From Acidimicrobiia bacterium (GTDB lineage Bacteria > Actinomycetota > Acidimicrobiia > Spongiisociales > ZC4RG35), in the NCBI GenBank assembly GCA_013812505.1, contig JACCTH010000055.1:1-64000 (forward strand): a stretch of DNA of 64,000 nt, written 5' to 3'. The position numbers and the translations under genes were made by a program. The notes under the pieces were generated by a model. The model did not search any database. It worked only from the letters and a program-made list of their open reading frames with translations, and was not told the DNA's origin. Positions 1 to 64,000 of the stretch are shown in pieces (position 1 is the first letter of the stretch; each line of letters starts with the position of its first letter).

Positions 1-3896
<3,896 letters not shown>

Positions 3897-3942
3897 AGTC
3901 GCCTCCTCGTCCTTTTGGAAGCGACCAGTTGGGAGGACTTGT

Positions 3943-3980
3943 GTTTCGAGCGTGTTGCTCAGTTGTTACATCTTGAGTTC
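3943..3980 (-). promoter_or_regulatory. GlnR box upstream of amtB-glnK-glnD
   Basis: Read on the minus strand, four 5-mers occur with an exact 11-nt period: GAACT, GTAAC, GCAAC, GAAAC, each separated by six bases. The Streptomyces GlnR consensus is gTnAc-n6-GaAAc repeated with the same spacing. The site lies 47-84 bp upstream of the amtB start, and a GlnR-like regulator is encoded at 62831-63442. Match and spacing are read directly; binding is inferred. Confidence 0.75.
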
Positions 3981-4111
3981 TGAAGCGTTAGGCACCAGGC
4001 CTCCGCACGTCGAGACTCGATCATCAACTAAGGGAAGATGAATGTTCACGTAGCGGGACGTCGAAAAGGAGCTCCTCTCCAACTCAAGCAGTCCCCTAGA
4101 AACTCTGCACC

Positions 4112-4218
4112 AAATTTGTCGTCACACGAACGGTGTTGAAGAAATTCGTCCTGTGGCAAACGAGTACCGATCGCCACAGGACAAATTTGCTGGAGAGCGT
4201 TCGCCACGCGACAAATTA
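4112..4218. repeat. Mirrored array of four 20-bp motifs, 30-bp period
   Basis: Four copies of a motif close to AAATTTGTCCTGTGGCGAAC: plus strand at 4112-4131 and 4142-4161, minus strand at 4169-4188 and 4199-4218. Start-to-start spacing is exactly 30 bp in each arm and the whole array is symmetric about 4165. The inner pair forms a 16-bp stem with one mismatch. It sits between the GNAT stop codon (copy 4 overlaps it) and the amtB promoter. It could be a multi-site operator, a terminator or a mobile-element remnant; sequence alone does not decide. The stretch 3981-4111 between it and the GlnR box shows nothing recognisable. Confidence 0.8.
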
Positions 4219-4773
4219 CGTGACAACGCCAGCCCGACCAACCCTTCCTTCGCTGAATCGGTTTGAGTTGTGGGGAAGCGATTCCGCCACCGAAGAGACG
4301 TCAAGGTAGGCGGTCAGCAGACCATCCTCGATCTCGCCGGTGACACCGAATCGGGCCAGCAACGCCCTGATGCCCGTGTTTTCGGGAAGTGCCACAAACA
4401 TAAATCGTCGGATCCCGACCTTCTCGGCTCCGACGGCGAGTACTTCCAGCAAGAGCTTCCCAATCCCCCTTCTCTGCCATTCGTCGACCACCGTCAGCGC
4501 CACCTCGGCGTCATCGCCGGCCCCGCGGATGAAGCGACCGACCGCGACCGGCTCATCGTCGCTGAGAACTCCCCAGGCCTGGTGGTCGCGCCCGTCGATC
4601 TCGATGAGATAGGCGAGTTGCTGCCGGCTCAAATGATCGACGCCGGATAGAAAACGCAGCCGACGGGAACGTTCCGAGAGCCGCTCCATGCCTGCGACCA
4701 GGAGCGGCTTGTCCTCGGGTCGGATGGGACGCACGACGATTTGAGCGCCATCGGGGAGCGTGGTTTCAAACAT
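4216..4773 (-). CDS. GNAT-family N-acetyltransferase
   Basis: Cytoplasmic GCN5-related acetyltransferase of about 185 residues, substrate unknown. The N-terminal strand (LPDGAQIVVRPIRPEDKPLL) is typical of GNATs fused to or related to acyl-CoA synthetase acetyltransferase modules. Motif A, the acetyl-CoA pyrophosphate loop, is VVDEWQRRGIGKLLLEVL at about residues 95-112. ATG 4773 gives a conventional N-terminus; ATG 4791, six codons upstream, is the alternative and would put a perfect 20-bp palindrome inside the gene. No clear Shine-Dalgarno sequence precedes either start, so the mRNA may be leaderless. It is transcribed divergently from the methyltransferase. Confidence 0.85.
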   Translation of the reverse strand: MFETTLPDGAQIVVRPIRPEDKPLLVAGMERLSERSRRLRFLSGVDHLSRQQLAYLIEIDGRDHQAWGVLSDDEPVAVGRFIRGAGDDAEVALTVVDEWQRRGIGKLLLEVLAVGAEKVGIRRFMFVALPENTGIRALLARFGVTGEIEDGLLTAYLDVSSVAESLPHNSNRFSEGRVGRAGVVT

Positions 4774-4791
4774 GCTTGCAATTGCAAGCAT
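4772..4791. promoter_or_regulatory. Perfect 20-bp palindrome, candidate operator
   Basis: ATGCTTGCAATTGCAAGCAT is identical to its own reverse complement. It covers the start region of the GNAT gene and lies 37 bp before the methyltransferase start, in the middle of a divergent promoter region. A perfect 20-bp palindrome at this position suggests a dimeric repressor site controlling one or both genes; the regulator is unknown. Confidence 0.6.
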
Positions 4792-4828
4792 ACCGCATGC
4801 AGAGCTCTAACTTCGTTACCGTCCCGCC

Positions 4829-5749
4829 ATGCCTCGGCGTCCAACCGCAACCCTGTCCTTCGGTTCGGGCAAGCGAGAAAGTCACGATTCTTCTCGCTTT
4901 TATCGCCGATTCCCCGAGCCCGTCGTTTCCACCGACGATGCGATCGCTCCTCCCGCGGTCATCGATCGGCTTTTCGTCGGCGACGCCAGGGCCATGAGAA
5001 CAGACCAGGTGGCGGACAACTCGGTGGCGTTGCTGATTACCTCACCCCCCTACTTCACCGGCAAGGAATATGAGAACGACGTCGCGGAGGGTGACGTTCC
5101 GGCGGCTTACTTCGAGTATCTGGCCGGCATCGCCCAAGTTCTTTCAGTTTGCGCAAGAAAATTGGAACCAGGCGGACGGATGGCGATCAACGTCGCCAAC
5201 CTCGGCCGCCGTCCCTATAGATCCCTCTCGGCAGACATCCTCTCGATTCTCCAGGACGACCTCGGATTGCTCATACGGGGCGAGATCATCTGGCGCAAGG
5301 CTCATGGGGCCGGAGGATCCTGCGCGTGGGGCAGCTTTCGCAGCCCGGCCAATCCGGTGCTGCGCGACCTGACCGAGCGAGTGATCATCGCCTCCAAGGG
5401 TCGCTTCGACCGCGCCCTCAACCGCAGACAGCGTGCAGACCGCAACCTTCCCCACCAACCGACGATCTCGGCGACCGATTTCATGGAGTCGACTCTGGAT
5501 CTCTGGGACATCCCGGCAGAAAGCGCGGTCCGGATTGGGCATCCCGCTCCATTCCCTGTGGAGCTACCCCGTCGCCTGATCGAGCTCTACACCTATCAGG
5601 GCGATCTCGTCCTCGATCCCTACATCGGCTCCGGCACAACGGCAGTGGCGGCCGCCATGAGCGACCGCCACTACATCGGATTCGACACCGAGCCCGAATA
5701 CATAGTGCTTGCACAACGCCGGCTGGAGAACGTCAGCAGGGACAGCTAG
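4829..5749 (+). CDS. Solitary site-specific DNA methyltransferase (beta class, probably N4-cytosine)
   Basis: AdoMet-dependent DNA amino-methyltransferase, 306 residues. The catalytic motif IV, TSPPY (about residues 70-74), precedes the AdoMet-binding motif I, DPYIGSGTT (about 267-275), which is the beta-class order. SPPY is typical of N4-cytosine enzymes but also occurs in some N6-adenine ones. The segment between them contains IWRKAHGAGGSCAWG and probably the target-recognition region. No restriction endonuclease is adjacent, so this looks like an orphan or regulatory methylase. The N-terminal ~40 residues are low-complexity and the true start may be further in. Confidence 0.88.
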   Translation: MPRRPTATLSFGSGKRESHDSSRFYRRFPEPVVSTDDAIAPPAVIDRLFVGDARAMRTDQVADNSVALLITSPPYFTGKEYENDVAEGDVPAAYFEYLAGIAQVLSVCARKLEPGGRMAINVANLGRRPYRSLSADILSILQDDLGLLIRGEIIWRKAHGAGGSCAWGSFRSPANPVLRDLTERVIIASKGRFDRALNRRQRADRNLPHQPTISATDFMESTLDLWDIPAESAVRIGHPAPFPVELPRRLIELYTYQGDLVLDPYIGSGTTAVAAAMSDRHYIGFDTEPEYIVLAQRRLENVSRDS

Positions 5750-5800
5750 ATCGCCGTCAGGCCTCGCGGCAAGTCGATACTCTCGCCTGAAAGGAGATTG

Positions 5801-6088
5801 ATGGCCCACCTGTTTGTACGGCACCCCGTCAAGGACTACGAAATGTGGCGGCAGGTCTACGACGAAGCTGATGCGCTGCAGGAGGAGTTCGGAGTCAGAT
5901 CGCACACCGTCTTTCAGTCAGCCGATGACCCCAACGACATCACAGTCATGCACGTATTCGACAACATTGGCGCAGCCAAAGCAATGGCAGAGGCACCGCA
6001 GCTTCGCGAGGCTATGGATCAAGCCGGGTCGCGGCTCCTCCGACCATTTGGTTCGTCAACAAGAAGTAAATCCCACGAGCCGGGCTAG
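5801..6088 (+). CDS. Small antibiotic-biosynthesis-monooxygenase-like (dimeric alpha/beta barrel) protein
   Basis: A 95-residue soluble protein that resembles the ABM/cyclase ferredoxin-like fold: an N-terminal beta strand (AHLFVRHPVKDYEMWRQVYD), a helix, then VMHVFDNIGAAKAMAEAP, typical of these dimeric barrels. No catalytic residue can be assigned. ATG 5801 follows AAGGAG at 5791-5796; the in-frame TTG at 5798 is too close to that site. The last four bases overlap the lon stop codon in convergent orientation. The function remains unassigned. Confidence 0.72.
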   Translation: MAHLFVRHPVKDYEMWRQVYDEADALQEEFGVRSHTVFQSADDPNDITVMHVFDNIGAAKAMAEAPQLREAMDQAGSRLLRPFGSSTRSKSHEPG

Positions 6089-8400
6089 GTCGATTCGAGC
6101 GCCAGCTCCAACACCTGATCGATCGACTCCACCGGATGGAAGGTGATCGTTTCCCGGACTGACTCGGGGATGTCGTCGAGATCGATCTCGTTCCTTTGCG
6201 GGAAGACAACTTGGGTTAGACCGGCTCGGTGGGCAGCGAGCACCTTCTGCTTGAGGCCACCGATTGGGAGCACCTTGCCTTGCAAAGTGACCTCACCGGT
6301 CATGCCCACGTCGGAACGCACTTTGCGTCCGGTCAGGAGCGAAGTCATCGCGGTGACCATCGTCACCCCCGCTGAGGGGCCATCCTTGGGGATCGCTCCC
6401 GCCGGGACATGAACGTGAAAGCGGCGTTTGAGAGCGTTCTCATCGATGCCAAGCTCGCTGGCATGCGCCTCGACGTAGGAAAGCGCGATCATCGCCGACT
6501 CCTTCATCACGTCACCCAGTTGACCCGTGAGGGTCAAACCCTGTTCGCCCGGCGTGGCCGACGCCTCGATAAATAGCACGTCGCCGCCGGAGCCTGTGAC
6601 GGCGAGACCGGTAGCAACTCCAGGGACATCAGTGCGGTCTTTGGCTTCGTCGTGCCAGACCTTGGGCTTGCCGAGAAACTCGGACACCTGCTCAGGCCCA
6701 ACCTCGATATGGACGTCTTCACCCCGAGCAACCTTGGTTGCCGCCTTGCGCGACAGCTTTCCCAGCTCCCGCTCGAGTGATCGCACACCCGCCTCACGGG
6801 TGTACCGATCGACCACTGCTCGCAAAGCCGGCTCGGTGACCGTGATCTCCTCCGGCTCGAGACCGGCCAGCCGGATCTGGCGCGGAAGCAGATGATCGCG
6901 AGCGATGGCAACTTTCTCTTCGTCGGTGTAACCGTCGAGGCGAATGACTTCGGTGCGGTCGAGCAACGGCGCTGGGATCGTCTCGACGACGTTGGCGGTA
7001 GCGATGAAGAGCACATCAGAAAGGTCGAGATCGACCTCGAGATAGTGATCGCGGAAAGTGTGGTTCTGCGCCGGGTCGAGCACTTCTAGCAGCGCCGATG
7101 ATGGATCCCCACGCCAGTCGTTGCCGACCTTGTCCATCTCGTCGAGCAAGAAGACCGGGTTCATAGTTTGCGCTTCGGTCAACGCCCGGGCGATACGTCC
7201 CGGCCTCGCGCCGACGTAGGTGCGACGATGCCCTCTCACCTCCGCCTCATCACGGATACCGCCCAGGGCAACACGAACGAACTTCCGTCCCAAGGCGCGA
7301 GCAACCGACTCACCCAACGAAGTCTTCCCCACTCCGGGCGGGCCCACCAAGAGCAGGATCGCGCCCGACTGCCGGGTGTTCTCCTCGTTGAGCCCTCGCT
7401 CCTGGCGGAGCTTGCGGACCGCCAGATGCTCGACGATCCGTTCCTTGACGTCGTGGAGACCGGTGTGATCGGCGTCGAGCACAGCCCAAGCCTCGTTGAG
7501 GTCTAGCCGATCGTCGGAAGTCATTCCCCACGGAAGGTCGAACATGGTGTCGAGCCACGTGCGAATCCAGGAGTGCTCAGGCGACTGCTCTGACATCCGC
7601 TCCAGGCGATCGATCTCGCGAGTGACGGCTTCCTTAACCTTTTCGGGGAACGCGGTTTCCTCGAGGCGGGCCCGGTAGCTGTCGGCGGCTCCCGCCTCTT
7701 CCCCGAGCTCCTTCTTGATCGCTTCCATCTGTTGACGAAGCAGGTAGTCGCGCTGGCTCTTGTCGATTCGCTCGGCGGCGTCGTCCCGAACCCGGCGTCT
7801 GAGCTCCAGATCGGCGAGAACTTCGCGCATCCAGACCAAAAGCTTGCCTAGGCGCTCGCGCACGTCGAGGGTTTCGAGGATCTCCACCTTTTGCTCGAGG
7901 GAGAGATCGGGCGAGTAAACGGCAAGATCGGCCAGCTGGCTGGCGTTCTCGATTCCCAGTATCCGATCGGCGATCGCACCGACTCCACGATGGTCGAGAA
8001 CCTCGGTGACCACGGCTCGGTACTCCGAAACCAGGTCGTCAAGGGCTTCGTCGTGGACATCGACCTCGGGATATGGCTCGATCTCGACCCAGAGGGCGCC
8101 GGCGTTGTCGGTGGAGCCGCTTCCCACCCGGGCCCGGGCGATTCCGGAGACCACCACGTTGCCTTCGTCGTCGGTCTGTTGGACCTCGGCCACGGTGCCG
8201 ACGGAGGCGTACCGTCCTCCGACCCGCGGAACGAGGATGAGCCGGTCGTCGGCTCGGGCAGATGCCGCCAGGGCAGTCTTGCCTTCGGCAGTTTCGATCC
8301 GCAGGGTCACGACCATGTGTGGAAAGACCACCCCATTGCGGAGTGGCAGGACCGGGAGACTCTGGGTTTCAAGGTCTTGGTTCACAAAACTCCTCTTCAT
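6085..8400 (-). CDS. lon: Lon, ATP-dependent protease La
   Basis: Cytoplasmic AAA+ serine protease that degrades misfolded and regulatory proteins. The N-terminal LON substrate domain starts at LPVLPLRNGVVFPHMVV. The ATPase core has Walker A GPPGVGKTSLGES and Walker B VFLLDEMDKV. The C-terminal protease domain carries the catalytic Ser in KDGPSAGVTM and the Lys-bearing segment GGLKQKVLAAHRAG. Length is about 771 residues, normal for LonA. ATG 8400 (MKRSFVNQ) is preferred to 8427, because a GCCGT-AAAA-ACGGC hairpin lies directly upstream of it. It is divergent from the DnaK operon, consistent with a shared heat-shock control region. Confidence 0.97.
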   Translation of the reverse strand: MKRSFVNQDLETQSLPVLPLRNGVVFPHMVVTLRIETAEGKTALAASARADDRLILVPRVGGRYASVGTVAEVQQTDDEGNVVVSGIARARVGSGSTDNAGALWVEIEPYPEVDVHDEALDDLVSEYRAVVTEVLDHRGVGAIADRILGIENASQLADLAVYSPDLSLEQKVEILETLDVRERLGKLLVWMREVLADLELRRRVRDDAAERIDKSQRDYLLRQQMEAIKKELGEEAGAADSYRARLEETAFPEKVKEAVTREIDRLERMSEQSPEHSWIRTWLDTMFDLPWGMTSDDRLDLNEAWAVLDADHTGLHDVKERIVEHLAVRKLRQERGLNEENTRQSGAILLLVGPPGVGKTSLGESVARALGRKFVRVALGGIRDEAEVRGHRRTYVGARPGRIARALTEAQTMNPVFLLDEMDKVGNDWRGDPSSALLEVLDPAQNHTFRDHYLEVDLDLSDVLFIATANVVETIPAPLLDRTEVIRLDGYTDEEKVAIARDHLLPRQIRLAGLEPEEITVTEPALRAVVDRYTREAGVRSLERELGKLSRKAATKVARGEDVHIEVGPEQVSEFLGKPKVWHDEAKDRTDVPGVATGLAVTGSGGDVLFIEASATPGEQGLTLTGQLGDVMKESAMIALSYVEAHASELGIDENALKRRFHVHVPAGAIPKDGPSAGVTMVTAMTSLLTGRKVRSDVGMTGEVTLQGKVLPIGGLKQKVLAAHRAGLTQVVFPQRNEIDLDDIPESVRETITFHPVESIDQVLELALEST

Positions 8401-8517
8401 CTGCCGTAAAAACGGCTTTAGAGCCATAGATTATTCCAGAAGTCGGGAATATGACAATATGGCACTCAGGTTATGCTTGCCACTAACGCTTAGAAAGCTA
8501 GAAACAGGAGTAAACAA
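8401..8517. promoter_or_regulatory. lon/dnaK divergent control region
   Basis: Contains a small hairpin (GCCGT at 8403-8407, ACGGC at 8412-8416) just before lon, an AT-rich centre (8430-8480), and AGGAG at 8506-8510 seven bases before the dnaK ATG. TGGCA and TGCCA half-sites flank 13 bases at about 8459-8481. Neither a CIRCE element nor the Streptomyces-type HAIR (CTTGAGT-N7-ACTCAAG) could be found, although HspR is encoded at the end of the operon. Confidence 0.5.
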
Positions 8518-10342
<1,825 letters not shown>

Positions 10343-10350
<8 letters not shown>

Positions 10351-10882
10351 CGACCTCCCTGAGGTTGATGCCAGCTGGGTTGAGACGGACGAGCTGGTCA
10401 ATGAAGTTGAGGCAGAGCCAGTTGAAGTAGACGAACTAACCGCCGCCCGCGTCGAGGCCGAGTCACACCTGAACGACCTGCGCCGGGTGGCCGCCGACTT
10501 CGACAACTACCGCAAGCGCACCCAGCGCGAACTCACAAGCATCATCGAGCGGTCCTCCGAGCGCGTTGTCGGTTCCTTGCTGCCGGTGCTCGACAGCCTC
10601 GATTCAGCATTGGCGATTGAGACCTCCACCGAAGCCGAAGAGAAGCTCAAAGCCGGAGTGCGCGGAACTCGCGATCAGCTCCTCGATTTGCTCGAACGTG
10701 AAGGGCTTGAGCCGATCGAGGCGATCGACGAAACCTTCAACCCGGTCCTGCACGAGGCCGTCGCGAACAACCAGGAGGGCGAGGGGCCACTGGTGGTCTT
10801 GACCCAGTACCGGAAAGGCTATTTGCTAAAAGGCAAAGTGCTGCGAGCAAGCTTGGTGGGCGTCGGCCATCGAGAGGCCTAG
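10343..10882 (+). CDS. grpE: GrpE, nucleotide exchange factor for DnaK
   Basis: 179-residue dimeric exchange factor that releases ADP from DnaK. An acidic, disordered N-terminus ([12 protein letters not shown]) leads into a long coiled coil with the family segment [16 protein letters not shown] (about residues 48-63). The C-terminal beta domain ends in the GrpE signature FNPVLHEAV...[21 protein letters not shown]. It overlaps the end of dnaK by 8 bp and is followed three bases later by dnaJ, so the three are translationally coupled. Confidence 0.96.
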
Positions 10883-10885
10883 ACC

Positions 10886-12013
10886 TTGAACCGCGACTGG
10901 GTTGAAAAGGACTTCTATCAGGTACTCGGGGTCGCCAAAACGGCCGCTCCCGAGGGGATCAAGCGCGCTTATCGCAAGCTCGCCCGGAAGTTCCACCCCG
11001 ATGCCAATCCCGGCGACACCGCAGCCGAGGAGAAGTTCAAGCAAATCTCAGAGGCCTATGCGATCCTCTCCGACACCGAGCAACGCAAGGAGTACGACGA
11101 GCTCCGGCGCTTGGTCGAATCCGGTGCGTATCGCAACTTCGGCGGTCAGCGGTCGGGCAGCCCGTTCGGCGCTGGCGGGCAAAGAATTCGTGTCGAGGAT
11201 CTGAGTGATCTTTTTGGTGGCGGACTTGGCGACCTTTTCGGAGGAAGGAACTCGCGTGGACGACAGGGACCGCGGCAGGGCGCCGACACCACCACCGATC
11301 TCACCATCTCATTCGACGACGCGGTTGCCGGTTTGGTGACTGAGATCGCGATCCGCGGCGAAGCGCCCTGCAGTCGCTGTGGAGGATCGGGGTCCGAGCC
11401 GGGAACGGTCATCGACGTCTGCCCGACTTGCGGAGGCGACGGCGTCGTCGCCTCCAATCAAGGTTTCTTCTCCTTTAGTCAGCCCTGCGCGCAATGCGGT
11501 GGGAGTGGCCGTCTGATCTCGACGCCTTGCTCTCAATGCAAGGGACGCGGCACTGACGTCCGGACCCGCAACATCAAGGTAAGGATTCCCGCCGGAATCA
11601 AAGACGGAGCGACGGTTCGTCTCGCTGGCAAAGGAGCGCCTGGCCAGGGCGGGGGACCTCCGGGTGACCTGATCGTGAAGGTCCACGTCGGCAGCCATCA
11701 GCTCTTCAAACGGCGGGGCGATGATCTTCACCTGACGGTGCCAGTCAGTTACACCGAAGCTGCTCTAGGCACCTCGATCGAAGTCCCAACACTTGACGGC
11801 AAGGTGACGATCAAAGTGCCTGCCGGCACGGCCAGTGGCAGAACGCTCCGCGTGAAAGGCCGGGGAATCAATGCGGGAAAGGGGCCAACCGGTGACCTCT
11901 ATGTGAAGATCGAAGTGGTGGTACCGGCCAAGATTTCCAAAGAGGAGAAGCGGCTGCTCGAGGAGCTCGGCGCGCTCGATCGCGATGACCTCCGTGCCCA
12001 TCTGAGGGCATGA
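10886..12013 (+). CDS. dnaJ: DnaJ, Hsp40 co-chaperone
   Basis: J-domain protein that stimulates DnaK ATPase activity and delivers substrates. The J domain covers about residues 8-75 with the HPD tripeptide in [11 protein letters not shown] Gly/Phe-rich region ([12 protein letters not shown]) follows. Four zinc-binding CxxCxGxG-type repeats ([36 protein letters not shown]) make it a type I DnaJ. C-terminal peptide-binding beta domains complete 375 residues. The start is TTG 10886, three bases after the grpE stop and the only start that keeps the full J domain. Its ATGA overlaps hspR. Confidence 0.97.
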
Positions 12014-12420
12014 TGAAAGGCCGCCCGCAAACCGCGGTCTTCGTGATCTCGGTAGCCGCCGAGATGGCCGGCATGCACCCCCAGACGCTTCGAATCTATG
12101 AGCGAAAGGGACTGATCGAGCCGTATAGAACCCCCGGCGGGACTCGTCGCTATTCCTCGTCGGATATCGATCGCCTGACCTTGATCCAGGAGTTGACCAA
12201 CCGCGGGCTCAACCTCGAAGGAGTCCGGCAAGTGCTGGACCTAAAGAACCAGGTGGAATCCCTCCGGGCGGAACTCGACGAGCTGCGAGCCGAAATCGCC
12301 CTGCAGCGAACCGAAACTGCACAACAGATCAGCGATGTGCACAAGTCGTATCGGCGCGAGATTGTGTTGCGGGCAGAGATGGCCCCGCAAAGCAAAGCGG
12401 TCAGGAACCGTCCGACCTAA
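12010..12420 (+). CDS. hspR: HspR, MerR-family heat-shock repressor
   Basis: Autoregulatory repressor of the DnaK operon in actinobacteria; DnaK acts as its corepressor. The 136-residue protein has the HspR/MerR winged-helix segment [17 protein letters not shown] followed by [21 protein letters not shown] and [15 protein letters not shown] (residues about 13-62). A coiled coil follows ([18 protein letters not shown]). The start codon overlaps the dnaJ stop by 4 bp. The usual HAIR operator was not recognised upstream of dnaK, so its site here may be divergent. Confidence 0.93.
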
Positions 12421-12438
12421 AGCGGCGTCGAAGGTTCC

Positions 12439-12834
12439 ATGACCAAGAGAATCCTCACCTATGTGACGGTTGTCCTGCTGGCTGCATGCGCAGGCACCGC
12501 AGCCACAACGACCCCCAACCCTGAACTGTCGCCCTTTGTCGAGGAGTCGACCGTTGGACCCGGCGAGAGCTACTCGTACACAATGTTCGTCACCTGCGGC
12601 GAGGCCTTCCAGGCCAACGGCGCTTGGTGGGTCGCCTCGGAGAAGTTCTTCGAGCATCCCAACTACCCAACCGGCTGGCCGGTCGAGGTGTTGAACCAAA
12701 GCGCCGCTGACGGTCCTGATGCTTCGATCGAAGGCGTGCTGAACGTCGTCGACGAAGGCACGGTCGAGTTCAATCTCGCCGACGGGACACCGGTCGCGGT
12801 CTTCACCCCGGGCGATCCGGCCTTCTGCGGCTAA
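12439..12834 (+). CDS. Small secreted lipoprotein, function unknown
   Basis: 131 residues. A type II signal peptide (MTKRILTYVTVVLLAAC) ends in a lipobox with Cys17, so the mature protein should be membrane anchored and surface exposed. After a short Thr-rich linker comes a compact domain with two cysteines (VTCGEAF and PAFCG) that may form a disulfide. No family was recognised. It starts 18 bp after hspR but is probably a separate unit. Its stop is followed seven bases later by a copy of the dispersed palindromic repeat, likely its transcript end. Confidence 0.8.
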   Translation: MTKRILTYVTVVLLAACAGTAATTTPNPELSPFVEESTVGPGESYSYTMFVTCGEAFQANGAWWVASEKFFEHPNYPTGWPVEVLNQSAADGPDASIEGVLNVVDEGTVEFNLADGTPVAVFTPGDPAFCG

Positions 12835-12841
12835 CCACTAA

Positions 12842-12896
12842 CCAAACCTAAGGTTTGCGTTGTGGTATAGCCACCACAATCGCCTTAGGTTTCGGG
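12842..12896 (+). repeat. Dispersed palindromic repeat, copy A
   Basis: A 55-bp intergenic element: left arm CCTAAGGTTTGCG, core GTTGTGGTATAGCCACCAC, right arm AATCGCCTTAGG. It can fold into a long hairpin with an ATA loop. It starts seven bases after the stop codon of the lipoprotein gene. Related copies lie at 19240, 30820, 31841 and 63454. No poly-T tract follows. Confidence 0.9.
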
Positions 12897-12914
12897 AAAG
12901 TACGATCCGGGCCG

Positions 12915-13184
12915 GTGAAATACTCCGGCCCGGTTCGCATTTACGACACAAAGGGGTTTCTTCTCACCGTCGGGACTATTCACGTGTCCGACGACGAGGA
13001 GCAAGCCACCTGGGTCGGCACCCTCTCGGTGATCGACGGGACCGGTGTGGCTGGCAAGGCCCTGGTGGTCGATCTGGTGATGGGGGACCAGAAGGGTCGG
13101 GCCCAGCTGATCCCGGAGAGCGTCAAGGAAGGCATGGCCATGTCGCGGGTCATCGGCTTGTCTCCTGTCGCCATTCGCGAATAG
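12915..13184 (+). CDS. Small hypothetical protein
   Basis: An open frame of 89 residues from GTG 12915, starting VKYSGPVRIYDTKG and rich in beta-strand pattern (FLLTVGTIHVSDDEEQATWVGTLSVIDG). There is no signal peptide or membrane segment and no recognised family. A longer reading back to 12855 would begin inside palindromic repeat copy A and is less likely. The end overlaps the kynureninase 3' end by 35 bp in convergent orientation. The amino-acid make-up looks protein-like, but there is no homology support. Confidence 0.5.
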   Translation: MKYSGPVRIYDTKGFLLTVGTIHVSDDEEQATWVGTLSVIDGTGVAGKALVVDLVMGDQKGRAQLIPESVKEGMAMSRVIGLSPVAIRE

Positions 13185-14307
13185 CCATCGCCGCGTTCCA
13201 CACGTCGATGTAGCGGATGTAAAGCGGGGCGAACCCGAACCGGGCAACGTTTGGTGGCCGGTAGTCGCCAATGATCCCTATTTGATGGAGGTCGCTGATC
13301 AGGTCCACCGCACCTTCGATGCGAAGGCTCACCTGGCTGCCTCGCAATGCGGGTTCGGTTGGAGTCAGCACCTCGCCGAAGTCGGAAACTATCTCGATGA
13401 AGGCTCCGGTCAGCGCCTCGGATTTGGCTCTGACCGCCCTCATATCGACGCCATCAAACGCAGACAGGGCCATTTCCAGCACAGCCATCGAGATGACGTG
13501 GGGAGTACCGGATCGCATTTGGTCAATGCCGGTAGCGGGCTCGTACGCCGGATCGAAGTCGAACGGAACCCGGTGTGAGAACCAGCCATTGATCGGGTTG
13601 GTGAGCTCGAGGTCCAGTCGGACATAGATGAAGGCAGGTGCCCCTGGTCCTCCGTTGAGATACTTGTACCCGCAACCCACCGCCATCTCGACCCCATGAC
13701 GGTCGAGATCGATGGGCATCGCCCCGGCCGAGTGAGACAAATCCCAAACGATCAAAGCCCCTGCTTCATGAGCTCGCGCCGTCAGCGCCGGGAGGTCGTG
13801 CCGCCGTCCGGTTCGAAAATCGACCTGAGTGAGAGAGACCACGCCTGCCTCGATTGACTCCTCCACCTGTTCTGGATCAACGATCCGAAGCCGTCTCCCG
13901 GTCAGCTCCGCCACCGAGCCGAGCACGTAGAGATCGCTGGGAAAGTTGCCCGAGTCGGTGAGGATGTCGCCCTCGACCAACTGGGTTGCCGCGACCACCG
14001 CCTTGTAGAGGTTGATCGACGTGGAGTCGGTACACACCACGGTGCCAGGACCGGCGCCAATGAGCGGGGCGATCAAGTCGCCCACCCGACGCGGCAAGTC
14101 GACCCACCCTGCGTCCCACCAACCGCGAATCAACATTCGCTGCCAGTCATTTGCCAGACCGTTCATCGTTTCCGCGACGGCTCGCACCGGTGGCCCGAGA
14201 GAATTTCCATCGAGATAAATGACGCCGTCGGCGAGGTCGAAGCGGTCGCGAACGAATGCGAGCGGATCGTTTCGATCGAGGTCGCGGCAATCGATCTCAG
14301 TGATCAC
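13150..14307 (-). CDS. kynU: Kynureninase
   Basis: PLP-dependent hydrolase that converts kynurenine to anthranilate plus alanine (or 3-hydroxykynurenine to 3-hydroxyanthranilate) in tryptophan degradation. The 385-residue product has the family N-terminus (VIYLDGNSLGPP), the PLP pocket segment VWDLSHSAGAMPIDL, and the Schiff-base lysine context GCGYKYLNGGPGAPAF at about residue 220. Fold-type I aminotransferase architecture is complete. No tryptophan dioxygenase or formamidase gene is adjacent, so it is a pathway orphan in this window. Confidence 0.93.
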   Translation of the reverse strand: MITEIDCRDLDRNDPLAFVRDRFDLADGVIYLDGNSLGPPVRAVAETMNGLANDWQRMLIRGWWDAGWVDLPRRVGDLIAPLIGAGPGTVVCTDSTSINLYKAVVAATQLVEGDILTDSGNFPSDLYVLGSVAELTGRRLRIVDPEQVEESIEAGVVSLTQVDFRTGRRHDLPALTARAHEAGALIVWDLSHSAGAMPIDLDRHGVEMAVGCGYKYLNGGPGAPAFIYVRLDLELTNPINGWFSHRVPFDFDPAYEPATGIDQMRSGTPHVISMAVLEMALSAFDGVDMRAVRAKSEALTGAFIEIVSDFGEVLTPTEPALRGSQVSLRIEGAVDLISDLHQIGIIGDYRPPNVARFGFAPLYIRYIDVWNAAMAIREWRQETSR

Positions 14308-14360
14308 AAGGAGCCGACCCTAATGTTTCGGCGATCGGCGCCTTTCTTTCAACCCTGGCC

Positions 14361-14726
14361 TTGATGGGAATGCTCGACGGGCTCTGGCTCGGCCTCGTCG
14401 CCCGCAACTTCTACCGCCAGCAACTGGGCGCGTTGATGGCTGCCCGGCCAAATTGGGTCGCCGCCGGACTCTTCTACTTGCTCTTCGCTGTCGGCGTTGC
14501 CTACTTCGTTGTCAATCCCGCGATTGCCGACGATCAACCGACGCGCGCCTTGTGGCGGGGAGCGCTCCTTGGATTGGTCGCTTATGCCACGTACGACCTG
14601 ACCAACCACGCCACGATCAAAGGCTGGCCAATGATGGTCACCGTGGTCGACATGTTGTGGGGAACGGTCATGACGGCGGTGGTTGGCTTCGGCGCCGCCT
14701 ATCTGATGACAAGAGTTTTTGGATAA
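14361..14726 (+). CDS. DUF2177 family membrane protein (5' end uncertain)
   Basis: Integral membrane protein of about 121 residues and four predicted helices. The family pattern is clear: LDGLWLGLVARNFYRQQLGALMA at the N-terminus, FYLLFAVGVAYFVVNPA, GLVAYATYDLTNHATIKGWP, and VTVVDMLWGTVMTA. Function is unknown. The frame continues open upstream to 14304 (GAFLSTLALM precedes the first helix) but offers no ATG or GTG, only CTG and TTG, so the N-terminus of helix 1 may be lost or the start unusual. It is divergent from kynU. Confidence 0.82.
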   Translation: MMGMLDGLWLGLVARNFYRQQLGALMAARPNWVAAGLFYLLFAVGVAYFVVNPAIADDQPTRALWRGALLGLVAYATYDLTNHATIKGWPMMVTVVDMLWGTVMTAVVGFGAAYLMTRVFG

Positions 14727-14829
14727 CCGGAACGCTTCGGGAACGGCAAGTCGATAGCGTTCAGCACGTGTCCCGCCGATTTCTGGTCTGGTCCGCCTGG
14801 TCGGAGGGGGAGATGAAAACGCGGGCACG

Positions 14830-15276
14830 TTGATCGACGTGCTCTTCTCGCTTTCGATCGTCTCGATACCAGTTGCGATCACCATCGCCATCACCCGCAA
14901 TCGGCTGTTCGATATCGATCTGATCATCCGGCGAACCGTGGTCTACGCCTTCCTCACCGGCATCCTGACTGCGGTGTACCTCGGATCGATCTTTGTGTCG
15001 CAGAATCTATTTCAGCTCGACGAGCGAGCGTCATGGCAGGTAGCGGCATCGACGTTGCTCGTAACCGCACTGTTCTCTTCCTTGCGCAAGCGAATCCAAG
15101 CCGTGATCGACCGTCGACTCTTCCGGCGCCGCTACGACGCCCAACTGGTGGTCGAACGTTTCGCCGGCTCAGCCCAAAACCAGAGCGACCTCGCCTTGCT
15201 GTCGGCTGACCTGGTCTCAGTGGTACACCAAACCATCCAACCGTCGCTCGCTCATCTTTGGATCCGACCCGGTTGA
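14830..15276 (+). pseudogene. Truncated C-terminal remnant of a sensor-like membrane protein
   Basis: The 149-codon frame matches only the last third of the ~380-residue proteins encoded at 24500-27885: two or three helices (VVYAFLTGILTAVYLGSIFV), then the cytoplasmic tail with the family pattern IQAVIDRRLFRRRYDAQLVVERF and a final HLWIRPG. The N-terminal helices of the family are absent. The 100 bp upstream (14727-14829) contains nothing recognisable. A gene remnant is the simplest reading; a genuinely short paralogue starting at TTG 14830 cannot be excluded. Confidence 0.65.
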
Positions 15277-15287
15277 TCACACACCGA

Positions 15288-15533
15288 TCAACATCCGTGC
15301 AAGTTGCGCTCGGCCAGTCGCTCTAAGTCGAGGCGGCTTAAGAGTTCAGAAGAGTCGGCGACGTCGATCTGAGGCTTACCGGGACGGAGCGGAAACTGGC
15401 TCGACGAACCGGCGCCAACGGCGCTCCGGCGCAGCAAGCTGTTAATGGCCTCCTTGAACGAGGCGCCCGTGCGTGCCCGTTCGGCCTCAACGATGGCAAC
15501 CGTATCGGGATCAAGGGTCACGGTCGTACGCAT
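15288..15533 (-). CDS. VapB-like ribbon-helix-helix antitoxin without a neighbouring toxin
   Basis: 81 residues starting MRTTVTLDPDTVAIVEAERARTGASFKEAINSLLRR, the standard N-terminal ribbon-helix-helix DNA-binding module of VapB-type antitoxins, followed by a charged toxin-binding-like tail (IDVADSSELLSRLDLERLAE). In a normal module a PIN-domain VapC begins at or within the antitoxin stop. Here the downstream sequence is only the convergent membrane-protein remnant, so no toxin is present. It starts 10 bp after clpB and could be co-transcribed with it. Confidence 0.78.
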   Translation of the reverse strand: MRTTVTLDPDTVAIVEAERARTGASFKEAINSLLRRSAVGAGSSSQFPLRPGKPQIDVADSSELLSRLDLERLAERNLHGC

Positions 15534-15542
15534 GATGGCGCT

Positions 15543-18131
<2,589 letters not shown>

Positions 18132-18193
18132 GGATAGCAAGCCTATTCCTCTCTCCCCTGGCGGATGTCAGGAGAGCGTGATATCATTGTGAT

Positions 18194-19063
18194 ATGACTG
18201 AACGGTTGATTACTCGTAGATCGGGATGGTTGTTCTTGTTCCTGTCCTCCGTGTTGTTCCTGGGAGGTATCGCTCTCTTCTCTACTGGGCTTGCGTCCGA
18301 ATCGCTTTGGCTTTGGATCGGCGGCTTGATTCTCGCCCTCACCGGGATCCTCCTCCCGCCCGGCCTCTTCATCAATCAACCCAACCAATCCCGGGTGGTG
18401 ACACTCTTCGGACGCTACGTGGGGACCGTCCGTGAGAACGGGTTCGGTTGGGTCAACTCGTTCACGCAGCGCAGGCTGATCTCGCTTCGGATCCGGACCT
18501 TCGATTCCGACGTCCTCAAGGTCAACGACGCCGTGGGCAACCCGGTGGAGATCGCGGCCGTCATCAATTGAAAGGTGGTCGACACGGCCCGAGCGGCGTT
18601 CGACGTCGAGGACTACGAGCTTTTCGTCAAAGTGCAAACCGAGGCGGCGATCCGCCACGTGGCCAGCGAATATCCCTACGACAACGTCGAGGACGAGGGA
18701 CCGTCGTTGCGAGCCAACGCCGACGATGTCACTTCGACCTTGCAGCGCGAGCTCCAGGATCGGCTCGATGAGGCCGGGGTCTTGGTGCGCGATTGTCGCT
18801 TGCGCCGCCTGGCTTACGCGCCGGAGATCGCCGGCGAGATGCTCCGTCGCCAGCAAGCCGGAGCGGTGATCGCCGCCCCCAAGCTCATCGTCCGCGGCGC
18901 GGTGTCGATGGTCCAGGACGCGCTCGAACAGCTCGCGGCCGAGAACATCGTCGAACTCGACGAGGAACGCAAGGCGGCCATGGTCTCCAATCTCATGGTC
19001 GTGCTCACCGCCGATCGCAGTGCCCAGCCGGTCGTCAACGCAGGCGCCCTCTACCCGGGATGA
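18194..19063 (+). pseudogene. SPFH/band-7 (stomatin-prohibitin-like) membrane protein with an in-frame TGA
   Basis: One reading frame with a single TGA at 18569-18571. The first part has two N-terminal helices (WLFLFLSSVLFLGGIALF, SLWLWIGGLILALTGILL) and the SPFH start (NQSRVVTLFGRYVGTVRENG). The second part continues the same frame with [37 protein letters not shown] and a coiled coil. In this family the junction reads W-K-V-V-D-T-A, so the TGA stands where TGG (Trp) is expected: a one-base change. It could be a recent nonsense mutation, a sequencing error or, less likely, read-through. The full length would be 289 residues. The end overlaps the Arc-like gene by 4 bp. Confidence 0.85.
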
Positions 19064-19239
19064 CGGAGCGGAAGAGTTTTCTTCTGCGTCTCAACCCGAG
19101 GTTGCATCAAGTGCTCGAGCAGTGGGCCGCGGACGATCTCCGGAGCATCAACTCCCAGATCGAGTACTTGCTAATCGAAGCCGCCAAGAAAAACCGGCGC
19201 TGGACCCCAGAACCCGCTTCTCGTAAGCCCAGGGACTAA
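19060..19239 (+). CDS. Arc-like ribbon-helix-helix protein coupled to the SPFH gene
   Basis: A 59-residue protein starting [26 protein letters not shown], with the helix-helix segment [16 protein letters not shown] and a basic tail. It resembles the small Arc/CopG-type DNA-binding proteins often found beside SPFH genes in actinobacteria. Its ATG overlaps the SPFH stop (ATGA at 19060-19063), giving tight translational coupling. Copy B of the palindromic repeat begins at the base after its stop codon. The DNA-binding role is inferred from fold resemblance only. Confidence 0.8.
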
Positions 19240-19292
19240 CCAAACCTAAGGTTTGTGTAGTGGTATAGCCACCACGCAAACCTTAGGTTCGG
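19240..19292. repeat. Dispersed palindromic repeat, copy B (symmetric form)
   Basis: A 53-bp element directly between two convergent stop codons (19237-19239 and 19293-19295). Arms CCTAAGGTTTGTG and CGCAAACCTTAGG flank a GTGGTATAGCCACCAC core. Unlike copies A, C and E, both arms are of the CAAACC type, so the element is nearly symmetric, as if adapted to end transcripts from both sides. Flanking CTAACC and GGTTAG extend the stem. Confidence 0.9.
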
Positions 19293-20663
19293 TTAGTGGT
19301 CGGAGATGAAGACCGTCTTCAGGTCGGTGTAGTGGTCGAGGGCGGCCATCCCCTGTTCGCGGCCGAATCCCGACCGTTTGACCCCGCCAAACGGAGCTTC
19401 GATGTGCACGCTCGACGACGAGTTGATCGACAGCATCCCGGTCTCGATCGCTTTGGCTACTCGTAAGGCCCGGCCGATGTCGCGCGTCCACAACGAACCC
19501 GACAGTCCATAGATCGAATCGTTCGCCAGCGCGATCGCTTGCTCCTCGGTGTCGAAGGGAATGATCCCGACCACGGGACCGAAGATCTCTTCCTGCATGA
19601 CCCGCATCCCCGAATCCACCTCAGTCAGCACCGCGGGTGTCAGGTAGTTGCCGGGACCGTCGGGAATCGAGCCGCCGGTGACCAGCTCGGCGCCTTCCTT
19701 GCGCCCAATGGTCAGGAAGTCGGTAACTCGCTCACGGTGCGCCGCCGTAATCAGCGGGCCCATCTCGGTTTCCTCCTGCGCCGGATCGCCTACCTTGATC
19801 GCCTCGGCGGAGGCCACGAATCGGTCGATCACCTCGGAAAAGATCGACCTTTCGACCAGCAGCCGGCTGCGGGCGCAACAGTCCTGGCCGGCGTTGTCAT
19901 AGACCGACCACAACGACGATGGGATACACGCGTCGAGGTCGGCATCGGCGAAAATGACGTTGGCCGACTTCCCGCCGAGCTCGAGCGACACCTTCTTGAT
20001 CGTCGGCGCGGCCAACTCCATGATCCGGCTCCCAACTTCAGTTGAGCCGGTAAAGGAAATCTTGGCCACGTCGGGATGCGACGCCAACGCCTCCCCGACG
20101 ACCGAGCCCCGACCGGTGACCACCGAAAGTGCTCCCGCGGGCAAGCCCGCCTCGAGCGCCAGCTCGGCGAGAGCGAGAGCCGACAGCGGGGTGATCTCGG
20201 CTGGCTTGAGCACAACGGTGTTGCCCATCGCCAGCGCCGGGGCGACCTTCCATCCCGCGATCACCATCGGGAAGTTCCATGGCACGATCGCGCCGCAAAC
20301 CCCCAGCGGTTCTCGCCAGGTCAACAGGGTTCCGGGTGCATTGCCGGGGATGGTCTGGCCGCCGAACTTGTCGACCGCGCCTGCATAGAAGTCAAAGGTG
20401 GTGGCGACAGCCCCAATCTCTCCCCGTGCGACCGTGATCGGTTTGCCGGTATTGAGCGACTCAAGCGCGGCGAGGCGCTCTTGATCGCGGCGGATGAAGT
20501 CGGAGATCCGACGGAGGACGTCGCGCCGGTCGCGCACCGAAGCCCGGCGCCATTCGATGAACGCCGACCGGGCGGCGCCAACCGCTTGCTCGACTTCGTC
20601 CGCACCCTGAGTCGGAACCTCGCCAATCGACTCACCGGTCGCCGGGCTGAGCAGAGTGGTCAC
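19293..20663 (-). CDS. NAD(P)-dependent aldehyde dehydrogenase (amine/ethanolamine pathway)
   Basis: 456-residue ALDH-superfamily enzyme. The cofactor segment is IVPWNFPMVIAGWKVAPALAMGNTVVLKPAE; the catalytic Glu lies in LELGGKSAN, the catalytic Cys in NAGQDCCARSR, and the C-terminal EEIFGPVV and PFGGVKRSGFGRE motifs are intact. It resembles PuuC/gamma-glutamyl-aminobutyraldehyde and betaine-aldehyde dehydrogenases. It follows the SDR with a 4-bp overlap and the GS-like ligase before that, so a role in oxidising a gamma-glutamylated amino-aldehyde is inferred. The substrate cannot be fixed from sequence. Confidence 0.92.
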   Translation of the reverse strand: MTTLLSPATGESIGEVPTQGADEVEQAVGAARSAFIEWRRASVRDRRDVLRRISDFIRRDQERLAALESLNTGKPITVARGEIGAVATTFDFYAGAVDKFGGQTIPGNAPGTLLTWREPLGVCGAIVPWNFPMVIAGWKVAPALAMGNTVVLKPAEITPLSALALAELALEAGLPAGALSVVTGRGSVVGEALASHPDVAKISFTGSTEVGSRIMELAAPTIKKVSLELGGKSANVIFADADLDACIPSSLWSVYDNAGQDCCARSRLLVERSIFSEVIDRFVASAEAIKVGDPAQEETEMGPLITAAHRERVTDFLTIGRKEGAELVTGGSIPDGPGNYLTPAVLTEVDSGMRVMQEEIFGPVVGIIPFDTEEQAIALANDSIYGLSGSLWTRDIGRALRVAKAIETGMLSINSSSSVHIEAPFGGVKRSGFGREQGMAALDHYTDLKTVFISDH

Positions 20664-21433
20664 TGGGGGGTCACATAAGCGGAGGTGATCCCGCCGTCGA
20701 CGAGGAAGGTGGCGCCGGTCGTGAACGAAGACTCGTCGGAGGCCAGCCAGAGGGCGGCGTTGGCCATCTCCCTGGCCTCACCAAAACGACCCATCGGGAT
20801 GTGCACCAACCGGCGCTGCTTCTTCTCGTCCGTGTCCAAGAACTTCATCAAAAGCTCCGTGTGTAGCGGCCCCGGGCAAAGGGCATTTACCCGAATGTTC
20901 TCGCGGGCGTGGATAACCGCTAGCTCCCTGGTCATCGACAGCACCGCGCCTTTGGAGGCGGTGTACGCCACCTGCGGAGTCGCCGACCCCATCACCGCGA
21001 CAAACGACGCGGTGTTGATAATCGAGCCGCCGCCCGCTCGTCGCAGCGCCGGGATCGCGTATTTGCATCCCAGGAACACCCCCTTGGCATTGATATTCAT
21101 CGTCAACTCCCAAACCGACTCGTCGGTCGAAACCGCGTCATCGTCTCCGGAGTGCATGATGCCGGCGTTGTTGAAGATGACATCGAGGCGACCAAACTCG
21201 GCCTCGGCCTCGGCCACCATTGCTTCACAGTCGCTGGCTTTGGAGACGTCCGCCGCAAACGCCATCGCCTTCCCCCCCGCCTCGATGACCTCGCTCGCAA
21301 CCGCTGCCACCGCATCGTGGCTGAGGTCGACTGCTACGACTCGCGCCCCTTCCTCGGCGAAGCGCAGGGCCGTCTCGCGACCGATCCCGCCGGCCGCCCC
21401 GGTGATTAGCGCGACCTTGTTGTCGAGTCGCAT
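20660..21433 (-). CDS. Short-chain dehydrogenase/reductase (SDR)
   Basis: 257-residue classical SDR. The Rossmann motif is TGAAGGIG near residue 11, the NNAG motif is in VIFNNAGIM, and the catalytic YTASK follows an active-site Ser in NTASFVAV. The C-terminal ATFLVDGG is typical. ATG 21433 overlaps the GS-like stop as TGATG, so translation is coupled; readings from 21457 would enter that gene. In an ethanolamine context it would be the candidate for oxidising the alcohol group of gamma-glutamylethanolamide before the aldehyde dehydrogenase step, an inference from gene order. Confidence 0.92.
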   Translation of the reverse strand: MRLDNKVALITGAAGGIGRETALRFAEEGARVVAVDLSHDAVAAVASEVIEAGGKAMAFAADVSKASDCEAMVAEAEAEFGRLDVIFNNAGIMHSGDDDAVSTDESVWELTMNINAKGVFLGCKYAIPALRRAGGGSIINTASFVAVMGSATPQVAYTASKGAVLSMTRELAVIHARENIRVNALCPGPLHTELLMKFLDTDEKKQRRLVHIPMGRFGEAREMANAALWLASDESSFTTGATFLVDGGITSAYVTPQ

Positions 21434-22803
21434 CAGATGCGCTCGAAGTACCGCCACCGCTCCCAGTCGGTGACGGAGTTGTTGAAGGCCTCCTGTTCAT
21501 TGCGGAAGAAGTGCGTGTAGTGCTCCTGCACCCCTTTCCCAAAGGCCGCGGAAATGAAGTCCGACTCGGCAAATTGGTCAGTCGCGTCGCGCAACGTATA
21601 GGGAACTCGCGGCAACTCGGCGGCTTGATACACGTTGCCGCTGAACAGCGCCGGGGGTTCGATCTCATTGGCGATGCCATCGAGCCCGGAGGCGATGACG
21701 GCGGCGTAGACCAGATACGGATTGCAGTCAGCGCCAGGAATCCGGCATTCGATCCGCAGGCTCTGGCCATCACCGACCACCCGGAACCCGGCGGTACGGT
21801 TGTCATAGGACCAGGCGACGCGGGTCGGCGCCCAGGAGCCGTCCTGGTAGCGCTTGTAAGAGTTGATGGTGGGGGCGAAGAATGGCATCACCTCTTGGAC
21901 ATGGGCCATCCAGCCGCCGAGGAAATGACGAAAGACCGGCGAAACATGAAGTGGACCCTCTTCGAGGTCGCCAGGGAAGGCGTTGTCGTCTCCGCTCCAC
22001 AGGCTGAGATGGATGTGGCACGACGAGCCTGCCTCTGACATCTGCGGCTTCGCCATGAAGGTCACCGAGAGGTCCTGGCTGTCGGCGATCTCCTTCATCG
22101 CCAGCTTCATCACCGTGTGCCGATCCGCCATCGCCAAGACGTCGGTGTAGCGAATGTTCATCTCGTGCTGGCCCCGGCCCCACTCCCCTTTCGAGTTTTC
22201 GACTGGGATCCCCGAAGCGGAGAGGTGGCGACGGACGGCTCCGTTGTAGTGCTCCTCCCGCGCCCCTTGCAGCAAGTGGTAGTCCTCGATGTACCAGCCG
22301 GCGGGGGTGAGATCCTGGTACTTGCTCGCAGCCGCCTGGCGATAGGAGTCGAGATAGATGAAGTACTCGAGCTCAGAGGCCCCCTGGGCGGTGTAGCCCA
22401 ACTCGGCCGCTCGCTCGAGTTGCCGTCGGAGGATCGAACGGGGAGCAACTTCGACCAACTCGTGAGAGCGCGGGTCGTGTAGGTCGGAGAGGACAAGGGC
22501 GGTGCGATCGAGCCAACTGGCGACTCGCAGCGTCGGCAGGTCGGGAACCATGTGGAAGTCGCCATAACCCAGCTCCCAGTTGGCGTAGGTGTATCCCGGG
22601 ACCGGCTCCATCTCCATGTCGACGGTCAGCAAGTAATCGCAGCCGTGGGTGCCGTGCGAGGCGACATCGGTCATGAAGAAGTCGGCGTCGAACCGCTTGC
22701 CGTGCACGCGCCCGTAGTGATCGGTGAAGCCAACCACAATGGTGTCGATCTCCCCTGACTCGACCTTCGCCCCCATCGCCTCCAGGCTCAACAGACCACG
22801 CAC
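21433..22803 (-). CDS. Glutamine synthetase-like gamma-glutamyl-amine ligase (GlnA4/PuuA type)
   Basis: 456-residue GS-fold ligase that joins glutamate to an amine using ATP. The beta-grasp N-domain (IDTIVVGFTDHYGRVHGKRF) and catalytic segments ASELEYFIY, GRGQHEMNIRYTDVLAMAD, GSSCHIHLSLW and NSYKRYQ are present, but the protein diverges from true glutamine synthetase (compare 61495-62820). Its partners are an ethanolamine-type permease, an SDR and an ALDH, matching the Streptomyces GlnA4 gamma-glutamylethanolamide setting better than putrescine catabolism. The start is GTG 22803 behind AGAGGAGAG; ATG 22917 would add an unrelated basic extension. Confidence 0.88.
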   Translation of the reverse strand: MRGLLSLEAMGAKVESGEIDTIVVGFTDHYGRVHGKRFDADFFMTDVASHGTHGCDYLLTVDMEMEPVPGYTYANWELGYGDFHMVPDLPTLRVASWLDRTALVLSDLHDPRSHELVEVAPRSILRRQLERAAELGYTAQGASELEYFIYLDSYRQAAASKYQDLTPAGWYIEDYHLLQGAREEHYNGAVRRHLSASGIPVENSKGEWGRGQHEMNIRYTDVLAMADRHTVMKLAMKEIADSQDLSVTFMAKPQMSEAGSSCHIHLSLWSGDDNAFPGDLEEGPLHVSPVFRHFLGGWMAHVQEVMPFFAPTINSYKRYQDGSWAPTRVAWSYDNRTAGFRVVGDGQSLRIECRIPGADCNPYLVYAAVIASGLDGIANEIEPPALFSGNVYQAAELPRVPYTLRDATDQFAESDFISAAFGKGVQEHYTHFFRNEQEAFNNSVTDWERWRYFERI

Positions 22804-22938
22804 GTTCTCTCCTCTTCGACAGCACCGGAGGCTAGGGAGCCCAATCCCAGCGCGCCGATTAGATCTTTCCACTCTGCACGACCCCGCTTGGGGTCTCGCT
22901 CCTAGTGTCAGTTGCAACCATTAGGAGGGAGAGAACCA

Positions 22939-24471
22939 ATGGACACCGAGCGGCGAACCGGCTCGGAGCGAAAAGTCGGCTCCGTCACATATCGGAATGT
23001 CGACCAGGAGTATTTCCAACAACGGGGTCTTCGTCGTCACGCCGGGGTTTGGTCGCTGTGGGCGCTTGGCGTTGCCGCCGTTATATCCGGCGACTTCTCG
23101 GGCTGGAACCTCGGTCTGGATGTCGGCGGCTTTGGTGGTCTCTTGGTCGCGACCGTGGTCATCACGATCATGTACGTCGGCCTTTGCTACTCGATCGCCG
23201 AGATGTCGCCGGCGCTTCCTCACACAGGAGGCGCCTACTCGTTCGCCCGTTCGGCGATGGGTCCCTGGGGTGGCTTCGTCACGGGGCTGGCCGAGAACAT
23301 CGAATACGTGGTCACCACCGCGGTGGTGGGCACATTCGTCGCCGCTTATGCCCGCCCGGTCTTCTCCGAGCTGTTTGGAATCGATCTCCATGAGCTGATC
23401 TGGCTGGCGATCTTCTATGTCCTCTTCGTGGTGCTGAACATCGTGGGCATCGAAGCCACGATGCGCTTTTCGATGGCGATCTGCTTGATTTCGCTCGCGG
23501 TGCTGGCGGTGTTCTTCGTCATGGCTCTGACCAACTTTGACGCTTCGAGGCTCAACGACATCGCGCCGGCCGCCGGGGGGACCCCCTTCTTGCCGTTTGG
23601 TGCGGCGGGGATCTTCGCCGCCTTGCCGTTTGCGATCTGGTTCTACCTTGGCATCGAGGAGTTGCCACTCGCAGCCGAGGAGTCGATGGACCCGAAGCGG
23701 GACGTGCCGACAGCCACGATCGTCGGCCTAGTCACGCTTGTGATCGCCGCTTTCTTGGTGCTGGTCCTCAACACCGGCGTCACCGGAGCCGAGGCGATTC
23801 GGACCTCGGGCGAGCCTTTGCTCGACGGCTTCCGGGTGATACTCGGTAGCGGCACCGGCGCTGCTCTGCTCGGCCTCGCCGCCTTGTCGGGCTTGATCGC
23901 CAGCTTTCACACGATCATGTACGCCTACGGACGCAACATCTATTCGCTGTCGCGAGCCGGATACTTTCCGAAATGGATGTCAGTCACGCATGGAACCAGA
24001 AAGACCCCCTGGCTCGCCCTGCTGCTCGGAGCCGTTGTGGGGTATGGACTGGCGCTCTTGCTCAACTGGGCGAGCGGACGCGTGGACAGCGAGTTCGCCG
24101 CCAATGTTTCCGGCGCTCTACTCAACATGGCGGTGTTCGGAGCAGTGATCTCCTACGCGTTGCAGTGCTTGAGCTTCATACTTCTCCGTCGCAAATACCC
24201 CAACATCGATCGTCCTTATAAGAGCCCGGTCGGAGTTCCGGGCGCGGCGATCGCCGGAATCATCTCGGTGATCGCGCTAGTGGCCACCTTCCTCAACGAG
24301 GGATACCGACCGGGCGTGTATGGGACGGCGATCTGGATGCTGCTCGGGACTATCTACTTCGCGGCACGCGGAAGGCACGGGCTCGTGCTCTCCCCGGAGG
24401 AGGAATTTGCGGTAACGCGAGGCGAGCACGGTCACCCCGAAACCGAGGGCTATGGGACCACCAAGGTCTAG
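22939..24471 (+). CDS. Ethanolamine-type permease (APC superfamily)
   Basis: 510-residue integral membrane transporter with about 12 helices. The segments HAGVWSLWALGVAAVISGDFSGW, GLCYSIAEMSPALPHTGGAY and SFARSAMGPWGGFVTGLAE are diagnostic of the ethanolamine permease (EAT) branch of the amino acid-polyamine-organocation superfamily. ATG 22939 is preceded by AGGAGG at 22923-22928; the upstream in-frame start at 22912 would put that ribosome site inside the gene. It is divergent from the GS-like ligase across a 135-bp shared promoter region, indicating co-regulation of uptake and ligation. Confidence 0.92.
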   Translation: MDTERRTGSERKVGSVTYRNVDQEYFQQRGLRRHAGVWSLWALGVAAVISGDFSGWNLGLDVGGFGGLLVATVVITIMYVGLCYSIAEMSPALPHTGGAYSFARSAMGPWGGFVTGLAENIEYVVTTAVVGTFVAAYARPVFSELFGIDLHELIWLAIFYVLFVVLNIVGIEATMRFSMAICLISLAVLAVFFVMALTNFDASRLNDIAPAAGGTPFLPFGAAGIFAALPFAIWFYLGIEELPLAAEESMDPKRDVPTATIVGLVTLVIAAFLVLVLNTGVTGAEAIRTSGEPLLDGFRVILGSGTGAALLGLAALSGLIASFHTIMYAYGRNIYSLSRAGYFPKWMSVTHGTRKTPWLALLLGAVVGYGLALLLNWASGRVDSEFAANVSGALLNMAVFGAVISYALQCLSFILLRRKYPNIDRPYKSPVGVPGAAIAGIISVIALVATFLNEGYRPGVYGTAIWMLLGTIYFAARGRHGLVLSPEEEFAVTRGEHGHPETEGYGTTKV

Positions 24472-24499
24472 CTGCGAACCCTCGGCAGAACGATCGGAG

Positions 24500-25636
24500 C
24501 TAGCGCGCCAGCCAGACGGTGACGAGCTCGGGGTGCATGGTGGTGTCGACGACCCTGGTGAGGTCACGGGTTAGATCCTCGAGGTCGGTCTCGAGCCGCA
24601 TGCGGGCACCGAAAGAGTCGATGGTTTGCTGGGCGTCGTACTTTTGGCGGCTGAACTGTCGATCGACAATGCTTTGGACTCGTCGGAGCGCGGGGCGGAA
24701 AACGGCAGCGGCGACGAGGGTTGCCAAGGCGACAGCGAGGTTGCTGCTCGAACCTACCGCGATCGAGGCAACGGCAAAGACGGTGACGGCGTAAGTCGCC
24801 GCCACGATCGCCGCCACAATCGCATACGACACCGTGCGGCTGACCAAGCGCCCAAGGTCGTAAAGGCGATAGCGGAGCACGGCCACGGCAATCGCGGACA
24901 TCACCACGATGATCAGCAGGGCGAAGATCGTGTTGCCGAGTTCCTCTAAACCCGCCTCGTAAGCCACCAGGTTCACGAGCGCGCCCGCCACCGCGAAGAG
25001 AATCGCCCCGGCGAACAACTTCATTTGCTGGCGTTGGATTCCCACCGAACAGCGATAACGGACAACAGCCGTGATCATCGAGGCGAGGATGGCGAGAAGC
25101 GCCAGGATCATCCCCAGCGTCGCGGTCAGGTCGAAAACCAAGTCGGTAAGCGGCAGCGCAACCGGGGATGAAAAGCTGCCCTCCTCACCGAGTGAGATCG
25201 TTGGCCGGAAGGCGTTGCCAAGGACAAGCAGGCCCACCCCGACAAGCGCGCTCACGATGATCCATCGACTGCGATGGCTCGGCAGCCGACCGTCGGGAAA
25301 CAGGAGCGGGAGGAACACCAACAGAAAGACCATGCTCAAGGCCCACTGCCAGCTGCCGAACCAGGCACCCCATTGGGCGAGCGGGCTGTCCGTGCTCGCC
25401 AGCGACTCGCCGTACACACCAAGCAGAAAGCTGAAACCGAACCCGGCCAGGATCAGGCCAACGGGGTTGTCGGGTACTCGCCAGCCGAGGTAGGTGCCAA
25501 CCAGGGAAGGGCTGACAAAGGCAATAACGCTTACGATATCCGTGAAGATGTTTGAACTGTCGACATTCAGGGTGGTGAGGCCAAAGATGAGCGCCAGAGC
25601 TCCGACGCCAAGCGCTACCGCCAACCAGCGGCGCAT
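24500..25636 (-). CDS. Sensor-like integral membrane protein, tandem paralogue 3
   Basis: 378 residues with 8-10 predicted helices, then a cytoplasmic tail. The shared family signature is present: AVAVLRYRLYDLGRLVSRTVSYAIVAAIVAATYAV before the last helices, then FRPALRRVQSIVDRQFSRQKYDAQQTIDSFGARMR and the C-terminal PELVTVWLAR. In other actinobacteria this module precedes a GAF or histidine-kinase domain; here the protein ends where an output domain would begin. The start overlaps the previous paralogue's stop (TGATG), so the three genes form one operon. Function unknown. Confidence 0.82.
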   Translation of the reverse strand: MRRWLAVALGVGALALIFGLTTLNVDSSNIFTDIVSVIAFVSPSLVGTYLGWRVPDNPVGLILAGFGFSFLLGVYGESLASTDSPLAQWGAWFGSWQWALSMVFLLVFLPLLFPDGRLPSHRSRWIIVSALVGVGLLVLGNAFRPTISLGEEGSFSSPVALPLTDLVFDLTATLGMILALLAILASMITAVVRYRCSVGIQRQQMKLFAGAILFAVAGALVNLVAYEAGLEELGNTIFALLIIVVMSAIAVAVLRYRLYDLGRLVSRTVSYAIVAAIVAATYAVTVFAVASIAVGSSSNLAVALATLVAAAVFRPALRRVQSIVDRQFSRQKYDAQQTIDSFGARMRLETDLEDLTRDLTRVVDTTMHPELVTVWLAR

Positions 25637-26758
25637 CAGATGTTGCGCAGCCAGAGGCCGACCGAAGCCGGCCGCAGGGTTCCGCTGACCAAATTCACTA
25701 GGTCATCGAAGACGTGGCTGACATCGACCTCGTCGAGCAGACGCTGTGAGAACCGATCCACCACCTGGATTGAGTCGTAGTGACCGCGATGGAAGCGCTT
25801 TTCCACCGTCTGCATGACTCGTCGCCGAAGCGGATTGGAACAACGCCGCTGCCAGCAACGTCGTCCCGGCGACAAACAGCGGGGTCTGCTCACCCACCAG
25901 GCGAGTTGGCAGCCAGACCGCCCCGAACCCGTAGATAGCAGCCACGATCGCCGCCACCAGGGCAAAACCAACAGTGCGCGACATGATGCGATCGATCTCG
26001 AAGAGCCGGTAGCGGAGAACGGCAACTCCAATCGCCAGCGGGAGCAGGTTGAGCACGATCGGAGCGAGCCAGGCAAAGTCGAGCTGTTGGAAGAGCCCCT
26101 CTGGAGCCAGGAGCAAGATTGTCACGAGTAGCGCAAAGACGAACCACTGCAACTGGAGTCGCTCCACCCCCTGGCTCCGCCGCCACCTGACGAAGAGGCT
26201 GACGAGACCGAATAGCAACAGCAGAGGAACGATCAGAAAGCCCTGCTCCTCGTTTATGAAGCTGGTGGGCGCTCGCAGCATTTCGATCGCAAGTGGGCTT
26301 GTCAGTCCGGAGAAGTCGAGCGGCGCAGGATCGACCACAACGCTCACGAAAAGGACGGCTCCGACAACGACCAGCACCCGCCGGATCCACTGGCTTGTCC
26401 GAGAGCTTGCACGTCCGGACGGAAATATCAGGGTGAGATCGATCATGAACAGCCAGGGGAGCATCCCCACCGGTTCCGACAGCAATTCGAACCACACCAC
26501 CGAGGGCGACGCGAGGGAACGATCGATCAGCGCTTCGAGGATGAAGTTGAGCCCCCAACCGAATCCAATGCCGACGAGCAGGCGACCGATGGAATTCTGG
26601 GGTTGCTTCCAGACCAGCACTCCGCCGACGATTGGATAACCGAGCCAGCTCAACGCCCACCACCCTTCGGGAGTGAACGAGCCCAAAATCAATCCGACCA
26701 ACCCGACAGTCACCAAGATCATCCACGGCAGGCGGCTATTCATCGTTCTCGCATCCAC
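25636..26758 (-). pseudogene. Sensor-like integral membrane protein, tandem paralogue 2, frameshifted
   Basis: Two overlapping frames together give one full family member. From 26758 the N-terminal helices read normally to LLAAALF. The frame then breaks at the GG at 25837-25838; with one base removed, it continues as NPLRRRVMQTVEKRFHRGHYDSIQVVDRFSQRLLDEVD and ends GLWLRNI at 25636. Joined, it is about 373 residues, like its neighbours. A single-base insertion, genuine or from sequencing, explains it. It overlaps paralogue 1 by 19 bp and paralogue 3 by a few bases. Confidence 0.85.
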
Positions 26759-27885
26759 ACTCCCGCCGAAGCCGGACTCATCGTTCGGATAACGACGCCG
26801 AGCCAGTCCGACGTGAGCCTCTCCATGTCGACCTGTTCGCGCAGGCGGCCGGCAAAGTCGGACATGACGCGGTCGGGGTCGTAACGCGACCGGTGGAACC
26901 GACGGTCGACAGCACGGATGACACGACGTCTAACCGGATTGAATAATGCTGCGGCTAGCAGTGTGGCTCCCGCGACGAAGATCGGAGACTGTTCGCCGGT
27001 CACGCGAGTCGGCAGCCACACCGCAATCGTGACATAAACCAACGCCAGGAATACGACCACCAATCCGTATCCCAGAGTTCGGGAGATGATCCGGTCGATG
27101 TCATAGAGCCGGTATTTGAGAATCGCCACCCCGATCGAAACTGGCAGCGCGACGACGCCGAGGCCGAAGAGGACGCCGCCGAGCCATAACGGCATGGGAA
27201 CCGATTCCTGCACCAAGGCAATCGCGAAGAGGGCGACAGCTGAAAGGAGCAGCCATTTCAGTTGCAACCTCTCGACTCCTCGAGAACGGAAGAACCGATA
27301 AGCGATTCCTCCGATCGAAGCGACGATGAAAACTCCGAGGACCGCGGTGTTCAGCCCGCCGAGCGGACCGTATTCCGGGTTTGGTATCGCCGGAATCCCG
27401 ATGGGGTTGCGAGCCCAGTTGGTGCAGATGCCGTCGTCGTTGGTTTCGAGGCAGATCTCGCCGGCAACCAGGTAGCTGAGGCTCACCGCGGCCCCGACGA
27501 AACCGATCCATTCCACGAACCGCCACCTACGACTCGGGACCCGCCCGGTGGGAAACCAAAGGAAAAGGAATCCGGCCAAAACGAACCAGCTCAACCACAG
27601 CGTTCCCCCGATTGCCTCTCCGGCGACGAGCCCTTTCTGATTCAGCAGCTCGGCGATCCCGGCTCCGATCAGTGACAAGCCGATCAAGGACAAAACCCAA
27701 CCGAGCCTGTTGCCTGAGGCCCTCGCTAGGACGATGACCCCGACGGCGACGAAAACCACCGCCGCCATTAGGAGCAGGGCATCGAAACCCACCCATCCCT
27801 CGGCGGCCTGCCAGATCGCCCCGGCCGCTCCGATCACGGCAATGACTGAAGGCGCGATTAGGCGACGACGCGACTTGTCAACCAC
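26740..27885 (-). CDS. Sensor-like integral membrane protein, tandem paralogue 1
   Basis: 381 residues, first gene of the three-gene tandem. N-terminal helices (VIAVIGAAGAIWQA, LLLMAAVVFVAVGVIVLA) are followed by an extracytoplasmic loop with two cysteines (EICLETNDDGICTN) that may be disulfide bonded and is absent from the other two. The shared C-terminal module follows: VAILKYRLYDIDRIISRTLGYG, then FNPVRRRVIRAVDRRFHRSRYDPDRVMSDFAGRLR and GVWMRER. No kinase, GAF or DNA-binding output domain is attached. The different ectodomains suggest the three copies sense different inputs. Confidence 0.82.
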   Translation of the reverse strand: MVDKSRRRLIAPSVIAVIGAAGAIWQAAEGWVGFDALLLMAAVVFVAVGVIVLARASGNRLGWVLSLIGLSLIGAGIAELLNQKGLVAGEAIGGTLWLSWFVLAGFLFLWFPTGRVPSRRWRFVEWIGFVGAAVSLSYLVAGEICLETNDDGICTNWARNPIGIPAIPNPEYGPLGGLNTAVLGVFIVASIGGIAYRFFRSRGVERLQLKWLLLSAVALFAIALVQESVPMPLWLGGVLFGLGVVALPVSIGVAILKYRLYDIDRIISRTLGYGLVVVFLALVYVTIAVWLPTRVTGEQSPIFVAGATLLAAALFNPVRRRVIRAVDRRFHRSRYDPDRVMSDFAGRLREQVDMERLTSDWLGVVIRTMSPASAGVWMRER

Positions 27886-27919
27886 GGTCTAACTATGGCA
27901 TCGCTGCCGTACGGGAACG

Positions 27920-28291
27920 TTACGGCCGGTCGAGGATCCGATTGACTGCATCCAGCACCGCTTTGGCGGTTGCCACCGCCGGGTCGCCGCCGCGGACGAT
28001 GGCGCTGCCAACCAGCTCATGGCCACCCTGGTGCACCTGGGCAAGGGCCACTCGCAAGCTCCCCAGATCTGATGACGCCACGGCCGACAGATCGAGGGCC
28101 AAGTCAGGAGAAATGCTGCGGAGGGCCCGCAAGGTTGCTTCGCCCACCAATCGGTGGCGGTGACCGGGACTCCCATCTCCTTCCGCCCGACCGCGGTATT
28201 GGCTGTGCTGGGCAGTCAGGGTCACCTCGACTACGGCCCGTTCCCCGACCAACTTCTGGTCGATGGTGGACAGCGCCGGGCGGGGAGGCAT
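27920..28291 (-). CDS. Hypothetical protein
   Basis: A 123-residue soluble protein, no signal peptide or membrane helix. The N-terminal half is polar and basic (QHSQYRGRAEGDGSPGHRHR). The C-terminal half is orderly: VGEATLRALRSI then VASSDLGSLRVALAQVHQG and ELVGSAIVRGGDPAVATAK ending AVLDAVNRILD, a pattern I associate with actinobacterial proteins of unknown function that have a LeuA-dimer-like alpha/beta C-terminal domain. It is divergent from mscL and close to the end of the tandem membrane-protein operon. Confidence 0.6.
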   Translation of the reverse strand: MPPRPALSTIDQKLVGERAVVEVTLTAQHSQYRGRAEGDGSPGHRHRLVGEATLRALRSISPDLALDLSAVASSDLGSLRVALAQVHQGGHELVGSAIVRGGDPAVATAKAVLDAVNRILDRP

Positions 28292-28335
28292 CCAGTCATT
28301 ATGGTCTCACGAGTCCTACGTCTCCTGGAGGGAAG

Positions 28336-28695
28336 ATGATCAAGGAATTCAAAGAGTTCATCAGCCGAGGCAACTTGGTCGAGATAGCCGTTGCTTTCGT
28401 ACTCGGGGTTGCGTTTGCGTCGGTGGTGACCACTCTCACCGAGCGCGTCATAGGACCGGCAATCGGATTGGTTTTCCAACTCGACGACCTCAGCGCGATG
28501 GGAACCTTTGGCGACAACGGCAGCTTTGGAGCCTTTCTCCAAGCGATCATCAACTTCGTGATCGTGGCGTGGGTGATGTTCCTTGTAGTCAAGGCCTACA
28601 ACCGGATGAAGAAGCCGGCGGGCGAGGTGCCTGTCGCTCCCACCGAAGACATCGTGCTCCTGCGCGAGATCCGCGACCGCCTGCAACGCCGTTAG
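28336..28695 (+). CDS. mscL: MscL, large-conductance mechanosensitive channel
   Basis: Pentameric inner-membrane channel that opens under osmotic downshock. 119 residues: the amphipathic N-helix MIKEFKEFISRGN, TM1 with the pore motif VEIAVAFVLGVAFASVVTTL, a short periplasmic loop, TM2 IINFVIVAWVMFLVVKAYN, and the C-terminal cytoplasmic helix IVLLREIRDRLQ. GGAGGG lies a few bases before ATG 28336. Length and order match the family well. Confidence 0.96.
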   Translation: MIKEFKEFISRGNLVEIAVAFVLGVAFASVVTTLTERVIGPAIGLVFQLDDLSAMGTFGDNGSFGAFLQAIINFVIVAWVMFLVVKAYNRMKKPAGEVPVAPTEDIVLLREIRDRLQRR

Positions 28696-28729
28696 GCCGT
28701 CGCTTGACTACCCAGCCTCGACGGGTATC

Positions 28730-29092
28730 ATGCCACGCATGGTACCTAGCCAAACCGGGCAGGAACATAGCAGTCAGTTGCTGAAAGGAGTGCTCGACAT
28801 GTGTCTCTTGGCGCTGGTCGCCGAGCAGCCAACCTACGGGTACGAGATGGCGCGCAAGCTTGAGGAGCGGGGGCTCCATCTCGCCTCGGAGGGCAGCATC
28901 TATCCGCTGCTGTCGCGGCTGCAGCGCCAGGGCCTCGTCGAGGGATATCTGGTCGAATCGGGTGGTGGTCCCGCCCGCAAGTACTACCGGTTGGCGGCGG
29001 CCGGCACCTTGACTTTGTCGGCCTGGATCTCTGACTGGAATGCACTTGCCGCCGGAGTCAACGGCGTGATCAACGGAGCCCGGCATGACTGA
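28730..29092 (+). CDS. PadR-family transcriptional regulator
   Basis: 120-residue winged-helix regulator. The family pattern is LLKGVLDMCLLALVAEQPTYGYEMARKLEERG, then ASEGSIYPLLSRLQRQGLVEGYLVES and RKYYRLAAAG, with a short C-terminal helix as in PadR subfamily 2. It overlaps the next gene by 8 bp. That product begins with a HAAS-like segment, the usual membrane partner of PadR proteins, so the pair probably controls this locus or responds to envelope state. ATG 28739 is an alternative start. Confidence 0.9.
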   Translation: MPRMVPSQTGQEHSSQLLKGVLDMCLLALVAEQPTYGYEMARKLEERGLHLASEGSIYPLLSRLQRQGLVEGYLVESGGGPARKYYRLAAAGTLTLSAWISDWNALAAGVNGVINGARHD

Positions 29093-29873
29093 CCAGGGGG
29101 CGATAGCCCGCATCCTCTCCGAATGTGTGCGCTACTGGCGCGAGACCGGACTGTCGAGTGGTGTCATCGCGGAGATGAGGGACCAGCTAGCCGAGCACCT
29201 GCGGGAGACGACCTCCGCGGGCAATCCCCCGGACCGAGTAGTCGGATCAGATCTCGCCGAGTTCGCCGAGAACTGGGCTGCGGAGTATCGCTCGCGAGCG
29301 CCCCGGCAGGCCTGGACAGAAGTCGCCAGCGGCGAGCGCGCCAATCGTCGTGCCCGGCAACGAGAAATGATCCTCTACGGCTTGGGGATCGTCGCCCTCG
29401 TCGTCGCAGTCGCCGTATCCGAAGGAGATGCAAGCGTGGACAACGAAGTTTGGCGATGGCTATGGACGGGTTTTGCAATAGTGATGGGGCTCGGCGAGAT
29501 CTTCACGGCCGGATTCTTCCTCCTGCCCTTTGCCATCGGGGCGGCCGCTGCCGCGATCCTGTCTTGGATCGGCGTTTCGATCATGGCCCAGTGGTTGGTG
29601 TTCTTTGGAGTCTCGCTCGTCGCCATGGTTTATCTGCGACGCTTCATCAAACGGCAGGACGAGGCTGCCCCTCAGTCGGTGGGCGCCAACCGCTGGGCCA
29701 ACACCCGGGGCATCGTCCTCGAAGCGATCGACCCGTTGACCTCCTCCGGCATCGTCCGGATCGGCGGTGAAGAGTGGCGGGCCATATCCGATCAGCCCAT
29801 TCCGGCGGGAAGTCAGGTCATCGTGCGGGAAGTCACCGGGTCACGGCTAGTTGTGACTCCATTGCAGTCATAG
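29085..29873 (+). CDS. HAAS-like domain fused to NfeD membrane protein
   Basis: 262 residues in one frame. Residues 1-95 are cytoplasmic and helical (IARILSECVRYWRETGLSSGVIAEMRDQLAEHLRE), resembling the HAAS-type partner domain usually found on PadR-linked membrane proteins. From about residue 125, LWTGFAIVMGLGEIFTAGFFLLPFAIGAAAAAILSW begins a short NfeD membrane core, and the last 65 residues form the NfeD OB fold (RGIVLEAIDPLTSSGIVRI). NfeD normally partners the slipin encoded 24 bp downstream. The fusion ties a PadR signalling domain to an NfeD-slipin pair; the HAAS assignment is moderate. Confidence 0.8.
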   Translation: MTDQGAIARILSECVRYWRETGLSSGVIAEMRDQLAEHLRETTSAGNPPDRVVGSDLAEFAENWAAEYRSRAPRQAWTEVASGERANRRARQREMILYGLGIVALVVAVAVSEGDASVDNEVWRWLWTGFAIVMGLGEIFTAGFFLLPFAIGAAAAAILSWIGVSIMAQWLVFFGVSLVAMVYLRRFIKRQDEAAPQSVGANRWANTRGIVLEAIDPLTSSGIVRIGGEEWRAISDQPIPAGSQVIVREVTGSRLVVTPLQS

Positions 29874-29897
29874 GTCAGAAGGAAAGGAACATCGGTA

Positions 29898-30812
29898 ATG
29901 GACAACAGTGCGTTGGTGCTGCTCTTTGCAGTGGTCGCGTTCGCTTTGATCTTGATCGCCGCCACAGGCTTTCGGGTGGTGCGACCGTTCGAGCGAGGGC
30001 TGGTGGAGCTTCTCGGTCGCTACGAGAAGACGGTCGAATCCGGCCTGCGCTGGGTCATGCCGTTTGTCAAGCGGTTGGCGAAAGTCGACATGCGCGAGCA
30101 GGTGGTCGATGTTCCCCCGCAAGAGGTGATCACCAAGGACAACGTCGTGGTGACAGTCGACGCCGTCATCTACTTCGAAGCCACCGACCCGGTGAAGCTG
30201 AAGTACAACGTCCAAAACTTCTCGCTGGCGGTCACGAAGCTGGCGCAAACCAACCTCCGCAACGTGGTCGGTGACCTCGACCTCGACACTGCCCTGACCA
30301 GCCGAGACATCATCAATGCCAAGCTGCGGGCAATCCTCGACGACGCCACCGACAAGTGGGGTACTCGGGTGGTGCGGGTTGAGATCCAGCGAATCGAGCC
30401 GCCGGCCGACGTCACCGAAGCCATGCACCGCCAGATGAAGGCCGAGCGCCTTCGACGAGCCGTCGTGACGGAAGCGGAAGGTGAAAAGACAGCTCGAGTC
30501 CTTCACGCGGAGGGCGTCAAGGCGAGCTCGATCATCGAGGCCGAGGGTCAAGCCGCCTCCATCAAGTTGGTAGCCGATGCGGCCCGCTATCAAAAAGAGA
30601 CTGTCGCTGAAGGTGAAGCCGCGGCGATCGAAAGGGTGTACCAGGCCATCCACACGGGTAACCCGACCCCCGATCTGGTCGCCATCAAGTACCTGGAGGC
30701 ATTGCAGGTTGTCGCCAACGGTCAGGCGACCAAGATCTTCCTGCCGATGGACTCGACAGTCGCCATGGGCGCACTGGCCGCCGCCGGCGAGCTCTTCCGC
30801 GACAAGCCCTAA
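29898..30812 (+). CDS. Slipin (SPFH/stomatin family membrane protein)
   Basis: 304-residue membrane-anchored scaffold. One N-terminal helix (LVLLFAVVAFALILIAATGF) precedes the SPFH domain: VRPFERGLVELLGRYEKTVESGLRW, VDMREQVVDVPPQEVITKDNVVVTVDAVIYF, and VTKLAQTNLRNVVGDLDLDTAL. A coiled-coil flotillin-like region rich in EAEGEK/AEG follows. Such proteins oligomerise into membrane microdomains and pair with NfeD, encoded just upstream, so padR-nfeD-slipin is one operon. Palindromic repeat copy C starts seven bases after its stop. Confidence 0.93.
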   Translation: MDNSALVLLFAVVAFALILIAATGFRVVRPFERGLVELLGRYEKTVESGLRWVMPFVKRLAKVDMREQVVDVPPQEVITKDNVVVTVDAVIYFEATDPVKLKYNVQNFSLAVTKLAQTNLRNVVGDLDLDTALTSRDIINAKLRAILDDATDKWGTRVVRVEIQRIEPPADVTEAMHRQMKAERLRRAVVTEAEGEKTARVLHAEGVKASSIIEAEGQAASIKLVADAARYQKETVAEGEAAAIERVYQAIHTGNPTPDLVAIKYLEALQVVANGQATKIFLPMDSTVAMGALAAAGELFRDKP

Positions 30813-30819
30813 CCACTTC

Positions 30820-30870
30820 CCAAACCTAAGGTATGCGTGGTGGCATAGCCACCAAAATCGCCTAAAGAAT
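30820..30870 (+). repeat. Dispersed palindromic repeat, copy C
   Basis: Left arm CCTAAGGTATGCG, core GTGGTGGCATAGCCACC, right arm AATCGCCTAAAG (degenerate). It starts seven bases after the slipin stop and overlaps the convergent DUF559 gene's stop. The CAAACC-type arm faces the slipin gene, the same relative orientation as copies A and E. Confidence 0.88.
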
Positions 30871-31806
30871 GACTGGCGCGCTCTCGATGGCGCGCTGGAT
30901 CATGCTCCGAACCATCTCCGGTTGGTCCTTGAGCATTCGATATGTGATTCGGAGAACCCGCCATCCCGCCAGCAAGGCGTGGTTGTCGCGCAGCCGATCG
31001 GTTTCGAACGCTTCCAGGGTCGAGTGCCACGCTCGACCGTCGACCTCGATGATCAGGCGCCACTGCGGATAGGCGAAGTCGACCCTTCCCGGACGTATTG
31101 GCCTCCACGGCAACGGGAACTGGACGACCGGCTCGGGGAACCCCGAGTCGGAAAGGAAGCGCAGGGTCAGCAACTCGAGCTCGCTATCTCCCACGAGTGT
31201 TTCGCCGACTCGCAGCTCCAGGACTTTGCCCATTGTGCGCATCCCGGGTTTGCCCCGTCTCGTCAGGTTCATGACCTCTGTGCAAATGGCGTCGAGCGTT
31301 GCTCGCTTGTCCACGATGATCCGATCGACGATCGGCCCGATCTGATGTGGTTTCATCTGGCTCGCCAGGTCGATGACGGTGCGAACGATGGTCGTAACAG
31401 CTAGGCCCTGGATCTCGATGACGTATTGAGGTCCGAGGTCGGTGGATTGGTGCACGATGACGTCGGGAAAGCGATGGGTCCGTCGGACCCTGACGGTGAC
31501 GACCGCCAGCCCGCGTCGAACGCGCGGAAGATCGTGGATCTCGGCGGCCGCTTCGTGGGAAACGACGGCTCCTAACGCGGCACAAGCAGCGGCGAGCTGG
31601 CCCCTTACGGTGTTATCGAAACCAGGAATGAGGTACAGCCCCGGAGACTCCGATTTCCAAAGGCCCGACTCGGTGCGGTGGCGGATAGATGCTGGGCTCA
31701 TTCCACAGGCGATGGCTTGACGACGGGTCACGTATCCGGATTGACAGCCAGCGAGTTCATAGGTCTTGAGTTCGGCGGGAGTGATCACCCACCCAGCATG
31801 AGTCAT
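30862..31806 (-). CDS. AbiEi-type winged-helix plus DUF559 nuclease-like protein
   Basis: About 314 residues from ATG 31806. The N-terminal part (ELAGCQSGYVTRRQAIACGMSPASIRHRTESGLW) looks like the AbiEi_4 winged-helix domain of type IV antitoxin-like proteins. The C-terminal part is DUF559, a Vsr/endonuclease-like fold with VDFAYPQWRLIIEVDGRAWHS and a final WRVLRITYRMLKDQPE. Such proteins are numerous in actinobacteria and their activity is not established. No AbiEii nucleotidyltransferase partner is adjacent. Starting at 31875 would place the N-terminus inside repeat copy D. Confidence 0.83.
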   Translation of the reverse strand: MTHAGWVITPAELKTYELAGCQSGYVTRRQAIACGMSPASIRHRTESGLWKSESPGLYLIPGFDNTVRGQLAAACAALGAVVSHEAAAEIHDLPRVRRGLAVVTVRVRRTHRFPDVIVHQSTDLGPQYVIEIQGLAVTTIVRTVIDLASQMKPHQIGPIVDRIIVDKRATLDAICTEVMNLTRRGKPGMRTMGKVLELRVGETLVGDSELELLTLRFLSDSGFPEPVVQFPLPWRPIRPGRVDFAYPQWRLIIEVDGRAWHSTLEAFETDRLRDNHALLAGWRVLRITYRMLKDQPEMVRSMIQRAIESAPVIL

Positions 31807-31840
31807 GGAAGGGCTCGTGCCTAGATGGTTGTCCCCGATT

Positions 31841-31889
31841 CTGAAGGCAATCGTGGTGGCATAGCCACCACGCAAACCTTAGGTTTCAG
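31841..31889 (-). repeat. Dispersed palindromic repeat, copy D (inverted orientation)
   Basis: Core GTGGTGGCATAGCCACCAC with right arm GCAAACCTTAGG and left arm AAGGCAATC. Arm identity shows that it is inverted relative to copies A, C and E, and the gene it terminates is also on the minus strand. The TAA stop of the lipoprotein gene at 31879-31881 lies inside the element. Confidence 0.88.
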
Positions 31890-32400
31890 TCGTGGTGATG
31901 CCGCGCAACGTTGACTCAACCTCGAAGCTCTCCACCGGGGGATAGAAGACCATCGTGTAGTGGTCGCAGCGGTCCGACCCGTCGCCCTCGAACCAAGCCG
32001 CGACCCACTTCCCGTCGTCGAAAGGACCGACCACGGCGTCGGTTCCGGCGACGTCTACCTGACCCCGCTCCCCGGGCCAGTCGGCGGGAGGAAGCGTTCC
32101 TCTGATGAGGGCGATCGCCAGGGTCCCGTCGCTCGTAACCCAGAACACTGAGCGAGTGCCGCCGATGGCCGTGAACTCGTCGAGCTCGATGTCGCCGAGG
32201 TCGGATGCCTCGCCCGTCACCCGGGTCGGAAGCTCGGTCACTTGATACTCGAGGGGGGGGCACTCGACCAGTGGAGCGGCTGTGGAAGTCGTCGAACCTG
32301 GGTCGACTGACGTTGTAGCAACGACGCTGGTGGTGACACCGGGCGCCGAACCGCAGGCCGCGACCGCCAAGGCGACCAATATCGAGCCAACGCGATGCAT
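31879..32400 (-). CDS. Secreted lipoprotein, function unknown
   Basis: 173 residues. The signal peptide MHRVGSILVALAVAAC ends in a lipobox Cys at position 16. A Thr/Ser-rich linker (TTSVVATTSVDPGSTTSTA) leads to a beta-rich domain (DEFTAIGGTRSVFWVTSDGTLAIALI) with cysteines in VECPPLEY and SDRCDHYT. No family recognised. The stop codon is supplied by repeat copy D. Its ATG shares the palindrome ATGCAT (32395-32400) with the divergent DMT transporter, leaving no intergenic space, so at least one of the two is expected to be leaderless. Confidence 0.8.
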   Translation of the reverse strand: MHRVGSILVALAVAACGSAPGVTTSVVATTSVDPGSTTSTAAPLVECPPLEYQVTELPTRVTGEASDLGDIELDEFTAIGGTRSVFWVTSDGTLAIALIRGTLPPADWPGERGQVDVAGTDAVVGPFDDGKWVAAWFEGDGSDRCDHYTMVFYPPVESFEVESTLRGITTTET

Positions 32401-33333
32401 CAGTCCAAGATAGAAGGACCGCCGAAGGGCTCCGGGTACCTGGCCGACCGTCCGGCCCTGGCTGCGATATTGGGGGCGTTGGTGATCGCCACTTCGGCGA
32501 TCCTGTTTCGTCTGGCTGAGGTGACCCCCGCTACCGCCGCCGTCTTTCGTTGTTTCTATGCACTTCCATTGCTACTACTGATCGCCCGGCGCGAGCAGCG
32601 AGCTCATGGTCCGATGGATCGGCGCGTGATCGGCTTGGCAATGATCGCGGGCCTTTTCTTCAGCGCCGACCTCTTGTTCTGGCATCACGCGATCGAGGAG
32701 GTCGGCGCCGGTCTCGCCACCGTCCTCGGCAACACCCAGGTGATCTTCGTCCCCCTCATCGCCTGGTTGGTCCTCGGTGAGCGGCTGCGACCAGCTCTGA
32801 TCTGGTCGGTGGCCTTGGTCATGCTCGGTGTCGTGCTGATCTCAGGGATCGGCGGAGCTGCCTACGGGCGAAATCCCGGACTCGGCGTGATCTTTGGAGC
32901 CACGACCGGTCTCTCGTACGCCGGGTTCATCCTCGTGCAACGGAGCGCCAACCGCGATGATCGACGTCCAGGCGGGCCATTGCTCGTAGCCACGGCCGCG
33001 GCCGGCCTGGCTTCGTTATGCGCTGGTTGGCTGCTGGGCGAAATCGATCTCCGGCTGACCTGGCCCGCACATGGCTGGCTGCTCTTGCTCGGTGTCGGTG
33101 TCCACGCCGGCGGCTGGTTGCTGATCAGCATCGGCCTCCCCCGACTTCCGGCTGCTGTCACTTCCGTTCTGTTGACGATCCAGCCGGTCGCCTCTGTCAT
33201 CCTCGGACGGCTGATCTTTGCCGAGACCCCGTCGCCCCTTCAGCTCGGTGGAGTGGCGCTAGTGGTAGTCGGGCTCGTTGTCACGGGACGCGAGCGCCGT
33301 CCAATTTCGCCAAGCGGTAGGGTGGCCGGATGA
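32395..33333 (+). CDS. EamA/DMT-family transporter
   Basis: 312-residue drug/metabolite-type exporter with ten predicted helices in two EamA repeats. Repeat 1 begins ALAAILGALVIATSAILFRLAEVTPATAAVFRCFYALP and includes the hallmark AIEEVGAGLATVLGNTQVIFVPLIAWLVLGERL. Repeat 2 includes SYAGFILVQRSANR and LPAAVTSVLLTIQPVASVILGRLIFAETPSPLQ. Substrate unknown. Its ATG is back-to-back with the lipoprotein start. The stop overlaps the M20 gene start (ATGA at 33330-33333), suggesting export or uptake linked to that amidohydrolase. Confidence 0.9.
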   Translation: MHQSKIEGPPKGSGYLADRPALAAILGALVIATSAILFRLAEVTPATAAVFRCFYALPLLLLIARREQRAHGPMDRRVIGLAMIAGLFFSADLLFWHHAIEEVGAGLATVLGNTQVIFVPLIAWLVLGERLRPALIWSVALVMLGVVLISGIGGAAYGRNPGLGVIFGATTGLSYAGFILVQRSANRDDRRPGGPLLVATAAAGLASLCAGWLLGEIDLRLTWPAHGWLLLLGVGVHAGGWLLISIGLPRLPAAVTSVLLTIQPVASVILGRLIFAETPSPLQLGGVALVVVGLVVTGRERRPISPSGRVAG

Positions 33334-34478
33334 GCCACAAAGACGCCGCCCGTACTGCAATCGAAGGCCACCGCGACGCTCTCGTCGAGATCAGCCAATG
33401 GATGTACGAGAACCCCGAAGTTGCGTACGAGGAGCGCGAGAGCTCTGCCCGATTGGCGCAATTCTTGAGCGACAACGGTTTCCAGGTCGAGTTTCCCGCC
33501 TACGGGCTCGAGACGGCGTTCGTGGCGCGGGCAGGTAACAGCGGGCCCGAGGTTGTCATCTGCGCCGAGTACGACGCGCTCCCCGGCGTCGGCCACGCCT
33601 GCGGCCACAACATCATCGCCACCTCAGCTCTCGGCGCCGGCGTCGGGTTGCTAACGGCAGCAGACGAACTCGGCTTTCGAGTCGTCGTGCTGGGCACCCC
33701 GGCAGAGGAAAAGTTCGGCGGCAAGGTGGACTTGATCAACGCCGGCGCCTTCGCGGACGCGGCCTTCTCGATGATGGTTCATCCCTCCACCCACGATGTC
33801 GTCGATCCCAACATCATCTCGGTCGCTCATGTCGATGTGCTCTACCGCGGCAAGGACGCTCACGCCTCGGCATATCCGTGGCTCGGGGTCAATGCGCTTG
33901 ACGCATTCGTTCAGGCTTATGTCAACGTCGCGACTTTGCGTCAACAACTCGAGCCGACAGACAAGGTCCACGGGATCATCACCCACGGCGGCGAGGCCGC
34001 CAACATCATCCCCTCGTTCACTCGTTCGTCTTGGTACGTCCGTGCTCCGGAGCAGGGCCGGCTCGACATTCTGCTGCCGCGAGTACTCGCTTGTTTCGAA
34101 GCCGCGGCCACCGCCACCGGTTGCAAAGTTGAGTTTGATTACGTCGGCCACACCTATGAGGACATGCTCAGCAATGATCTCCTGGCGGACTACTTCGTGT
34201 CCAACTCGAAATCGCTTGGCCGCCACATGCTGCGCGGTTCGGACCTTCCACCCTCATCCTCGGGTTCAACCGACATGGGCAACGTGTCCAAGGTCGTGCC
34301 CTCGATTCATCCGATGTTGAGCATCGACTCGCTGCCGGCGGTGAATCACCAGCCCGAGTTCGCCGCCGCCACCGTCACCGAGGCGGGACACGCGGCAATG
34401 ATCGACGGCGCGGTGGCGATGGCCTGGACAGTGCTCGACGTCGCCGAAAACAACAGCTGGGACGACATCACGCTTTAG
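33330..34478 (+). CDS. M20-family amidohydrolase (AbgB/HipO-like)
   Basis: 382-residue zinc-dependent amidohydrolase of the M20D group. Metal-binding segments: CAEYDALPGVGHACGHN near residue 75-90, GTPAEEKFGGK, and MMVHPSTHD. A dimerisation domain lies between, starting GKDAHASAYPWLGVNALDAF. Family members hydrolyse N-acyl amino acids, p-aminobenzoyl-glutamate or indole conjugates; the substrate here is not determined. It is coupled to the DMT transporter and ends in a 4-bp convergent overlap with the beta-propeller gene. Confidence 0.9.
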   Translation: MSHKDAARTAIEGHRDALVEISQWMYENPEVAYEERESSARLAQFLSDNGFQVEFPAYGLETAFVARAGNSGPEVVICAEYDALPGVGHACGHNIIATSALGAGVGLLTAADELGFRVVVLGTPAEEKFGGKVDLINAGAFADAAFSMMVHPSTHDVVDPNIISVAHVDVLYRGKDAHASAYPWLGVNALDAFVQAYVNVATLRQQLEPTDKVHGIITHGGEAANIIPSFTRSSWYVRAPEQGRLDILLPRVLACFEAAATATGCKVEFDYVGHTYEDMLSNDLLADYFVSNSKSLGRHMLRGSDLPPSSSGSTDMGNVSKVVPSIHPMLSIDSLPAVNHQPEFAAATVTEAGHAAMIDGAVAMAWTVLDVAENNSWDDITL

Positions 34479-36004
34479 CCGATGGCGTAGAACTTGCCGT
34501 CGCGGACGCCGACGTAGATGCGGCCTTTCCAAACCGCAGGCGTCGACTCGATGCATGACTCGGAGAGCTTGAAGCTCCAGGACAGAACCGGTTGGCGAGG
34601 GTTAGCGAGTGAATAGGCCCGTACCTCGCCGGTGCAGGTGGCCACGAGGAGCTCGTCGCCGACGATCACCGGTGACGACCAGGAATGCCAACCGATCTCC
34701 TCGGACCAAGTCACCTCACCAGAGACGGCATCGACCGCAAGCAGATCACCCGGCTGGGTGGACGCGTAAACCATCCCGAAGCCGATCGCCGGAGTCGCCC
34801 ATAAGCCACCAACGTCATCGCCGCCCGGGACCTTGATTCCCCAGACATACGGGTCATCGACGCTGGGGTCCAGCTTGATCAGCTGGCCAAGTTCCCCGCT
34901 GCGAGTGTTCTTGCGCTCCTCCTCGACCGCCACATAGATCATTCCCTCGGCGTCAGAGACAAGGGTGGCATCGGTGTCATCGCCCACCCAGTAATCGAAT
35001 GCGACCGGGGCATTCCCATTGGCAACATCGGACACGTCAAAGCCGACCACCCGGCCGCCCGAGTTGGCCAGGTACGCGACCTGGTCATGGACCATCACGG
35101 AGCTTTCGATCGAGACGTTGCGTCCGACGTCGGCAAGCAGCTCGCTCGTCCAGGCGGGTGTTGAAAAAACGATCTCAGGAGCGACCGTAACCAAGCCGTC
35201 TCCGCCAAGAGCACGATTGAGCTTGACGGCGAAGAACCAACCGTTCTCGCCGCCCTCGTAGAGGATGTCATCGATGACCACCGGGTTCCCGTCCCAATCG
35301 TCATTCCAGATCCCATCGACCGCATCAGCGTCGAGGCTCCACAACTCGGTGGGACTTTCTCGATCGAGCGCGACTATGCGGAGCTTGTTGTCGCGCGATC
35401 CGAAATAGAGAAGCGGGAAACCATCGGGGTCAAGCGTTACCGAGCCTTTGATGATGTCGCCCGTGACGAAGTCGGGGCGCAACTCTTCGGCGGTGTCAGC
35501 GTCGAGGAAGTGGACCGCCTTGTCGTAGGCGCCGAAGATCACCTCGGTCTTGCCGTCGGGTCGCTCCCACACCACTGGCTGGCCGGTCCAGCCGCTGCCG
35601 CACCACTGGCTAGTGACGCCCGCCACCGACGATGAGCCACACAACAAGCCATCACCGGGGTAGCTCCAGGCGATGGACGGGTTAGCTGGGAGTGGCCCTT
35701 GCCCGTAGTAAGTGCGAGTGGGGTTGCCGCGGAACATGGTGAGGCCGTTGACCGAGCCCCACGGCTGACCGACCGTGAACCCTGGCACCGTGCCCGCCTG
35801 CCGAGGAGGGACGGTTGTCGTTGGAACGAGGGTGGTGGTGGCGGCCAGGGTCGTTGTCGGTCGACTGGTCGTCGTCGGCGGGAGTGTCGTCGAAGCGGCG
35901 GCTAGCGCGAGCGGCGGAAGGTCGGAAGCGGCGAAGTAGGCGGCCGCGCCGAGCGATCCTCCGAGGGCCAGGACGACGAGGACGACATTGCGACGGCGGT
36001 TCAA
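34475..36004 (-). CDS. Membrane-anchored PQQ-type beta-propeller protein
   Basis: About 509 residues. An N-terminal helix (NVVLVVLALGGSLGAAAYFA) anchors the protein, a Thr/Pro linker (TTLPPTTTSRPTTTLAATTT) spans the wall region, and the rest is a propeller of PQQ-like blades (LWSLDADAVDGIWNDDWDGNPVV, MVYASTQPGDLLAVDAVSGEVTW, IYVGVRDGKFYAIG). It probably forms a surface scaffold; no catalytic residues are visible. TTG 36004 overlaps the CapA stop and gives a compact N-terminus; ATG 36079 would overlap CapA by 79 bp. It is the last gene of the aapJQMP-capA operon. Confidence 0.82.
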   Translation of the reverse strand: MNRRRNVVLVVLALGGSLGAAAYFAASDLPPLALAAASTTLPPTTTSRPTTTLAATTTLVPTTTVPPRQAGTVPGFTVGQPWGSVNGLTMFRGNPTRTYYGQGPLPANPSIAWSYPGDGLLCGSSSVAGVTSQWCGSGWTGQPVVWERPDGKTEVIFGAYDKAVHFLDADTAEELRPDFVTGDIIKGSVTLDPDGFPLLYFGSRDNKLRIVALDRESPTELWSLDADAVDGIWNDDWDGNPVVIDDILYEGGENGWFFAVKLNRALGGDGLVTVAPEIVFSTPAWTSELLADVGRNVSIESSVMVHDQVAYLANSGGRVVGFDVSDVANGNAPVAFDYWVGDDTDATLVSDAEGMIYVAVEEERKNTRSGELGQLIKLDPSVDDPYVWGIKVPGGDDVGGLWATPAIGFGMVYASTQPGDLLAVDAVSGEVTWSEEIGWHSWSSPVIVGDELLVATCTGEVRAYSLANPRQPVLSWSFKLSESCIESTPAVWKGRIYVGVRDGKFYAIG

Positions 36005-37047
36005 AGGCCCACGTCGCAAGCCGGTTCGGCTGTCAGCACCGGATGGCCCGAGCTCTCGATTTCTGCTGGGACCAGGCAACCGTTGATGTCGCCGCCGGGC
36101 GAGATCACTACCCGGCCGACTGCCGATTCCGCCCCTTTGTCAGAAAGGCGTGGCCAGACGAAATTGCCGAGACCCCAGAAAACCGGCCGCTCGCCTACGA
36201 GCTCGAACGGCTGCAGCCGGTGAGCATGATGCCCAAACACCACGTCGGCGCCGGCCTCGATCATTGCTCGGGTTCGCTCGATGTCGTCGGGCCTCGGTTC
36301 AAGGTCAAGCTCCTTTCCCCAGTGAATTGCCACGACGATCCAATCTGCCCACTCTTCGGCCGCTATCACCGCCGCGATCATGGTTTCGAGGGTGTCGCCG
36401 TCGGCCATGCCAGGTTGTTCGTTGGTCGCGATCCAACCGTCATGGGGCCGAACCCCACCGAACCCAAGAACCGCCACTTTCCACCCCTCGATCTCGAAGC
36501 GTGCAAAGCCTGTCGCCTCGGTCGCATCGACCCCGGCACCGACCGGATCGAGGCCAGCCTCTAGGAGGCGTCGACGACCGTCGAGCATCGCCTCCTTGCC
36601 AAAATCCTGCGAGTGATTGTTGCCGAGGTTGGTGACGTCGACGCCGGCGGCCGCCATTTCTGGCATGCCCTCGGGGCATTGAAAGGTGAACGCCTTAGGT
36701 TCCGCTACTCCGAGAGCTGACGGCGAGCATTCGAGATTGATGACAGTGAGGTTGTCGTCGAGGAAGAGCCCGCCGAGCCCACTCCAGGCCCACTCGTAGC
36801 CTCGCTCGGCGAGGGCGGGGATGTAAGAGGGATCGAGGTTGACATCGCCGGCCCCTTGGATCACAAGCCATCCTTTCTCGGGCACGGTCGTGGTCGGTAC
36901 CGCCGTCGTCGTGGGTGCGATCGTGGTTGTTGTGGGCGCGCGGGTCGTCGTGGGCGGACTTGTGGTCGTGACCGCTCGCAGCTCGGCTCCGGGCCGCGAG
37001 CACGCGACAACAAGGACTCCCATGACGAGCGCCCAAGAGCGAGTCAA
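36001..37047 (-). CDS. CapA-family lipoprotein (metallophosphoesterase-like)
   Basis: 348 residues. The lipobox is in [16 protein letters not shown], followed by a repeated Thr linker ([22 protein letters not shown]). The catalytic region follows the CapA/PgsA pattern: [47 protein letters not shown] and [13 protein letters not shown], the metal-binding Asp, Asn and His residues of the calcineurin-like fold. Members are linked to poly-gamma-glutamate production, but no capBC synthase is present here. Its start overlaps the ATPase stop (ATGA), placing it in the glutamate-type transporter operon. Confidence 0.88.
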
Positions 37048-37790
37048 AGGATTTGGGAGAGGAAGAGTTTGGTGCGTTCCTCCTCGGGGTTCGTGAAGAA
37101 GTGTTCGGGGGTGCCAACCTCGACGATTTGGCCATCAGCCATGAAAACCACGCGGTCGGCGACCGCCCGGGCAAAGCCCATCTCGTGAGTGACCACGATC
37201 ATTGTCATGCCAGTGGCAGCGAGCTCTTCCATCGTCTCGAGGACTTCTTTGATCATCTCGGGATCGAGGGCGGATGTGGGTTCGTCGAAGAGCATGATCT
37301 TGGGTTGCATGGCCAGCGATCGGGCGATCGCGACCCGCTGCTGCTGACCGCCCGAGAGCTGGCCAGGGAACTTGCGAGCCTGTTCGGGTATCCGGACCCG
37401 GGTCAGCATCTTCATCGCCAGCTTCTCGGATTCGTCCTTCCCCATCCGGCGCACCTGGCGCGGTGCCAGCGTGACGTTGTCGAGGACCGAGAGATGCGGG
37501 AAGAGATTGAATTGTTGAAACACCATCCCGGTCTCTTTGCGAACGTCCTGGATGTTGCGAACGTCGTCGGTGAGCTCGATCCCGTCGACGATGACTCGGC
37601 CGGCGTCGTGCTTCTCCAAACGGTTGATGCAGCGGATCAGCGTGCTCTTGCCCGATCCGGAGGGCCCAATGACCACCACCACTTCTGTCCGCCCGACGAC
37701 GAGGTCAATGTCCCGCAACGCCTGGAAGGATCCAAAGAACTTGTCGACCTTCTCCAACTGGATCATCGGTTGCGACTTGGGGTCGGTCAT
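37044..37790 (-). CDS. Polar amino-acid ABC transporter, ATP-binding protein (AapP/GlnQ)
   Basis: 248-residue ATPase. Walker [11 protein letters not shown]-loop [13 protein letters not shown], signature [17 protein letters not shown], Walker [15 protein letters not shown] and H-loop VVTHEMG are all intact; it is very close to GlnQ/AapP. ATG 37790 follows AGGAGAG; a reading from 37859 would run into the permease gene. Overlaps of 4 bp on each side couple it to the permease before it and CapA after it. Confidence 0.94.
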
Positions 37791-38995
37791 CTCTCTCCTA
37801 TCCCGAGCCGTCGCTCGAGGCGGCGAGCCTCGCGCGACATCGTGTATGAGCCAGCCCAAAAGGCGAGGGCGACAAATGGCAAGGTGATCCGCGCGAGCCC
37901 GCGAGCGTTGAACTCCGGTTGCGACGTGGCGATGCTCGAGGTGTTGAGCATGTCACTGAGACCTACGGCCGCGACGAGCGTGGTGTCTTTGAAGAGGCTG
38001 ATGAACTGACCGACCATTGCCGGGATGGTGGCGCGTAAGGCCTGAGGGAGGACGATCAGACGGGTGGTCTTCCAGGTCGAGAGCCCGAGCGACGACGCGG
38101 CCTCAACCTGGCCTGTCGGCAGACTCTGCAGCCCACCCCGAATCACCTCGGCGATATAGGCGGCCTCGAAGATGGTGATGGCAACGAGGATCCGGGTAAC
38201 GCTCGAGGGATTGAGTTGGGACGGCAAGAAGAGCCGAAGCGCGAACACTCCCAGCAGCAACAACGTGATAAGTGGCACTCCTCGAAACAGCTCGATGTAA
38301 GCGACGGAAAAGGTGCGAACGATCGGGAGGGAGCTGCGCCGACCGAGCGCGAGAGACAGCCCAATCGGGAAAGCGAAGAGGATGCCGGCGACGGTGAGAA
38401 AGATGTTGAGCATGAATCCGCCCCATTTGTCCCAACCGAGGCCGGACGAGCTGAGCACCAAATAGGCGACAAACGGCAGAGCTACGACCAACGACCACGA
38501 CCATCTGCTGTAGGGAAGCCGGGCAAGCGCCCACGAAGACGCGACGAGGATCCCGATCGCACCGAGCACCAGGATCGTCGGGGTAACCGTCTCTGTGAGC
38601 AGAAGACACACTGCGATGAGAAGCGCCAGGGGCCAATACCGGCGGAAGCCGTTGACTAGTGAGCGAGGCCCGGGAGGCGCGGGCACCGGTAGACCGGCCT
38701 GGTGGGCGCGGAGACGGGCAGAGGCGTTGATCAATCCTCCGGCGACGCCCGCAGCCACGGCCAGGATTAAGACCGCCACCGCTACTCGCCAGAGTTCTGG
38801 GCGCGGGAAGCTGCCGACCATGAACAAGGCAAGGTTCCGGCGCAAAATCGTGAAATCGGCTGTCGCCAGGAATCGAATCAAGACAAATGCCACATAGCCA
38901 ATGGCAAGACCCAGCCCAATCGTGACCAGGGAGCTCCACACGCCACCGAACAGGTTCTTCTTCACCCACCGACGCCGCGGTGCAGCAATAGTCAT
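37787..38995 (-). CDS. Polar amino-acid ABC transporter permease (AapM type)
   Basis: 402-residue membrane permease. The long N-terminal extension with extra helices and the conserved C-terminal HisM/AapM core ([66 protein letters not shown]) are typical of general L-amino-acid transporters. The EAA loop reads [28 protein letters not shown] 38995 overlaps the AapQ stop (ATGA); the longer frame reaching 39685 is out-of-frame sequence of the upstream permease. Confidence 0.93.
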
Positions 38996-40149
38996 CGGGT
39001 GACCACTCGCAACCGGCGGTTGAAGACGTTGATGATGAGAGAGATCACCAGGCTGAACATGAGATAGGCGGCCATGAGGGTGATGATCACCTGAGGCGCC
39101 GGTTGGCCGTTGCCGATCGCCTGGAAGGCGATCAGCGTTACCTCGGCAAACCCAACGACGATCGCCAGCGAGGTGTTCTTGACATAGTTGAGGTACTGGT
39201 TGATCATCGGCGGCAGGGCGACCCGCAGTGCCTGGGGAAGAACGACGAACCGAAGTCGTTGAAACCCCGACAAGGCAAGCGCGGAGGCAGCTTCGGTTTG
39301 ACCTTTGGGAACCGCCTGGATCGAGCCCCGAACAATCTCGGCGACATGCGACGAGGTGTAGAGGACCAGCGCCCCCATCACCGCGAAGAAGGCGCCGAGC
39401 CCGCGAAATCCGCCGTCCACAACGCGACCGGTGAGGACGGGCAACGTGATGGTGACCGGCCGCCCGATCACGAGATATGCGATCACCCCGACAACGGCCA
39501 CCAAGCCCAGGCTCCACGCCCAACGGTGGTGAGGCGCGCCGGTTTCCTGCTGGACGCGGGTGCGCCACCACCACACGAAGGCGCCGATCGCGAGCGCCAG
39601 CCCGACGGCCGAAATGAAGGCCGCGTAGCCCGCACCGGCACGAAAACCGGGTACGTGCGTCTCGAGGTTGCTGATGACGAACCACCCGAACGGCGTGGCC
39701 GGGCTGCGGGCCGGTGGCAGGCGCAAGATCACCCCTTGAAACGCGAACACGATCAGCAACAACGGCGGAAGATTCCGCAGGATCTCGACGTAGACCGTTG
39801 CGACCTTGGAGACCAGCCAGTTAGCGGAAAGACGGCCTACCCCAACGAGAACACCCAGGATCGTCAGCAACGGCAACCCAACCACGGTCAAGGCAAGGGT
39901 GTTCTTGACCCCGTTAATCAGGGCTGCCCGTACCGGAGCGCCCGGGCTGAGATCGGAACCCGCAATTCTGACGCCAAACGGTTGATCAAGGAACTCGAAG
40001 TCGGTGCGGATTCCCCGTGCTCGCAGGTTGTTGGTGACGTTGAAAAACAGCACATAAACCACCAGGCCAACGCCGACAAGGGCGATGATCTGGATCACCG
40101 CCCGCAGCACCTTGACATTGCGCCAGAAGGGCGGTCGAGCCGGGGTCAT
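38992..40149 (-). CDS. Polar amino-acid ABC transporter permease (AapQ type)
   Basis: 385-residue permease starting MTPARPPFWRNVKVLRAV. The conserved core comprises IEL-like TVYVEILRNLPPLLLIVFAFQG and the EAA loop GQTEAASALALSGFQRLRFVVLPQA, followed by ALPPMINQYLNYVKNTSLA. The extra central helices and long periplasmic segment (ETHVPGFRAGAGYAAFI) match AapQ. ATG 40149 is preferred to GTG 40185 because a 13-bp stem-loop at 40160-40191 lies between aapJ and this start and would otherwise be coding. Confidence 0.92.
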   Translation of the reverse strand: MTPARPPFWRNVKVLRAVIQIIALVGVGLVVYVLFFNVTNNLRARGIRTDFEFLDQPFGVRIAGSDLSPGAPVRAALINGVKNTLALTVVGLPLLTILGVLVGVGRLSANWLVSKVATVYVEILRNLPPLLLIVFAFQGVILRLPPARSPATPFGWFVISNLETHVPGFRAGAGYAAFISAVGLALAIGAFVWWWRTRVQQETGAPHHRWAWSLGLVAVVGVIAYLVIGRPVTITLPVLTGRVVDGGFRGLGAFFAVMGALVLYTSSHVAEIVRGSIQAVPKGQTEAASALALSGFQRLRFVVLPQALRVALPPMINQYLNYVKNTSLAIVVGFAEVTLIAFQAIGNGQPAPQVIITLMAAYLMFSLVISLIINVFNRRLRVVTR

Positions 40150-40159
40150 CAATGGTGGG

Positions 40160-40191
40160 AACGGAGTGCCGGTGGCCGCCGGCACTCCGTT
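40160..40191 (-). promoter_or_regulatory. Intercistronic hairpin between aapJ and aapQ
   Basis: Perfect 13-bp inverted repeat, AACGGAGTGCCGG (40160-40172) and CCGGCACTCCGTT (40179-40191), with a six-base loop. It starts a few bases after the aapJ stop. Such hairpins usually protect the binding-protein message and partly terminate before the permease genes. Equivalent hairpins follow the other two binding-protein genes in this window. Confidence 0.85.
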
Positions 40192-40197
40192 CGACGA

Positions 40198-41364
40198 TTA
40201 GCGGAAGGGTGGAGCGTAGATCAGGCCGCCTTCGGTCCAGAGGGCATTCAGCTCTCGCTCCAGGGCGAGCGGTGTGTCGGGACCGACGTTGCGATTGAAG
40301 ATCTCGCCATAGTTGCCAACCGCGGTGATCACATCGGCGGGCCACCCAGGTTCGAGCCCCAAACCGGCGTCGAAGATCGTCGTGCCCTCGTCGGACACGA
40401 TCTCGAGACCGAGCAGTCGTCGAATTTCGAGGTTTTCGGTGTCAGCAAAGGTGTCGACGTTGCCCGACTCGAGGCCGAGCTCCTCGGCGATGATGGTGAC
40501 GTTGACGACCCAGTCGATGATTTGTGCCCACTGGGAATCCCCGTCGCGCACCGCCGGCCCCAATGGCTCCTTGGAGAAGGTTTCCTCCATGATCACCAAT
40601 GCGTCCGGTCCTTCAGGGAAGGCCGAGCGCACTCCGGCGAGCTGGGACTTGTCCGAGGTCCACCCATCGCATTGTCCGGCGACGAACGCTTCCTGGAGCA
40701 CGTCGTTCTCGTCGAAAGTCAAGGGCTCGTAGGGGATGTCAACAAAGCGAGTTGCGAGGTTCAACTCTGTCGTTGTCCCCGACAGCACACAGATCGCAGT
40801 GTTGGCGAGGTCTTCCATCACTGTGAACCCCGAGTCGGCCCGAACCATCATGCCTTGGCCGTCATAGAAGGTCGTGCTGAGGAAGGTTGCCCCTTCACCT
40901 CCGTCCCGGCTCGCGGTGTAGGTGGTGTTGCGGATGAGGACGTCGATCTCGCCGGCCTGCAGGGCGGTGAAGCGCTGCTGGGCGGTCAGCGGCACGAACT
41001 CGACCGCTTCGGGATCGCCAAAGATCGCCGCTGCCACGGCGCGGCAGAAATCGATGTCAAAGCCCGAACGCGTTCCATCGGCTTCGAGGAAACCGAAGCC
41101 CGGCACCGCTTCGTTGATTCCGCATCGGACCGAGCCCCGCGCCTGGACCTCAGCCAGGAGGCCATCGCCCGGTTCGGTGGCGCCGGTGGTCGTGGTTTCG
41201 CCAGCCGGGGCTGTCGTTCCCCCGGTGTCGGCGGTGGTGGTGACGCCGCCATCCGCGGTTGTCGGCGTGCCGCCCACGGTTGTTGTTGTGTCTGCGGCTT
41301 GGGTACAGGCGGCCAGCAAAAACACTGCCGCCAGCGCTGCTATCAGTCTCAATTTCATTCTCAC
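40198..41364 (-). CDS. Polar amino-acid ABC transporter substrate-binding lipoprotein (AapJ type)
   Basis: 388 residues. Type II signal peptide with lipobox LLAAC (Cys20), then a long Thr/Gly linker (TTTTVGGTPTTADGG). The solute-binding domain has the AapJ pattern: VQARGSVRCGINEAVPGFGF, SGFDIDFCRAVAAAIFGDPEAVEFVPLTAQQRFTAL, and EVDVLIRNTTYTASRD-like sequence. AapJ proteins bind Glu, Asp, Gln and related amino acids. It is the first gene of aapJQMP-capA-propeller, divergent from an ECF sigma factor gene. Confidence 0.93.
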   Translation of the reverse strand: MRMKLRLIAALAAVFLLAACTQAADTTTTVGGTPTTADGGVTTTADTGGTTAPAGETTTTGATEPGDGLLAEVQARGSVRCGINEAVPGFGFLEADGTRSGFDIDFCRAVAAAIFGDPEAVEFVPLTAQQRFTALQAGEIDVLIRNTTYTASRDGGEGATFLSTTFYDGQGMMVRADSGFTVMEDLANTAICVLSGTTTELNLATRFVDIPYEPLTFDENDVLQEAFVAGQCDGWTSDKSQLAGVRSAFPEGPDALVIMEETFSKEPLGPAVRDGDSQWAQIIDWVVNVTIIAEELGLESGNVDTFADTENLEIRRLLGLEIVSDEGTTIFDAGLGLEPGWPADVITAVGNYGEIFNRNVGPDTPLALERELNALWTEGGLIYAPPFR

Positions 41365-41442
41365 TCCATTCCTGCGTAAAAACCCGCCAAGTCGATCGAT
41401 TTGGGGGGCACTGATCTACGCAAGACTGATTTTGGCAGGATC
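41365..41442. promoter_or_regulatory. aapJ/sigma-factor divergent control region with paired TACGCARGA motifs
   Basis: Holds a minus-strand TTTTTACGCAGGAATGG (complement of 41366-41382) 17 bases before aapJ, and a plus-strand TACGCAAGACTG at 41417-41428 facing the sigma-factor gene. The same motif pair occurs between the KAS III and acyltransferase genes at 57935-57987. No known operator was recognised. Confidence 0.45.
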
Positions 41443-42051
41443 ATGCATAGAACGTTTACAAGGTTGATGACCGATCCGGCCGATGCGGTTTTGTTGGAGG
41501 CGACGTCGCGAGGCGACGCCGATAGTTTCGCGTGCTTTTTTCGCCGCCACGTCGGGGCGATAACCCTTTACTCGGTGAGACGGTGTGCCCACCCCGAAGA
41601 TGTTGGTGACCTGGTCGCGGAAACGTTTCTCGTGGCCCTGAAAGCCGCCGGTCGCTACATCCCCGCGAATGAAACCGCACTGCCTTGGCTGTTCGGAATC
41701 GCCCGCCGTCTTTTGGCCAAGCAGCGACGCCGACGCGCCGGCGCCCTTCGATTGCTGGTCAAGAGCACCAACAGCCACCTCCTATTTACCGCTTCCGAGG
41801 ACGACGCGGTCGCCTCCGCCATCGATGCTGCTCGCCAGCGGCCGGCCCTCGAGGCGGCTTTGGCGCGACTGAGCGCCGGTGAACGAGAAGTGATCGAACT
41901 CGTGGCTTACGACGGGCTCAGTCCCACCGAGGTCGCCGAAGCTTTGAACTTGACGCCCAACGCGGCCCGCCTTCGTTTGAACCGCGCCCGCCATCACCTG
42001 CGCCAAATCCTCGAACCGAGCTTGGAGCCCGAGGTCCGTCATGCGTACTGA
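41443..42051 (+). CDS. ECF-family RNA polymerase sigma factor
   Basis: About 202 residues. Region 2 is ADSFACFFRRHVGAITLYSVRRC, AHPEDVGDLVAETFLVALKAAGRY and LPWLFGIARRLLAKQRRRR; region 4 is ALARLSAGEREVIELVAYDGLSPTEVAEALNLTPNAARLRLNRARHHLRQ, a clear helix-turn-helix. It belongs to the extracytoplasmic-function group. ATG 41443 or ATG 41467 (MTDPADAVLLEA) could be the start; the latter gives a typical ECF N-terminus. It overlaps the following membrane-protein gene by 11 bp, the usual sigma/anti-sigma arrangement. Confidence 0.92.
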   Translation: MHRTFTRLMTDPADAVLLEATSRGDADSFACFFRRHVGAITLYSVRRCAHPEDVGDLVAETFLVALKAAGRYIPANETALPWLFGIARRLLAKQRRRRAGALRLLVKSTNSHLLFTASEDDAVASAIDAARQRPALEAALARLSAGEREVIELVAYDGLSPTEVAEALNLTPNAARLRLNRARHHLRQILEPSLEPEVRHAY

Positions 42052-42463
42052 CACCCCCCGGTTTCGCCGGCCCCGGCCACCAAACCTCGACGCCTTCGTC
42101 GATCATTTGGAAGGCGAGATCCGCTCCGAGATGAAATGCAACCCTCCGCGCCGGCCCCACCAAGCTCGAAAGCTGGTCGATCGCTGGCGACGGCCGGTGT
42201 TTCGACCTGTCCTCCATGCCGGCGTGGTGGTGGTGCTGGTAGTAGTGGTGTTCACGGGCATGCGACCGCAGCCGGCCATCCTCTCGGAGGAAGCAGTGAC
42301 AACGAGCAATCGTGTGGCTTCCCGATTGATTGAAGAAGTCGAGGTTCCCGCGAACACACCGAGTTTCGATCCGTCCGACGCCTCGGAGCTTCCACCGCGG
42401 ATGGTCACGTTGGTGGCCTCGGCCCCAACGCTGACTCCCGAGTCCGGAATTCTGGAGTTTTAA
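42041..42463 (+). CDS. Single-span membrane protein, candidate anti-sigma factor
   Basis: 140 residues: a basic N-terminal cytoplasmic part (about 55 residues), one strong membrane helix (PVLHAGVVVVLVVVVFTG), and an external tail of about 65 residues. It overlaps the sigma-factor gene by 11 bp, so it probably controls that factor. No zinc-binding HxxxCxxC anti-sigma motif is visible, and it is not recognisably related to a named anti-sigma family. The call rests on position and topology. The stop overlaps the convergent dxs stop by 4 bp. Confidence 0.6.
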   Translation: MRTDTPRFRRPRPPNLDAFVDHLEGEIRSEMKCNPPRRPHQARKLVDRWRRPVFRPVLHAGVVVVLVVVVFTGMRPQPAILSEEAVTTSNRVASRLIEEVEVPANTPSFDPSDASELPPRMVTLVASAPTLTPESGILEF

Positions 42464-44319
42464 CTTCCCGCGACGAGGGCCAGGATGGAGCGGGTCACCC
42501 CGTCTGTGTCGAGGCCGATCTCGGCAAGCAGCTCGTCGACCGATCCTGCCGGGAGGAACCGGTCGGGAATGCCGAGAATTCTCACCTTCCCTGCCATCCC
42601 TACCTTTGACAGTTCCTCCATCACCGCCGCTCCGAACCCGCCGGCGATGACGTTGTCCTCCAGGGTGATGATCGCCCGCGCCGATGCCGCCCAGGACACG
42701 AGGCGATCGTCGAGGGGCTTGATCCAGCGGGCGTTGACGACCCCGACCGAAATCCCTTGGGTCGCTGCCTCGGTTGCAGCCTTCTCGGCAGTCTCGACGA
42801 GTCGTCCGCTCGCAAGGATCAGCACGTCTTCTCCTTCGCTCAACAGCTCCCATTCCCCGATCGGTATCGGAGTGCTGGGAAGCGCCGGCAGGGAGGAGGC
42901 CGCGGCTTTCGGGAAACGAATGGCGATTGGACCGTCATGTGTCACCGCCGTGGCAATCATCCCGGCCAGCTCGGTGGCGTCGGCCGGCGCCCCGACCACA
43001 AGGTTGGGAACCATCCGCAGGTAGGAGAGATCGAACACTCCATGATGAGAGGGGCCATCCGGTCCGGTGATCCCCGCCCGGTCGATCAAAAAGGCGACAG
43101 CCAGGTTGTGCAGGGCAACATCGGTGACAATCTGATCGAAGGCTCGCTGAAGGAAGCTCGAATAGATCGCCACCACCGGCCGCTGTCCGGCCATCGCCAT
43201 CCCCGCGGCCAAAGCTACCGAATGCTGCTCGGCGATACCTGTGTCGAAAACCCGATCGGGCATCTCGGCAGCCATCTGCTGCAGGCCGGTCGAGGAGACC
43301 ATCGCCGCCGAAATCGCCACCACCTCCGGATGCCGGCGCGCCTCGGCCAGGAGCGCGCTGCCGGCGATGTCGGTGTACTTCAGCTCCTCTTTCAACGCCC
43401 GGCCGGTGCTCACATCGAAGGAGCCGACGCCGTGGAGCTTGTCGATCTCGTCGTCGACCGCGGGTGGGTAACCCTTTCCCTTGTCGGTGATGACGTGGAC
43501 GATCACGGGCTCTCCATATTCCCGTGCCTTGGCGAACGTGGTCTCGAGAGCGTTGAGATCGTGGCCATCGATGCGGCCGGAGTATTTGAGGCCCAAAGTG
43601 TCAAAGACGGTCGAAGGTTCGACGATCTGTTTGACCGCCTCCTTGAACCGGTTGGCCATCTCGTCGGCGGTTTCGCCGACAATCGGGAGACCTCGCAGCA
43701 TCCGCCCAAAGGTTCGCTTCATCCACTCATAGCGCGGGTCGAGCCGGTAGTGGGCAAGGTTGGCGAGAGCGGCCAAACCGCCGACGGTAGGGGCGTAAGA
43801 GCGTCCGTTGTCGTTGACGACGATCACCAGCTTCGACGGTCGGCTCACCGCGATGTGGTTCAGGGCCTCATAGGCCATGCCACCGGTGAGGGCGCCGTCG
43901 CCGACGACGGCGACGGTCCAATAGTCCGGGTGGCTGAGCGCGTGCCCGAGCGCATAGGAAAGTGCCGTCGAGGCGTGGCTGTTCTCAATGAAGTCGTGAG
44001 GGCTTTCTTCGCGACTGGGATAACCCGACATGCCTCCATAGCGGCGGAGGTTGTTGAAACCCTCGCGGCGGCCGGTGATCAGCTTGTGAACGTAGGCCTG
44101 ATGGCCGACATCCCAGAGAATGCGATCGACCGGGCTGTCGAAGGAGCGATGCAGCGCCACAGTGAGCTCGACGACGCCGAGATTGGGGCTGAGATGGCCG
44201 CCGGTCTGGGAAATCTTGTTAACCAGAAAGAAGCGGATTTCGGTACAGAGTTCTTCCAACTCCTCGTCGGTCAGCTGCTGCAGGTCGGCGGGGGACCGCA
44301 CCCGGTCGAGAATGGCCAC
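42460..44319 (-). CDS. dxs: Dxs, 1-deoxy-D-xylulose-5-phosphate synthase
   Basis: Thiamine-diphosphate enzyme condensing pyruvate and glyceraldehyde 3-phosphate, the first step of the MEP isoprenoid pathway. 619 residues. N-terminal markers: GGHLSPNLGVVELTVALH, ILWDVGHQAYVHKLITGR and SGYPSREESPHDFIENSHAST. The ThDP/Mg motif is VVGDGALTGGMAYEALN. The transketolase central domain has FDTGIAEQHSVALAAGMA with the catalytic Glu, and DRAGITGPDGPSHHGVFDLSYLR. Complete and of normal length. Confidence 0.97.
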   Translation of the reverse strand: MAILDRVRSPADLQQLTDEELEELCTEIRFFLVNKISQTGGHLSPNLGVVELTVALHRSFDSPVDRILWDVGHQAYVHKLITGRREGFNNLRRYGGMSGYPSREESPHDFIENSHASTALSYALGHALSHPDYWTVAVVGDGALTGGMAYEALNHIAVSRPSKLVIVVNDNGRSYAPTVGGLAALANLAHYRLDPRYEWMKRTFGRMLRGLPIVGETADEMANRFKEAVKQIVEPSTVFDTLGLKYSGRIDGHDLNALETTFAKAREYGEPVIVHVITDKGKGYPPAVDDEIDKLHGVGSFDVSTGRALKEELKYTDIAGSALLAEARRHPEVVAISAAMVSSTGLQQMAAEMPDRVFDTGIAEQHSVALAAGMAMAGQRPVVAIYSSFLQRAFDQIVTDVALHNLAVAFLIDRAGITGPDGPSHHGVFDLSYLRMVPNLVVGAPADATELAGMIATAVTHDGPIAIRFPKAAASSLPALPSTPIPIGEWELLSEGEDVLILASGRLVETAEKAATEAATQGISVGVVNARWIKPLDDRLVSWAASARAIITLEDNVIAGGFGAAVMEELSKVGMAGKVRILGIPDRFLPAGSVDELLAEIGLDTDGVTRSILALVAGS

Positions 44320-44340
44320 GAAGGAACAGACTAGGAGATA

Positions 44341-44423
44341 TCAGATATCAGACATCAGATTCCGATCTGACAGCCCGCCAGAGGCGGGCGATCTGATATC
44401 TGACAGCCGGCCGCCAGGCCGGC
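44341..44423. repeat. Compound hairpin region between ABC ATPase gene and dxs
   Basis: Two tight GC hairpins, GCCCGCC-AGA-GGCGGGC (44373-44389) and GCCGGCC-GCCA-GGCCGGC (44406-44423), each set between direct repeats of GATCTG. A further inverted pair, TCAGATATCAGA (44341-44352) and TCTGATATCTGA (44392-44403), can fold across the first hairpin. Both flanking genes are on the minus strand, so this probably ends the transporter transcript before dxs; the modular make-up also resembles REP-type mosaic elements. Confidence 0.8.
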
Positions 44424-44438
44424 GATCTGGCGTCTTCC

Positions 44439-45194
44439 TCAGAGGATCTTTGAAAAGAACGCCCGGGTGCGCTCGTTCTGGGGGTTCGCGAAGACCTCGG
44501 CTGCGTTTCCCTCCTCGACCACCCGGCCCTCATCCATCATGACCAGATGGGAGCCGATCTCGCGGGCAAAGCCCATCTCGTGGGTGACCACCACCATCGT
44601 CATGCCCGAGGCGGCGAGCTCGCGCATGACGTCGAGCACCTCGTTGATCATCTCCGGGTCGAGGGCCGAGGTGGGCTCGTCAAAGAGCATCACTTTGGGG
44701 TTCATCGCCAACGACCGGGCAATGGCGACTCGCTGCTGCTGCCCGCCTGACAATTGGGCAGGCTTCATTCTTGCCTTCTCGGGTATGCCGACGCGATTCA
44801 ACTGCTGCATCCCGATCTCCTCGGCCTCCTTCTGCGATCGGCGCCTGACTCTTTTCTGGGCGAGGGTGAGGTTGCCCATCACCGTCAGATGCGGAAAGAG
44901 ATTGAACTGCTGGAACACCATCCCCATTTCTTTGCGGACGGCGTTGATGTCAGTCTTGGGGTCTTCGAGGTGAACGCCGTCGATGTAGATCGCACCCTTG
45001 GTTGGCACCTCAAGGTGGTTCATGCAGCGGAGTACCGTTGACTTGCCCGATCCGGAAGGACCCACGATGACCATGGCTTCGCCTACCCGGACTCGCAGGT
45101 TGACGTCTGCGACAGCCTGGACGTTGCCGAATCGCTTGGAGAGACGATGGACGACGACCCGGTCGTTGTCGCCAATCGCCGGCTGCTCAACCAC
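44439..45194 (-). CDS. Polar amino-acid ABC transporter ATP-binding protein, second system
   Basis: 251-residue GlnQ-type ATPase: Walker [11 protein letters not shown]-loop [13 protein letters not shown], signature [17 protein letters not shown], Walker [16 protein letters not shown]-loop VVTHEMG. It is strikingly similar to the ATPase at 37044-37790 but carries a different insert ([19 protein letters not shown]). It overlaps the permease gene by 8 bp and is the last gene of binding protein-permease-ATPase. Confidence 0.93.
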
Positions 45195-45993
45195 GTTTCA
45201 GCCTCCGGCCCAGCCACGCGACCAAGAGCGAGAGCACAAGGGTCATAGTGAGGTATAGGAAGGTGAGCACCAGGAATCCTTCGCGAAATTGGAAGGTGCT
45301 GCTGGCGAATATTCTCGCTTGCTGAGTGATTTCAGTGACCCCAAGAACCGAGAGCAGCGATGAATCCTTCAGCATGGAGATGAAGTCGTTGCCCAAAGCC
45401 GGCAGAACGTTGCGAACCGCCTGGGGGATCACCACGTGTCTCATCGCAGAAGAGTGAGGCATTCCCAACGATCGGCTCGCCTCCAATTGTCCCGGGTGAA
45501 CCGACTCCACGCCCGCCCGAAAAACCTCGGCGATGTACCCGCCGTATATAAGGGCGAGGGCGATTATCGCCCTTACCTCCTGCGGTAGGCGGTTGCTAAA
45601 GCCGAGCGCATCTGCCAGCAGCGGGACGATGACCAAGGCAACGGCAAAGATCAACACCAACATCGGTACACCGCGTATGAACTCGACGTAGGTAGTGGCC
45701 AGGGTTCGCACCACAGAGTTGCGGGCGATACGGCCCAGTCCCGCGATCAGGCCGATGACCAGGGCGATAACAAAGGCAATCAGGGTTGCCCGAATGGTGA
45801 TGCCCAGACCCGGCAGAATCGCTCGACGAGCTCCCACGTAGGTGGGATCGAAGAAAGTCAGATAGGCAAAGAGGCCAATGATGAGGAGCATGAGGACGAG
45901 CCAATAGGGAAACTCCCCTCTTTCCTGCGATGCCTCGATGCCCAGTGGATCGGTCTCGATTTCCGCGGCGCCGGGAACCTGCACCGGCCGCAT
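45187..45993 (-). CDS. Polar amino-acid ABC transporter permease, second system
   Basis: 268 residues, about five helices, HisM family. The core is [28 protein letters not shown] and [21 protein letters not shown]; the EAA loop is [37 protein letters not shown]. Only one permease gene is present, so it should act as a homodimer. It is separated from the binding-protein gene by a strong hairpin at 46003-46031 and coupled to the ATPase gene. Confidence 0.93.
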
Positions 45994-46002
45994 TCAAACA
46001 GC

Positions 46003-46031
46003 GGGCGCCGAACCGTGACGGTTCGGCGCCC
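46003..46031 (-). promoter_or_regulatory. Intercistronic hairpin after the second binding-protein gene
   Basis: Perfect 13-bp stem, GGGCGCCGAACCG (46003-46015) and CGGTTCGGCGCCC (46019-46031), with a TGA loop, in the 60-bp gap between binding protein and permease. It matches in position the hairpins at 40160 and 52937. Confidence 0.88.
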
Positions 46032-46053
46032 TCTTTCCAACCGGTAGGTTCGG

Positions 46054-46908
46054 CTAGCCGATGTCGTCGGAGGTGATGGTGAACGCGGGCGAGAAGAACT
46101 TCTCGGCCAATGCGTCCATCGTGCCGTCGGCCTCCATCGAGGCAAGAGCTGCGTTGAATGGATCTACTAGCTCGGAGCCCTTCGGGAATATGAACCCGAG
46201 AGCATCAGAGGCAAGCGATCCGTCCAGCAGCTTGAGCTGGTCGGCATTCTCACCTTGGTAGCCAACGCCCGCAGTGTCGTCGATAATCACAGCATCGACA
46301 TCACCTGCGATCAACGCCTGAATCGCGAGGGTGAAGTCGGCAAAGCCCGTGATTCGATCCTCGCCATATTCCGCCGTGGCAGTCTCGAAGTTCGTGGTTC
46401 CAGTCTGGGTACCAACGAGATAGTCGCTAGCCGCAAACTCTTCTAGGGTCGTGAAGCGGTCTTCATCAAGGCGCGCCAGTAGTCGCTGCTCGACAGAAAG
46501 GTAACCGTCGGAGAAGTCGACCTGTTGGGCGCGCTCGTCGGTGATCGTGATGCCATCGGCCGCCATGTCGAACTGGCCTTCAGACACGGCAATGATCATT
46601 CCCTCCCACCCGGTCGCCACGAACTCGGGAACGCAGTTGAGTCGATCGCAGATCTCGGCCAATGCGTCATAGTCCCAGCCGGCGCCTTCGCCACTCGCGG
46701 GGTCGATGTAGTTGAACGGCAGGTATTGATTTTCGACCGCCACTGTGACGTTCTGGCCGCCGAGATCGGGCAGCTCGCCCGTCGCCGTGCCGGTCGTTCC
46801 GGTGGTGCCGTCTGATGAGACGGTGGTGGCGCTGGTGCCGCCGCCGCAGGCCACGGCCACAAGGGCCAGGGCCGCGATGACAAGCCACAGCTTGCTGTTT
46901 GCTCTCAT
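46054..46908 (-). CDS. Polar amino-acid ABC transporter substrate-binding lipoprotein, second system
   Basis: 284 residues. Signal peptide with lipobox ALVAVAC (Cys21), a short Gly/Thr linker, then a type 3 solute-binding domain: [81 protein letters not shown] and DAVIIDD. It is shorter and of a different class than AapJ at 40198. A basic amino acid or glutamine/cystine-type ligand is possible but not determinable. A GAAGGAAC ribosome site precedes ATG 46908. The 100-bp gap to the pseudogene at 47010 holds its promoter region, with one GTCGGTtcgccgACCGAC-like palindrome. Confidence 0.92.
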
Positions 46909-47009
46909 TCTTTGTTCCTTCGGTTTGATGACTTAGCGGACCGTTGGCCCGGAAGGGTCGGTTCGCCGACCGACGAAGGGTAATCGCCACCTGCTTTTAG
47001 TGTCCGCCG

Positions 47010-47671
47010 ATGGATGTGCTCGCTACTGTCTTTGCGTCACTGATCGGGGCGGTGCTCGGTTCACTCGGTGGCCAGTGGCTCCGCAACCGATTCCAGGTTC
47101 AGGCGGAGCTGGCACGAACCTGACGCGATGTTGCCCAAAGGCATCTGATCCAGCTGCAAGACGCTATGGAGCCGCTCTATTTCCGGCTGAGCAACCTTGC
47201 AAGCAACCCGGATCGGAATCTCTTGCAATATCCCTATTACGCATCGAGTTCCCTTTACGCCTAGCCAACTTCCTCGCGCACAAGCGCCTGTTGATGCTCG
47301 ACGGCGCTTACGCATTGCTCGACGTCCACGGACCCGAGTTTCCTCATCAGCTCGAGTCGAGTCTGGAAAAGGTCGAGGCGTTGCTCGGGAAGGAGTGGGT
47401 CCAGGGAGACAGCTTCTTCCGATACCAGCGCCAAGCCGCCGGCGAATCGTTGTTGATCTGGAGTGATGGCTGGCGGGTGGCCAACTATGCGGAATTCGTC
47501 GAGCTGGAAAAGCAGGGAGATCTCGATGGCAGCCTGAAAGGGGCTCGAGACTTCCTTGCCTGGCACCAGCAAATCGATTGGAGCGAGATCCGGAACGCAC
47601 TGGGTGACGCGTTAGACCTGGTTGCCCGCCAAACCGGTATCGGGTCAGGGGCGCGCGTTCAGCCGAATTGA
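47010..47671 (+). pseudogene. Degraded gene for a single-span membrane protein
   Basis: The original gene seems to begin at ATG 47010: MDVLATVFASLIGAVLGSLGGQW is an N-terminal helix, then RNRFQVQAELART. An in-frame TGA at 47121-47123 interrupts it, followed by RDVAQRHLIQLQDAMEPLYFRLSNLAS. A second break near 47250-47262 (in-frame TAG) shifts the frame; the rest reads LANFLAHKRLLMLDGAYALLDVHGPEF and continues to 47671. Two separate lesions argue for real decay, although draft errors are possible. No family recognised. The end overlaps the kinase gene in convergent orientation. Confidence 0.68.
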
Positions 47672-48718
47672 AAAAGTAGAGCCTTCGCCGAGGGTGCTGC
47701 TGACCTCGATGGTGCCGCCGTGGGCTTCGACGACGTGACGAACGATGGCGAGCCCGAGGCCGGTGCCCCCGGTGGCGCGCGATCGGGCGGAGTCGACGCG
47801 GTAGAAACGTTCGAAGATGCGGGGAAGCTCTCGAGAGGCGATGCCTTCGCCGGTATCGATCACCTCGAGCATGGCCGCATTCTCGATCTGAGTAACAGCA
47901 ACGGTGACTTGTCCTCCCGAGGAGGTGTGTCGAAGGGCGTTGTCCAAGAGGTTGCGGAGCGCGAGACTCAGGTCGGAGCGCGAGCCTCGCACCGTGACGG
48001 GCACCGTTTCTGTCCGAAGCGATATTCCCGCTTGCTCGGCGCGCTCCGCAAAGGATCCAACCTCAGCCGCGACAACCTCATCCAGAGCCAGCTCCTCGTC
48101 GTACTCAGGTTTGGATTCGAGCCGGGAGAGATCGAGGAGGTCGCCGACGAGGTTGGCGAGCTGGCGCGCGGACGCCTCCACCTGGTCGGCGAACTGCTTG
48201 GCCGCGGAGGGATCGTGTGCCAGAGCCAATTGCAAGGCTTCTGCGGAGGCCAGTATTGAGGAGACCGGGGTCTTGAGCTCGTGGGAGGCAGCGGCCACGA
48301 AGTCCCTTCTCACGGCTTCGATCCGGCGACTCTCGGTCACGTCGTTGAGGATCAGCACCACCCCACCGCCTTCGACGGGCGAAGCTGCTACCTGCACTGC
48401 CCGCGCTGGCCGGCCAACTTCCAACTCCTGTTCGATCGAGGCGGACTCGGAGCGCGCAAGCCGGACCAAGCTCTGCAATGAGTGCGGCGTCAGCTGCTGA
48501 AGCGTCGTCGCCGGCCGGATGAGCTTCGTGCTTTGCGGGTTCATGAACATGACTTCATCGTCTGCGCCGACGATCACGATGCCTTGTCGCACCTCAAGCA
48601 GGACCGACTCGAACAGCTCGCGGCGAACTTCGCTATCGGTGATGCGGGATTCGAGAGCGTCCAGCTGCTCGAGGGTGACCCCGTCGGCGCGCCGAGCGCG
48701 TAGTCGCCGAATCGTCAT
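47645..48718 (-). CDS. PhoR/SenX3-like sensor histidine kinase lacking membrane helices
   Basis: About 357 residues from ATG 48718. A PAS-like domain (VRQGIVIVGADDEVMFMNPQS) is followed by HisKA with the phospho-acceptor His in FVAAASHELKTPVSSIL, then HATPase_c with N-box LRNLLDNALRHTSSGG, G1 VIDTGEGIA and G2 GGTGLGLAIVRH. It begins 13 bp after the response-regulator gene in the pst-phoU operon. Unlike SenX3 or PhoR it shows no transmembrane segment upstream of PAS, so it should be cytoplasmic and depend on PhoU/PstB for input. Confidence 0.9.
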   Translation of the reverse strand: MTIRRLRARRADGVTLEQLDALESRITDSEVRRELFESVLLEVRQGIVIVGADDEVMFMNPQSTKLIRPATTLQQLTPHSLQSLVRLARSESASIEQELEVGRPARAVQVAASPVEGGGVVLILNDVTESRRIEAVRRDFVAAASHELKTPVSSILASAEALQLALAHDPSAAKQFADQVEASARQLANLVGDLLDLSRLESKPEYDEELALDEVVAAEVGSFAERAEQAGISLRTETVPVTVRGSRSDLSLALRNLLDNALRHTSSGGQVTVAVTQIENAAMLEVIDTGEGIASRELPRIFERFYRVDSARSRATGGTGLGLAIVRHVVEAHGGTIEVSSTLGEGSTFSIRLNARP

Positions 48719-48731
48719 TCGGCGGCGAAGG

Positions 48732-49466
48732 TTATTGCTGGTCGACGAACTTGTACCCAAGACCACGAACAGTGACGATATGCCTCGGCGAACCGGGATC
48801 GGGCTCAACTTTCTCCCGGAGACGCTTGATGTGCACATCGAGGGTCTTGGTGCCACCGAAATGGTCCACTCCCCAGACCTCATCGATGAGCGTTTCCCGG
48901 CTGGCTAGCCTGCCCGACCGCCTCATTAACGACTCGAGTAAGTCGAACTCCTTGGGCCGAATTTCGATCGGTTTTCCCCCCACCCTCACCTCGTGGGCGT
49001 CGACATCGAGCTCGATTGCCCCGCCCCGGAGCACCTCGTTCTTGCCCGAGAAGGTGCCGGTCCGACTCGAACGGCGGATCTGGGCTCTCACCCGGGCCAC
49101 CAGCTCGCGGATCGAGAAGGGCTTGGTGAGGTAGTCATCGGCACCGAGCTCGAGCCCGGCGACCTTGTCCGCTTCGCTGCCGCGGGCGGTGAGCATGATG
49201 ATCGGGACATCGGACTCGGACCGGATCTGCCGGCAGACATCGAGCCCGGACATGCCCGGCAGCATAACGTCGAGGATCACGACCGACGGGTTAAGCCGGC
49301 GGGCCGCTTCGACACCGTCCCGCCCGTTGGCTGCCGAGCTCACCGCAAACCCCTCGAGCGAGAACGCGTAGGTGATCGCATCGGTGATCGCCAGCTCGTC
49401 CTCGACCACCAACACCCGCGGTTGGTGTTCAGCCTCCAAGTGGTTGTCCGCCCGAGAAGGCGTCAT
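48732..49466 (-). CDS. PhoB/RegX3-like response regulator
   Basis: 244-residue OmpR-family regulator. Receiver domain with acidic pocket VEDE, phospho-acceptor Asp in SVVILDVMLPGMSGLDV, Thr in IIMLTARG and Lys in DDYLTKPFSIREL. The C-terminal winged helix has PKEFDLLESLMRRSGRLASRETLIDEVWG and KTLDVHIKRLREKVEPDPGSPRHIVTVRGLGYKF. It probably activates pstS through the PHO box at 54152-54169. The first ~15 residues are unconserved and the start may be internal, since the gene overlaps phoU by 38 bp as read. Confidence 0.94.
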   Translation of the reverse strand: MTPSRADNHLEAEHQPRVLVVEDELAITDAITYAFSLEGFAVSSAANGRDGVEAARRLNPSVVILDVMLPGMSGLDVCRQIRSESDVPIIMLTARGSEADKVAGLELGADDYLTKPFSIRELVARVRAQIRRSSRTGTFSGKNEVLRGGAIELDVDAHEVRVGGKPIEIRPKEFDLLESLMRRSGRLASRETLIDEVWGVDHFGGTKTLDVHIKRLREKVEPDPGSPRHIVTVRGLGYKFVDQQ

Positions 49467-50124
49467 CGTTGAACTCCATCAGATCGCCGGTGAGCAGAAA
49501 GGCGGTCTGCTCGGCGATGTCGACCACCTGATCACCAATCCGCTCCAAGGCGCGGGCCACGAGCATCATCCGCGTCGCCCACTCCAAGAGCTCCGGATCG
49601 GGCCCGCACTCGACCACCTCTTTGTACATGTTGCGATTCAAACGGTCGACCGGCTCGTCCATGGCCGGCAGCAACCGGGCCTCGTCGAGGTCTCGGCGCA
49701 CTAAAGCCTCCACCCCCGTCCTGATCATCGGACGGACGAGGTCACCCATCTCCCGGAGATGGGCAATGATCGTCTCCGATCTTGGCAAGCCGTAAGTGAC
49801 CTGCGCCATCTTGGCGATGTTCACGCACTGATCGCCCATTCTTTCCAATGTGGTGTTGAGATGGAGCAGCACCGACATCATCCGGAGATCCCCAGCCATC
49901 GGCTGTTGCAATGCCATGAGCTGCATCCAGCGGTTGTGCACGTCGAGATAGGTCTGGTCGATCTTGACATCGAGCCGTACGACTTGGGCGGCAAGGTCCA
50001 TGTCGGGCAGGCAAACCGCCTCGACTGCCATCTGCACCATCTGTTCAGCCTGGTCAGCCACGTTGAGCAGCGTCTGCTCGAGGTCGGCCAATTCCCCGTG
50101 AAAATGGGCGCGGGTGTCTGTCAT
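49429..50124 (-). CDS. phoU: PhoU, phosphate signalling regulator
   Basis: 231 residues forming two three-helix PhoU repeats. Repeat 1 carries [10 protein letters not shown]-like [15 protein letters not shown] and the metal-binding [17 protein letters not shown]; repeat 2 carries [16 protein letters not shown] and [16 protein letters not shown]. PhoU links Pst transport to the sensor kinase and lowers regulon expression when phosphate is ample. The start overlaps the pstB stop by 4 bp. Confidence 0.96.
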
Positions 50125-51008
50125 CCGAACCGGCCCGTGATGTAGTCCTCGGTTTGCTTCTTCTCCGGCTTCGTAAAAATGTCCTGAGTCCTGGCGAACT
50201 CCACGAGATACCCGGTGCGTCCCCGCTCGCTCACATCCACGCTGAAGAATGCGGTGCGGTCGGAAACGCGTGCCGCCTGTTGCATGTTGTGGGTGACGAT
50301 GATGATCGTGTAATCCTTTTTGAGGTCGAGCATCAGTTCTTCGATTTTTAGGGTCGCGATCGGGTCAAGCGCCGAGCACGGCTCATCCATCAGGACCACG
50401 TCAGGGCTGGTGGCGATCGCCCGAGCAATGCATAAACGTTGTTGCTGACCACCTGAAAGGGCGTAGGCGGATTCGTGCAATTTATCCTTGACCTCGTCCC
50501 ATAGAGCGGCTCTGCGGAGTGACTCCTCGACGAGGTCATCCATCTTCCCATTCCAACCGGCAATGCGAGGCCCGAAAGCGATGTTGTCGTAGATCGGTTT
50601 GGGAAACGGGTTGGGTTTCTGGAAGACCATCCCGACGCGCCGACGAACTTCCACCGGATCGACCGAGTCCCCGTAGAGATTCACACCGTGATACTCGATG
50701 ACACCTTCGACTCGGGCAGTCTCGATTAGATCATTCATGCGGTTGAAGCACCGCAGAACAGTCGACTTTCCGCAGCCCGACGGGCCGATCAGGGACGTGA
50801 TCTCGTTCTGGCGGATGGGCATATCAACGTTCTTTACCGCCAGAAAGTCTCCGTAATAGACGTGGAGCCCCCGAACGTCAATCATCACGGGATTCTGGGC
50901 GAGCATCGGATCTCCTTGGCCGGCCAAGGATGACACGTCAAATGACGGAGTCCTAACTTTCTCCTTGGTTAGGTCGACCGTTTTGTCGGTCTGTGTCCGT
51001 GTCTCCAT
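50121..51008 (-). CDS. pstB: PstB, phosphate ABC transporter ATP-binding protein
   Basis: 295-residue ATPase. Walker [20 protein letters not shown], the PstB-specific [19 protein letters not shown], signature [16 protein letters not shown], Walker [17 protein letters not shown], and H-loop [13 protein letters not shown] identify it firmly. ATG 51008 follows GGAGG with five-base spacing; GTG 51020 is an in-frame alternative. The N-terminal ~38 residues before [14 protein letters not shown] are an extension longer than in E. coli PstB. Confidence 0.96.
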
Positions 51009-51025
51009 CTCGTCCTCCACTGCGC

Positions 51026-51970
51026 TTACAGCTCTTTTTCAAACCGGTTTCGTAGATAGATTGCGGTTGCGTTTATCAATAGCAGCGCCACCAGCATCAC
51101 CACAATTAAGGCCGCGGTCAAGGCGCGGAAACCAGCCTGGGGAAGGCTGGCCCACCTGAAGACGAGAACGGGCATCGCCGAGAATCTGCCCCGCAACTGT
51201 TCGACGGGAGTGGCATCACCCGACTGGAAGAAGGTCGTGATACCCCCGACCAGGAGTAGAGGCGCCGCCTCTCCGAAGGCCCTGCCCAGCGAAAGGATGG
51301 TGCCGGTCAAGATACCTGGGGCCGCCACCGGCAGCACGTGGTGGCGAATCATCTGCCATTTGGTGGCACCGACACCGAATGCCCCTTCGCGAATGCTGTT
51401 GGGAACCGCTCGCAACGCCTCGACCGAAGTGATGATCACAATTGGAAGCACCAACAAACCCAAGGTCAACCCGCCAGATATGACGCTCCTACCTTCGACT
51501 TCGGGGCCGGTGATGCCGCCGAGAATCTTGACAAAGAGGGCGAGACCAAGCAGACCATAAACGATCGAAGGTACGCCCGCCAGGTTGCGGATGTTGGCGT
51601 TGACGATGCGGGCGAAGCGATTGTCTTCTGCATACTCCTCGAGAAAGATGGCAGCACTTATGCCGAGGGGAAAGGCGATCGCAGCCGTGAAGATCATCAA
51701 TATGAGGGAACCGACCAATGCCTGTCTGATTCCTGCAGTGGCGGGATCGGCCGAGAGCTGACTGGTTAGGAAGTTGCCAAGAGTCCGTTCGCCCCACACC
51801 GACCGGCTGTCAAGCGCCACGTCTAGGAGAAGCACCACGAGGACAGCCATCGAAACGAGAAGGGTCAGGATGAGTACCGCCTCGAATACCCGGCCTCGCA
51901 CATCGCGCTTCTTGGCGGACAAACTTCGCCTAACCAAGACCTCTGCGGTGGGTGCGCTGGTAACTGCCAT
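51026..51970 (-). CDS. pstA: PstA, phosphate ABC transporter permease
   Basis: 314 residues with six helices. The family segments are [63 protein letters not shown], and the EAA loop [39 protein letters not shown]. Gene order pstC-pstA-pstB with 5-15 bp gaps supports the assignment. Confidence 0.95.
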
Positions 51971-51984
51971 GGATTACACCTACC

Positions 51985-52926
51985 TCAATACTTCTGCCGC
52001 ACTCGCCGGACGAACCGTTCGGAGATGACGTTGAGGAACAGGGTCACGAGGAAGAGGAGCAAGCCGACGAAAAATAGGCTCTGGAAGGCGTTGTCCGCTC
52101 CGCGGACCCGATCCGACCCGATCGCCAGCGCCGTCATGGCCGCGGTCATCGTCTGTCCTGGTTGGAGCACGTTGAGCGAGAAAAGGGAGCCGCCAGTGGC
52201 GCCGGCAGCGATCGCCACCACCATCGTCTCCCCGATCGCCCGGGAGACCGCAATGATCAGAGATGCCACAACTCCTGAGACCGCGGCGGGAAATACCACC
52301 CTGATGCTGGTGGACATACGTGAGGCTCCCAGGCCATAGGACGCTTCGCGCAGCGACCGGGGCACCGCTCGAAGCGCGTCCTCAGTGATTGACGCCACGA
52401 GCGGGATGGTGAGAATTCCAACCCCAATTCCTGCCGCCAGCAAGTTGAACCCCGCAACTTGGTTGCCAAAGATCCGTTTGAGCAGGTCGGGAGTTATGAA
52501 CGTGAGAGCGAAATAGCCGAGCACGACGCTGGGTATGCCTGCCAGGAGCTCGAGTGTCGGCTTGACCACCCTGCGAATCGAGGGTCTGGCGTATTCGCTC
52601 AGATACATGGCGGTACCCAGACCCAGCGGTCCTGCAACCAACATCGCGATCCCAGCCACAAGGAGAGTGCCAGCGACGATGGTCTTTACATCGAACAAGC
52701 CCCGCCGCGGGAACCAGCCGATCTCCCACAAGCTGGACGGATCAGCCTGGCTAATGAATGTCCACGCCTCGCCGACCAGAGAGAGAACGATCGCAAGGGT
52801 GATCAGGATGGATGTCGCAGAAGCGGTCCAGAAGAACCAACGGATGGCCCTTTCTTTTGAGCGGCGGCGGGGGCTGCCAGAAAGTAGCCGCTCGACATTC
52901 TCGGGAGTGAGAGCTTCAGTGGTCAT
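51985..52926 (-). CDS. pstC: PstC, phosphate ABC transporter permease
   Basis: 313 residues with six helices. PstC hallmarks: PLGLGTAMYLSEYARPSIRRVVKPTLELLAGIPSVVLGYFAL, and the EAA loop ALRAVPRSLREASYGLGASRMSTSIRVVFPAAVSGVVASLIIAVSRAIGETM. It is separated from pstS by 55 bp that contain a hairpin, then runs into pstA with a 14-bp gap. Confidence 0.95.
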   Translation of the reverse strand: MTTEALTPENVERLLSGSPRRRSKERAIRWFFWTASATSILITLAIVLSLVGEAWTFISQADPSSLWEIGWFPRRGLFDVKTIVAGTLLVAGIAMLVAGPLGLGTAMYLSEYARPSIRRVVKPTLELLAGIPSVVLGYFALTFITPDLLKRIFGNQVAGFNLLAAGIGVGILTIPLVASITEDALRAVPRSLREASYGLGASRMSTSIRVVFPAAVSGVVASLIIAVSRAIGETMVVAIAAGATGGSLFSLNVLQPGQTMTAAMTALAIGSDRVRGADNAFQSLFFVGLLLFLVTLFLNVISERFVRRVRQKY

Positions 52927-52936
52927 AGTTCGGGCA

Positions 52937-52967
52937 GGTGGACCGGACGGTAATCGCCCGGCCCACC
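52937..52967 (-). promoter_or_regulatory. Intercistronic hairpin between pstS and pstC
   Basis: Inverted repeat GGTGGACCGG (52937-52946) and CCGGCCCACC (52958-52967): nine of ten pairs Watson-Crick and one wobble, with an 11-base loop. It probably lets pstS be expressed above pstCAB. Confidence 0.75.
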
Positions 52968-52981
52968 GCGCCGTTTAGTGC

Positions 52982-54085
52982 CTAGCCGTCGACCTTGCCG
53001 ACGTTCTGAGCGGTCCAGTTATCTGTCCACGTCTGGATCTCCTCGGGCGTCAGATCCACATAACCGGCCTCAGCCACATTGGCAAGGCCCTCTGCACTGA
53101 GGTAGAAGTCCACGAAGGCCTGCAACGCTGGCTTGTCGGCCAGGTTGGTCTTGTCAACGTAGATATACAACGGTCGCGCAATCGGGTAATCGCCCGAGGC
53201 GATGGTTTCCGGCGTGGGAGCAACGCATCCGTCACCGCCATCCACCTCTATCGCTTTGACCACATCCTGGTTGGCGATGTAGAAGGCGTAACCAACCCAT
53301 CCAAGGGAGGTGTCGTTGGTGGAGATTCCCTCGATGATGACGTTGTCGTTGCCCGAGGCAACATAGTCCGGCCTGGTTGTCTCATCCGCTGCCCGAGCCT
53401 CAGCCGTATCCCCAAGAACCAGTTCGACAAAGGAGTCGAAGGTGCCCGATTCCTCGCCAGGGGCGGTGATTGTCAACGGAACCTCCGGGTACGGGGCGTT
53501 GGAACCACCCAGGTCTGCGGCGGCAAGCTCGGCAGCAAGATCGTTGGCATCGGACCAGCTGGCAAAGCCGGTCGACTCAGGCCCGAGCAGGGCATACAGG
53601 TCGCCGAAGTCGAGGCACGTGATATCTGCGTTGTTAGGTGACGTCAGCACCGACAGCCCGTCGATCGCCACTTTGATCTCGATGGGCTCAACCCCGTTGG
53701 CAGTGCAGGTTGCGAGCTCCTCGTCCTTGATGGCCCGCGAAGCGTCGGAGATGTCCGTCTCGCCATCGCAGAAGAGAACGAAACCGTCAGAGGTCCCTGG
53801 GCCATCGACGCTTATGGCTACCTCGGGATTGATGGCTCCGAAAGCCTCGGCCACCCTGGCGGTTATGGGTTCAACGGTGGAGGATCCGGAGATGACGATC
53901 TGACCTGTCAATCCTCCCGTTCCCTCGCTAGTGGTCGCAGTTCCTTCGGTAGCTTCTGTGGTGGCGGCGGTCGTTTCGGTCCCGCCGGCCTCTGTGGTTT
54001 CTGTGGTGGTGGTGCCGCCTGTACCACAGGCGGCAACCAACACCAAGATCAACGCCATAGAAGCGGCGAATTTGACATGTTGCAT
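52982..54085 (-). CDS. pstS: PstS, phosphate-binding lipoprotein
   Basis: 367 residues. Lipobox LVLVAAC (Cys20) is followed by a Thr/Glu-rich linker. The phosphate-binding domain carries ISGSSTVEPITARVAEAF, VSIDGPGTSDGF-like VDGPGTSDGFVLFCDGETDISDASRAI, and a phosphate-contact loop GEESGTFDSFVELVLG. It most resembles the PstS/SphX group. AAGGAG lies about nine bases before ATG 54085, and a PHO box lies 67-84 bp upstream. First gene of pstSCAB-phoU-regulator-kinase. Confidence 0.95.
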   Translation of the reverse strand: MQHVKFAASMALILVLVAACGTGGTTTTETTEAGGTETTAATTEATEGTATTSEGTGGLTGQIVISGSSTVEPITARVAEAFGAINPEVAISVDGPGTSDGFVLFCDGETDISDASRAIKDEELATCTANGVEPIEIKVAIDGLSVLTSPNNADITCLDFGDLYALLGPESTGFASWSDANDLAAELAAADLGGSNAPYPEVPLTITAPGEESGTFDSFVELVLGDTAEARAADETTRPDYVASGNDNVIIEGISTNDTSLGWVGYAFYIANQDVVKAIEVDGGDGCVAPTPETIASGDYPIARPLYIYVDKTNLADKPALQAFVDFYLSAEGLANVAEAGYVDLTPEEIQTWTDNWTAQNVGKVDG

Positions 54086-54151
54086 TGCTATTGACTCCTT
54101 GAACGGATGAGTTCAAGATAAGAAGCTTCGCTTATCCGGCTCCGAGCGCTA

Positions 54152-54169
54152 GGTAAACGATCGGTTAAC
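54152..54169 (-). promoter_or_regulatory. PHO box upstream of pstS
   Basis: On the minus strand GTTAACC (54163-54169) and GTTTACC (54152-54158) form direct repeats spaced exactly 11 nt, matching the actinobacterial PHO-box layout based on GTTCACC units. It lies 67-84 bp before the pstS ATG and just after the ppk stop. A GATAAG/CTTATC stem-loop (about 54116-54135) lies in the pstS leader. Binding by the regulator at 48732-49466 is inferred. Confidence 0.75.
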
Positions 54170-54171
54170 AG

Positions 54172-56214
54172 CTAGTGAAGGTTGCGGGCCCGCGCCGTGG
54201 CGAGACCCTGCAGCGTGTCGTGGGAGTCGATGCCGCGCTCGGCGCCCACCCGGAACCAGTCCCCGTCGGGGGAAAGCTCCCACGCCAGCTCGTCGTCGGC
54301 CAGGCCCAGCTCGAGGATCTCGTCGAGGCGGGGTTGCAGGCTTGAGTCTTCGACCGGAGTCAGCACCTCCACCCGATGATCGAGGTTGCGGGGCATCAAA
54401 TCGGCCGAACCAATCAAGTAGGTCCGCGGCCGTTGCCGGGAACCGAATCGATAAATCCGCGAGTGCTCGAGATAGCGGCCCACGATTGAACGGACCCGAA
54501 TATTCGACGACATTCCCGGGACGCGCGGTATCAAACAGCAAATTCCGCGGACGATGAGGTCGACCTTCGTGCCCGCTGCAGACGCGGCGTAAAGCGCTTC
54601 GATCATTCCGGGATCCACTAGCGAGTTCATCTTCATCGTGATCAATCCGTCCGGCGCCGCCGCCTCTTCGGCGATCAGCTCGAGCAAGCGGCGACGAAGG
54701 CTGTCGGGCGCCACCAACAGCTTGCGGTAGCGGCGCTGGCGGCTGTAACCGGTTAGGAAATTGAAGAGATCGGAAAGGTCGGCGCCGATCTCGGGGTCGT
54801 GAGTGAACAGACCAACGTCCTCGTAAATGCGGGCAGTGGATTCGTTGTAGTTGCCAGTTCCGATGTGGGCATATCGAGTGATCGCTTCGCCCTCGTCCCG
54901 CACCACGAGCGAAATCTTCGAGTGGGTCTTGAGGCCGGCAACCCCGTAGACCACGTGGACACCGGCGTCTTCCAACCGCTGCGCCCACTCGATGTTCCGC
55001 TCTTCGTCGAAGCGCGCCTGCAACTCCACGAGGACCACTACCTGCTTGCTTTCGTTGGCGGCGTGGATCAGCGCCCCCATGATGGCGCTGTCGCTGCTGG
55101 TTCGGTAGAGGGTCTGCTTGATGGCGAGGACATGGGGATCGCGAGCCGCCTGATGGAGGAAGATCTCGGTGCTGTGGGCGAATGAGTCGTAGGGATGGTG
55201 AACGAACAAGTCGCCTTCGTTGATCACAGAAAAAATGTCCGGTGCAATGCCGTCCGCATGGAACATGCGCGGCGATACCACCGGGATGAAGGCCGGATAC
55301 TTGAGGTCGGGCCGGTTCTGGTCGGCGAGATTGACCAACCCAGCGAGGTCGAGCGGACCTTCGATGCGATAGACCTGCTGCTCGCTCGCACCCATCTCAC
55401 GCATCAGCAGAGTCAGCAAGTCGGAAGGCAGGTCAGGACCCACCTCCAAACGGGCGACCGCGCCAAACCGCCGCCTGGTGAGCTCGCTTTCGAGCGTCAG
55501 CAAGAGGTCGCTCCCCTCTTCGCCGTGGTCGATCTCGATGTCGGAGTTGCGGGTGACCCGGAAGACATGGTGGGCGACGATCTCCATGCCAGGGAAGAGG
55601 TCGCCGAGGTGCGCCGCGATCACTTGCTCGAGAGGCACAAACCGTTCGCCGTCGGGGAGCACGACGAAGCGAGGGAGGATCGGAGGCACCTTGACGCGGG
55701 CGAAACGAGTCAGATCGGTCTCCGGGTTTCTCACCACCACCGCGAGATTCAACGAAAGGTTCGAGATGTAGGGAAACGGGTGCGAAGGGTCGACTGCGAG
55801 CGGCGTTACGACCGGGAAGACGCGATCGCGGAATTGAATATCCATGTGATGGCGGTCCTCGTCATCGAGGCCCGAATAATCCGAAAAACCGATGCCGGCA
55901 ACACCGAGCCGAGGGGCGAGGTCGGTGATGAACACCTTGACCGCTCGCTCTTGCTGTTCGTGGACGACATCGCGCACCCGCTCCATAGCCTGATAAGGAG
56001 TGAGGCCGTCGGGGCTCGAGCCGGTGAGGGCGCGGTCGATCTGGCTCTGGAGACCCGAGACTCGAACCTGGAAGAACTCGTCGAGGTTGGACGACCAAAT
56101 CGAAAGGAACCGAACGCGCTCGAGGAGGGGGACCTGGCTGTTCTCAGCCAACGCCAGCACCCGCGAGCTGAACTCAAGCCAAGACAGTTCTCGGTTCAAA
56201 TATCGCGCCATCAT
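54172..56214 (-). CDS. ppk: Ppk, polyphosphate kinase
   Basis: Synthesises and degrades polyphosphate from ATP. 680 residues (PPK1 family). N-terminal domain YLNRELSWLEFSSRVLALAEN; the fixed-domain segment SNLDEFFQVRVSGL; catalytic-domain motifs YDSFAHSTEIFLHQAARDPHVLAIKQTLYRTS, VELQARFDEERNIEWAQ, GLKTHSKISLVVRDEG with the autophosphorylated His, and HIGTGNYNESTARIYEDVGL. ATG 56214 (or 56211) gives the standard N-terminus; the longer frame to 56421 is antisense to the TetR gene. It sits upstream of the pst operon and could share phosphate control. Confidence 0.96.
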   Translation of the reverse strand: MMARYLNRELSWLEFSSRVLALAENSQVPLLERVRFLSIWSSNLDEFFQVRVSGLQSQIDRALTGSSPDGLTPYQAMERVRDVVHEQQERAVKVFITDLAPRLGVAGIGFSDYSGLDDEDRHHMDIQFRDRVFPVVTPLAVDPSHPFPYISNLSLNLAVVVRNPETDLTRFARVKVPPILPRFVVLPDGERFVPLEQVIAAHLGDLFPGMEIVAHHVFRVTRNSDIEIDHGEEGSDLLLTLESELTRRRFGAVARLEVGPDLPSDLLTLLMREMGASEQQVYRIEGPLDLAGLVNLADQNRPDLKYPAFIPVVSPRMFHADGIAPDIFSVINEGDLFVHHPYDSFAHSTEIFLHQAARDPHVLAIKQTLYRTSSDSAIMGALIHAANESKQVVVLVELQARFDEERNIEWAQRLEDAGVHVVYGVAGLKTHSKISLVVRDEGEAITRYAHIGTGNYNESTARIYEDVGLFTHDPEIGADLSDLFNFLTGYSRQRRYRKLLVAPDSLRRRLLELIAEEAAAPDGLITMKMNSLVDPGMIEALYAASAAGTKVDLIVRGICCLIPRVPGMSSNIRVRSIVGRYLEHSRIYRFGSRQRPRTYLIGSADLMPRNLDHRVEVLTPVEDSSLQPRLDEILELGLADDELAWELSPDGDWFRVGAERGIDSHDTLQGLATARARNLH

Positions 56215-56261
56215 CGGTTCCAGTCGCTGAGTCGGCCCATTCTGACGTGTGTTGTGAAACT

Positions 56262-56281
56262 TTCTCCAAATTCGGGGAGAA
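56262..56281. promoter_or_regulatory. Inverted repeat in the ppk/tetR divergent region
   Basis: TTCTCC (56262-56267) and GGAGAA (56276-56281) are separated by eight bases and end nine bases before the tetR ATG. Position and size fit an autoregulatory TetR operator, although the arms are short. Confidence 0.4.
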
Positions 56282-56290
56282 TGAACCGTT

Positions 56291-56896
56291 ATGCCCCGCA
56301 TCAAGGCCGGTTCGATCGATGAGCACAAAGCCCTCACCAGGCGCCAGATCCTGGCAGCGACCCGCGATCTGCTGGCCGAGACGGGCAGCGCCGACCTCAA
56401 TTTGGCCGAGGTCGCTGCCATCGCCGAGGTCGGCCGAACGACGATCTACGAGTATTTCCGCGATCGCGACGACCTGATCGCCTCGTTGGTGGAGGAGGAG
56501 CTGCCGGCGGTGATCGCTGGTCTGATGGCAGGTCTCGGCAACGGGGGTTCGGATGAGCGCCTGCTCCGGCTGGCCGAGCTGACCGTGGAGTTCGTCGCCA
56601 CCGACCCGGTCCTCGGGCTGATCCTCCATCGGGAAGTGCCGCGATTGAGCTTTGAGGCTCAGGATCGGATCCGAATCGCTCACAACGACCTGTCGGCGGC
56701 GATGGTCGGGTTCTATCTCGACGCGGTCGAAGCTGGTCGGTTCCGAGTGATGTCTCCTGATCTGGCGGGTCGCCTGATTCACGACGTGACGATGTCAGCC
56801 GCCCGCTCGGTGATCGCCGCTCCGGACCGTCTCTACGAGGTCGCTGCCAACCTCCGTCAGTTTCTCGCCGGCGGGTTCGCGGCCGGCTCCCGATAG
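56291..56896 (+). CDS. TetR-family transcriptional regulator
   Basis: 201 residues. The N-terminal helix-turn-helix reads ALTRRQILAATRDLLAETGSADLNLAEVAAIAEVGRTTIYEYFRDRDDLIASLVEEELP, the standard TetR pattern. The C-terminal ligand-binding domain is all-helical and unassigned. It is convergent with the KAS III gene, overlapping its 3' end by 40 bp, and divergent from ppk; control of the neighbouring lipid genes is plausible but unproven. Confidence 0.92.
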   Translation: MPRIKAGSIDEHKALTRRQILAATRDLLAETGSADLNLAEVAAIAEVGRTTIYEYFRDRDDLIASLVEEELPAVIAGLMAGLGNGGSDERLLRLAELTVEFVATDPVLGLILHREVPRLSFEAQDRIRIAHNDLSAAMVGFYLDAVEAGRFRVMSPDLAGRLIHDVTMSAARSVIAAPDRLYEVAANLRQFLAGGFAAGSR

Positions 56897-57938
56897 AGAA
56901 TCGCCCCCCAATGCGCACCGGCGCCAAAAGCGGTGAAGCAGACCAGCGCCCCCGGCCCGACCTGGCCTTGCTGGCGGAGCTCGTGAATGAGGATGGGCAG
57001 CGTCCCGGCAGTGGTGTTGCCGTACCGCGCGATGTTGGAGGGCACTTTTTCGGCGGGGAGATCAAGGTGCTTGCGAACCCCCTCGAGGATTCGATCATTG
57101 GCCTGATGAGCGATGACCAAGTCGAGGCTCGAGACCTCGACCCCCGCCTTCTCGCAAACCTGCCGAACCGCCTCCGGCATTAGCCGGACCGCCGACCGGT
57201 AGAGGCCGGCGCCATCCATCACTGGCAGGTGGAGCTCATTGTCGAGCTGGGCTTGGTCGACATACGGTTGCTGAGTCGAGCCAACTCCCCGCACCAGTAT
57301 CAGCCCAGATTGGGAGCCGTCGGTGAATAGCCGGGAAGCGATCACACCGTCGTTTCCTTCCGCTTTGCGTACGACCATCGCGCCGGAGCCGTCTCCAAAA
57401 AGGACCGACCACCCACGGGTCAGGTTGTTGACCTCCCGCTGCTTCTCGTCAGGCACCGGGAACGAACCATCCTGTTCGGGTTTGCCCCAGGGGATCAAGC
57501 CAACATGGGCTTCGGCGCCAATAACGAGCACGTTCTCGGCCCGATCCGAGGTGATGAGGCTGTCGGCGAGATCGAGCCCATAGAGGAATCCGCAGCATTG
57601 CTGGCGGAGGTCAAAGGCCGGGATCGCCCCCAGACCAATCCGCTCCTGGACCACGGCAACGATCCCCGGCGCGTAGTAATCGGGGGTCATGGTGGCCGTG
57701 ATCAAGGCATCGATCTGGCTCTCGTGCAGCCCGGCGTCTTTGATTGCCGCGGTTCCCGCCAGAGCTGCCAACTCCGAGGAGCCATGACCGGGGAGTGACA
57801 GATGCGTTGCTTCACCCCGCTCCGCGATGAGATCCACTCGTCGGTGGTGTCCATGATCTGGGACAGATCGTCATTGGTTATGACGCGCTCTGGGACCGCC
57901 ATGCCCGTCCCCGAAATGATCGATGCCACCAAATCCAT
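56857..57938 (-). pseudogene. 3-oxoacyl-ACP synthase III (FabH-like), single frameshift
   Basis: From ATG 57938: [45 protein letters not shown], the KAS III N-terminus. The frame breaks at a G4 run at 57790-57793 (C4 on the coding strand); adding one base restores [21 protein letters not shown] and the rest to 56857. The catalytic triad is intact: Cys in LRQQCCGFLYG, His in VIAHQANDRI, Asn in RYGNTTAGT. Restored length is about 360 residues. Homopolymer position suggests a sequencing error or recent slippage. Role: initiation of fatty-acid or related acyl condensation. Confidence 0.85.
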
Positions 57939-57987
57939 TCTTGCGTAACTCGGCGCCCATAATCACGGGGTTTTTACGCAAGAATGG
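57935..57987. promoter_or_regulatory. Inverted pair of TTACGCAAGAATGG motifs between KAS III and acyltransferase genes
   Basis: CCATTCTTGCGTAA (57935-57948) and TTACGCAAGAATGG (57974-57987) form a perfect 14-bp inverted repeat across the divergent region. The minus copy includes the KAS III start codon; the plus copy lies just before the GTG start of the acyltransferase. A related copy, preceded by the same run of T, lies at the aapJ start region (41366-41382). Confidence 0.7.
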
Positions 57988-57988
57988 G

Positions 57989-59008
57989 GTGGTGGAGGAT
58001 CTGCCTCGATATTTACGACGGCTGGTGACGGTTCCCGTCGTGGTGTTGTTCTGGATCGTGGCGGTCGCGCTCAGCCCTCTCCTCTTCGTCGTGGCTTTGG
58101 CGGTCGATGCAGTGCGGGCAGTGCGCGGTACACCAGCCACGGCGTGGAGGATGCTCGCGTATCTCCTGACCTACCTGACGGCCGAGGTGGGCGCACTCAC
58201 CGCCAGCATTTTCATGTGGATCGGATCCGGCTTCGGTTTGATGAAACGTCTGCTCGAGGCATGGACCTACCGGCTGCAGCTGGTCTGGGCCAACTTCTTG
58301 TGGGGAGCGGCGAAAGCCATCTTCCGGCTGAGGATGACGGTGACGGGCGAGGATCTCGCGGCGCCGGGCCCGATGGTGATTCTCAGCCGGCACGCCTCGA
58401 TCGTCGACGTCATTCTTCCGTTCCAGCTCTTCACGCGGCCCAAGCGGATCTGGCTCCGATACGTGTTGAAAAAGGAGCTTCTCGTCGATCCCAGCCTCGA
58501 CATCGCCGGTAGCTGGCTGCCCAACTACTTTGTCGACCGAGGAGGTTCGGACCCAGACCGCGAGCTCGACGCCCTCAAGAGGTTGGCGCGCGACCTTGGC
58601 AAAGACAGTGGCGTGGTGATCTTCCCGGAGGGGACTCGTTTCACTCCTGAAAAGCAGAAGCGCTCTTTGGAAATTCTGCAGAGCCGCAGTCCCCGATTCT
58701 TCGAGATGGCGCGGGGCTTGCGCAATGTTCTCTCCCCGCGCCCCGGCGGCACCCTCGCCCTAATCGAAGCGGCGGGGGCAGATGTGGTGGTTGTTGCCCA
58801 CCACGGCCTCGACGGGTTCGCCAATGTCTCCAACATTTGGGCCGGGGGGATGGTGGGCAAACACGTCCAGGTTCGCCTCTCGCGCTACAGGTACGCGGAC
58901 ATCCCCGAGGGCCGGACTGCTCGTACTGAGTGGCTCTTCCAGATTTGGCAAGAGATGGACGATTGGCTGGCGCAGGTAGGTTCGGTGGCTGTCACCGCTG
59001 ATGGCTGA
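57989..59008 (+). CDS. PlsC-like 1-acyl-glycerol-3-phosphate acyltransferase
   Basis: About 339 residues. Two or three N-terminal helices (VPVVVLFWIVAVALSPLLFVVALAV, AYLLTYLTAEVGALTASIFMWI) precede the acyltransferase domain, with the HX4D catalytic motif in LSRHASIVDVILP, substrate motif GSWLPNYFVDRGG and FPEGTRF. It acylates lysophosphatidic acid or a related acceptor at the membrane. GTG 57989 (or 57992) is favoured because upstream codons encode the repeated TACGCAAGAATGG element. It overlaps the DUF1295 gene by 8 bp. Confidence 0.88.
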   Translation: MVEDLPRYLRRLVTVPVVVLFWIVAVALSPLLFVVALAVDAVRAVRGTPATAWRMLAYLLTYLTAEVGALTASIFMWIGSGFGLMKRLLEAWTYRLQLVWANFLWGAAKAIFRLRMTVTGEDLAAPGPMVILSRHASIVDVILPFQLFTRPKRIWLRYVLKKELLVDPSLDIAGSWLPNYFVDRGGSDPDRELDALKRLARDLGKDSGVVIFPEGTRFTPEKQKRSLEILQSRSPRFFEMARGLRNVLSPRPGGTLALIEAAGADVVVVAHHGLDGFANVSNIWAGGMVGKHVQVRLSRYRYADIPEGRTARTEWLFQIWQEMDDWLAQVGSVAVTADG

Positions 59009-59789
59009 GCTCGTCACCACGCTGGTCGTTGCTCTTGGCCTGATGACGCTCACTTGGCTGGTCAGCCTCGCAAGAAGCGATGCCTCGGTCGTCGACATCT
59101 CCTGGGGGCTCGGCTTTTTCCTGATCGGATGGGCGATCTATCTCCGGCTTGCCGAAGGTCAGCTTTGGTCGACGATCCTTCTCGCGATGGTGACCGTTTG
59201 GGGGCTGCGTTTGTCGATCCATATCGCCCGGCGCAACCTTGGTCATGGCGAGGACTATCGCTACAAGAAGATGCGGGAGAAGAGCCCACAGACCTTCGGG
59301 CGCGACAGCTTGTTCAAGGTCTTCTACTTCCAGGGGCTCTTGATGACAGTCGTCTCGCTGCCCCTGCAGTGGGGGATCAGCCGCCCACCGATCGCCGGGG
59401 TCCTACCCATCCTCGGTCTTGCCCTTTACCTCGTCGGACTGTTTTTCGAATCTGTCGGCGACTGGCAACTGGCAAAGTTCAAGGCCGATCCCGCCAACAA
59501 GGACCGGGTCATGGACCAGGGTCTGTGGCGTTACACCCGCCATCCCAACTATTTCGGCGACTTTTGCGTTTGGTGGGGGATCTACTTGGTGGCGTTGGCC
59601 GCCGGTCATTGGTGGACGATCGTTGGCCCATTGGTCATGACGGGGCTGCTGATGAAATACTCCGGCGCCGGCCTGCTTGAGAAGACCATCGGGCGAAGGC
59701 GACCGGGATATGACGAGTACGTCGCTCGCACCAATGGATTCTTCCCCGGACCGCCAAAATCGGGCGAATCGAAGAAGGTCACTCAATAG
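59001..59789 (+). CDS. DUF1295 membrane protein (steroid reductase/ICMT-like)
   Basis: 262 residues, seven or so helices. The family pattern is SVVDISWGLGFFLIGW, WGLRLSIHIARRNLGHGEDYRYKKMRE and the C-terminal NADPH/AdoMet-type motif MDQGLWRYTRHPNYFGDFCVWWGIYL, followed by GLLEKTIGRRRPGYDEYVARTNGFFPGPPK. These proteins belong to the steroid 5-alpha-reductase/isoprenylcysteine methyltransferase superfamily; the substrate is unknown. The overlap with the PlsC-like gene suggests lipid metabolism. Confidence 0.9.
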   Translation: MAELVTTLVVALGLMTLTWLVSLARSDASVVDISWGLGFFLIGWAIYLRLAEGQLWSTILLAMVTVWGLRLSIHIARRNLGHGEDYRYKKMREKSPQTFGRDSLFKVFYFQGLLMTVVSLPLQWGISRPPIAGVLPILGLALYLVGLFFESVGDWQLAKFKADPANKDRVMDQGLWRYTRHPNYFGDFCVWWGIYLVALAAGHWWTIVGPLVMTGLLMKYSGAGLLEKTIGRRRPGYDEYVARTNGFFPGPPKSGESKKVTQ

Positions 59790-59818
59790 AGTGGGCCGGC
59801 CCGGGAGGACCGATCGCC

Positions 59819-60505
59819 ATGACCGAAGCTGCAATCAACCCACCGCCTCCGCCGCCTCCCGGCAGCATCGCGCGCCGGTTGATCTACGTGGCCTGGTGGG
59901 CGATCGTCGCCGGTTTTTTGGTCCAACTGTTGGTGCTGGGTGCCACGCTGGTGGCCCGGGGGTCGATCCCGGGCACAGAGCTGATGGCAGATTTCGGCTC
60001 TGGCATCAGCTGGTCGGTGCTCGTCTGCGGGGGAATTGCCTTGGGAACTGCGGCGGCCAGCCCCAGCGAAACAGTCATGGGTGGGCTGGGGTTGCTATTT
60101 GCACCGATCGCTTTCGCGGTCGCGAAGGGGGTCCAGCAAGGAATCCAGACCATGCTCGACGCCCCAACCTCCCAGATCACCAGTGTCACCTGGACGATTG
60201 GAGCTATCAAGGCAGTTGAATTCGCCGTCCTCGGTGCCCTCGTTGCCGTCTTGTTGAAGCGGGCCAAGGTCAAGGCTTGGGCATTTGTCGGGCTCGGCCT
60301 GCTCCTCGGCGTCCTCTTCGGTGGGATGATTCTCACTGTGATGGCGACCCAGACTGCTGGCGAAACCCCGGCCTTGGTCGGGACCGGCGTCAACGAAATC
60401 CTCTTTCCGGCAGCCTGCGCGCTCATCCTGTACGGGGCTTCGAGAGCCGGAAAACAGGTGCGCGCCCTCGCTCGCAACGCCGGCAACCGCGAGGCCGTTG
60501 CGTGA
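59819..60505 (+). CDS. Polytopic membrane protein, function unknown
   Basis: 228 residues: a proline-rich start (INPPPPPPPGS) then about six hydrophobic helices (LIYVAWWAIVAGFLVQLLVLGATLVA, VLVCGGIALGTAAA, VMGGLGLLFAPIAFAVA, AVEFAVLGALVAVLL, FVGLGLLLGVLFGGMILTVMA, FPAACALILYG). No family recognised. It is coupled to corA by a 4-bp overlap, so it may assist or regulate that transporter. Confidence 0.75.
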   Translation: MTEAAINPPPPPPPGSIARRLIYVAWWAIVAGFLVQLLVLGATLVARGSIPGTELMADFGSGISWSVLVCGGIALGTAAASPSETVMGGLGLLFAPIAFAVAKGVQQGIQTMLDAPTSQITSVTWTIGAIKAVEFAVLGALVAVLLKRAKVKAWAFVGLGLLLGVLFGGMILTVMATQTAGETPALVGTGVNEILFPAACALILYGASRAGKQVRALARNAGNREAVA

Positions 60506-61473
60506 TCGTCGATGCGGCCCTCTATACCGATGGCCGCCGCCGGCCCGAGCCCTTCGAGCTGACAACTGCGCTAGAGCAATGCGCAGGCAAGGAGACGTTC
60601 GCGTGGATCGGGCTTTACGAGCCGACGGAAGAAGAATTCGACGCGACTCGACTTGAGTTCAATCTGCACGAGCTGGCGGTCGAGGACGCAATCCACGCCC
60701 ATCAGCGGCCCAAGCTCGACGTCTACGAAGACACGCTGTTCTTGGTTCTCAAGCCTGCTCGGTATGTCGATCCGATCGAGGTGATCGAGCTCGGCGAGAT
60801 ACTTCTCTTTGTCGACAAGCGCTTCGTGGTCGCGGTCCGACATGGTGACGCCTCGAAGCTGGTTGAGGTCCGCAAGCAACTCGAAGCCGACCCTGAGGAA
60901 TTAGCGCGTGGGCCGAGTGCCGTTCTCTTCAAAATCATCGATCACGTGGTCGACGACTACATCGAGGTCCTCGATGGTTTGGATTCGGATATAAGGGAGC
61001 TGGAAAGCACAGTCTTCTCCGACTCCTCCTCGACTCCAACGGAACGGATCTACAAACTCAAGCGCGAGGTCCTGCAGTTCCTCGCCGCGACTGGTCCCCT
61101 CGAGGAACCGCTCTCCCGGCTTAGTCGTGTCAACTTTTCCGCTATCAACCCCGAGCTCAAGAGGTACTTTGCCGACGTTCATGACCATCTGGTGAAGGTG
61201 ATCGAGCGTATAAGCGCCTATCGGGATCTTCTCACCTCGATTCTCGACGCCAATCTCACCCAGGTAACCGTCCGCCAGAACAACGACATGCGGAAGATCT
61301 CGGCTTACGTAGCGATCGCCGCCGTGCCGACGATGCTGGCCGGGATTTGGGGGATGAACTTCACCCATATGCCGGAGATCGACGAGGTCTGGGGCTATCC
61401 GGCGGTCCTGGCGTTGATGGTGGGGGCCTGTCTCATCCTGTACCGCAAGTTCAAACAGAGCGGATGGCTCTAA
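60502..61473 (+). CDS. corA: CorA-family magnesium/divalent cation transporter
   Basis: 323 residues from GTG 60502, which overlaps the previous stop codon. The cytoplasmic funnel has WIGLYEPTEEEFDATRLEFNLHELAVEDAIHAHQRPKLDVYED; the long stalk helix leads to LTQVTVRQNNDMRKISAYVAIAAVPTMLAGIWGMNFTHMPE, with the CorA selectivity motif GMN, and a second helix ends LYRKFKQSGWL. Pentameric channel for Mg2+ or Co2+. A GAGTC-ATA-GACTC palindrome lies in the 21-bp gap before the glutamine synthetase gene. Confidence 0.94.
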   Translation: MIVDAALYTDGRRRPEPFELTTALEQCAGKETFAWIGLYEPTEEEFDATRLEFNLHELAVEDAIHAHQRPKLDVYEDTLFLVLKPARYVDPIEVIELGEILLFVDKRFVVAVRHGDASKLVEVRKQLEADPEELARGPSAVLFKIIDHVVDDYIEVLDGLDSDIRELESTVFSDSSSTPTERIYKLKREVLQFLAATGPLEEPLSRLSRVNFSAINPELKRYFADVHDHLVKVIERISAYRDLLTSILDANLTQVTVRQNNDMRKISAYVAIAAVPTMLAGIWGMNFTHMPEIDEVWGYPAVLALMVGACLILYRKFKQSGWL

Positions 61474-61494
61474 CCCGAGTCATAGACTCAAACC

Positions 61495-62820
61495 GTGAAC
61501 AAGCAGGCCGAATACGTGCTGCGGACGGTCGAGGAGCGTGGGATTCGTTTCATCCGGCTCTGGTTCACCGACGTGCAGGGTTTCCTCAAGTCGGTTTCGA
61601 TCAGCCCGACGGAGCTCGAAGTTGCCTTTGAGGAAGGCATGACCTTCGACGGCTCGGCCATCGACGGCTATGCCCGGGTGCAGGAAGCCGACATGCTCGC
61701 CCGCCCTGATCCCTCGTCTTTCCAGATTCTCCCCTGGCGACCTGACCAGCAGGTAGCTCGCATGTTCTGCGACATCGTCACCCCCGACGGCGCCCCCTTC
61801 GAAGGGGACCCGCGAGGAGTCCTCAAACGAAACCTCGAAGCGGCCGCCGACCTCGGCTACACCTTCTATGTCGCCCCCGAGCTCGAATACTTCTATTTCG
61901 AGGACTCCGGCCCGAACCCTCAGGTCCTCGACCGCGGCGGCTATTTCGACCTGACTCCGCTCGACAACGCCCAGGAGTACCGGCGCAAGACGATCAACGC
62001 CTTGGAGATGATGGGAATCCCGGTTGAGCACTCCCATCATGAGGTGGCGCCGAGCCAGCACGAGATCATCGTCCGTTACACCGACGCACTGACGATGGCC
62101 GACAACATCATGACTTTCCGCCTCACGGTGAAAGAGGTGGCGATGGAACACGGCATCTATGCGACGTTCATGCCCAAACCGCTCGAGGACTTCGATGGCT
62201 CAGGGATGCACCTCCATCTTTCCCTTTTCGAGGGCGACAAGAACGCCTTCTTCGAGCTGGGCTCGGACAACGGATTGTCCAAAGTGGGGCAGCAGTTCGT
62301 GGCCGGGCTACTCACCCACGCCGCCGAGATCACCGCCGTCACCAACCAATGGGTCAACTCGTACAAGCGATTGGTGGCAGGTTTCGATGCACCCATTTGG
62401 ATCTCCTGGGCCCGCAACAATCAGTCGGCTTTGGTGCGGGTGCCACTGGCCAAGAAGGGCAAGTCGTCGAGCGTCCGGGTCGAGTATCGGTCACCCGATG
62501 CATCGGCTAACCCTTACCTGGCGCTTTCGGCTGTGCTGGCCGCGGGGATGGCCGGAATCCGCAACGGTTACGAGCTCCCGCCCGAGGTGCAGGACGACGT
62601 CCATCGTTTAACCGCCTCCGAGCGAGCCGCTTCCGGCATCGCCCGGCTGCCCGAGACGCTGGCCGATGCCCTCGATCGAATGGAGCGCTCGGAGTTGATG
62701 GCCGAAGCCCTGGGGGAGCATGTCTTCTCGTGGTTCCTACGAAATAAGCGCAAGGAGTGGGATCGCTATCAGCACCACGTCACTCGATTCGAGCTCGAAA
62801 CCTACCTCCCCATCCTCTGA
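61495..62820 (+). CDS. glnA: Glutamine synthetase type I (GlnA2-like)
   Basis: Catalyses ATP-dependent glutamine formation from glutamate and ammonium. 441 residues from GTG 61495. Beta-grasp domain IRFIRLWFTDVQGFLKSVSI; catalytic segments GMTFDGSAIDGYARVQEADM, APELEYFYFE, HHEVAPSQHEIIVRYTDAL, GSGMHLHLSLF, NSYKRLVAGFDAP and VEYRSPDASANPYLALSA. The short length and lack of the NLYDLPP adenylylation site (here NGYELPPE) match GSI-alpha/GlnA2 rather than adenylylated GlnA1. The next gene, 10 bp downstream, is a GlnR-like regulator, as in several actinobacterial glnA2 loci. Confidence 0.95.
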   Translation: MNKQAEYVLRTVEERGIRFIRLWFTDVQGFLKSVSISPTELEVAFEEGMTFDGSAIDGYARVQEADMLARPDPSSFQILPWRPDQQVARMFCDIVTPDGAPFEGDPRGVLKRNLEAAADLGYTFYVAPELEYFYFEDSGPNPQVLDRGGYFDLTPLDNAQEYRRKTINALEMMGIPVEHSHHEVAPSQHEIIVRYTDALTMADNIMTFRLTVKEVAMEHGIYATFMPKPLEDFDGSGMHLHLSLFEGDKNAFFELGSDNGLSKVGQQFVAGLLTHAAEITAVTNQWVNSYKRLVAGFDAPIWISWARNNQSALVRVPLAKKGKSSSVRVEYRSPDASANPYLALSAVLAAGMAGIRNGYELPPEVQDDVHRLTASERAASGIARLPETLADALDRMERSELMAEALGEHVFSWFLRNKRKEWDRYQHHVTRFELETYLPIL

Positions 62821-62830
62821 GCGCACCCAG

Positions 62831-63442
62831 GTGGCGTTGTTCGCCCCGGATGCGTCGGAGGAGTTGCTTGCCCTGTTCGAGCAGCTGAGCGCATTGGCGG
62901 TGCACGATCTCTCCCTCGACTTCCCAGTTGAGGCCTCGGCACTAGTCGTTGACCTCGGCGATGAGCCCCGGCGCCGGTTACGGGCGATTGAAAGCAGTGA
63001 GGCTTTGCTGCCGGTCCTCGTGATTGCCGCCAAGGAACACGCGCCGTTGCTCACTACCGCGGTCGGGGTCTCCGACTTCTTGATACTTCCAGCCTCTGCC
63101 GAGGAGTTGTATTTGCGGGTGCGGCGGCTTACTCACGCGGCCGGCAACGATGAGGTTCATCATTTCAAGGACCTCGAGCTCAACCTCCTCACCTATCAAG
63201 CCACGCTGGGAACGACGCCACTCGACCTCACTTACATGGAGTATGAGTTGCTCCGCTTCTTCGTCGAACATCCGCATCGGGTTTGGAGCCGCGAGCAATT
63301 GCTCTCCAAGGTGTGGGGTTACGAGTACTACGGCGGCGCCCGCACCGTCGATGTCCATGTCCGCCGCCTCCGAGCCAAGCTGGGCGAGCACCGCGCGTCC
63401 TGGATCACCACCGTCCGCTCGGTCGGCTACCGCTTCGGATAG
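62831..63442 (+). CDS. glnR: GlnR-like OmpR-family nitrogen regulator
   Basis: About 203 residues from GTG 62831, 10 bp after glnA. The C-terminal winged helix (LDLTYMEYELLRFFVEHPHRVWSREQLLSKVWGYEYYGGARTVDVHVRRLRAKLGE) is highly characteristic of GlnR. The N-terminal receiver is degenerate: a VVDLGD segment is present, but the usual acidic pocket and TKPF-type Lys are not, in line with GlnR acting as an orphan regulator without a kinase. No kinase is adjacent. It should bind the GlnR box upstream of amtB at 3943-3980. An alternative start at 62720 lies within glnA and is rejected. Confidence 0.86.
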   Translation: MALFAPDASEELLALFEQLSALAVHDLSLDFPVEASALVVDLGDEPRRRLRAIESSEALLPVLVIAAKEHAPLLTTAVGVSDFLILPASAEELYLRVRRLTHAAGNDEVHHFKDLELNLLTYQATLGTTPLDLTYMEYELLRFFVEHPHRVWSREQLLSKVWGYEYYGGARTVDVHVRRLRAKLGEHRASWITTVRSVGYRFG

Positions 63443-63453
63443 ACCACCACCAC

Positions 63454-63508
63454 CCAAACCTAAGGTTCGCGTGGTGGTATAGCAACCATAATCGCCTTAA
63501 GAAACGGG
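63454..63508 (+). repeat. Dispersed palindromic repeat, copy E
   Basis: Left arm CCTAAGGTTCGCG, core GTGGTGGTATAGCAACCAT, right arm AATCGCCTTAAG. It starts 11 bases after the glnR stop and ends three bases before the convergent aldehyde dehydrogenase stop. Same relative orientation as copies A and C. Confidence 0.88.
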
Positions 63509-63511
63509 GAG

Positions 63512-64000
63512 CTAGCCGAAGGTGATGCCCTGGGCTAGCGGGAGGTCGTCGCCCCAGTTGATGGTGTTGGTCTGGCGGCGCATGTAGGTCTTCCAGGCAT
63601 CGGAGCCTGCCTCGCGGCCGCCGCCGGTCTCCTTCTCGCCACCAAACGCCCCGCCGATCTCGGCGCCGGAAGTGCCGATGTTGACGTTGGCGATCCCGCA
63701 ATCCGAGCCAGTCGCCGACAAGAAGCGCTCCGCCGAACGAAGCGAATCGGTGAAGATCGCCGAGCTCAACCCCTGCCGGACCCCGTTCTGGATCGCGATC
63801 GCATCTTCGAGGTCATCGGCTTCGAGCACATAGAGGATGGGCGCAAACGTCTCTTCCTGGACGATGTCTGCTTTCGGGTCGATCCTGACGATGGTGGGTT
63901 CGACGAAGTTCCCCGCCTGGTCGAGCACCTCGCCGCCGGTGACGACAGTTCCGCCCTGCTCTTTGGCCGTCACGATGGCAGCGAGCATATCCTTCACGGC
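63512..64000 (-). CDS. ALDH7-type aldehyde dehydrogenase, C-terminal part (cut by window edge)
   Basis: The last 162 codons of an aldehyde dehydrogenase; the frame is open to the right edge. [20 protein letters not shown] is the ALDH consensus. [47 protein letters not shown] and the final [10 protein letters not shown] are diagnostic of the ALDH7 (antiquitin/AmaB) group, the alpha-aminoadipic-semialdehyde (piperideine-6-carboxylate) dehydrogenases of lysine degradation. The catalytic Cys lies outside the window. It is convergent with glnR across repeat copy E. Confidence 0.9.

Follow-up and report, generated by a model that had tools for sequence, protein, structure and literature searches.

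A HAAS-like domain fused to NfeD and coupled to padR in a putative autoregulated slipin operon of Acidimicrobiia

Organization of the locus and of the padR promoter region

The DNA analysed here is a stretch of 64,000 nucleotides (the window) from an Acidimicrobiia genome. According to the open reading frames read from the sequence, padR, a gene encoding a HAAS-NfeD fusion and a slipin gene form a single operon on the plus strand, with the following features:

28336-28695, plus strand: mscL, large-conductance mechanosensitive channel (PF01741, E 4.6e-32), an upstream neighbour outside the core operon
28704-28731, plus strand: putative sigma-70-like promoter of padR (-35 TTGACT at 28704-28709, -10 TATCAT at 28726-28731, spacer 16)
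28724-28746, no strand: predicted palindromic operator GGTATCATG-ccacg-CATGGTACC, spanning the -10 and the padR start codon
28739-29092, plus strand: padR, 117 aa (PF03551, E 1.2e-22, 80.1 bits against a cut-off of 27; start placed by the conserved ATGGTA)
29085-29873, plus strand: HAAS-TM-NfeD fusion gene, 262 aa
29085-29312, plus strand: HAAS/DUF1048-superfamily domain, residues 1-76 of the fusion protein
29334-29414, plus strand: TM1, extra transmembrane helix, residues 84-110 (model, hydropathy)
29433-29663, plus strand: membrane part of NfeD with three helices, residues 117-140, 147-161 and 166-193 (model)
29706-29861, plus strand: C-terminal OB-fold domain of NfeD, residues 208-259 (PF01957, E 3.4e-14; Foldseek)
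29898-30812, plus strand: slipin (SPFH/Band 7), 304 aa (PF01145, Band_7, E 1.2e-40), downstream of NfeD in both long and short loci

A first reading of the sequence alone had grouped these three genes in one locus, and the Pfam assignments of PadR, of the NfeD C-terminal domain and of Band_7 confirm it. The 8-bp overlap that it had claimed between padR (end 29092) and the fusion gene (start 29085) agrees with the coordinates and is kept in nearly all fusion loci, while a gap of 24 bp separates the fusion gene from slipin. Its padR start at 28730 (120 aa) has to be replaced: promoter geometry and the conserved ATGGTA, found in most relatives, favour the ATG at 28739. A search of Rfam over 28000-31500 gave no match.

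The mscL gene lies close upstream of padR (34-78 bp) in seven family members, this genome included, and at about 540-640 bp in two more, for a total of nine loci; in two loci of another family it is found downstream of slipin. Loci named for this adjacency are L002, L003, L005, L007, L008, L010, L012, L017, L029 and L030. This recurrence hints at membrane tension, mscL being only a neighbour. On the minus strand, 24500-27885 encodes three tandem and mutually similar long membrane proteins, one weakly matching HisKA_7TM, all apparently of a 7TM sensor-like type in which no kinase domain was recognised. Convergent with slipin, also on the minus strand, 30862-31875 encodes a protein whose N terminus resembles AbiEi antitoxins and whose C terminus is DUF559/REase-like.

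The padR promoter is the sole promoter-like site within 28400-31000, and its -35-like element, TTGAC(T/A), is found in many relatives. The -10 falls within the left half of the predicted operator, GGTATCATG, and the ATG at 28739 within the right half, CATGGTACC, with N5 between them; given this promoter and start geometry, the padR transcript is probably leaderless. An operator with this placement is predicted in most fusion loci. At 34 padR starts the operator consensus was matched at a mean of 13.7 of 18 positions, shuffled sequences giving 9.3, a caveat being that part of the operator coincides with the -10 and the start codon; in 53 loci lacking padR the mean was at chance level (9.6 against 9.5 in shuffles). 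Conservation was not detected at L017, L030, L075 and L087. A generic palindrome search in front of padR gave a weak signal (6.5 pairs of 9 on average, against 5.7), since the operator is frequently not the best-scoring palindrome; the position-specific consensus is clear. Other families carry CTAYCTTG-N5-CAAG palindromes, some with a second copy upstream, clear of the constraints of the start codon. This second copy, observed in L021, L023-L026, L069 and L073, precedes the start-codon operator by about 27 bp, suggesting, from the sequence, tandem PadR sites.

We also searched for the operator elsewhere. In its own genome 28724-28746 is the only site with zero mismatches, and the next best (contig C45, 2388-2410) lies where a second padR-HAAS pair begins, apart from which no site was found within two mismatches. 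Across 41 relatives, sites matching at 17 or 18 positions fall at padR starts, and weaker operator-like sites elsewhere are few. Since the sole close second copy sits at another padR-HAAS pair, regulation looks local, and the survey points to autoregulation more than to a broad stress regulon. The second pair (locus L111, 895-1600, on C45) also has this operator across its start codon, and its HAAS frame, which contains an in-frame TAG, may for this reason be decaying or reflect an assembly error.

The N-terminal domain and its place in the membrane protein

That the N-terminal module of the fusion resembles HAAS domains had been proposed from its sequence, and the comparison of profiles bears this out at the family level. 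HAAS (PF22564) matches 22 of 25 orthologous N-terminal domains (best E 5.9e-5) and DUF1048 (PF06304) matches 20 of 25 (best E 5.6e-5), with no other family found in more than one of the 25. The window protein alone (residues 1-100) has no HAAS match in Pfam and NCBIfam scans; its best match is DUF3243 (E 0.011-0.019), with DUF1048 at E 0.28. DUF3243 was rejected as the identity of the domain, being seen in 1/25 members, and phmmer matches of the region to designed helical proteins in the PDB were treated as compositional. A PF08006 search of the own genome gave no match, but its control was silent as well.

Among PDB sequences, the profile of the N-terminal domain has as its top match the DUF1048 structure 2O3L (E 0.013), used by Ravi et al. 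in unifying the HAAS superfamily (PMC11237479). Aligned by hhalign with six canonical HAAS domains, the domain gave E 1.1e-5 and a probability of 82, and the same profile recovers, in whole genomes of the phylum, DUF1048 proteins passing the Pfam cut-off. The AlphaFold2 model (pLDDT 88) has three helices (H3-21, H25-44 and H49-53/H57-71), the third broken at a conserved glycine. Its only confident PDB matches in Foldseek are 2O3L and 2O4T (probability 0.98-1.00, TM 0.70-0.71, rmsd 1.7-2.0), with E-values of 0.2-0.5, which for a domain this short are not significant. The GxP motif at the kink is partly kept: the glycine is nearly invariant, the window has GSDL, and a proline three residues past the glycine occurs in about 7 of 25 orthologues, as it does in DUF1048 proteins (GEDP). 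On these profiles and on the predicted fold, we accept that residues 1-76 belong to the HAAS/DUF1048 superfamily, an assignment made at the family level, as the window sequence alone is below threshold.

Concerning the rest of the protein, the PF01957 domain occurs in 37 of 37 orthologues, and Pfam scans detected no ClpP-like serine protease domain, so that this is not the long-form protease NfeD. The best Foldseek match of the NfeD part is a chain of the YbbJ-QmcA complex 8Z5G (E 1.2e-8), which holds its closest solved full-length relative; the OB domain matches 2k5h, 3wwv, 3cp0, 2exd and 2k14. Together with the position of slipin after NfeD in long and short loci, these matches uphold the proposal that the NfeD core pairs with the downstream slipin.

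In the model of the fusion protein the OB domain is accompanied by four membrane helices; for short NfeD proteins, the survey passages of Hinderhofer et al. (PMC2636767) give three hydrophobic stretches. TM1 is found only with the fusion, besides a remnant in L096. Because the fusion adds one extra helix, the HAAS and OB domains would lie on one side of the membrane, and a cytoplasmic placement of both is in keeping with the arginine-rich stretches that precede TM1 and follow TM4. A passage of PMC13086221, citing Tan et al. 2024, describes the SPFH-NfeD cage (QmcA-YbbJ) as protruding into the cytoplasm; a closed cage might shut HAAS away from PadR.

Distribution of the fusion and its coupling to padR

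The HAAS-type domain occurs in 34 of 60 relatives, and in the class it was found in 55 of 296 genomes sampled, all in the one order of Acidimicrobiia to which this genome belongs; the fusion is consequently not unique to this genome. Nearly all the genomes compared are metagenome-assembled. Outside that order we found, in the phylum, 14 loci with this HAAS type in other contexts, 12 of them with PadR upstream. As no NfeD core was detected at any of the 14, the NfeD fusion is confined, as far as sampled, to one order. In L167 and L168 the HAAS and NfeD parts are in different reading frames, by a frameshift, an assembly error or a true split of the gene.

The tree of NfeD core and slipin comprised 87 loci: 34 with the domain, 46 assessable without it and 7 with too little upstream sequence. 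We found padR in 34/34 domain-bearing loci and in 0/46 assessable short-NfeD loci, domain and padR thus being jointly present or absent in 80/80. With L072, a partial locus, and another 19 fusion loci, each bearing padR, the regulator is directly upstream in 54/54 fusion loci, and the link between HAAS module and PadR supposed from one sequence is constant among them. The state of the domain changes nine times on the tree, at least five of them forced on supported branches, and padR follows the domain in 5/5 supported independent pairs; the sign test (p 0.0625) falls short of 0.05 because five pairs are too few. In 20 short-NfeD genomes, where the domain is absent too, no PadR above 44% identity, that is, no orthologue, was found, while seven fusion genomes searched alongside them gave PadR at 58-84% identity. 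The short-form locus L096 keeps the extra membrane helix without HAAS or padR, as expected of domain loss. Such repeated coupled gain or loss of HAAS and padR is evidence of function.

Proposed regulation and comparison with known systems

We consider it probable that this is an autoregulated operon, in which PadR is paired with a HAAS domain that, along with one added transmembrane helix, has been grafted to NfeD, the partner of slipin, and in which HAAS reports the state of the scaffold or of the membrane to PadR. As the palindrome spans the -10 and the padR start codon, we infer that PadR binds there, and it would repress padR, haas-nfeD and slipin jointly. The extra helix would place HAAS in the cytoplasm, on the side of the NfeD OB domain, where it most likely binds PadR; that binding would respond to changes in the NfeD-slipin assembly or in the membrane around it, so that scaffold production would be matched to need. 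We lean, by a modest degree, towards HAAS as an anti-repressor rather than a co-repressor, and the role of "stress sensor" attributed to the fusion from its sequence may be read in the same conditional way. More tentatively, and with less than even expectation, the SPFH-NfeD cage might control transcription directly, HAAS in the slipin cage capturing or releasing PadR by the state of membrane assembly or tension, possibly tied to osmotic tension via mscL.

Other readings of the locus differ mainly in what HAAS does. In an ordinary PadR operon, a small-ligand PadR, of which LmrR and LftR are ligand-responsive examples (PMC6624303), would repress NfeD-slipin, and the HAAS-like domain would serve the NfeD-slipin structure and never contact PadR. 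This is unlikely, considering that domain and padR come and go jointly in all assessable loci, that on other proteins of the phylum the same domain sits behind padR in most cases and that genomes without the domain lack the PadR orthologue. A PadR that governs a large set of membrane-protection genes and has HAAS-NfeD acting as its sensor, the stronger version of the sequence-only reading, would recall that in other bacteria PadR-HAAS systems co-occur with PSP modules (PMC11237479), but the own genome offers it only the operator at the second padR-HAAS pair, and we regard such a broad membrane-stress response as very improbable.

A closer contender shares the favoured anatomy, of which it is a sub-case with opposite sign and no external signal: accumulated HAAS-NfeD would aid PadR repression, fixing the dose of the scaffold and sensing nothing in the membrane. 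The operon is compact and apparently autoregulated, and close operator sites, in this genome and in the relatives, fall at padR starts, as this homeostat would have it. Against it stand the envelope-stress modules with which HAAS pairs are associated elsewhere (PMC11237479) and the recurrent mscL neighbour, both compatible with a homeostat too; we hold it to be somewhat improbable, though a real possibility. If HAAS does report to PadR, a PadR-controlled promoter should show when the NfeD-slipin assembly changes state, giving a handle on what SPFH-NfeD scaffolds sense or do in bacteria.

The sequence-only reading had treated direct signalling from a membrane microdomain to PadR as not known to be described. 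This has to be restricted, because PadR-HAAS pairs, with HAAS fused to other membrane domains, were already described and linked to membrane stress (Ravi et al. 2024, PMC11237479), and proposed to take the place of two-component signalling at the membrane. The main text of that paper mentions unnamed 2TM, 4TM and 6TM HAAS proteins and does not name NfeD. In Listeria, two PadR proteins, LstR and LltR, are autorepressors of the operons that encode them, and a DUF1700 membrane protein is encoded in that of lltR (PMC6624303). The survey passages of PMC2636767 report no such PadR regulator for SPFH-NfeD operons. In the literature searched, a partial set of papers, we found no HAAS-NfeD fusion and no system of PadR with NfeD; the only paper with both is a functional annotation of hypothetical proteins of Exiguobacterium. 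Pair and scaffold are each known, and their joining looks new within that literature. With it, the known carriers of HAAS-PadR signalling come to include a scaffold protein: in one branch of environmental actinobacteria the PadR partner domain is attached to a membrane scaffold, apparently for self-reporting to the repressor of its own genes.

Compared with the HAAS-PadR-like wHTH pair systems (PMC11237479; PF22564, HAAS_TM PF08006, DUF1048 PF06304), the locus likewise has padR followed by the N-terminal HAAS of a membrane protein, with the same three-helix fold and broken third helix, but here the membrane part is NfeD with its OB domain, and slipin follows. With SPFH-NfeD operons, as the survey passages of Hinderhofer et al. 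2009 (PMC2636767) and the QmcA-YbbJ structure 8Z5G present them, it shares the three-helix short NfeD with OB domain and the slipin after it; the N-terminal HAAS, the fourth helix and the padR overlapping the NfeD gene are extra. The Listeria LltR/LstR operons (PMC6624303) have an autorepressing PadR, as proposed here, followed in the lltR operon by the DUF1700 (HAAS) membrane protein, whereas their effectors are other membrane proteins and here they are NfeD and slipin.
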